Source of the DNA: Lysobacterales bacterium
Lineage (GTDB): Bacteria; Pseudomonadota; Gammaproteobacteria; Xanthomonadales; Rhodanobacteraceae
Assembly: GCA_021324945.1 (NCBI GenBank)
Contig: JAJPID010000008.1
Coordinates: forward strand, 1 to 32,190
DNA: 32,190 nt
Direction of reading: 5' to 3'
Shown: positions 1 through 32,190 of the stretch, piece after piece
Layout of the letters: each line of letters starts with the position of its first letter
Numbering within the stretch: the stretch's first letter is position 1
The notes under the pieces: model-generated
Told to the model about the DNA's origin: nothing
What the model saw: only the letters and a program-made list of their open reading frames with translations
Databases searched by the model: none
Made by a program: the position numbers and the translations under genes

Positions 1-651
1 GCCTACGACGCCGACCGCCTGACGCAGATACTCACGGACGTGGCCGACATCATCGGCGCGAACATCCTCAACATCGCCCGCCAGGATTACGATCCGCAGG
101 GGGCGTCCGTGACGATCCTGATCTCCGAGCATCCGGTGGTGGACAAGCTCGGACGCGACGTGATTTCCGACGCGGTGGTGGCGCATCTGGACAAGTCGCA
201 CATCACGGTGCACACCTACCCGGAGACGCATCCGCACAACGGCATCGCCACATTCCGCGCCGACATCGACGTCGCCACCTGCGGCGTGATCTCGCCGCTG
301 CGCGCGTTGAACTACCTGATCGACAGCTTCGAATCCGACATCGTGATCATGGATTACCGCGTGCGCGGCTTCACCCGGGACATCAAGGGCAAGAAGCACT
401 ACATCGACCACCGCATCAATTCGATACAGGAATATCTCGCCAAGCACATCCGGCAGAAATACGAGATGTTCGACGTCAACGTGTACCAGGAAAACATCTT
501 CCACACCAAGATGCACGTGAAGGAATTCGATCTCGACACCTATCTCTTCGAAGCGCACGCGGACGATCTGTCCTTCAAGGAACGCCAGCGCATCGAGACG
601 CTACTGAAGCGCGAGATCGAGGAGCTGTTCCACGGAAGGAACCTGATGTAG
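1..651 (+). CDS. speD: S-adenosylmethionine decarboxylase proenzyme, E. coli type (5' end outside window)
   Basis: This enzyme makes decarboxylated S-adenosylmethionine, the aminopropyl donor for spermidine synthesis. It is a self-processing pyruvoyl enzyme. The reading frame is open from base 1, so the N-terminus (about 45-50 residues, judging from the 264-residue E. coli enzyme) lies outside the window; the GTG at 40 is internal. The visible part contains [14 protein letters not shown], the AHLDKSHI segment in which the Lys-Ser bond is the processing site that yields the pyruvoyl group, the THPHNG and [15 protein letters not shown] segments, and [11 protein letters not shown]. All are characteristic of the long proteobacterial SpeD rather than the short archaeal/Bacillus type. 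The C-terminus ends GRNLM, like E. coli GRNMPAV. A strong hairpin follows the stop codon. Identification is by remembered family sequence. Confidence 0.97.
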
Positions 652-690
652 GTCGCATTGCATCCGCGCAGGATCGCGTCCACCGCGCGC

Positions 691-728
691 GGCGCCGACG
701 GGATGTCGCGCCCGTGCGCGGCGCCTTT
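691..728 (+). terminator. Putative rho-independent terminator of speD
   Basis: The arm GGCGCCGACGGG (691-702) pairs with CCCGT (711-715) and CGGCGCC (719-725), leaving a three-base bulge and an 8-base loop. A short T run follows at 726-728. The hairpin begins 39 bases after the speD stop. The stem is strong but the T tract is short, so termination efficiency is uncertain. Confidence 0.55.
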
Positions 729-809
729 CACGCCCCGCCATGAATCGGCGCGTGGGTTTTCTCGATGTCCCAATGACTTCACGCCAGCGGTGACAGATCG
801 GCGTGTTGA

Positions 810-926
810 ACATTCAGTGGCAACATTCTCGCACGCGGCGAACTGATCTTCATCGGCGCGACGGCGAACGGCTTCATCCGCGCCTTCGACGAACGCACCG
901 GTGAATTGCTATGGCAAGCGCGTCAG
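810..926 (+). pseudogene. Remnant of a PQQ-dependent quinoprotein (glucose) dehydrogenase, C-terminal blade
   Basis: One frame reads GNILARGELIFIGATANGF followed by IRAFDERTGELLWQA. This is the repeat-like blade near the C-terminus of membrane-type quinoprotein dehydrogenases; the E. coli Gcd counterpart reads TAGNVMFIAGTQDYYLRAY and then GEKLWQ. No start codon or long open frame supports a gene. A stop lies directly upstream at 807, and the downstream QATPMTY-type segment is missing, replaced by sequence that runs into the receptor remnant at about 939. I read this as a fragment left by deletion. The match is by eye over about 35 residues, so the family call is good but the exact substrate class is unknown. 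Confidence 0.65.
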
Positions 927-938
927 AAGTTCGATGGC

Positions 939-1227
939 GAACTGCGCCGACGTGCGAAACGCGGCTGGCACGCAGGATTGACTCTCTTCGCGGTGAGCGC
1001 GGTTACGTGAACGACGCCAACACTGCGCGCGCACTGGGTTACGGATTACTCGGCGCCGATTCGGCTACGTCGCGCACGTGTCTGGCGCCGTCATCACACC
1101 GTTCGTCCGCTTCGACAATCTGTTTGACCGCAAAGTCGTCGGCGCGGTGATCGTCAATCACAGCAACGCGGGCTATTTCGAATCCGGACCAGGACGCAGC
1201 GTGATGTTGGGGTGCAGCGTTTTGTTC
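939..1227 (+). pseudogene. Remnant of a TonB-dependent outer-membrane receptor, C-terminal barrel strands
   Basis: The pieces match the last strands of a TonB-dependent receptor but lie in three frames. RGWHAGL (from about 954) is in one frame, GYVNDANTARALGYGLLGAD (1001-1060) in a second, and FGYVAHVSGAVITPFVRFDN with the following LFDRKVVGAVIVNHSNAGYF and ESGPGR (1060-1200) in a third. The family typically ends with a VNDANT segment, then VDNLFDRxYVGSVxVN, then a GR...G...F terminus. Here the final aromatic (GCSVLF, ending 1227) is not followed by a stop, a further sign of decay. At least two frameshifts plus loss of the N-terminal ~600 residues make it non-functional. It follows a quinoprotein remnant, so two neighbouring genes were apparently deleted together. 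Confidence 0.7.
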
Positions 1228-1365
1228 GGAGCGAGGCATTATAGACGGGTGGTGAGGACGCAAAAAATCGGATGGCGCTGCGAGTTTGTCACGTGCTCGA
1301 CGGAGATTTGGCACCGGCACCGAGGTTCGGACAAAGCGTCCCACCGCCTGTCCCCAGCCTCCGCT
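1228..1365. other. Spacer between the receptor remnant and coq7, no feature seen
   Basis: About 140 bases separate the receptor remnant from the coq7 stop. I see no conserved protein segment, RNA gene or strong terminator hairpin here. Confidence 0.5.
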
Positions 1366-2019
1366 TTAAATCCGGTACGCCACCGCCTTCATCACGCCCG
1401 AGGCGAAACGCATCAAAGAGGGAATCGGCGACGGCAGTTCTGCGCCGCCACGGGCTTGTGCCTTCGTTGCGTGGCGGGCTTCTTCGGTCTTCATCGCTTC
1501 GAGAATCGCGCGCGAGCGCGCGTCCTTTTCCGGCAGGCGCTGCAAGTGTTCGTGCAGATGCGCTTCGACCTGTCGCTCGGTTTCCACCACGAAGCCGAGA
1601 CTCACGGCATCGCCGAACAGCGCCGCCAGTGCACCGATGCCGAAGCTGCCGGCGTACCACAGCGGGTTCAAGAGGCTCGGGCGATCGTCCAGTTCACGCA
1701 GCCGTTGCGCGCACCAAGCCAGGTGATCGGTTTCTTCCGCAGCCGCTTTCTGCAAATGGATGCGCGTTGCCGGATCTCGCGCGAACACGGCCTGCCCATC
1801 GTAGAGCGCCTGCGCGCAGACCTCACCGGTGTGGTTGACCCGCATCAGACCCGCCGCGTGTTTGCGATCGCTCTCGTCCAGATGAATTTCCGCATGGCCG
1901 GTTGCCGGCGATGGCCGCGCTTCCACCGCCGCACCGCAAACCGTGCCCAAGGCGCGCTCGATGCCGGAGAGTACGCGATCGAGTTTGCTCAGGTGCCGGG
2001 GGTGCGAGTTCGTGTTCAT
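1366..2019 (-). CDS. coq7: 3-demethoxyubiquinol 3-hydroxylase (Coq7 family)
   Basis: Di-iron monooxygenase that catalyses the hydroxylation before the last methylation of ubiquinone synthesis; it is peripherally bound to the inner membrane. The 217-residue length is normal for the bacterial family. The ligands of the two irons are visible: E66 in [11 protein letters not shown], the E96-H99 pair in EETDH, E148 or E152 in ETERQVEAH, and the E180-H183 pair in EEARH. The hydrophobic stretch [13 protein letters not shown] (about 124-136) fits the membrane-contact helix. The start ATG overlaps the TGA of the upstream Fe-S gene by four bases (ATGA), so the two are almost certainly co-transcribed and translationally coupled. 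Many gammaproteobacteria use UbiF for this step; Xanthomonadales commonly have Coq7. Confidence 0.95.
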
Positions 2020-3230
2020 GCGATCAATTGTCTCGCCAACAATGTGAGCGGATGTTCAATCTGCAGACCATCGCCACGTATGCGCAAGCCCGCGGCCAAA
2101 TGCAAGCGACATCCTATGTTCGAAGTCAGAAGAATATCTGGAGACGGTCGCGGCAACGTGGCGAGAACTTTTTCCCGATAAGCCGCCGCGCGCTCGGGGA
2201 ATTCCAACATATGGCTGCCGGCTGCGCCGCAGCACTGCGCCTGCGTCGGCAACACGTCGACCTTCAACCCTGAAATGCGCGCGAGCAGCTTGCGCACCGC
2301 CTCACCGTTGCGCGCGACGTTGACCTGCGTGCACGGCAGGTGCAGCGCAACACGCGCGTTCAGCGGCTTGAATTTCAATTCGTCCGCTTGCGCGGCGATG
2401 AAACCCAGCGCTTCCTCCACTCGCGTGCCCGGCAGCGCCGCACGCAAGGTGCCAAGGCAACCCGGTGTGGTGGTGATCAGCGCCTCAGCACCGCTGCGCG
2501 CGAAAGCGTTGCGCACTTGCGCGGCCAGATGCTGCGCGCGATCCACGTCACCGATGTGCGCGGCCAGCGCGCCACAGCAGATATTGTCCATGCGCGTGAC
2601 GTCGAATCCCGCGGCGCGTAACAAGAGTTCGGCGACATTTTGCGCATCGCGCTCGAACACCCCCTGCACGCAACCGCCGAACAGGGCCACCGTGCTGCGC
2701 GTCGCTGCGGCTCTCGAATCACTCGAATGGACTTTTGATTCGCGCGGCAGCACCGGCAGCAAAGCGATCGCCGCACGCAACGCGGATTCCTTTGGCAGCA
2801 ACGCACGCGCCGCCGTCGACGCCCAAAGTCGTGCAAGACTCAACCGCGCTAGCCAGGACATCGCGCGCAGCCATCGCGGCCGCGACAAGAGGTCCAGCAG
2901 GAAACGCGGCCGTCCTTTAGCTGGCGGCAAGGCGGCGCGGGTCTCCACCAACAGCGCGCCGTAGTGCACCGGCACGGGGCAGGCCCGCTCGCAGGCCATG
3001 CAGGCGAGGCAATGATCCAGATGCAGGCGCAGATCGAACCCGGCCGGCACGACGCCAGACGTGCCCGCCGCGGCCAACGCGATCCGCCCGCGCGGGGACT
3101 CGGTTTCGGTCGCGTCCAGCGCGTAAGTCGGACAATGCGGCAGGCAGAGCCCGCATTTCACGCATTCGTCGGCGAGTGTGGCGATCCGGGCCGCGGAGTC
3201 GGGGGAAATCATCGCCGAGAATGCTAGCAC
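2016..3230 (-). CDS. Two-cluster Fe-S oxidoreductase, GlcF-like (CCG domains)
   Basis: This resembles the iron-sulfur subunit of glycolate oxidase and related CCG-domain electron carriers. Residues 23-33 ([11 protein letters not shown]) and 74-84 ([11 protein letters not shown]) form two ferredoxin-type 4Fe-4S sites. Two cysteine-rich CCG motifs follow ([12 protein letters not shown] and [11 protein letters not shown]). The 404-residue length matches GlcF. No GlcD or GlcE flavin subunit is nearby, so the true electron partner is unknown; the coupling to coq7 hints at a quinone-linked role, which is inference. I chose the GTG start at 3230 because AGAGGTGG lies 4-11 bases upstream of it, whereas the ATG six codons in has no ribosome-binding site. 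It is divergent from rplM. Confidence 0.85.
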
Positions 3231-3246
3231 CGGCCACCTCTGCGGC

Positions 3247-3275
3247 TTGCGCCTTGCCTGCGGCTTCGTTATGCT
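3247..3275 (+). promoter_or_regulatory. Putative sigma-70 promoter for rplM-rpsI
   Basis: TTGCGC (3247-3252) and TATGCT (3270-3275) are separated by exactly 17 bases and lie about 80 bases upstream of rplM. Each box matches the consensus at four of six positions. The position between two divergent genes supports the call, but no start-site data exist. Confidence 0.35.
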
Positions 3276-3354
3276 TTGCGGTCTTTCGCCGAGGCATGGC
3301 GCGTGGTTGACCCAACCGCGCAGTCAGGCGCGGCCCAACCAACGGATCGCTCCC

Positions 3355-3783
3355 ATGAAGACGTTCAGCGCCAAGGCCGAGGAGGTCAAGCGCGATTGGT
3401 ACCTCGTCGATGCCAGCGGCAAGACGCTGGGCCGGCTGTGCACGGAAGTCGCGCGTCGCCTGCGTGGCAAGCACAAGCCCGTGTTCACGCCGCACGCGGA
3501 CACTGGCGACTACATCGTCGTGGTCAACGCCGAGAAGATCGCGGTGACGGGCAACAAGCTCAACGACAAGATGTATCACCGCTTCACCGGTTACGTCGGC
3601 AATCTGAAGTCCATCAACCTCAGGGATCTGCTGGCCACGCACCCCGAGCGCGCGATCGAGATCGGCGTCAAGGGCATGCTGCCGAAAAATCCGTTGGGCC
3701 GCGCGATGTTCCGCAAGCTCAAGGTCTACAAAGGCGCGGAGCATCCGCACACCGCGCAACAACCGCAAGCTCTGGAAATCTGA
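3355..3783 (+). CDS. rplM: 50S ribosomal protein L13
   Basis: Early-assembly protein of the large ribosomal subunit. The ATG at 3355 gives 142 residues, the same length as E. coli L13, beginning [20 protein letters not shown]. Family segments include [40 protein letters not shown], the tract [12 protein letters not shown], and [19 protein letters not shown]. An upstream in-frame extension is not conserved and is rejected as the start. It heads the usual rplM-rpsI pair, but the gap to rpsI (80 bases) is longer than usual and holds two hairpins. Confidence 0.98.
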
Positions 3784-3798
3784 CATGGCGACGGTTTG

Positions 3799-3838
3799 TG
3801 CGCTGTCCCGGCGCATGAAAGCGGACATCCATGTCCGC
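3799..3838 (+). repeat. Two hairpins in the rplM-rpsI spacer
   Basis: The first is TGCGC (3799-3803) with GCGCA (3811-3815) around a TGTCCCG loop. The second is GCGGACA (3821-3827) with TGTCCGC (3832-3838) around TCCA. Both are perfect stems and end 25 bases before the rpsI start. There is no T tract, so they are not classical terminators; they could moderate read-through, mRNA decay or rpsI translation. The first shares its GCTGTCCCG core with intergenic sites at 23241 and 25588. Confidence 0.5.
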
Positions 3839-3863
3839 ACTTCTCAACAACAGCACGCATAAC

Positions 3864-4262
3864 ATGGCTATTCAGCAAGCACAGAATTATGGTACCGGCC
3901 GCCGCAAGACCTCCACCGCGCGCGTATTCCTGCGCAAGGGCCAAGGCCGCATCCTCGTCAACGGCAAGCCGCTGGACGAATTCTTCGGTCGCGAAACCTC
4001 GCGCATGATCGTGCGCCAGCCGCTGGAGCTGACGCAGATGTCCGACAAGTTCGACATCAATGTCAACGTCGAGGGCGGCGGCATCACCGGTCAGGCCGGC
4101 GCGATCCGTCTTGGCATCGCCCGCGCGCTGGTGGAATATGACGAAAACCTGAAATCGTCGCTGCGCAAGGCCGGCTTCATGACCCGCGACGCACGTGCGG
4201 TCGAGCGCAAGAAGGTCGGTCTGCACAAGGCCCGCCGGGCAACGCAGTTCTCGAAGCGCTAA
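3864..4262 (+). CDS. rpsI: 30S ribosomal protein S9
   Basis: Small-subunit protein whose C-terminal tail reaches the decoding centre P site. From the ATG at 3864 the product has 132 residues, beginning [20 protein letters not shown]. Conserved blocks are [55 protein letters not shown], and the invariant SKR end. An ATG at 3831 would add 11 residues with no family support and is rejected. The ribosome-binding site is weak (AACAGCACGCATAAC precedes the ATG), which suggests coupling to rplM or structure-dependent initiation. Confidence 0.98.
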
Positions 4263-4274
4263 AATAAGACTCGC

Positions 4275-4298
4275 GGAGCGGTGTGTAACCGCTCCTTT
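4275..4298 (+). terminator. Putative terminator of rplM-rpsI
   Basis: GGAGCGGT (4275-4282) pairs perfectly with ACCGCTCC (4288-4295) around a GTGTA loop, 13 bases after the rpsI stop, followed by TTTAC. The eight-pair stem is good and the T tract short. Confidence 0.55.
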
Positions 4299-4353
4299 AC
4301 AAGGATGTGCTGGCGCCAGACGCTTATGTCCGGCGATGCAAACGTGGCGTGGC

Positions 4354-4380
4354 TTGACCGCGACCGTTTGTCATACAAAT
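4354..4380 (+). promoter_or_regulatory. Possible promoter of tRNA-Gln
   Basis: A TTGACC box at 4354-4359 lies 55 bases upstream of the tRNA, with AT-rich ATACAAAT at 4373-4380 as a loose -10 region. The spacing to the best -10 hexamer is 14-16 bases, shorter than ideal. Confidence 0.3.
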
Positions 4381-4409
4381 CGTGGCAGGAGGCCCGATTT
4401 CTTGATTGA

Positions 4410-4484
4410 AGCCCCGTCGCCAAGTGGTAAGGCACCTGACTCTGACTCAGGCATTCGGTGGTTCGAATCCATCCGGGGCTGCCA
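4410..4484 (+). tRNA. tRNA-Gln (anticodon CTG)
   Basis: The sequence folds as a complete tRNA. The acceptor stem is AGCCCCG (4410-4416) with CGGGGCT (4474-4480), all seven pairs intact. The D arm is GCC-AAGTGGTAA-GGC. The anticodon stem CCTGA/TCAGG encloses CTCTGAC, with CTG at the anticodon positions, and the TTCGAAT T-loop sits on GGTGG/CCATC (one G-U pair). The discriminator is G and CCA is encoded (4482-4484). It closely resembles E. coli tRNA-Gln, including the GGTAAGGCACC region. A terminator follows 11 bases later. Confidence 0.97.
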
Positions 4485-4494
4485 AACCGGAAAC

Positions 4495-4521
4495 AAAAGC
4501 CCGCAAGTTGCGGGCTTTTTT
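4495..4521. terminator. Bidirectional rho-independent terminator (tRNA-Gln and rpiA)
   Basis: AGCCCGCA (4498-4505) and TGCGGGCT (4509-4516) form a perfect stem around a three-base AGT loop. It is flanked by AAAA on the left and TTTTTT on the right, so the structure works in both directions. It ends tRNA-Gln on the plus strand and lies about 35 bases past the rpiA stop on the minus strand. Confidence 0.85.
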
Positions 4522-4553
4522 GTCGCCGGCAGCGGTCGCCTGCAAGCCGGCTG

Positions 4554-5192
4554 CTACATCACCCGATCACCGATCAGAACTATATCCGCCCGTCGCTGCG
4601 CGAACAGGCCGACGGTGACGACGCCGGCAATCTGGTTGAGGTCTCGTTCCATACCGACCGGATCGGTGATGCGCAGCCCGTGCACGTCCAGGATCCAGTT
4701 GCCGTTGTCGGTGACGCAGCCCTCGCGCCAAACGGGTTGACCGCCGCGGCGCAGGAGCTCGCGGCCGACCAGGCTGCGCGCCATCGGGATCACCTCGATC
4801 GGCAGCGGAAATTTGCCCAGCACGTCCACGCGCTTGCTCTCGTCGATGATGCAGATGAACTTGCGCGCAGCAGCGGCAACGATCTTCTCGCGCGTCAGCG
4901 CCGCGCCGCCGCCCTTGATCAGGCACTTGTTCGGATCGCACTCGTCAGCGCCGTCGATATAAACCGGAATCTCGCCGACGGCGTTGAGATCGAACACGCG
5001 GATGCCGCGCGCCTGCAGGAGTTTCGTCGAAGCTTCGGAACTGGACACCGCACCATCGATGCGATGTTTGATCTTCGCAAGCGCTTCGATGAAGTACGCC
5101 ACGGTGGAACCGGTACCCACGCCGACGATACCGTCTTCGACATATCGGATCGCGGCTTCGCCGGCGGCGCGTTTCTGGTTGTCGTGGGCCAT
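4554..5192 (-). CDS. rpiA: Ribose-5-phosphate isomerase A
   Basis: Interconverts ribose 5-phosphate and ribulose 5-phosphate in the non-oxidative pentose phosphate pathway, in the cytosol. The ATG at 5192 gives 212 residues, starting [18 protein letters not shown], which aligns with E. coli MTQDELKKAVGWAALQYV. Conserved blocks are [27 protein letters not shown], the phosphate/active-site region [10 protein letters not shown] and [32 protein letters not shown], and [13 protein letters not shown]. The open frame extends 20 codons further upstream (to 5252), but that part is repeat-derived, low-complexity sequence and is not conserved. No clear Shine-Dalgarno precedes the ATG because the leader consists of the heptamer repeat at 5195-5229. 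Confidence 0.96.
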
Positions 5193-5194
5193 AT

Positions 5195-5288
5195 GGAGAC
5201 GGGAGGCGGGAGACGGGAGAGGAGAAGCGTAGCGGGAAACTGCCTTCGCCACTCGCTTTTCGTCTCCCTCTCCTCTTCCCGTCTGCCG
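5195..5288. repeat. Heptamer inverted-array element A
   Basis: Five 7-bp units run in register: GGAGACG (5195), GGAGGCG (5202), GGAGACG (5209), GGAGAGG (5216) and a diverged AGAAGCG (5223). A 31-base spacer (5230-5260) follows, then units in the opposite orientation: CGTCTCC (5261), CTCTCCT (5268), CTTCCCG (5275), TCTGCCG (5282). The complement of the first opposite unit is GGAGACG, identical to the left arm. The element fills the gap between the histidine-kinase stop and the rpiA start. It resembles elements at 21094-21135 and 23189-23279. Confidence 0.7.
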
Positions 5289-5291
5289 GCT

Positions 5292-7301
5292 TCAACGCGC
5301 CAGCCGCCGCCTCGGCATGCCGCGCAGCTGCATCATGAACGCCACGCCGCCTTCGATGTTCTGCGCCTCGACTTTGCCTTGATGCAGTTCGGCGACCAGC
5401 CGCACCACATACAAACCCAGTCCCAGATGCGGCACGCCGACACGCGTGCCGCCTCCGCGCACGCTCACCAGCGAATCAAACAGTCTTCCCGACATCGCTT
5501 CGGGCAGGCGCGGCCCGCTATTGGTGACGGTGATCCGCGCGCCCTCACCGTCTTCTGCCGCGTCCAGCGCGATGCGGATCCATCCCTGCTCCGGCGCAAA
5601 CGACAGCGCATTGTCGAACAGCTTGTCGAGGGCCTGCGCGATCAATTCCGGCGCGCCGTGCAGCGGTACGCTTTGCGTGGTGATCGCGCATTCCAGCCGG
5701 CGCGGCGCGGCCAGCGGCCGGTACGCTTCCGCGCAGCCGCGCACCACCTGCGCCAGATCAAAATCTTCGCCTTCGGCCGAGGCGATCGCGCGCTCCATGC
5801 GGCTGGCTTCACTCATTGCGCGAACGATGGTGCCCAGGCGCGCAGCGCCATCGCGCGCGCGCGCGAGGTAAGGCTGCGCATGCGCCGGCAGGTCGGCGTG
5901 TTCGAGGTTGTCCAGCGAGGATTTCACGATCGCCAGCGGCGTATTCAGCTCGTGCGAGAGCTTGGACGCCAGCGTGCGCAGGTATTCGGTGTAGGTGCCG
6001 ATCGCATCCAGCAATCGCGAAAGACTGCGCGCCAGATCGCCCAGTTCGTCGCTGTCCTCGACCAGCGGCAACGCGACGATCGGCGCGCCGTCGCGGCGCT
6101 GCGCCCGTTCAGCGGCGTCGCGCAGGCGGCCGATGCGCAAGCTGAGCCATGTCGCGAAGGCGAACAGCAGCGCGCCTGCGATCAGCAAACCGGCCACGCT
6201 CGCCAGCATCAGACCCAGCAAGGCGCGGTTGGTCAGCAACGGCAACGCACGGCTGGATTGTTCCAGCACCAATGCGCCGCGCGTTTCGCCGTGCGTGTCC
6301 AGCGGCACGGCGACGGTCAAGACTACACTGCCGGAGGTGGGGCCTGCGCGCCAACCGGCGGTGGCGCGGCCTGCCAGCGCGCGCTGCACATCGGGCGCCT
6401 GCAAGCGCGGCACATTCACGGGCAAGGCCGAGGTGTGTGCCAGCGCCGGGGCGATCAGCAGATTGAATACGAGATTGTCGAACCAAGCCATGCGGTCCTC
6501 GCGCGTCGGCGCGTCGGCCGACAGCGCGCCGCCTGCAGCCAGGACCCAGCCGTCCGCACTCAAAAGACGCACGCGCACGCCGGTCGGCGCGAGTTGAGTC
6601 AGGTCGTTCGACAGCGCAGGCGACAACGAATACAGCGGCCGCGTGTCCGGTCGGCCGGAATCGAAACGCGTGGGCGCATCCGCGTCGAACACCGCGACGC
6701 CGAGATGATCCGGTGCCTGCGCGCGCGGCAGACGCAGTTCGATGCGATAACTGCCGGCATCCTCCTGCCATTGCCCCGCGATCAGATCGGGCAGGCCTGG
6801 CACACGATCGTCCAGCGGGCGCGCCTGGAAACTGCCGGGCGCGGCGGAAGCGATCAGAAACCGGCGCTGCGACGCGCCGCGCGCCAGGATCAGTTCGATG
6901 TGATCGGCGTCTTCCGCTTCGCTGTCCTGCGCGTCGGCGCGCGTTTGCGTGGCATCGTTGACCTCGATGTGCATGTACAGCCACGCGGCGTCCTGCGCGA
7001 GCTGCACGCGGACACCCGGCCAGGGCTGTTGCACCCATGGCGACAACGAGGCCCAATCGTCGCCATAGCCATCCACCACGATCGGCTGACGCGCGTTCTG
7101 CACGTACCAGCCGTGCACCGGCTGTGGCAGATTGGCGCCGACCGCGACCAGTCCGCGGCTCAACGCAAACGCAGTCGCCAGCAAGGCTTGCTCCTGCGAA
7201 CGACGCAGCAACTGCTCCATCTGCCGCACGTACAGCCAGCCCGCCCACGGCAAGGCCAGCGTGGACAGCGCGACCAGCAGGAGCTTGCGGCGTAGGGTCA
7301 T
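5292..7301 (-). CDS. Sensor histidine kinase, PdsS-like (proteobacterial dedicated sortase system type)
   Basis: Membrane sensor kinase of 669 residues. There is one transmembrane segment near residues 5-24, a large periplasmic domain (about 30-355), and a second membrane segment (about 361-386). A HAMP-like linker, the phosphoacceptor region SKLSHELNTPLAIVKSSL with H450, and a HATPase domain follow (DKLFDNALSFAP as N box, then HLGLGLYVVRLVAELHQG). The periplasmic part opens with VVDGYGDDWASL, resembling CBM9-like sugar-binding folds, which suggests a glycan or surface-polymer signal. Overall architecture and the HELNTP variant recall the kinase of the dedicated sortase system, a memory-based assignment. 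Its response regulator lies directly upstream (155-base gap). No sortase or LPXTG substrate is visible in the window. Confidence 0.8.
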   Translation of the reverse strand: MTLRRKLLLVALSTLALPWAGWLYVRQMEQLLRRSQEQALLATAFALSRGLVAVGANLPQPVHGWYVQNARQPIVVDGYGDDWASLSPWVQQPWPGVRVQLAQDAAWLYMHIEVNDATQTRADAQDSEAEDADHIELILARGASQRRFLIASAAPGSFQARPLDDRVPGLPDLIAGQWQEDAGSYRIELRLPRAQAPDHLGVAVFDADAPTRFDSGRPDTRPLYSLSPALSNDLTQLAPTGVRVRLLSADGWVLAAGGALSADAPTREDRMAWFDNLVFNLLIAPALAHTSALPVNVPRLQAPDVQRALAGRATAGWRAGPTSGSVVLTVAVPLDTHGETRGALVLEQSSRALPLLTNRALLGLMLASVAGLLIAGALLFAFATWLSLRIGRLRDAAERAQRRDGAPIVALPLVEDSDELGDLARSLSRLLDAIGTYTEYLRTLASKLSHELNTPLAIVKSSLDNLEHADLPAHAQPYLARARDGAARLGTIVRAMSEASRMERAIASAEGEDFDLAQVVRGCAEAYRPLAAPRRLECAITTQSVPLHGAPELIAQALDKLFDNALSFAPEQGWIRIALDAAEDGEGARITVTNSGPRLPEAMSGRLFDSLVSVRGGGTRVGVPHLGLGLYVVRLVAELHQGKVEAQNIEGGVAFMMQLRGMPRRRLAR

Positions 7302-7304
7302 CTG

Positions 7305-7329
7305 GGGGCGGGCAATGGGTAGCGGGAGT
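7305..7329. repeat. Possible one-armed heptamer repeat (element D)
   Basis: Within GGGCGGG, CAATGGG, TAGCGGG and AG the GGG triplets recur every seven bases. This recalls the heptamer elements elsewhere in the window, but no opposing arm is seen and only two clean units exist. It lies just upstream of the kinase start, inside the 155-base gap to the regulator gene. Confidence 0.3.
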
Positions 7330-7456
7330 GCTCCGCGTCAGCATTGCGGGAGCCAATCCATTTGAAAAAGCGCTTCGGCGAATATGGCGAGCGCATTATG
7401 CGACGCCACCCATTCTCGCGCCCGCTAATTGTCCCCAATCTCCGCTTTCAGGTCTT

Positions 7457-8143
7457 TCACGTCCAGCGATACCCCACCCCATGAACCGTCTCTATCGAAT
7501 CGAAGGCCGGATCGACGGCGATGAATTTCTTGCGGATGCGTTTGATGTGCGAGGTGATGGTCGCATCGTCCACCACCAGTTCGGCCTCGCGCATCAGTTG
7601 ATCGCGGCTTTTCACGTGGCCGGGGAAACGCACCAGGGTGTGCACCATCCAGAACTCGGTCACGGTCAGCGGCACCTCGTAGCCGTTCCAGGTGATGCGC
7701 ATGCGTTCGGATTCCAGCTTCAGCGGGCCGTGTTCGATCACGGTTTCGCTGGATGCCGGCGCCTTCAACGACTCGATGCGGCGGAACAGCGCGCCGATGC
7801 GCGCGGCGAGCTGGTGAAGGCTGGTGTCTTTCGAGAGATAATCGTCTGCGCCGAGGCGCAAGCCGGAAATGACATCGAAATCGGAATCGCGTGCAGTCAG
7901 AAAAATGATCGGCAACGTGGACGATTTCGCACGCAGTTCGCGGCACAGATCGAAACCGCCTTCAGGCTCGTCACCCAAGCCGATGTCGATGATCACCAAT
8001 TCCGGCATGCGCTGCGCGAACGCGGTCGATGCCTCGCCGCGCGAAGGATAACCGCGCACTTCGTAGCCGAAACGCGACAGCGCCTCGACGTAGTTGGCGC
8101 GGATCAGCGGTTCGTCCTCGACGATGGCGATGGCTCTGGCCAT
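7457..8143 (-). CDS. OmpR-type response regulator, PdsR-like
   Basis: Transcription factor partner of the adjacent kinase. The 228 residues comprise a receiver domain (about 1-120) with acidic pocket E9-D10, phosphoacceptor D53 in VIIDIGLGD, T83 and K105 in DDYLSKDTS. A C-terminal winged helix (about 130-228) contains LTVTEFWMVHTLV, TITSHIKRIRKKF and the closing ETVHGVGYRW wing. The DEPEGGFDLCRELR insert after D53 and the overall sequence recall the dedicated-sortase-system regulators, a judgement from memory. Genes under its control cannot be read from this window. It is first in the two-gene unit; the 310 bases upstream hold its promoter. Confidence 0.85.
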   Translation of the reverse strand: MARAIAIVEDEPLIRANYVEALSRFGYEVRGYPSRGEASTAFAQRMPELVIIDIGLGDEPEGGFDLCRELRAKSSTLPIIFLTARDSDFDVISGLRLGADDYLSKDTSLHQLAARIGALFRRIESLKAPASSETVIEHGPLKLESERMRITWNGYEVPLTVTEFWMVHTLVRFPGHVKSRDQLMREAELVVDDATITSHIKRIRKKFIAVDPAFDSIETVHGVGYRWT

Positions 8144-8455
8144 GGCACGCTACCGACGACAAGCGGAAGCGCAGCCTGCCTCGCAAACCCGCGCCGCGCA
8201 AGACGTTCGGAGAGGCCGCCCGGGTTTTGCCACATTTCGTCCGCGTTTCGCCCGCGCACCGGCAGCGTTGCGTCGCGAGCCCGGGCCGTAATGAAAGCCG
8301 TCGGGGACTCCTTGCCGTGGAGCAACGACGTGGAACACCGCCGAGCCGGCGCCGGATACGCAGCTTCGTTTCGTTGAACCCCTCAACGCTCGAAGAGGCG
8401 CCGCGCCGGCGGTTTTATTTGTGACATCGTCCTTGATTGCTGCTGTCCTCGGTCA
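8144..8455. other. Intergenic region upstream of the response regulator, no gene
   Basis: 312 bases between the regulator start and the stop of the ArnT-like gene. Open frames exist in several phases but none shows a conserved segment. I see no convincing hairpin terminator for the glycosyltransferase gene. Any regulator promoter here is not recognisable by consensus. Confidence 0.5.
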
Positions 8456-10048
8456 TTAGCGAGGTTTTACGGCCAGCACATCCCTCGCTCGCCACGCGCC
8501 GATGCGTTTGCTGCCGCTCAGGAAATACGGCCACGTGCGCGCAGGCGCGACATTGGCCGGTTCGTCGCTGCGTTCGCTGGCCAACAGCCAGCCATTCGGA
8601 TGCGCGCGGCACCATTCCAGAATTTGCGCGCGCGTAATCACCGGCAGCGGTTCCTGCAACCGTCCCGTGTACCCGAACAGGCCGTTGTGCCATTCGATGT
8701 GCGCGATCGGCACGTGCGCTCGGAATGCGCCGGCGACGAACGTGGCTTCGGAGCGGACGTCCAACGCGGGTTGCAGCGCCAGTGCTCCGGCCAGCAGCGA
8801 CAACGACGCGAGCGCTGATGCCGCCAGAGAAAATGAGCGCACGTCGCTGCCCCACACTCGCCACACACCTGCGGCGATCACCAGTGCGACCAGCGCGAAC
8901 AGCATCAAGGCACGTTGCGTGGGATAGCCGTACTCGTGCGCTGCCCATCGCGGCAACACACACAGACCAACTGCCACTACGATCGCGAATAGCGCGAACA
9001 AGTCACCGCGCAAGCGCGCGTTTTGATTTTGCAGAACATACCCGCCGCTTAGCGCCCATGCGGCCAGCAGCGGCGCCAGATAATGAATCTGCTTCCCGCT
9101 GATCGCGCAAAACACCACCAGTGGCGGCAACCACCAGCAAAGCAGAAAGACTCCGGCGCGACCGCGCGGCACCATTCGCCACGCCGAGAACGGTGCACGT
9201 AACGCGAGTACCCAGGGCAACAGCAGCACCGGAATCAGCGGCAGATACCACCAGAACGGCCGTCGATGCGCAAAGCTCTCGTGCAGGCGACCGGTGACCT
9301 TGCCGATCAGCGGTTGCCAATAGCTTGGCCCTGCATACCACGCCGCGGGAATCAGCCAGCAGGCGATGATCGCGATGCCGATGGCGATGCCGGCCAGCAC
9401 GGACAAATACCAGCGCGCTTTCGCTCCGCGCGCGCTTTCGCTCCACAGCGGCGCCAGTAGCGCGATACCCGCGATGTGCAACAACACTACCGGTCCTTTC
9501 GCGAGCATGCCGAGCCCGATCCACAGGCCCAGCAGCCCAATCCCCCGTGCGTAGCGCCGCGCATCCAGATCGAGCAACGCGTGCAGCGCGCCGAACACGG
9601 TCAGCGCCAGAAGCAAATCGAACATGATCGCGGTGGCGAACAGCACGAAACCCGCGCAGCCGGCCAGCAGCCACATCGCGGCATCGATGCCGCGCGCGGC
9701 GAAATTCAAACGCGCGGCCAGTTTTCGCACCATCAACAACATCAATAACGCGATGATCAACGTCTCGACGCGCGCCACCCAAGTATGTACGCCGAAGACC
9801 TTCCAACCCGCCGCTATCAGCCAGAACAGCAGCGGCGACTTGTCCGAATACCACGCGCCATTGACCGTCGGCACCAGCCACTGCCCGGAGTTGAACATCT
9901 CCCACGCGGCGGTGAGATAGCGCGTTTCGTCGATCGGAATCGGCGGAAACAGCAACGCCAGTGGCAGCAAAAGCGCGACCCACAATGCCAGCCAGCGCCA
10001 TTCGCCAACGCGCATGCTTTGCAGCGTGTTCGATGCAGGACGATTCAT
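8456..10048 (-). CDS. ArnT-like glycosyltransferase (GT83/PMT superfamily)
   Basis: Polytopic inner-membrane transferase of 530 residues that would move a sugar from an undecaprenyl-phosphate donor to a periplasmic acceptor such as lipid A. About ten to twelve hydrophobic helices are visible. The first periplasmic loop carries PPIPIDETRYLTAAWEMF, with the Asp-Glu pair that marks the catalytic loop of the ArnT/PMT fold, followed by GQWLVPTVNGAWYSDKSPLL. GMLAKGPVVLLHIAG and GKQIHYLAPLLAAWALSGGY also fit the family. No arnBCADEF genes for aminoarabinose synthesis accompany it, so the donor sugar and acceptor are unknown. The ATG at 10048 begins MNRPASNT, ahead of a basic-then-hydrophobic first helix. 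Confidence 0.88.
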   Translation of the reverse strand: MNRPASNTLQSMRVGEWRWLALWVALLLPLALLFPPIPIDETRYLTAAWEMFNSGQWLVPTVNGAWYSDKSPLLFWLIAAGWKVFGVHTWVARVETLIIALLMLLMVRKLAARLNFAARGIDAAMWLLAGCAGFVLFATAIMFDLLLALTVFGALHALLDLDARRYARGIGLLGLWIGLGMLAKGPVVLLHIAGIALLAPLWSESARGAKARWYLSVLAGIAIGIAIIACWLIPAAWYAGPSYWQPLIGKVTGRLHESFAHRRPFWWYLPLIPVLLLPWVLALRAPFSAWRMVPRGRAGVFLLCWWLPPLVVFCAISGKQIHYLAPLLAAWALSGGYVLQNQNARLRGDLFALFAIVVAVGLCVLPRWAAHEYGYPTQRALMLFALVALVIAAGVWRVWGSDVRSFSLAASALASLSLLAGALALQPALDVRSEATFVAGAFRAHVPIAHIEWHNGLFGYTGRLQEPLPVITRAQILEWCRAHPNGWLLASERSDEPANVAPARTWPYFLSGSKRIGAWRARDVLAVKPR

Positions 10049-10071
10049 CGCGCGCAGGATAGCCGAAACGA

Positions 10072-10097
10072 AATCGCCGGCCTCACGGCCGGCGATT
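10072..10097 (-). terminator. Terminator of the bacterioferritin-like gene
   Basis: AATCGCCGGCC (10072-10082) and GGCCGGCGATT (10087-10097) form a perfect 11-pair stem with a four-base loop. Read on the minus strand the stem is followed by TCGTTTCGG, a modest T-rich run. It lies between the stop of the ferritin-like gene and the start of the ArnT-like gene, so it insulates the two. Confidence 0.7.
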
Positions 10098-10119
10098 CAT
10101 GCAATCAGCATGACGCGCG

Positions 10120-10719
10120 TCACCTCGATTTCTTCTTGCGGCCCTTGCCCCGGCGCGGATCGGCCGGCTCGCCCTTCTTGCCGAAATCCTCCATCAGCGT
10201 CTTCATGTCCTCGGCGTGCTCCTCTTCCTGCGCGAGGACTTCTTCCAGCAGGCGCTTAGTGGTGGTGTCGCGGTCGCCGACATAGTTGATGATTTCGCGA
10301 TAGCTGTCGATGGCGATTCGCTCGGCCACCAGATTTTCCTCGATCATAGCGGCCAGATCGTCCGGCACCACGAACTCGGCGTGACTGCGCGTGGACAAAC
10401 CATCCGGCTCGAAATTCGGCGTGCCATCCAGCTGCGTGATGCGTTCAGCGATTCTGTCGGCGTGCGCTTGCTCCTCGTTGGCGTGTTCCAGGAATTCCGC
10501 CGCGACGCTCTTGGCGTTAATGCCGGAAGCGAGGTAGTAGTGTGCCTTGTAGCGCAGCACGCAGACGATCTCCGTGGCCAGCGCCTCGTTTAACAGCTTC
10601 AGCACCGTGTCGCGATTGAGCGTATAGCTCTCCGTGACCGCGCCACGCTTGATGTGCTCCCGCGCGCGCGCGCGAATGGTCTGGATGTCGGTGAGGAACG
10701 GTCGGGATTTGGCGGGCAT
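10120..10719 (-). CDS. Ferritin-like di-iron protein, bacterioferritin family
   Basis: Likely stores or detoxifies iron. The 199-residue product has a four-helix ferritin fold with di-iron ligands at bacterioferritin spacing: E50 (ALATEIVCVLRYKAHYYLA), the E83-H86 pair in NEEQAHADRI, E133 in NLVAERIAIDSYREII, and the E165-H168 pair in QEEEHAEDM. A 35-residue N-terminal extension and a lysine/arginine-rich tail (RRGKGRKKKSR) distinguish it from classical Bfr (about 158 residues). The basic tail could contact DNA, as Dps tails do; that is inference. No Bfr haem-ligand methionine is evident at the usual place. The ATG at 10719 is fixed by AAGGAG six bases upstream. TACACT at 10750-10755 (minus) is a possible -10 box. 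Confidence 0.88.
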   Translation of the reverse strand: MPAKSRPFLTDIQTIRARAREHIKRGAVTESYTLNRDTVLKLLNEALATEIVCVLRYKAHYYLASGINAKSVAAEFLEHANEEQAHADRIAERITQLDGTPNFEPDGLSTRSHAEFVVPDDLAAMIEENLVAERIAIDSYREIINYVGDRDTTTKRLLEEVLAQEEEHAEDMKTLMEDFGKKGEPADPRRGKGRKKKSR

Positions 10720-10783
10720 CTCGAACTCCTTCTCATGGCCTGATGTGAGAGTGTAACGCCCCGAGGCGCGCATGCGCCAACGA

Positions 10784-12622
10784 TCACCTCCGCGCCGCGC
10801 GCGCTGCACGTCCGGCGACTTCGCCCACCAGTGCCAGAGCGGTTTCGACCTCCGGCGCGCGCGCACGCCACTTGTCCGGGCGTGGTGTCGAAACCGTGTG
10901 GCTCGCCACAGGCAGACCGCCATCGATCCTGCGGTCCCATTCGAATCCGATCGCTGCGCACAACCGCTCGATTTCGGCGTTCGGATCGGCGATCAGGTCG
11001 GCGTATCGTGCGACGCACCAGCGCGTTTCGGGAAGATTCTCCAGATCACGCAACAGGATGTCCGTGGTTGTGCGCCATTGCACGGCGACGATTTCCGCCA
11101 GCGGCTTCCCGATCAGGTCGCGCCAGCCAGGCACCAGCACCAGCGACCACGGCAACCCGGTCCAGTCCGGCAATTGCGGGTAGGTGCGGAATCCCCCCGA
11201 TTCCCAGGCTTCCATCATGCTAGCCAGCACCTCGCGGGGTTCACGGTAGAGATAGACGAATAGCGCGTCCGGAAACACCTTTGCGAGAAACGGAATACGC
11301 AGCGCGTTCTTGGGCGTTTTTTCCAGCAGCCGGATCCGGCCCTCGGGCCGCCGACCATCGCGATCGAATGCACGCCGGCGGAACCTCTCGCGCAAAGCGG
11401 TGATGATTTCCGGAGTCGCGTCGCTCGCCTCCAGACGATTCGAGGTGTAGCCGCGGGCCGCTGCACCCAGCTTACCCGAGGCGGTGCCTCCTTCGATGAG
11501 GCCGTGGCTTTCGCCTCCGATCGTGCAGGCGCTTGGGCTCAAGGCGAGCGTTTCGAACAACAGCGACGAGCCCGAACGCGGTGGCGAGACGATGAATACC
11601 GGCCGCTCGAAAGGGTAGTCGGTTTTGATCTCGGCGACTGCAGGTTTCACGAGCGGCGCACGCGTGGCTTCTTCATGCGCAGCGGTCGTTTCGGTGCCGC
11701 GAATCGCCTGTCCAATCAAACCGTTCACTGCAGAAAAAAACTGAGTCTGGTTTTTCAGATGCAGCTCGGCACCCAGCCGGCGCATGCTTGCCAGAAATTC
11801 CCGCAAGGTCCGCTGGTAGTCCGCGGCTCCCGCAGCATCGGCACCGAAGCGGAACCACAGCGTTCGCCAGTCGAGTACGAATTCGTTGGCCACGTGCCTG
11901 ACGATTGGCAGCAACGGATGCGGCTCGGCTTCTGCCAGCAGGAAAGCGACGTGTTCGCGCAATTCCCAGTAGCTCATCGGCGACATCAGGTTGACCGATT
12001 CGAAGATGAGTTCCGGCTCGGTGTCGCTCGGCGCGACGAAGCACGGCGTCCAGGCGCTTTGGGGACCGTCGTGCGACCGGCCCGCGTTGACCAGCTTGCC
12101 GAAAGCGGTGCTGCCCACCGTGTCCACCACCAGATGGACACGCGCGATTCCAGTCTCGTTGGTGACGCGGTGCAACCGCCACGTATCGAAGATCCAGCAC
12201 TCTCCCTGTGCCATGTGGGTTTCAGCGTCACCGCAAAAGAAGCGCACGGATGGGTGGGTGACAACAGGGATGTGCACGCGCACACGCTCGTTCCAGTAAT
12301 GGTTGGTGTCGACGTGCGGGTTCACCTCCGCGCCGGCCGAGAGTCTCATCAGTCGCACGCGGCCCAGCACCGCATCGAGGCTCGCCAGCACCTGGCGCAT
12401 GTAACGGCATCGTTGCAGCGCGGGAGTCGCGCGCATCGGTCCGAACAAATCGTCGCCGCGTGCCGGATCGCCGTCCACCGCCACCAGCGGAAGAGCAGTG
12501 TTTCCAGGCAACCCGCTGGGATGTGAACGCCAGAGGTTTTCCTCGAGCGCATCGATCTCCGTTGCCAATGCAGACGCATCGAAGCTCAACGGCAACTGGA
12601 TGAAAGGAACCGGCAGCTTCAT
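10784..12622 (-). CDS. Fusion: aspartyl/asparaginyl beta-hydroxylase-like dioxygenase plus sulfotransferase
   Basis: Two enzymes in one 612-residue chain. Residues 1-170 are a 2-oxoglutarate/Fe(II) dioxygenase domain with the metal triad H103-x-D105 (NPHVDTNHYW) and H151 (WIFDTWRLHRV); R161 is the probable 2-oxoglutarate ligand. Residues 200-310 form a helical linker. Residues 338-612 are a sulfotransferase with the PAPS 5'-phosphosulfate loop VSPPRSGSSLLFETL (about 345-358) and the 3'-phosphate motif YREPREVLASMMEAW. Together these imply hydroxylation of a substrate and transfer of sulfonate, perhaps to the new hydroxyl (inference). The first 310 residues are paralogous to the gene directly upstream, one base away (TGA-C-ATG). 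No signal peptide is seen, so it is likely cytosolic. The substrate is unknown. Confidence 0.87.
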   Translation of the reverse strand: MKLPVPFIQLPLSFDASALATEIDALEENLWRSHPSGLPGNTALPLVAVDGDPARGDDLFGPMRATPALQRCRYMRQVLASLDAVLGRVRLMRLSAGAEVNPHVDTNHYWNERVRVHIPVVTHPSVRFFCGDAETHMAQGECWIFDTWRLHRVTNETGIARVHLVVDTVGSTAFGKLVNAGRSHDGPQSAWTPCFVAPSDTEPELIFESVNLMSPMSYWELREHVAFLLAEAEPHPLLPIVRHVANEFVLDWRTLWFRFGADAAGAADYQRTLREFLASMRRLGAELHLKNQTQFFSAVNGLIGQAIRGTETTAAHEEATRAPLVKPAVAEIKTDYPFERPVFIVSPPRSGSSLLFETLALSPSACTIGGESHGLIEGGTASGKLGAAARGYTSNRLEASDATPEIITALRERFRRRAFDRDGRRPEGRIRLLEKTPKNALRIPFLAKVFPDALFVYLYREPREVLASMMEAWESGGFRTYPQLPDWTGLPWSLVLVPGWRDLIGKPLAEIVAVQWRTTTDILLRDLENLPETRWCVARYADLIADPNAEIERLCAAIGFEWDRRIDGGLPVASHTVSTPRPDKWRARAPEVETALALVGEVAGRAARAARR

Positions 12623-12623
12623 G

Positions 12624-13613
12624 TCAAGAAGCCGCTTGCGCGGCGATGCGCACTTCGCCGGACGCCGTCGGTTCGCGACGATCCGCTAGCGCCATCCCCA
12701 GCACCATCGAACGCAACGTGCTCATGAATTGCATGCCGTTGACGAGCAGCAGCGATGACGCCGAACGCTGCATGCATTCGGCGAACTCATTGAGAAGACG
12801 GCGATACTCGGACCAGCCGGCCCGGCTTTCTCCGTATTGTGCCCACAGCGCATGCCAGTTCGCGATGAAGCGATTGACGTCACGCTGCACGCACGCGAGC
12901 TGCGGATGCGGCGTCACGTGCGCGAGAATGAATTCGACGTGATTGCGCAACTCCCAGGGCGTCATCACTTGCGGGACATTGACCGACTCCAGCCTCAACT
13001 GAGCGAAAGCTTCCGCATCCACGTCGAAAGTCTCCGCCCTCCAATTCTCAAAATCGCCATGACCCGGCGCGCGGCCGCGGGCGGCCAGTTCCCAGAACTG
13101 CTCCCCACCAACGGTATCCGCCACCAGGTGCACGCGTTCGCGATCGACCACATTGATCACCCGATGCGGACGCCAGGTATCGAAAATCCAACATTCGCCC
13201 GGCGCCATGTGTACTTCCGCCTCGCCGCAGATGAAGCGAACGCCGGATTCAGCCTGGATCGGCACGTGCACACGCAAGCGATCCCGCCAGTAGTAGTTGA
13301 TGTCCGCGTGCGGAGTGACTTCTGCGCCGCCGATGAGCTTCATCAATCGCGTGCGGCCCCAGACCGCGCCCAGCCGTGCCAGCACCTGCGTGAGATAGGG
13401 ACATCTCTGGAGGTAAGGCGTGGGCCGCATTGGCCCGGCGATCGCGTCACTGTCCGGATCGCCCTCGACCGAGATCAGGGGCAGCGCGAAATTTCCTGGA
13501 TAGTTCTGCGGATGCGGCCGCCACGCCGCATCGCCCAATGCATGCATTTCCTCCGCGAGCCGAACAGCATCGAAGCGCAACGGCAACTGCACGAACGGCA
13601 CCTGAAGTTTCAT
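12624..13613 (-). CDS. Aspartyl/asparaginyl beta-hydroxylase-like dioxygenase, stand-alone paralogue
   Basis: The 329-residue protein matches the first 310 residues of the downstream fusion gene along its length: MKLQVPFVQLPLRFDA against MKLPVPFIQLPLSFDA, and GECWIFDTWRPHRV against GECWIFDTWRLHRV. The Fe(II) ligands are H102, D104 (TPHADINYYW) and H150; R160 is the likely 2-oxoglutarate contact. The C-terminal part (about 210-310) is the same helical domain, MTPWELRNHVEFILAHVTPH against the fusion's WELREHVAFLLAEAEPH. The ATG at 13613 was chosen because both paralogues begin MKL-VPF there; the frame stays open upstream only as overlap with thiC. It starts 10 bases after the thiC stop and is followed by the fusion one base after its own stop, indicating an operon. 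No clear Shine-Dalgarno is present. Confidence 0.85.
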   Translation of the reverse strand: MKLQVPFVQLPLRFDAVRLAEEMHALGDAAWRPHPQNYPGNFALPLISVEGDPDSDAIAGPMRPTPYLQRCPYLTQVLARLGAVWGRTRLMKLIGGAEVTPHADINYYWRDRLRVHVPIQAESGVRFICGEAEVHMAPGECWIFDTWRPHRVINVVDRERVHLVADTVGGEQFWELAARGRAPGHGDFENWRAETFDVDAEAFAQLRLESVNVPQVMTPWELRNHVEFILAHVTPHPQLACVQRDVNRFIANWHALWAQYGESRAGWSEYRRLLNEFAECMQRSASSLLLVNGMQFMSTLRSMVLGMALADRREPTASGEVRIAAQAAS

Positions 13614-13623
13614 CGGAAGGGAC

Positions 13624-15572
<1,949 letters not shown>

Positions 15573-15595
15573 AGCCGCGTCGGCCGTGCGGCCGA

Positions 15596-16243
15596 TCAGC
15601 GCTTGGCGTACGCGCGCAGGAACATCTCCACCGCCGCTTCCGCAGTGGCGGTCACTTCGCGCTCGAAACCTTCCTGACAGCCGACGCAGCCGAACAGCCG
15701 CATGGCATGCAGATCGCCTTTCAGCAGCGCGAGAAACTGTCCGGCTGCGCGGCCGATATCGTCAATCTCGAGATCGCCGCGCCGCACCGCGACGTCAAGG
15801 AAATGCTCCATCTTGCTGTGCATGCGCGCCGGGCCTTCTTCCCACATCAACTGGCCCAAACGCGGATTGCCTTGCTTGCAGTCGCCGAGGATCGCGCGCC
15901 AAGTACCGATCGCTTCGGGATCGGTGACCGCGCTGGCGTGCGCACGGGCGATGCGAAGCATGCCTTCGCGCAACGGGCCAGCCTGCGCGGCTTCGAACAG
16001 GCTGTCGGGCAGCGCCTGCCGGCAGCGCTCGCGCAATGCTTCGCGAAACAGCGAATCCTTGTCGCCGAAATGGCTGTACACAGTCAGCTTGGAAACGCCA
16101 GCCTCCGCGGCCACGGCATCCATGCTGGTGCCCTCATAGCCGTGATGCGGAAAGAGGCGCTTGGCCGCATCGAGAATCGCGGCGCGCTTTTCCATGTCCT
16201 TGGGCCGGCCGGGGCCGGGCGTGCGGGCGGTGATGGCAACCAT
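15596..16243 (-). CDS. TetR/AcrR-family transcriptional regulator
   Basis: A 215-residue one-component repressor. The N-terminal helix-turn-helix (about 20-65) reads AAILDAAKRLFPHHGYEGTS, followed by MDAVAAEAGVSKLTVYSHFGDKDSLF. The rest is a ligand/dimer domain resembling the C-terminal domain of AefR-like regulators (LREGMLRIARAHASAVTDPE). It lies divergent from pcm-tolC, the typical xanthomonad arrangement, so the likely target is the efflux channel operon and itself. A paired half-site, AACTTGA/TCAAGTT, brackets its promoter. It reads toward thiC with a 58-base gap, so partial co-transcription is possible. Confidence 0.93.
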   Translation of the reverse strand: MVAITARTPGPGRPKDMEKRAAILDAAKRLFPHHGYEGTSMDAVAAEAGVSKLTVYSHFGDKDSLFREALRERCRQALPDSLFEAAQAGPLREGMLRIARAHASAVTDPEAIGTWRAILGDCKQGNPRLGQLMWEEGPARMHSKMEHFLDVAVRRGDLEIDDIGRAAGQFLALLKGDLHAMRLFGCVGCQEGFEREVTATAEAAVEMFLRAYAKR

Positions 16244-16329
16244 ATCAATTCGGATTCCTGCAAAAATCGAACTTGAGTGAGGCGGCGCGTCGGTGTTCTC
16301 CCGGCGCGTCCGCTTGAACGGACATCATT

Positions 16330-16357
16330 ATTATACGGTCAAGTTCAGATTTACCAA
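16330..16357 (-). promoter_or_regulatory. Putative tetR promoter with flanking inverted half-sites
   Basis: On the minus strand TTGGTA (complement of 16352-16357) and a perfect TATAAT (complement of 16330-16335) are 16 bases apart, about 90 bases upstream of the regulator ATG. TCAAGTT at 16339-16345 sits inside the spacer. Its inverted copy AACTTGA lies at 16270-16276 in the leader. That is a plausible autoregulatory operator layout for a TetR protein, though the half-sites are far apart. Confidence 0.45.
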
Positions 16358-16360
16358 GTG

Positions 16361-16645
16361 CATTCGCGGGCAATGCGGGCGGAATCGTCTTGCCCGATAG
16401 GCCGGCAGCGCCGCCCACGAACGGGTCCCGGGCGTCCGAACCGTGTCCGCGGACAGCGGCCTTCGCAGGAGTGCTTAATCGCAATGCGGATTCGCAACCT
16501 TTCGCAACTGGCATGCGCTTTGCTGAAACATGTGACGTCAGCATGACCAACATCAGATGCGCGCGATGACTTCCGGCACTTAGTTCTTCTGCTGCGCCAT
16601 CGGAGCCTAGCCACACACGCGCTGATATGATTTTGTGTCTTTGAG
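16361..16645. other. Intergenic region between tetR promoter and pcm
   Basis: No gene is supported here. Visible features are the palindrome GTCCGCGGAC at 16442-16451, the imperfect hairpin GCTGA...TCAGC (about 16522-16542), and a TATGAT box at 16626-16631, 15 bases before the pcm start. The last could be a -10 element giving a very short leader, but it lacks a matching -35 box. Confidence 0.4.
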
Positions 16646-17362
16646 ATGGCGATGCAGACGATGACGAACACACAATCGATCGGGCTCAAACTTTTCGATT
16701 TGGAACATTTCGATTTGGAACAGGCGCGCCGCAACATGGTGGAGAACCAGGTGCGCACGTTCGAGGTGCTGGATGCGCGCGTGCTGGAGACGCTGGCCAG
16801 TCTGCCGCGCGAAGCCTTCGTGCTGCCGGCGTATCGCGCGCTCGCCTACGCCGACATGGCGCTGCCCTTGCCGCACGGCGAATTGATGATGAAGCCCATC
16901 GTGGAAGGCCGCGCGTTGCAGGCGCTGGACATGCAGCCGCACGAACGCGCGCTGGAAATCGGAACGGGCTCGGGTTACTTCACCGCGTGCCTCGCGAAGT
17001 TGAACCGGCACGTGGTCAGCGTGGAGCGGCATGCGGATCTGGCTGAAACTGCGCGCGCGCGGCTGCATGGCGCCGGCATCGAGAACGCCGAGATATTCCA
17101 CGCCGACGTCTTCCGCGATTTCAAACCCGATGGTGCGTTCGACGTGATCGCCGTGACCGGCGCGGTCGCCGCCGTGCCGCAGCAGTTCCGCGACTGGCTG
17201 AAACCCGACGGCCGCATCTTCGTCGTCACGGGCAGGGAGCCGGCCATGCGCGCGCTACTGCTGAAACGCGAAGCGGACGGCTCTTTCAGTGAAGAGCGCC
17301 TGTTCGAGACCGAATTGCCGTATCTGGCTGGCGCAGAACCGCAACGCCGTTTCAGCCTGTGA
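16646..17362 (+). CDS. pcm: Protein-L-isoaspartate O-methyltransferase family protein
   Basis: SAM-dependent methyltransferase that in the classical family repairs isoaspartyl residues. The SAM-binding motif I is ALEIGTGSGYFTACLAKL, motif post-I is VVSVERHADLA, and AFDVIAVTGAVAAVPQQF supplies motif II. The N-terminal substrate region MVENQVRTFEVLDARVLETL and LPHGELMMKPI resemble xanthomonad Pcm variants rather than E. coli Pcm. The product has 238 residues from the ATG at 16646; a second ATG at 16661 is an equally plausible start. Residues 17-24 hold an exact repeat (FDLEHFDLEQ) from a tandem DNA duplication. It stands 28 bases before tolC and is probably co-transcribed. Confidence 0.85.
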   Translation: MAMQTMTNTQSIGLKLFDLEHFDLEQARRNMVENQVRTFEVLDARVLETLASLPREAFVLPAYRALAYADMALPLPHGELMMKPIVEGRALQALDMQPHERALEIGTGSGYFTACLAKLNRHVVSVERHADLAETARARLHGAGIENAEIFHADVFRDFKPDGAFDVIAVTGAVAAVPQQFRDWLKPDGRIFVVTGREPAMRALLLKREADGSFSEERLFETELPYLAGAEPQRRFSL

Positions 17363-17390
17363 GCCCTTTCCTTCTTCGATGAGATCGCCC

Positions 17391-18749
17391 ATGCGTTTCA
17401 AGCCACTCAGTCTCGCCCTGATTCTTGCGGCCGCACCGCTGGCAGGCCGCTGCGCGGATCTGCTGGACATCTATCGTCAGGCGCGCGCCAACGATCCGGT
17501 GCTGGCACAGGCGGACGCGCAACGTCTGGCGATCGGCGAAGGCGTGCCGCTGGCGGCCGCCGCCCTGCTGCCGCAGATCTCGGGCAGCATGAGCTTGCAA
17601 CAGAGCGACAATAGCGCTGGATCGAATCAATCCGGCAACGGCGGCCTCGACACGCCGGGCGGCCACATCCGTACGCGTTCGGAATCGCTTTCGCTGGATC
17701 AAACCATTTTCAATCTGCCCGATATCGCCAACCTGCGCGCGGCGAAATCGACCGCCAACGCGCAGGACGCAGCGTACACCGCAGCCGAGCAGGAACTTTT
17801 CATCCGCGTCGCCAGCGCGTACTTCCAGGTGCTTACCGACGAAGACGAAGTGGTTTACGCCAAGGCCAACGAGGACGCCTTCAAGAAGGAATACGACCAG
17901 GCGCAGGCGCAATACCAGGTAGGTTTGGCGGCGATCACCAACGTCTATCAGGCAGATTCGTTCTACCAGGCCGCGCGCACGCAAACCGTCACCGCCGAAA
18001 ACACGCTCGCCAACGATAAGCAGGCGCTGACGCAGATCACCAACCATCCGGTCGAGAACCTCGAGAAGCTGCGCGAAGACTTGCCGCTGGATCCACCCGT
18101 GCCTGCCGACCCCCAGGCTTGGGTGACGCAGGCGCTGGACACAAACCCCAGCATCCTTTCGCAGAAATACAATCTGGAAGCCGCCGAGCATGACGTCACC
18201 GCGGCGCGTGCCGCGCGCCTGCCGACCATCAGCGCCAGCGTCAGCCGCGGTCGTACCACGAGCTGGCTTGAGAACAGCAACTTCGGCAACATCGATTCGG
18301 GCAACGGACGCATCGGCACGACCGTCGGCGTTTTTCTGAGCGTGCCAATTTTCTCCGGTGGTTCGATCCACGCGCACGTGAAGCAGTCGATCTATCAACG
18401 TGACTCGGCACAGGACGCATTGGAAATCCAGCGGCGCCAGATTGTGGCAAACACGCTCAATTCCTATCGCGCGGTACTCGCCGCGATCAGCCAGGTGCAA
18501 TCGAGCAAGGCCGCGGTTGCTTCGGGCCAGAAGGCGCTGGATGCCACGCGCGCCGGCTATCAGGTAGGCACGGAAACGATCCTTGACGTGCTCACAGCGA
18601 TCCAGACGCTGACATCGGCCGAGAGCAGCTATTCGCAGGCGCGGCATGCGCTGGTGTTGGACAAGCTGCTGCTGAAGCAGGCCGCCGGCACGATCAGCTA
18701 CAAGGATCTGCAGGCGGTGAATGCGCTCCTGCAGTCGGACGGGTCTTGA
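17391..18749 (+). CDS. tolC: TolC-family outer-membrane efflux/secretion channel
   Basis: Outer-membrane trimeric channel component for drug efflux or type I secretion. The ATG at 17391 yields 452 residues with a signal peptide (MRFKPLSLALILAAAPLAG, cleavage near residue 21). TolC repeats follow: DLLDIYRQARANDPVLAQAD, an ESLSLDQTIFNLPDI strand, YFQVLTDEDEVVYAKANEDA, and the second-half equivalents RRQIVANTLNSYRAVLAAIS and AGYQVGTETILDVLTAIQTL. The NPSILSQKYNLEAAEHDVTA helix start is diagnostic. No inner-membrane pump or adaptor is beside it, as is usual for the xanthomonad pcm-tolC locus. A TetR gene is divergent upstream. It converges with waaA, 22 bases apart, without an obvious terminator. 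Confidence 0.94.
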   Translation: MRFKPLSLALILAAAPLAGRCADLLDIYRQARANDPVLAQADAQRLAIGEGVPLAAAALLPQISGSMSLQQSDNSAGSNQSGNGGLDTPGGHIRTRSESLSLDQTIFNLPDIANLRAAKSTANAQDAAYTAAEQELFIRVASAYFQVLTDEDEVVYAKANEDAFKKEYDQAQAQYQVGLAAITNVYQADSFYQAARTQTVTAENTLANDKQALTQITNHPVENLEKLREDLPLDPPVPADPQAWVTQALDTNPSILSQKYNLEAAEHDVTAARAARLPTISASVSRGRTTSWLENSNFGNIDSGNGRIGTTVGVFLSVPIFSGGSIHAHVKQSIYQRDSAQDALEIQRRQIVANTLNSYRAVLAAISQVQSSKAAVASGQKALDATRAGYQVGTETILDVLTAIQTLTSAESSYSQARHALVLDKLLLKQAAGTISYKDLQAVNALLQSDGS

Positions 18750-18771
18750 CCCGCATCGCGCTGCCGGCGAG

Positions 18772-20109
18772 CTAACGAACCTGCTCGTCGTCGCGGATCG
18801 AAGCCGCTTTCGTTTTTGACGGGGAGTTGAGACCCGCCCTGCGCCGCGCAAACATCCGTTCGATCAGCACCATCGTGCGACGCACCGCACCGCGTTCACG
18901 CGCGAACACCACTCGTGCTGCCAGACCCATGCGCAGCCGCAACACCGGATCGCGCAGCAGCTCCAGCACGGTCGCGCCAAGTTCCTGCGCCGATTGCACG
19001 CGGCGCGCACCGCCCGCCTCGATCAGGCTCTGCGTGATCTCCTCGAAATTGAAGGTGTAAGGACCGACCAGCACGGGCTTTGCGAGCGATGCAGGTTCCA
19101 GCACATTGTGACCGCCGATGGGTGCGAGGCTGCCGGCGACGAAAGCGAGATCGCTGGCGGCGTAATGGCGCATCATCGCGCCCATCACGTCGATCACGTA
19201 GCACTGGCAATCGCGATCCGGCCGCTCGGTGCCGCTATGCGTGGTCACGTTGAAGCCCAGATTGCGCGCGGAATGCTCGACGGTGCGGAAACGCTCCGGA
19301 TGCCGCGGCGCGATCAGCAACAGCGCATCCGGCAGACGCGCCAGCACCGCGAGATGCGCCTCGAACACCGCCAGCTCCTCGCCTTCGTGCGTGCTGGCGG
19401 CCATCCACACAGGCCTCTGTTCGCCCCAGCTTTTTCGCAACATTTCGCCGCGCTCTCGCACACCGTGCGGCAGCGGCATGTCGAATTTCAGATTGCCCGC
19501 CACGCTGACACACGCGGGATCGGCACCGAGTGCGCGATAGCGGCGCGCATCCGCGTGTGATTGCGCGGCGACATGGCCGACATTGCCCAAAGCCTTCTTG
19601 ACCAGCGGCCGGATCGGCGCGTATGCGCGGAGGGAGCGCTCCGACAACCGCGCGTTGGCAATCACCAGCGGGATGCCGCGCACGCCGCAGAGGTGAAAGA
19701 GGTTCGGCCAAATTTCTGTTTCCATGATCACCGCGAGGCTGGGGCGGACGCGATCGAAAAACCTTTCCACCGCGCGCGGCAGGTCGTAGGGAAGATAGAC
19801 GTGGAAGACGTCGTCGCCCAGTTGCGAACGCACGCGTTCGGAGCCCGTGGGCGTCACCGTGGTTACCACCATCGGGGCGCGCGGATAGCGGCGGCGCAAG
19901 GCCTGGATCAGCGGCAACGCGGCGTTGACTTCGCCCACCGACACCGCGTGGACCCAGATGCTGTCGCGCAGGCCTGGATCGGGAAAGAAACCGAACCGCT
20001 CGCGCCAGCGCGCGAAGTAGCCGCGATAGCGAAAGCCGCGCGCGAACAGGCGCCACACGATGACCGGCGTGGCGAGATAGATCGCGATGGTGTAGAGGAA
20101 TCGCAGCAT
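18772..20109 (-). CDS. waaA: 3-deoxy-D-manno-octulosonic acid (Kdo) transferase
   Basis: Transfers Kdo from CMP-Kdo to lipid IVA at the cytoplasmic face of the inner membrane, starting the inner core of LPS. The 445-residue GT30 protein has an N-terminal hydrophobic anchor (about 3-22). The catalytic E60 lies in WVHAVSVGEVNAA, at the same position as in E. coli WaaA. Other conserved blocks are VVTTVTPTGSERV, YLPYDLPRAVERFFDRVRPS, METEIWPNLFH, ANARLSERS, GNLKFD, AASTHEGEELAVFEAH, LIAPRHPERF, and FVAGSLAPIGGHNVLEPASL. It is divergent from the acyltransferase gene with only 68 bases between starts. Confidence 0.97.
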   Translation of the reverse strand: MLRFLYTIAIYLATPVIVWRLFARGFRYRGYFARWRERFGFFPDPGLRDSIWVHAVSVGEVNAALPLIQALRRRYPRAPMVVTTVTPTGSERVRSQLGDDVFHVYLPYDLPRAVERFFDRVRPSLAVIMETEIWPNLFHLCGVRGIPLVIANARLSERSLRAYAPIRPLVKKALGNVGHVAAQSHADARRYRALGADPACVSVAGNLKFDMPLPHGVRERGEMLRKSWGEQRPVWMAASTHEGEELAVFEAHLAVLARLPDALLLIAPRHPERFRTVEHSARNLGFNVTTHSGTERPDRDCQCYVIDVMGAMMRHYAASDLAFVAGSLAPIGGHNVLEPASLAKPVLVGPYTFNFEEITQSLIEAGGARRVQSAQELGATVLELLRDPVLRLRMGLAARVVFARERGAVRRTMVLIERMFARRRAGLNSPSKTKAASIRDDEQVR

Positions 20110-20177
20110 GCGCGCATTGGAGGAGGCGGCGCGAGTATAGCTAGGGCTGACCGTGCGATTGCTATCATCGCGCGCTC

Positions 20178-21092
20178 ATGCAACGGCCCGCCTTCCACGC
20201 ATCGCTGCTCGCGCCGCAGAACTGGCCGGCGTGGCTGGGCGCGGCTGCGCTGAAGTTGCTCGTCGCATTGCCGTACAAGTGGATCCTGCGCGCAGGTGCG
20301 CTCTGCGGCGTGGGGTTGGCGCCACTCACTCGTGAACGCCGGCGCGTGGTCGCACACAATCTTGAATTGTGTTTTCCGCAAATGGACGACGATACGCGCG
20401 CACGTCTATGCGACGCGGCGCTCCGCGACATGGGCCTGATGCTTGGCGAATTCGCGCTGGGCTGGATGGCGAGCGACCGCAAGCTCGCGAAGCTGCCGGT
20501 GACAATCGAGGGGCTTGAACATCTGCAGGCGCTGCGCGAACAGGGCCGCGGTGCGCTGCTGGTCGGCGGACATTTTTCGCATCTGGAATTGTGCGCGCGC
20601 CTGATTTCGCGGCAGTTGCGCATCGCCGGCATGTATCGGCGCATGGATTCCGAAGTTTTCGAATGGATCGTGTTGCGCGCGCGGCTGGGTTACGCCGATG
20701 CGATGTTCGACAAGGACGAACTGCGCGGGTGCGTGAAATACATGAAACGCGGCGGTTTCGTCTGGTACGCGCCGGATCAGGATATGCGCGGCAAGGACAG
20801 CGTGTTCGCGCCGTTTTTCGGCATTCCCGCGTCGACCATCACCGCCACGCATCATCTGGCACGGCTTTCCGGCGCGGCGGTGGTTCCGTTCTTCCACCGG
20901 CGTTTGCCGCAAGGGGGTTACGCGCTGCGGCTGGAAGCGCCGCTCGCGAATTTTCCGAGCGGCGACGTGCTCGCCGACACCGCGCGCATCAACGCGCTGA
21001 TCGAACGCATGGTGCTGGAGGCGCCCGAGCAATACCTGTGGTCGCACAAGCGGTTCAAGACCAGGCCACCGGGAATGGCCGGAGTGTATTGA
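20178..21092 (+). CDS. Late lipid A acyltransferase (LpxL/LpxM family)
   Basis: Adds a secondary acyl chain to Kdo2-lipid IVA, the step that follows WaaA. The 304-residue protein has an N-terminal hydrophobic/amphipathic membrane segment (about 18-50). The catalytic HX4E motif H132-FSHL-E137 is in LLVGGHFSHLELCARLI. Further family segments are IAGMYRRMDSEVFEWIVLRAR, GGFVWYAPDQDMRGKDSVFA, FFGIPASTITATHHLARLSG, and the C-terminal PEQYLWSHKRFKTRPPG. LpxL and LpxM cannot be told apart by eye; the sequence is nearer the HtrB-like lauroyl type. It is divergent from waaA; TATCAT at 20163-20168 is a possible -10 box just before the ATG. Confidence 0.94.
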   Translation: MQRPAFHASLLAPQNWPAWLGAAALKLLVALPYKWILRAGALCGVGLAPLTRERRRVVAHNLELCFPQMDDDTRARLCDAALRDMGLMLGEFALGWMASDRKLAKLPVTIEGLEHLQALREQGRGALLVGGHFSHLELCARLISRQLRIAGMYRRMDSEVFEWIVLRARLGYADAMFDKDELRGCVKYMKRGGFVWYAPDQDMRGKDSVFAPFFGIPASTITATHHLARLSGAAVVPFFHRRLPQGGYALRLEAPLANFPSGDVLADTARINALIERMVLEAPEQYLWSHKRFKTRPPGMAGVY

Positions 21093-21093
21093 T

Positions 21094-21135
21094 GGTCGAC
21101 GGTCGGCGCTTAAAGCTTCTTCCGCTCACCGCTCA
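21094..21135. repeat. Heptamer inverted-array element B
   Basis: Two 7-bp units, GGTCGAC (21094) and GGTCGGC (21101), are followed by a 14-base spacer holding AAGCTT. Two exact copies of CCGCTCA (21122 and 21129) then read as TGAGCGG on the other strand. The right arm supplies the last codons and the TGA stop of the convergent GT2 gene (21126-21128). The left arm begins two bases after the acyltransferase stop, so the element exactly fills the convergent gap. Confidence 0.6.
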
Positions 21136-21884
21136 CGATTTTTGCGCGCCTCGAACAACTTCGCATACTTCAGGAAAACGTAGAACGCGCCGATCACGCT
21201 GGCGATGAAGCCCGCCCAACCGGAGAGAAAATAGCGTTTGAAAACGTATTGGCGCAGAAAGAACACCGGCGGATACAACACCATCATCAAACCCGCGAAA
21301 CGCTGCCGCCGCGCGCGCTTGTGATCGAGCATGCCAGAGGAATAGCGATTGATCTTCTCCACACGCGCTGCGATGTCAGCGTCGCCGTCGTTGATGAAAT
21401 CCGCGCGCCACAAGGTTTTCACTGGGCCGTCCACTTCCACCGCCGCATGCACCGGCACCTTGTTCATGCACGCGCGGCGGCGGTCGAACAGTCGCAGGTG
21501 GCCGTTGCGATGGCTCCAGCGCGATTGCGCCGTCCAGAACATCCGCTCGCGCCGCGGCAGACGGAAACCCGCAGCGCGCGGATTTTCCAATGCGCGTTCG
21601 ATGACCTCGCGCGTGCCGGGCGAAAGCACCTCGTCCGCGTCGATGTTGAGGATCCAGTCGTGGCTTGCCATGTCGTACGCGCGCTGCTTCTGCGGGCCGT
21701 AATCGTCGAACGGATGCACCGCCACCCGCGCGCCGAACCGCTTCGCGATATCGACCGTGGCATCGGTCGAACCGGAATCCAGCACCACGATCTCGTCGGC
21801 GAAATCCGCCGCGGCGAGGCACCGCTCCAGCGTGTCGGCGTTGTTGTAGGTGATGATCACCAGCGAGAACTTTTCACGCGGCAT
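21126..21884 (-). CDS. Glycosyltransferase family 2, WaaE/KdtX-like
   Basis: Cytosolic-face transferase of the LPS core type. The GT-A fold begins FSLVIITYNNADTLERCL, with VVLDSGSTDAT and the metal-binding NIDADEVLS (DxD). The later FRLPRRERMF, GHLRLFDRRRA and VHAAVEVDG segments fit the WaaE-like beta-glucosyltransferases. A hydrophobic C-terminal hairpin (about 205-245) may hold it to the membrane. I chose the ATG at 21884 (252 residues, starting MPREKFSLVII), giving an 11-base overlap with the ligase gene; the ATG at 21935 would add 17 unconserved residues. The last residues and stop come from repeat element B. Confidence 0.88.
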   Translation of the reverse strand: MPREKFSLVIITYNNADTLERCLAAADFADEIVVLDSGSTDATVDIAKRFGARVAVHPFDDYGPQKQRAYDMASHDWILNIDADEVLSPGTREVIERALENPRAAGFRLPRRERMFWTAQSRWSHRNGHLRLFDRRRACMNKVPVHAAVEVDGPVKTLWRADFINDGDADIAARVEKINRYSSGMLDHKRARRQRFAGLMMVLYPPVFFLRQYVFKRYFLSGWAGFIASVIGAFYVFLKYAKLFEARKNRER

Positions 21885-23169
21885 GCCTGTCTTCCATTTC
21901 TGGCGCGGATACCCGCTGATCGGCCAATCCGGCACTCCATAGACTGAGCAGCCACCAGAACAGCACGCCCCACCACGCCGAATAGAACGCGAGGTGAGTG
22001 TTGATCGGAAACAGCATCACAAACAACGCCACGCTTGCAGGCCATGCACGCTCACGCGCATTCGCATCGGAGCGCCTCCATACGCGCAGCGCCAGCACGA
22101 TGCCCAGCAGCCACAAGGCCAGCCCGAGCGCGCCGGTGTCGTCCAGGATCTCCAGCACGATCTGGTGCGGATGGCAGGCGCCCTCGCCCGGGCCGCAACT
22201 TTCTTCGGTGAGGAAATGATCAGCGGGCGATGCGAACTGCGGATAGGCGTAGCGGAAGCCGCGCACGCCCACGCCGGTGAGCGGATGCGCGGCGTACATC
22301 TTCGCCGCCACCTGCCAGATTTCCATTCGTCCGCTCAACGCGGCATCCAGCCCTTGCGCAGAATCATTGAATACCAGCAGCGTGCGCTGCATGCGCTGAT
22401 CGAAACGCGGCGAGGTTTTCCAGGCGATGCCCACGGCCAGCGCGGCGATCACGGCCGCCGCCGCGACCCACAACGCAAAACGTGCCGGCGCGCGCGCCTC
22501 GTGCCACAGGAACGCGATCGCGACCAGCGCGTACATCAGCCACGCCGAGCGTTCGCCCGCCAGCAGCACCGGACCCATCAGGAATAGCAGCGCGACGACC
22601 GTTCCCGTGCGGCCGAAGCGCTCCCGCGCGCTCCACAACACGAACGGCGACAGCACCGCCAGCACCGGCCCCAGTTTCAAATCGTCTGCGCCGAAGATGC
22701 CGGAGATGCGCTGCGCTTCCGCATGCCCCCCCAAGCTGTAGCCGGTGAAACTCTGCACCCAGGCGTCGAGCGCCCACAGCGCGGCGATCAGGCCGGTAAA
22801 AAAATACAGCGCGCGCAATCGCACATCGTCGCGCACGATCCAGCACACGTAGCAGCCGAATGGCGCAAAGCGGATCAGCGCCGCGACCGTGCTCCAGCTC
22901 TTGTTCGCATCGATCGCGCCGAAAGCCGAAATCAGCGCGGCGGCGAAGTAGCATCCCCACAGTGCGAGCAGCAATCGCGCTGAGCGTTCGTTCGTACGCA
23001 ACGCCGACGCTCGCATTAACAGGATCAGCGCGCCGATCAAACACGCGAGCACTGCGGCTTCGCTGGCGCGCCCGAACGGCAGCAGGAAAATCACCGCGGC
23101 GATCGGCAACAGTGATGCGAGCTTGTTGACACGGTGAAGCGCGCTGGGGAACAAGCGATCGGCCTGCAT
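21874..23169 (-). CDS. O-antigen ligase/polymerase family (WaaL-like, Wzy_C domain)
   Basis: Polytopic inner-membrane protein of 431 residues with about eleven to twelve hydrophobic helices. It probably ligates undecaprenyl-linked O-antigen to lipid A-core in the periplasm. The Wzy_C signature is present: LSGRMEIWQVAAKMYAAHPL with TGVGVRGFRYAYP, then a periplasmic loop ending ACHPHQIVLEILDDTGALGL, which holds the catalytic-loop His and Arg residues expected in WaaL. Ligases and polymerases share this domain; ligase is favoured by the neighbouring core-sugar transferases. It overlaps the GT2 gene at its 3' end. Repeat element C lies directly upstream of its ATG. Confidence 0.88.
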   Translation of the reverse strand: MQADRLFPSALHRVNKLASLLPIAAVIFLLPFGRASEAAVLACLIGALILLMRASALRTNERSARLLLALWGCYFAAALISAFGAIDANKSWSTVAALIRFAPFGCYVCWIVRDDVRLRALYFFTGLIAALWALDAWVQSFTGYSLGGHAEAQRISGIFGADDLKLGPVLAVLSPFVLWSARERFGRTGTVVALLFLMGPVLLAGERSAWLMYALVAIAFLWHEARAPARFALWVAAAAVIAALAVGIAWKTSPRFDQRMQRTLLVFNDSAQGLDAALSGRMEIWQVAAKMYAAHPLTGVGVRGFRYAYPQFASPADHFLTEESCGPGEGACHPHQIVLEILDDTGALGLALWLLGIVLALRVWRRSDANARERAWPASVALFVMLFPINTHLAFYSAWWGVLFWWLLSLWSAGLADQRVSAPEMEDRHAA

Positions 23170-23188
23170 GAAAACAGCCGCGATTGTA

Positions 23189-23279
23189 GTGAGGGGTGGG
23201 CCGTGAGCGGCGATTGATGAGCGGTGAGCGGCAAAAAAGTGCTGTCCCGAAGCTCTTCCCGCTGACCGCTGACGTCTCC
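23189..23279. repeat. Heptamer inverted-array element C
   Basis: Six 7-bp units stand in register: GTGAGGG (23189), GTGGGCC (23196), GTGAGCG (23203), GCGATTG (23210), ATGAGCG (23217) and GTGAGCG (23224). A 28-base spacer follows, then CCGCTGA (23259), CCGCTGA (23266) and CGTCTCC (23273) in the opposite sense. The last complements to GGAGACG, the unit of element A. The spacer contains AAAAAGTGCTGTCCCG, which recurs exactly at 25581-25596. The element occupies the gap between the GT4 stop and the ligase start. Confidence 0.7.
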
Positions 23280-23283
23280 AGCA

Positions 23284-24444
23284 TCACGCCGCCGCGACTT
23301 CTGCATACAACTTCAGCGTCGCCTGCTGCATGTCGATCAAACGGTAGTTGTGCAGCGGCGCGATCGGTGGCGCCACGCGCAGCAGTTCGGCTGCGCGTTC
23401 GATCAGTTTTTCGACGTCGCCCGGCGGCACGCGCCCGGCCGGATACAACTCGGCCAGCAGCTCGCCCACGCCGCCGTGCGCGTAACCGAGCACAGGCCGG
23501 CACAGCGCCAGCGCCTCGACTACGGTGCGGCCGAAACTCTCGGGCTGGTTGGACAACTGCAACACCAGCGCGGATTCAGCGTAGATGTCGCGTACGTCCG
23601 CGCGCGCCGACGAGAACACTACCGCGTCCGCAACGCCGCGCTCCTGCGCAAGCGCGCGCAATTCGGCGAAGTACGCTTCGCGGCCGGGCTCGACCGCGCC
23701 AAGCAACAGCAGGCGCGTTTCGATCCCCCGCGCGCGCAAACCGGCGACCAGCGCGATCGCGTCGGCGTGGCCTTTCAAACGCGTGCCGCGCCCGGGCAAG
23801 GTCAACAGTGGAAAGCCCGCGAGCTGGGGGAACTCGCTGAAGAAGCGCTGCCGCCATGCATCGTCGGGGCGATAGCCATAGGGAAATTCGCCCGGATCGA
23901 TGCCGCGCGGAATCACAGTCAGGCGGGAAGGATCGACACGGTAGTGACTCAGCACGAAATCGCGCACCGTCTGCGATACCACGATTACGCGCTCGCCGCG
24001 TGTCATGATGCGGCTGTAATTGCCCGGTGAATTCAAACCGTGCACGGTGGTGACGAAATGCGGTCGCGGCTTGATGCCGCGCAGCGCCAGCCAGGTCATC
24101 CACGCGGGCAGGCGCGAACGCGCGTGCACGATATCTGGTCGGATTTCCTCCAACAGCCGCCGCAACGGCCGCACGTGACGCAGCGTGCGCAGCGATTTCT
24201 TCGCCAGATCCAGCGGCACGTGTTCGCTGCCTTCGGCTTGCAGACGCGATACTAGCCGGCCGCCGGTGGAGATCACCACCGAGCGATGGCCCGCCTGCAC
24301 CAGGGCTCGCGCGATCTCCAGCGTGGAACGCTCGGCACCACCGTTTTCCAGCGCGGGCAGCAATTGCACCACAGTCAGCGGTCGGTCGGGGGGAATGAGT
24401 TCGGCCATCGGGGTCGACCCGGGCGTGGTGTGCGCGGAATACAT
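23284..24444 (-). CDS. Glycosyltransferase family 4 (LPS core/surface glycan type)
   Basis: GT-B fold transferase of 386 residues using a nucleotide sugar in the cytosol. The N-terminal domain opens VVQLLPALENGGAERSTLEI, typical of GT4 enzymes. FVTTVHGLNSPGNYSRIM and RVIVVSQTVRDFVLSHY follow, then the donor-binding half: VIPRGIDPGEF, TLPGRGTRLKGHADAIAL, and the E-x7-E motif in QPESFGRTVVEALALCRPVL. The first ATG (24444) and the one at 24408 (MAELIPPDRP) both lack a clear ribosome-binding site; the conserved fold starts after the second, so the shorter start is quite possible. It lies upstream of the ligase and GT2 genes on the same strand. Donor and acceptor sugars are unknown. Confidence 0.9.
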   Translation of the reverse strand: MYSAHTTPGSTPMAELIPPDRPLTVVQLLPALENGGAERSTLEIARALVQAGHRSVVISTGGRLVSRLQAEGSEHVPLDLAKKSLRTLRHVRPLRRLLEEIRPDIVHARSRLPAWMTWLALRGIKPRPHFVTTVHGLNSPGNYSRIMTRGERVIVVSQTVRDFVLSHYRVDPSRLTVIPRGIDPGEFPYGYRPDDAWRQRFFSEFPQLAGFPLLTLPGRGTRLKGHADAIALVAGLRARGIETRLLLLGAVEPGREAYFAELRALAQERGVADAVVFSSARADVRDIYAESALVLQLSNQPESFGRTVVEALALCRPVLGYAHGGVGELLAELYPAGRVPPGDVEKLIERAAELLRVAPPIAPLHNYRLIDMQQATLKLYAEVAAA

Positions 24445-24462
24445 GAAGAGCTACAAGCAAGA

Positions 24463-24643
24463 AACACGCCGTGCTTGCAAGTGGGAGAAACACTCAAAAG
24501 CGCCGCGAGCAAAGACAGAATCTGCTCCGGGCGCGAACCGGGGTTGCGCGACGCCGGAGCGCAGCAGCCGGAGCGTACACGTCAGTACGCGAGGATTGCT
24601 TGGCCCCAAAGCGGTACATCCATGTGCGAGATTGCAGCCGCCT
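24463..24643. repeat. Intergenic region, candidate dispersed repeat
   Basis: No protein family is recognised in this 180-base stretch between the GT4 gene and the zf-CHCC gene. It contains CAAGCA...TGCTTG (a hairpin near 24456-24479), a repeated GCCGGAGCG (about 24551 and 24566), and the palindrome-flanked GTAC-ACGTCA-GTAC (about 24574). The composition and motif set recall dispersed intergenic repeats I associate with xanthomonad genomes, but I cannot confirm copy number here. Confidence 0.35.
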
Positions 24644-24859
24644 TCAGTGATTTTCCTTCAGAACGAACACCGCGCCGCAATAGGGGCACTGCGATTCGCC
24701 GCCATCGTCCTCGATCGGCAGATACACGCGCGGATGCGAGTTCCACAGCGCCATCTCCGGAAGCGGACAAGACAGCGGCAACTGCGCGCGGGAGATTTCG
24801 TAGCGGCGTTGTGCGTTGGCCTGTTGCGCTGTGTGTTCGAGGGCGGGCGGGCTGCTCAT
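24644..24859 (-). CDS. Zinc-finger zf-CHCC domain protein
   Basis: A 71-residue protein with the CHCC zinc site found in mitochondrial NDUFS6 and many small proteobacterial proteins: C31 in LSCPLP, H42 in NSHPRVYLPI, C58 and C61 in QCPYCGAVFVL. The first 20 residues are poorly conserved and probably disordered. The bacterial function is not established; the gene often lies near envelope or aminotransferase genes in this group. The reading frame and the C-terminal EDDGGESQCPYCGA segment are diagnostic. No strong ribosome-binding site precedes the ATG at 24859. Confidence 0.9.
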   Translation of the reverse strand: MSSPPALEHTAQQANAQRRYEISRAQLPLSCPLPEMALWNSHPRVYLPIEDDGGESQCPYCGAVFVLKENH

Positions 24860-24910
24860 GGCGCGGACTTGCGGAAAAGGGAGCCGACATTCTAACCAAC
24901 CTGCCCTGTC

Positions 24911-25523
24911 TCATTTCCCCTTTGCGGCCTGCTGCTCGAGCGGCAGCAGCTTGGTCTGGAACGCGCGCGACTCGATCGCTTCTGTCGTGATCGTCAGCGC
25001 ATCGCCCACCCTCGGTACGCCCGTGCCCACGCCGAAGGTACCGCGGTCGGAGGCGGTGCTTGCGCCGAATCCCAGCGCCGGCGCTGCGATCATCGGGTAG
25101 GTGCCGGCTTTATTGAGTGTGACGTCCAGCGTCACCGAACGTGTCACGCCGTGCACGGTCAGATTTCTCGTCACGTTGAATCGATTTGCCGGTGGCGATC
25201 ACCCTCCTGCTCACGAAAGTGATTGCCGGATATTTCGCCGCATCCAGAAATCCGGGCCCCAGCAACTGCCGGTCCAGCGCCGGCACGTGGGTCTGCAGGC
25301 TCGACACGGGAATATCGACGCGCACCGAAGATTTTTCCGGGTGCTGCGTGTCGTAGGTCAGCGTGCCCGCGATGCTGTCGAACTCGCCGCTGGGGTGCGA
25401 ATAACCCAGATGTTCCCAAGAAAACAACACCTGAGTGTGCGCGGGATCGAGCGTGTAGGTGACCGGCCCGGCAGTGGCGGCGGTGGCGAGCAATGCGGCG
25501 GCCAAGGCAATTGCGGTTTTCAT
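24911..25523 (-). pseudogene. yceI: YceI-family periplasmic protein, frameshifted
   Basis: YceI proteins are periplasmic, lipocalin-like carriers that bind isoprenoid chains. The 5' part, from the ATG at 25523 (AAGGAG eight bases upstream), codes a signal peptide (MKTAIALAAALLATAATAG) and the conserved YTLDPAHTQVLFSWEHLGYS, DTQHPEKSSVRVDIPVSSLQ, and FLDAAKYPAITFVS. At about 25187-25192 the frame fails. The family continuation NRFNVTRNLTVHGVTRSVTL is in another frame and runs to the stop at 24911, with FGVGTGVPRVGDALTITTEA intact. The simplest explanation is loss of two bases, one GC of GGCGCA. Both halves look otherwise healthy, so the lesion is recent or a sequencing/assembly error. Confidence 0.88.
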
Positions 25524-25582
25524 CGGCCTCTCCTTCCAATGTGTGGCGTTCGCGCGTGTCGCAGAGCTATCAGAGTGTTGAA

Positions 25583-25691
25583 AAAGTGCTGTCCCGCACT
25601 TTCTCGACACGTTCAAGTCCGGCACATGCCCGGACTTGAGCGTCGACGGCAGGTGACCCATGGCCTGCACTAGCAGAGTGTCTTTCGACAC
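25583..25691. repeat. Array of four consecutive hairpins
   Basis: Four perfect short inverted repeats follow each other within 109 bases: AAAGTGC/GCACTTT (25583-25602, loop TGTCCC), TCAAGTCCGG/CCGGACTTGA (25613-25639, loop of seven), GCAGG/CCTGC (25649-25668), and GTGTC/GACAC (25678-25691, loop TTTC). They occupy most of the 228-base gap between yceI and the ELM1-like gene. Either strand could form the structures. A mobile miniature element, an mRNA leader or a small RNA are all possible. Confidence 0.5.
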
Positions 25692-25751
25692 CCGGCTATG
25701 CGATAACCCGTATCCTCGATCGAACGACGAAGCGCGCGAGCCAGAATCGAC

Positions 25752-26714
25752 ATGCGTGAGGCCTGGGTGATCACAGACGGCGCGGCGGGCAACGAGCGGC
25801 AGGCCTTGGCTCTGGCGCAGGCGCTGGATGTGCCCGCAAAAGTGCTGGCGCTGCCCCTGCGCGCGCCGTGGTCATGGGCGTCGCCGCGCGAATTGCCGGG
25901 TGGTCGCCTCGCGCTCGCACCGCGCGACCGCGAGCACTTCGCGCCGCCGTGGCCCGCGCTGGCGATCGGTTGCGGCCGCAGCGCGGCGTTGCTGACACGT
26001 CTGCTGCGCGAGTTGTCCGCGCGCGAATGTTTTGCCGTGCAGATCCTCGACCCGCGCATCGATCCGCAGCATTGGGACGCGGTGATCACGCCGCGTCACG
26101 ATGGTTTGCGCGGCGGCAACGTAATCGAAACGCTGGGCTCGTTGAACCCGGTGGATGACGCCTGGCTCGCCGCCGGCCGCGAGGCATTTGCGGATTTCGC
26201 GCATCTGCCTTCGCCGCGTATCACAGTGCTGCTGGGCGGCCCGCGCCGCGGCATCGCTTGGGACGATGCATTTTCACAAACGTTGACCGCGGGAATCGCG
26301 CAACGTTTGCAACGCGAAGGCGGCAGCGTGTTGGCCACGATTTCGCGGCGCACGCCACCGCCGTTCGCGCGCGCGCTGCGTGAAGCGCTATCGCGCTTTC
26401 CGGGAATGTTCTGGAGCGGCGAAGCCGACGGGCCAAATCCGTATCCGGGCCTGCTCGGCTGGGCGGACCGTATTGTGGTCACGCCTGATTCGGTGAACAT
26501 GCTCTCCGAGGCTGTCGCTGTTGGCGTGCCGGTGCACACGCTCACCTTCGCGCCGCTGCCGGACAAGCTCGCGCGTTTCCATGCGTGCTTGCGCGAACGC
26601 GGTTCGCTGTTCGATCTGGATGCGGAGGTCGCGAAGCTGCGAGTTGCGCCGCTGCGCGAGACTGCACAGGTGGCCGCACGATTGCGCGAGTGGGTTGCCG
26701 CACGGGCCGCGTAA
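25752..26714 (+). CDS. ELM1/GtrOC1 family putative nucleoside-diphosphate-sugar epimerase-like protein (DUF1022)
   Basis: A 320-residue protein of the family named after plant mitochondrial fission protein ELM1. The bacterial members have no settled function; a GT-B-like fold related to sugar transferases is suspected. Family segments are the N-terminal WVITDGAAGNERQALALAQAL, the LAIGCGRSAAL core, DAVITPRHDGLRGGNVIETL, ITVLLGGPRRGIAWDD, SRRTPPPFARALRE, and NPYPGLLGWADRIVVTPDS followed by VNMLSEAVAVGVPVHTL. The last resembles the nucleotide-sugar site of GT-B enzymes. The ATG at 25752 directly precedes the conserved start. The gene converges with glnE 26 bases away. The location beside envelope genes would suit a surface-glycan role (inference). 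Confidence 0.9.
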   Translation: MREAWVITDGAAGNERQALALAQALDVPAKVLALPLRAPWSWASPRELPGGRLALAPRDREHFAPPWPALAIGCGRSAALLTRLLRELSARECFAVQILDPRIDPQHWDAVITPRHDGLRGGNVIETLGSLNPVDDAWLAAGREAFADFAHLPSPRITVLLGGPRRGIAWDDAFSQTLTAGIAQRLQREGGSVLATISRRTPPPFARALREALSRFPGMFWSGEADGPNPYPGLLGWADRIVVTPDSVNMLSEAVAVGVPVHTLTFAPLPDKLARFHACLRERGSLFDLDAEVAKLRVAPLRETAQVAARLREWVAARAA

Positions 26715-26715
26715 A

Positions 26716-26739
26716 GCGGACTCTGGCGAAAAAGTCCGC
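26716..26739 (-). terminator. Putative terminator between the ELM1-like gene and glnE
   Basis: GCGGACT (26716-26722) and AGTCCGC (26733-26739) form a seven-pair stem with a ten-base loop in the convergent gap. On the minus strand the stem is followed by TTTACG, a minimal T run, so glnE is the likelier user. Confidence 0.45.
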
Positions 26740-26740
26740 C

Positions 26741-29584
26741 CTAAGAGAATTCGAACCCCGCCGCGTGCGCGATGCGCAGCACTTCCGTGTTGACCGCTGC
26801 GAGCGCCTCGTCGCGTGCGACCACGCGAGGCCGGTCAGCGAGTGTGCAATTGAGCGAACGCCCGAGCAGCAGCGCGTGCGCGGCGCGCAGCTTCTGCGCG
26901 TTTTCGCGCGGCAGCACGCCGGCCTGCCCGCAGGCTTCAATCAACCTCGGCGTGTCGCTGTGCTGCGCCAACTCGGGATGATTTGCCGCGTGCAGCAGTA
27001 CCAGACCTTGCAGCAGAAATTCGATGTCCAGCAGACCGCCTGCGCCCTGCTTCAGATCGAACTCGCGCGCGTTGGAACGATCGCGCTCAACGCGCCATTG
27101 CGCGCGCATCTTCAGCACTTGCGAGATGACGGTCGAAGCATCGCGCGAGCGCGCCAGGATCTGGGCGCGGTCCTGCGCGAAAGCCGCGCGGACAGACGCA
27201 TCGCCCGCGATCGCACGCGCGCGCACCAGCGCCTGATGTTCCCAAATCCAGGCGCGCTCGCTTTGATAATTGGAATACGCGGCGAGGCTCGCCACCAGCA
27301 AACCCTTGCTGCCATCAGGACGCAAGCGCGTGTCGACTTCGTAGAGCCGGCCGGCGCGTGTGGGGGTGGACAGCCAATGCACCACGCGCTGCGCGAGGCG
27401 CGAATACCAGCGCGCACCATCCAGCGGCCGCGCGCCGTCGCTGGTCAGCGCCGCGCGCTCGCCGTCGTACACGAACACCAGATCGAGATCGGAAGCGAAT
27501 CCCAGCTCGCAGCCGCCGAGGCTGCCGTAACCGATCACCGCAAACCCGGAAGCAGCGCCGGGCAAACGACCGTGCTGCGCGATCAATTCGCCCTGCGCGA
27601 GTTGCAGCACCGCATCGACTGCCGCGCTCGCTGCATCGGCCAAACGATGCGCAGTCCTCGCGGCGTCTGCGTGCCCATCGCGAAAAGCCAGTCCCGCGCG
27701 CAACACGAAACTGTCGCGCCATTCGGCGATAGCGGCCAGTGCATCGTCCGGATCGTTCTCGTCATGCATCGCCGCGGCAAGTTCCCGCGCGATCACCGTT
27801 GCATCGTCGGGCAGGTGCTCCAGCCGCGGATCGAGCACGTCATCCAGCAACAACGGTTGCGCGATCACTCGCGCGGCGAGCCACGCATCTTCCGCGCACA
27901 GCCGCGCCAGCCGCGTACACGCTGCCGGATGTTCCTCCAGCAGCGCGAGGTATGCCGAGCGCCGCGCGATCGCCTGCACCAGCTTAGAGAGATGGATCAG
28001 CGCGGTTTCCGGTGCACGCGTTTTGCGCGCGGCTTCGATCAGCAGCGGCAGCAGATGATCCAGCCGCTGCATCACGCGTGCGGAGAGTCCGCGCAACGCA
28101 GCCACGCCGCCGAGGGATGCGATCAGCGCATCCCCTGCTCTGAAATCTGCGCGTTCCAGTGCTTGCGCGTCCAGCGTTCGCGCGCGCGCCGCGCGCCACA
28201 CCGTCGCGCTTGCGTCGGAAGGAGCCGGTTGTGGGGGATTTTCCGCGCGCGGTAGCAACACCGCGGCGAAAGCCTCCGCGACATTCGCGCGATGTGTATC
28301 GAGCTCGCTTTGCAGCGCATCCCAATCCGCGTAGTCAAGCGTTGCCGCGATTCGCGCGCGCACCAGCGCGTCGTCCGGCAGTGAGTGTGTTTGCTGATCG
28401 GCGAACATCTGCACGCGGTTCTCCAACCGGCGCAGGAATGGATACGCCTCGCGCAGAACCTTGACGCGCGGGGCCGGCAGATAACCGCGCCGCGCGCAGG
28501 CATCGAGCGCCGGGAGCAACCCCGCAACGCGCAGCGCCGGATCGCGGCCGCCGCGGATCAACTGCTGCAATTGCACGATGAATTCGATCTCGCGGATGCC
28601 GCCGGGGCCAAGTTTCAGGTGATCGGCCATATCGCGGCGCGCGACTTCCTCATCGATCAGCCCTTTCAGTTCGCGCAGCCCTTCCAGCGCGGTGTAATCG
28701 AAATAGCGCCGATAAACGAAGGGCCGCAACAGTTCGAGCAGTTTCTTGCCGGCTGCGACGTCACCCGCCACGGGCCGCGCCTTGATCCAGGCGTAACGCT
28801 CCCAATCGCGGCCCTCGCGTTGGTAGTACTGCTCCATCATCGCGAAGGAACACGCCACAGGACCGGCTTCGCCGAACGGACGCAAACGCAAATCCACGCG
28901 CGCGGCGATGCCGTCCACGCCGCTCTCGTTCAACAGCCGCACGAATTCGCGCGCTACGCGCGCGAAGAATTCCGCGTTGTCCAGCGCGCGCGCGCCATCG
29001 GTTGCTCCGGCTTCCGGAAACGCGAGGATCAGATCGACGTCGGAAGAAAAATTCAATTCGCCGCCGCCGAGCTTGCCCAAGCCCATCACAACCAGCGATT
29101 GCGACGCGCCCTGTGCGTTGCGCGGCACGCCGTAGCGCGTTCGCAGCGCGGTCTCGGCACGATGCAGCGCCGCGGCGATCAGCGTTTCGTACAACGCCGT
29201 CGTGCCGGAAAGCGTGTCGGCCAGATCGTCGAGCCCGTTGACGTCGCGGAAGATCAGCCGCAACGCTTCAGCACGCCGGAACTTGCGCAGGCGCGTGGAA
29301 AAATCTTCTGCATCGATTTCCGACAGAGCCGCCGCGCGCGCGGAAGCCGGCGCGGGATCGCGTAGCCGCTCCAGCCCGCGCGCGTCGAGCAATTGCGGCT
29401 CGCGGCGCAAGGTTTCGAAAGCGAAGTCACTGGCCAGCAGCAAGCGCCGCAGCCGTTCGGCCACACCGGCGTCGTCGTGCAGGCGGATGCCGGCGCCGCG
29501 GCAGCGTTCCCCCAAGTCGGCATAACGCGCGTCCGCCAGTGCGGTCAACGCATGTGTCTGTGAAGGCGTTGTGACACCGGACAT
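26741..29584 (-). CDS. glnE: Bifunctional glutamine synthetase adenylyltransferase/adenylyl-removing enzyme
   Basis: Controls glutamine synthetase by adding or removing AMP in response to PII and glutamine. From the ATG at 29584 the product has 947 residues, the same size as E. coli GlnE (946). Two nucleotidyltransferase domains are complete: the N-terminal de-adenylylase with GLGKLGGGELNFSSDVDLIL, and the C-terminal adenylylase with GYGSLGGCELGFASDLDLVF. Both keep the G-G-S-D-x-D catalytic pattern. Helical domains follow each, including LKLGPGGIREIEFIVQLQQL and FDLKQGAGGLLDIEFLLQGL. The frame is open for another 131 codons upstream, but that part overlaps the divergent gene and is not conserved, so the ATG giving MSGVTTPSQTH is preferred. 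Confidence 0.97.
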   Translation of the reverse strand: MSGVTTPSQTHALTALADARYADLGERCRGAGIRLHDDAGVAERLRRLLLASDFAFETLRREPQLLDARGLERLRDPAPASARAAALSEIDAEDFSTRLRKFRRAEALRLIFRDVNGLDDLADTLSGTTALYETLIAAALHRAETALRTRYGVPRNAQGASQSLVVMGLGKLGGGELNFSSDVDLILAFPEAGATDGARALDNAEFFARVAREFVRLLNESGVDGIAARVDLRLRPFGEAGPVACSFAMMEQYYQREGRDWERYAWIKARPVAGDVAAGKKLLELLRPFVYRRYFDYTALEGLRELKGLIDEEVARRDMADHLKLGPGGIREIEFIVQLQQLIRGGRDPALRVAGLLPALDACARRGYLPAPRVKVLREAYPFLRRLENRVQMFADQQTHSLPDDALVRARIAATLDYADWDALQSELDTHRANVAEAFAAVLLPRAENPPQPAPSDASATVWRAARARTLDAQALERADFRAGDALIASLGGVAALRGLSARVMQRLDHLLPLLIEAARKTRAPETALIHLSKLVQAIARRSAYLALLEEHPAACTRLARLCAEDAWLAARVIAQPLLLDDVLDPRLEHLPDDATVIARELAAAMHDENDPDDALAAIAEWRDSFVLRAGLAFRDGHADAARTAHRLADAASAAVDAVLQLAQGELIAQHGRLPGAASGFAVIGYGSLGGCELGFASDLDLVFVYDGERAALTSDGARPLDGARWYSRLAQRVVHWLSTPTRAGRLYEVDTRLRPDGSKGLLVASLAAYSNYQSERAWIWEHQALVRARAIAGDASVRAAFAQDRAQILARSRDASTVISQVLKMRAQWRVERDRSNAREFDLKQGAGGLLDIEFLLQGLVLLHAANHPELAQHSDTPRLIEACGQAGVLPRENAQKLRAAHALLLGRSLNCTLADRPRVVARDEALAAVNTEVLRIAHAAGFEFS

Positions 29585-29666
29585 TCCGTGATTATGCCCG
29601 GCATGAGCGAACAACCGGTTCATGTCGCTCCGGTAACATTGATGTTGCAAGTTCGAGACACCCGTT

Positions 29667-31535
29667 ATGCCGACTCCCCGCCTTCGCCTTTTGCTGCGCG
29701 TCTCCGCCGCCGTGTTGCTGGCGCTTCTGTTCGCGCTCGCCACCGGCACGCTCGACGGGGATCCAGGCGTCTCGCCACTGAAATTGTTCGTCGCACCGCG
29801 CGCGTTGTTCGCCAATGCGCTGCCCGGCTTGCTATTGACGATCGTCTTGCTGGCGCTGACCCGCCGTGCGCTGCTCTCGGCGCTGCTGGCATTCGGCGCG
29901 CAATCCTTGCTGTATTGGGTGAACGCGGAAAAGGTCGCGAACCTCGCATCGCCCGTGGTACCGGCGGATTTCCACATGCTCGGCCAATTGCGCGAAGGCG
30001 GCGCGCATCTGTTGGGCGGCTATGCGCATTTCAATCCCGGGTGGCTGCTCGCCGCGATCGCGGGCGTGCTGCTTCTGATCGCGTTGTGGCGTTACGAACC
30101 GCCCCTGTTGCCGCGACGCGCCGCGCCCCGCGCGGGCATTGCGGTGTGCGCGTTCGCCGCGTTGGTGTCCTTGTGCACGGGCTGGTCGGCGTGGCGCATT
30201 GTCTATGACAAAAGTGCGCTGGCGTTCCAGCCGTGGTCGGCCGGTGAATCGGCCAAGAGCGGCGGCCTGATCACGATGCTGGCGTTGTACCGGCTGGACT
30301 ATGCCGGTTCGCACACGAAAGTCGATACGCAGGCGGCGCGCGCGCTGCTCGGCAGCACCGAAGACGCGGTGCGCGCGCGCATGGCCGCGGGCAATGACGG
30401 TCTGCGGCCGGACATCGTGATCGTGCAGAGCGAATCCTTCTTCGATCCCGGTCGCATGCGCGGCTATGCGCCGTTCCAGTTCATTCCGAATTTCGAGCGT
30501 CTTGCGAGCCAGGGCGAATCGGGACCACTGTATGTGCCGACCTTCGGCGGCGGCACCATCCGCACCGAATTCGAGGTGCTGACGGGTTTGCCGCTGCGCT
30601 ACTTCCCGCAGGTGCAATTTCCGTATCTGCAATTCAGCGGCAAGGTGATCCCGGGCCTCGCCCGCACTCTGCGCTCCAACGGCTACACCACGATCGCGAT
30701 CCACGACAACTACCGCGGCTTCTGGAACCGCGCGAGCGCGCTGCAACGGCTGGGCTTCGACCGCTTCATCGCGATCGACGGTTTTCCGAAGAACGTACCG
30801 CACGACGGACACTACGTGGCCGACAGCGCGCTGACCGACGAAATCCTGAAGCAATTGCGCGATTCCGGGCCACCGCAACTGATCTTCGCGATCAGCATGG
30901 AGGCGCATGGACCGTATGACGGCGATCCGGGCCCGATCAACCTGGCCGAGCGCGATGCGATTCCCGTTCCGCCGGGTGTTACGGGTGTCGCCAAAACGAT
31001 GTTGCAGAATTATCTCTATCACCTGCGGCATGCGGACGAACAGCTCGGCCGGCTGGCCGATGCCCTGTCGCGCCGCGCGCGTCCCACGCTGCTGATGTTC
31101 TACGGCGACCATCTGCCGGCGCTCGGACAGGCGTTCGATGTGAACGGTTTCAAGGACGGCCAGGACCAGCTCGCGCAGAGCGGTTCGTGGCTGCTGATCG
31201 ATCCGGCCCATCCGCGAGAGAGCCGGTCCGAGGCGCTCGCGGCTTGGGCGCTGCCGGGGCAATTGCTGGAACGCGCCGGCATCCGCGACGACGCCTGGTT
31301 CGCGCTCACCGATGTGGTGGCACCGCAGCTCTCGCCGCTGACGCGTGCGCCCAATGCTCAGCCCGTGCCTGAAGATGCGCAGCAGCTCGCGCTCGATCAA
31401 GGCATGACAAACGTCGCGCAATTGAGGTTGAAAGGCAAACTCCAGCAATTGATGCCCGACGGCGACACCGAAGCCGAACTCGCCGCGCGCATGCCGCACC
31501 CGCAGGCGCAGACGCCCAATGGCGCCTCGCAATAG
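29667..31535 (+). CDS. LTA synthase family sulfatase/phosphoglycerol transferase-like membrane enzyme
   Basis: Membrane-anchored alkaline-phosphatase-superfamily enzyme of 622 residues. The N-terminus has about five transmembrane helices (residues 8-26, 48-65, 68-85, 126-142 and 156-174). The periplasmic catalytic domain starts near 245. Key residues are the metal ligand E256 in IVIVQSESFFDP, the probable nucleophile T297 in TFGGGTIRTEFEVLTGL, the block AIHDNYRGFWNR, ISMEAHGPYDG, and the metal-binding FYGDHLPALGQ. In Gram-negatives such enzymes transfer phosphoglycerol or phosphoethanolamine to periplasmic glucans or LPS (OpgB/EptA relatives). The closest type here is LtaS/OpgB. The ATG at 29667 lacks a strong ribosome-binding site. 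It is divergent from glnE (82 bases). Confidence 0.9.
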   Translation: MPTPRLRLLLRVSAAVLLALLFALATGTLDGDPGVSPLKLFVAPRALFANALPGLLLTIVLLALTRRALLSALLAFGAQSLLYWVNAEKVANLASPVVPADFHMLGQLREGGAHLLGGYAHFNPGWLLAAIAGVLLLIALWRYEPPLLPRRAAPRAGIAVCAFAALVSLCTGWSAWRIVYDKSALAFQPWSAGESAKSGGLITMLALYRLDYAGSHTKVDTQAARALLGSTEDAVRARMAAGNDGLRPDIVIVQSESFFDPGRMRGYAPFQFIPNFERLASQGESGPLYVPTFGGGTIRTEFEVLTGLPLRYFPQVQFPYLQFSGKVIPGLARTLRSNGYTTIAIHDNYRGFWNRASALQRLGFDRFIAIDGFPKNVPHDGHYVADSALTDEILKQLRDSGPPQLIFAISMEAHGPYDGDPGPINLAERDAIPVPPGVTGVAKTMLQNYLYHLRHADEQLGRLADALSRRARPTLLMFYGDHLPALGQAFDVNGFKDGQDQLAQSGSWLLIDPAHPRESRSEALAAWALPGQLLERAGIRDDAWFALTDVVAPQLSPLTRAPNAQPVPEDAQQLALDQGMTNVAQLRLKGKLQQLMPDGDTEAELAARMPHPQAQTPNGASQ

Positions 31536-31561
31536 CGATCATTCTGGATGACCTCCAGCGC

Positions 31562-31584
31562 TCGCACGCGATGGGAACGTGCGA
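31562..31584 (+). terminator. Hairpin after the LTA-synthase-like gene
   Basis: TCGCACG (31562-31568) pairs with CGTGCGA (31578-31584) around a nine-base loop, 27 bases after the stop. No T tract follows, so it is at most a weak or factor-assisted terminator. Confidence 0.3.
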
Positions 31585-31618
31585 ACCCATGCCGCGCCAT
31601 CACTGATGGAGGACGACC

Positions 31619-32152
31619 ATGAACCCCGCAATGCGTCTGGTGTTGGCTTTTACCGTGATCGGTATCTGTGTCGATGCATTCGCAGCCGATGGGGCTGCCG
31701 CCGCACCCAACCAATTGGGCATGTTCGCCGGCACCTGGAAGGACAGCGGCAATTTCATGCAAGACGGTAAAACGGTGCACGTTACCGGCAGCATTACCTG
31801 CAACTGGTCGAGCGCGGCGCACGTGTTTCTCGTCTGCGACGGCGTAGCGCAAATCGAAGGGGTGGCGCAGCCGCAGCATCAACTTTCCGTTTACACATGG
31901 GATGCGGCAAACAGGAAATACGCCTTCGCCAATATCACGCCAGGTCAGATCGCGAGTCCCGATCTCGGTTTCTCCGGAAAGACCTGGACCTACACGGGCC
32001 ATTTCACGGACAAGCAGAACAAGACGCACTGGTTCCGAACGCTCAACATCTTCGACTCGCCCGACCATTACCGCTACGAAATCCAGAACAGCGGCGATGG
32101 CCAGCACTGGACGACGACGGGCAGTGGCGAATCGCGCAGGCAGCAGCAGTAA
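31619..32152 (+). CDS. Small secreted protein, DUF1579-like beta fold
   Basis: A 177-residue exported protein of unknown function. The signal peptide is MNPAMRLVLAFTVIGICVDA with probable cleavage after AFA (residue 22). The mature part begins NQLGMFAGTWKDSGNFMQD and continues with alternating strands such as TGSITCNWSSAAHVFLVCDG, HQLSVYTWDAANRKYAFANI and KTWTYTGHF, as in DUF1579 and lipocalin-like proteins. Two cysteines (in TCNW and LVCDG) could form a disulfide. GGAGG six bases before the ATG at 31619 fixes the start. It stands 83 bases behind the LTA-synthase-like gene on the same strand. No ligand or partner can be named. Confidence 0.8.
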   Translation: MNPAMRLVLAFTVIGICVDAFAADGAAAAPNQLGMFAGTWKDSGNFMQDGKTVHVTGSITCNWSSAAHVFLVCDGVAQIEGVAQPQHQLSVYTWDAANRKYAFANITPGQIASPDLGFSGKTWTYTGHFTDKQNKTHWFRTLNIFDSPDHYRYEIQNSGDGQHWTTTGSGESRRQQQ

Positions 32153-32190
32153 CGCAAGTTCTCCTGCATGCGGCAGGGATTCCAAAAAAA

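Follow-up and report, generated by a model that had tools for sequence, protein, structure and literature searches.

Layout of the locus

The question raised by this locus is what a hydroxylase and a sulfotransferase joined in one polypeptide act upon, and whether the second domain uses the hydroxyl group made by the first. The answer put forward here, which we hold to be about evenly balanced between right and wrong, is a two-step tailoring: hydroxylation followed by O-sulfonation of one carboxylate-bearing target, within a TonB-linked modification system.

The window, i.e. the whole stretch of 32,190 nucleotides that was analysed, carries the fusion gene and a stand-alone hydroxylase gene behind thiC (Table 1). 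The first-pass annotation had described two consecutive genes with a common hydroxylase unit. This was confirmed, as the units are 50% identical over ~303 residues, a match far above chance. The gene spacing was also as described, with 10 bases between the thiC stop and the ATG of the stand-alone gene and a single base between the stop of the latter and the ATG of the fusion. The ferritin-like gene lies 64 bases downstream of the fusion. From the 10-base gap we infer that thiC and the hydroxylase genes may be co-transcribed.

Table 1. Features of the fusion locus in the window.
Feature	Position	Strand	Details
Fusion gene, 612 aa	10784..12622	-	Hydroxylase (residues 1-~310), flexible linker (322-333), PAPS sulfotransferase (~340-590)
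Hydroxylase unit of the fusion (residues 1-320), clade B	11663..12622	-	Fe ligands H103, D105, H151
Sulfotransferase domain of the fusion	10784..11602	-	PPRSGSS loop (347-353), E371, EKTPKN (434-439), R460/R463, S468
Stand-alone hydroxylase paralogue, 329 aa, clade A, without sulfotransferase	12624..13613	-	Fe ligands H102, D104, H150; length given for the ATG that homology supports; a 372-aa frame is open as well
thiC, upstream of both hydroxylase genes	13624..15537	-	ThiC Pfam match, E 4e-186
Ferritin-like gene	10120..10719	-	Start set at the MPAKSR methionine (10719)

The hydroxylase units

Both window genes matched PF05118 (fusion, residues 66-168, E 2e-15; stand-alone gene, E 1.2e-14), with 57.4 and 54.8 bits against the superfamily cut-off of 22.6 bits. 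The profile TIGR04531 (putative nonproteinogenic amino acid hydroxylase) gave 24 bits for the fusion, under its cut-off of 300, and no match for the stand-alone gene. The models of both proteins were confident (pLDDT 91.2 and 93.5). The HxD...H motif and the helical domain reported at first pass are present, the helical part following the beta core in the predicted models of the units. The Fe ligands of the fusion and the 2-oxoglutarate arginine R161 were found in 81/81 rows of alignment A1, which, like the N-tree, holds 77 of the 81 fusion frames (L023, L078, L079 and L082 were left out).

The hydroxylase half matched L-proline cis-4-hydroxylase (4p7w) and proline 3-hydroxylase type II (1e5r) best, both by profile and by fold; these have the Fe triad, the 2-oxoglutarate residues and the carboxylate-binding arginines in common with it. 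The 2-oxoglutarate/carboxylate residues of the fusion hydroxylase are R90, R115, H117, R161 and H163. In cis-P3H, the excerpt of PMC9968057 assigns substrate carboxylate binding to R95, R97 and R122 and binding of the free amine to E112. The conserved arginines of the fusion were mapped on the former three: R90 and R115 are present in 81/81 rows and position 93 is R or K in 81/81, R90 being offset by one residue from R95 of 1e5r and in register with an Arg of 4p7w. In contrast, at position 108, the equivalent of E112, the amine-binding Glu of the proline hydroxylases is replaced by Tyr (73/81) or His (8/81). The fusion family differs further by its fused sulfotransferase and by a helical part that appears to be arranged differently (whole unit, TM 0.36-0.53, rmsd 14-16); these low whole-unit scores weigh against two-step tailoring.

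The core fold of Cpz10, the caprazamycin beta-hydroxylase (7v4f), matched the fusion hydroxylase with a TM of 0.77 (normalised by target), and the available part of PMC9814697 describes the same Fe triad. Unlike the fusion, Cpz10 is unfused, comprises ~170-180 residues in the solved chains and belongs to a nucleoside-antibiotic pathway. The PF05118 family and the core fold are also common to AspH and the window hydroxylases. AspH has two Fe histidines without a carboxylate ligand, and TPR repeats, whereas the window hydroxylases keep HxD...H and gave no TPR match in the Pfam scan.

The sulfotransferase half

The presence of a fused sulfotransferase with a PAPS loop, as annotated at first pass, was borne out by a match to PF13469 (Sulfotransfer_3; residues 341-563, E 3.5e-29, 103 bits vs. 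a cut-off of 27) and by conservation of the P-R-S-G-S loop. The PAPS-site residues R349, G351, S352, K435, R460 and S468 occur in 78/78 aligned full-length fusions, and R463 in 73 of the 78. The Fe, 2-oxoglutarate and PAPS residues on which the first proposal depended are intact. The NoeE nodulation sulfotransferase profile gave 21.7 bits, under its cut-off of 500.

CurM and TPST were the nearest solved matches, the CurM and olefin-synthase sulfotransferase domains (4gbm, 4gox) being high among them. Enzymes of the CurM type act on an enzyme-made hydroxyl within polyketide synthases that have a thioesterase. Here, in contrast, the sulfotransferase is fused to a hydroxylase and, by Pfam scan, has thiC, the ferritin-like gene and a PMT_2 gene as neighbours in the window. 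TPST1/2 have the PAPS loop in common with the fusion sulfotransferase, as well as a Glu, which in the fusion presumably occupies the position of the TPST base; they are eukaryotic secretory-pathway enzymes without a hydroxylase domain.

Origin of the stand-alone paralogue

A recent tandem duplication of the hydroxylase units was ruled out, since the two units fall in two separate clades. By phylogeny the stand-alone hydroxylase is another paralogue, without sulfotransferase, and the N-tree node joining it (win_SA) to L015, L016 and L021 has a support of 87. Clade B without L021 has a support of 99 in the N-tree, and the C-tree node, in a tree to which L023 was restored, has 95. Both are 'quick' builds with SH-aLRT support only, and the root of the N-tree is unsure, its two outgroup rows being long-branched and not grouping together. 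In L021 a stand-alone-type hydroxylase is joined to a window-type sulfotransferase, which counts for two-step tailoring; a reading as recombination rests on one N-tree row and two C-tree rows. The idea that the stand-alone paralogue always accompanies the fusion did not hold, as a same-family neighbour of ~330 aa adjoins it in 2/79 loci.

Distribution of the fusion and coupling of its halves

The fusion architecture recurs widely across GTDB genomes, where 79 loci were kept out of 170 related stretches. At least 25 of 299 genomes of the order encode both halves as a single frame, and in 7 more these are separate neighbouring genes, while three further loci (L143-L145) have split neighbours with a shorter hydroxylase. 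The start codon overlaps the preceding stop in all eight junctions read (3 split hydroxylase-sulfotransferase pairs and 5 fusion-TPR-sulfotransferase pairs), these having been chosen for touching ORF coordinates. Since the fusion recurs widely and the same two domains are neighbour genes in other genomes, the halves probably serve one pathway.

The coupling is common but not strict, as each half was also found alone in fetched flanks, a point against two-step tailoring: among 16 further loci, nine have the sulfotransferase without the hydroxylase and three the reverse. The hydroxylase occurs without the window-type sulfotransferase in 9 of 20 selected loci (L112-L119 and L121, with L120 outside the count), and in L116, L117 and L119 a TPR-sulfotransferase lies beside it. 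DUF4915 is another fusion partner beyond the first reading, and forms a triple fusion in L109. In L110, a DUF4915-fused relative, both Fe histidines and the 2-oxoglutarate arginine are replaced, which counts against two-step tailoring.

Genomic settings

The gene thiC is a neighbour in 27 of the 79 fusion loci, none labelled Alphaproteobacteria. A TPR-sulfotransferase lies within 8 kb in 22/79 and a TonB receptor within 8 kb in 18/79; none of these counts is corrected for relatedness. Islands of TonB receptors and TPR-sulfotransferases form a second main setting beyond the first reading. Where thiC lies within 5 kb (25 loci), neither a TonB receptor nor a TPR-sulfotransferase was near, and three genomes hold two fusion copies, of which one follows thiC and the other is part of an island. 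Rhodanobacter sp. C05 and C01 have both kinds of copy. By proximity count, 27/79 loci have neither thiC nor a TonB receptor nor a TPR-sulfotransferase, which counts against the two-step proposal; two of these have thiC by the other neighbour table, and some contigs are short.

Islands of TPR-sulfotransferase, TPR-hydroxylase and TonB receptor also occur elsewhere in the small genome of the window (2.5 Mb) and in another gammaproteobacterial family (L148), and hold several further sulfotransferases and 2-oxoglutarate oxygenases. Sulfotransferases adjoin TonB receptors above chance in four genomes (10/31 vs. 1.2 expected), as calculated for selected genomes and 62 of 66 receptor places against a plain Poisson model, which takes no account of clustering. 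Even where the sulfotransferase is missing, a TonB receptor lies near the hydroxylase in L112-L115 and L118. In L075 the gene of an AMP-binding ligase ends at the fusion start; a small acid substrate fits this better than a protein does, which weighs against two-step tailoring.

A lasso or other RiPP cluster was ruled out, as the genome of the window has no lasso marker PF13471 and gaps of only 10, 1 and 64 bases are too short to house a precursor. The portion of a table available from PMC10040529 lists numbered gene clusters (1738-1748) with a lasso B2 protein, two sulfotransferases, an aspartyl beta-hydroxylase, a PqqD protein and an asparagine synthase, which by their numbering would be genomic neighbours. 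In the open-licence literature, this table portion was the sole printed hint found that enzymes of these kinds may act jointly on a peptide.

Proposed function and alternatives

In the proposed two-step tailoring, the N-terminal Fe(II)/2-oxoglutarate domain would insert a hydroxyl into a carboxylate-offering substrate, for which a free amino acid is less likely than one that is N-blocked or peptide-bound. The C-terminal domain would then transfer the sulfonate from PAPS to the new hydroxyl, giving an O-sulfated hydroxy product; it is plausible that the hydroxyl made by the fused domain is itself the one that the sulfotransferase would use. The stand-alone unit would supply this pathway with a further hydroxylase, which may rely on the fused sulfotransferase, and the pathway itself would be that of the TPR-sulfotransferase/TPR-hydroxylase/TonB-receptor islands. 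The presence of an APS kinase counts for this proposal, as do the carboxylate arginines kept while the amine-holding Glu is replaced.

The same features could be read as two independent modifications of a single large target, with the sulfotransferase acting for instance on tyrosine and the fusion merely co-delivering both, and this we consider unlikely, yet the most serious of the alternatives. The match to tyrosylprotein sulfotransferases with their Glu, the additional sulfotransferases and oxygenases of the islands, as expected of many separate marks, and the occurrence of each half alone all agree with it, but a handed-on product fits better with the fact that precisely these halves are paired or fused time and again, and with the swap in L021. 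Somewhat less likely still is that the TonB receptor itself is hydroxylated and sulfated in the cytoplasm before export. The TPR regions carried by the partner sulfotransferases and hydroxylases hint that the targets are proteins or peptides, and both the excess of sulfotransferases adjoining receptors and the receptors near lone hydroxylases point the same way. However, inspection by eye of the consensus of island receptors (27 tabulated, of which the 26 over 700 aa were aligned) revealed no distinctive conserved motif, and the part of the receptor may be limited to uptake or sensing of the product.

It is improbable that sulfonation serves to make the hydroxyl a leaving group, with an end product formed by elimination or ring closure and carrying no sulfate ester. 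CurM and olefin-synthase sulfotransferases do sulfonate a beta-hydroxyl ahead of a decarboxylative elimination, and CurM is the best solved match with the olefin-synthase domain also high, but TPST-like matches score about equally, and the neighbour proteins scanned, which represent part of the neighbour clusters, gave no match to a thioesterase, carrier protein or polyketide domain. A modification of a pyrimidine or thiamine compound by the followers of thiC is very improbable, and the thiamine link was rejected. The frequency of thiC upstream and a TPP riboswitch ahead of it in 5/6 thiC loci scanned (L028 being without) would favour such a role. Yet thiC is absent from island loci, several Rhodanobacter (L026, L031, L043 and L048) have the fusion at the same site with no thiC beside it, and no TPP riboswitch was found in the window at gathering score, nor in a lax scan of 15300-16300. 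The gene thiC is probably a positional neighbour.

Significance

The chemistry of each half is known, while no description of the hydroxylase-sulfotransferase fusion, its partners or its setting was found in the open-licence PMC literature. As a bolder and rather doubtful extension, Lysobacterales, Caulobacterales and scattered other Pseudomonadota might possess a dedicated hydroxylation-sulfation machinery marking TonB-dependent receptors, or a secreted or imported peptide that they handle, as a convergent counterpart of the modification of eukaryotic secretory proteins by AspH and TPST. The parts of such a machinery would be the fusion, the TPR-sulfotransferases and the TPR-AspH-like and PF13640 oxygenases. 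Since split, fused, swapped and triple-fused versions exist, the order of the domains and their partners can be put to the test. The association with TPR-sulfotransferases and TonB receptors suggests a modification system without a named product, and if both halves act on one target, the fusion would offer a single-chain route to O-sulfated hydroxy residues.

Gene arrangement in the window

The first-pass annotation had described two consecutive hydroxylase genes, the second with a sulfotransferase, one base apart and 10 bases behind thiC. Pfam matches over the cut-offs confirmed this architecture, PF05118 being present in both genes and PF13469 in the fusion only. The successive gaps between thiC, the stand-alone gene, the fusion and a ferritin-like gene were read as 10, 1 and 64 bases, the first two as claimed, and identity between the two hydroxylase units is 50%. 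A TetR gene is located upstream of thiC. No TPP riboswitch was detected upstream of the window thiC (15537-16300), while one precedes thiC in five of six relatives scanned (L018, L027, L040, L050, L090; not L028; L numbers denote fetched loci). The window thiC, unlike that of most scanned relatives, may therefore be regulated by other means.

Features of the window, of its genome and of related loci
Feature	Location	Strand	Remark
thiC	window, 15537-13624	-	first in gene order
Stand-alone hydroxylase, 329 aa	window, 13613-12624	-	PF05118
Fusion, 612 aa	window, 12622-10784	-	PF05118; PF13469 in second half
Ferritin-like gene	window, start 10719	-	downstream of fusion
Histidine kinase	window, 5292-7301	-	nearest TIGR03785 (proteobacterial dedicated-sortase-system kinase), below cut-off (499.5 vs 612.2 bits)
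XrtA/PEP-CTERM-type O-ligase, glycosyltransferases	window, 21874-24444	-	weak matches below cut-offs
TonB receptor (cut by contig end), TPR-sulfotransferase, PF13640 oxygenase, two more sulfotransferases	window's genome, C14 (L122)		by homology to neighbour clusters
TonB receptor, TPR-sulfotransferase	window's genome, C48		by homology to neighbour clusters
TPR-AspH-like gene with PF13640 oxygenase	window's genome, C66 (L127)		by homology to neighbour clusters; some 3 kb from APS-kinase frame
Frame related to L075 AMP-binding ligase	window's genome, C37 (L125, 4204-6024)		beside a sulfotransferase
AMP-binding ligase	L075, 649-2082		ends at fusion's first base
Hydroxylase + sulfotransferase + DUF4915	L109, 5679-8852		triple fusion
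Hydroxylase + DUF4915	L110, 6300-8633		
Hydroxylase + DUF4915	L111, 6206-8233		

Active-site residues and resemblance to known enzymes

The first-pass reading depended on intact Fe and PAPS pockets. In a residue alignment numbered by the window fusion (A1; 81 rows, i.e. 78 full-length fusions, the window's included, and three stand-alone copies), the Fe ligands H103, D105 and H151 are kept in 81/81 rows, as are R115, H117, R161 and H163. The sulfotransferase residues R349, G351, S352, E371, H373, K435, R460 and S468 are present in 78/78 fusions and R463 in 73/78. Judged by sequence, the Fe/2OG and PAPS pockets are both unbroken. The AlphaFold models reached pLDDT 91.2 and pTM 0.59 for the fusion, with a disordered linker at 322-333, and 93.5 and 0.90 for the stand-alone protein.

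In PDB profile searches, the hydroxylase half matched best L-proline cis-4-hydroxylase (E 1.3e-10, A1; 8e-15, A2), followed by proline 3-hydroxylase and Cpz10, and the sulfotransferase half matched CurM (3e-13) and TPST1 (3.3e-12); Foldseek results were consistent for both halves. The core fold of the hydroxylase unit is well matched by Cpz10 (TM 0.77 by target), whereas the whole unit could not be superposed on the proline hydroxylases (TM 0.36-0.53, rmsd 14-16). In PMC9968057, a docking-based model of cis-P3H has the substrate carboxylate held by three arginines (R95, R97, R122) and the amine by D109 and E112. The arginine positions are conserved in the fusion family (R90, R/K93, R115), whereas 73 of the 81 rows of A1 have Tyr and the other 8 have His at that of E112; the window fusion has His and its stand-alone neighbour Tyr. 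This pattern suggests that the family hydroxylases would still hold the carboxylate and probably not a free alpha-amine; residues that are N-blocked or peptide-bound would be the more likely class of substrate. The arginine mapping is a lead, not a proof, since R90 lines up directly with an Arg of 4p7w but lies one position off R95 of 1e5r.

Distribution and domain pairing

A scan of GTDB genome contigs gave 170 stretches with a relative of one half or of both, and the 80 best of them yielded 79 loci, each with a frame matching both halves. They belong to Lysobacterales, Caulobacterales, Hyphomonadaceae, one Chromatiales record and unassigned Proteobacteria. L071, whose record carries a Rhizobium label, groups among Arenimonas in the hydroxylase tree and may be misbinned. 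The family is common within the window's order and sporadic outside: either half was matched at E 1e-20 or better in 67 of 299 genomes of the order, the window's own included (36 of 86 genera), and at E 1e-40 or better in 11 of 274 genomes of a class sample (own included), with the halves joined in a single frame in 6 of these. Within the order, at least 25/299 genomes encode the two halves in a single frame (22 seen as one match, 3 as a pair of matches within that frame) and 7/299 have them as separate neighbours.

Split genomes provide Rosetta-stone evidence for a link between the halves. In them (L102-L108), the hydroxylase gene lies directly 5' of the sulfotransferase gene, and start and stop codons overlap in all three pairs read (L102, L103, L105), which were picked since their coordinates touch. 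The same order is found in L143-L145 with a shorter hydroxylase (224-230 aa). The pairing is not strict. Nine of 20 loci hand-picked from the order scan (L112-L119, L121) have the hydroxylase without a fusion-type sulfotransferase; 16 further loci, some on stretches stopping near the gene, comprised three split pairs, one fusion, nine sulfotransferase-only and three hydroxylase-only cases. Several lone halves have a TPR-sulfotransferase beside them, in L116, L117, L119, L139, L140, L142, L147 and L150.

The family hydroxylase has a second fusion partner in DUF4915/TIGR03032, a domain without known function. The N half of L110 was found by BLAST, Pfam giving a weak Cupin_2 match only, and it retains neither Fe histidine nor the 2OG arginine. 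In Pseudoxanthomonas and relatives (L074, L081, L083, L084, L086; L105, L106, L112-L114, L118), a PD40-domain gene, an AraC-type regulator (one of each Pfam-scanned) and a TonB receptor precede the hydroxylase in most cases, even where the sulfotransferase is missing.

Genomic neighbourhoods

Two main settings of the fusion were observed, neighbour clusters being named after one Pfam-scanned member each. thiC lies upstream in 27/79 loci, all labelled Lysobacterales or unassigned Proteobacteria or Gammaproteobacteria. A TPR-sulfotransferase lies within 8 kb in 22/79 loci, a TonB receptor in 18/79 and both in 13; neither was found near the fusion in the 25 loci having thiC within 5 kb. None of the three was recorded in 27/79 loci, several on short contigs, and two of these (L025, L049) do carry thiC, missed by gene choice. 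In L045, L063, L065, L068 and L148, the fusion and a TPR-sulfotransferase gene share bases at their stop and start codons. L148, from another family of the class, repeats the set of TonB receptor, TPR-sulfotransferase, fusion and TPR-AspH-like gene. Rhodanobacter sp. C05 (L038, L029), Rhodanobacter sp. C01 (L077, L034) and Dyella sp. S184 (L033, L039) each have one copy behind thiC and one in such an island. In four Rhodanobacter loci (L026, L031, L043, L048), the fusion is flanked, as in the window, by TetR and ferritin-like genes, but thiC is absent.

Counting those in the window, its genome has 6 matches to PF05118 and 8 to PF13469, and there are 8 TonB receptors. In the near relatives L016 and L017, genes matching the islands of the window's genome adjoin the fusion itself. 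In a comparison over four genomes, 10 of the 31 sulfotransferase domains had one of the listed TonB receptors less than about 3 kb away, against 1.2 expected; the window fusion is not one of the ten. Islands with varying subsets of TonB receptor, TPR-sulfotransferase, PF13640 oxygenase and TPR-AspH-like genes recur in the group and beyond (L122, L127, L148).

Proposed modification and origin of the paralogue

Both domain families are already known, and domain databases may well list their combination; a published description of the fusion or of its island setting was not found in searches of open-licence papers. The Fe/2OG domain would hydroxylate the substrate, sulfonate from PAPS would be transferred onto the new hydroxyl, and the product may be used or displayed in a TonB-receptor-linked setting. 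Because TPR enzymes are co-located, a peptide or protein would be a more likely target than a small metabolite. The ligase abutting the fusion in L075, a single case, would be consistent with an activated small acid.

The first-pass annotation had asked whether the stand-alone paralogue always accompanies the fusion. It does not: besides the window, the two are adjacent in only 2 of the 79 loci (L015, L016). In 14/79 a further, shorter gene resembling PF05118 (mostly about 217 aa; one checked by Pfam) lies near the fusion. In the hydroxylase tree (100 rows), the stand-alone protein falls within a clade of mostly Rhodanobacteraceae fusions (30 rows, support 96), many of them behind thiC, and the window fusion in another (11 rows, support 99). 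Loss of the sulfotransferase from a former fusion would be the simplest account of the stand-alone gene. The trees also reveal a domain swap: the sulfotransferase tree (87 rows) places the domains of L021 and L023 as sister to the clade of the window (support 95), unlike the hydroxylase of L021, which is of the stand-alone type. Most simply, a deletion between two repeats would have joined a stand-alone-type hydroxylase to its neighbour's sulfotransferase in L021. If this is right, the window-type sulfotransferase can serve either hydroxylase.
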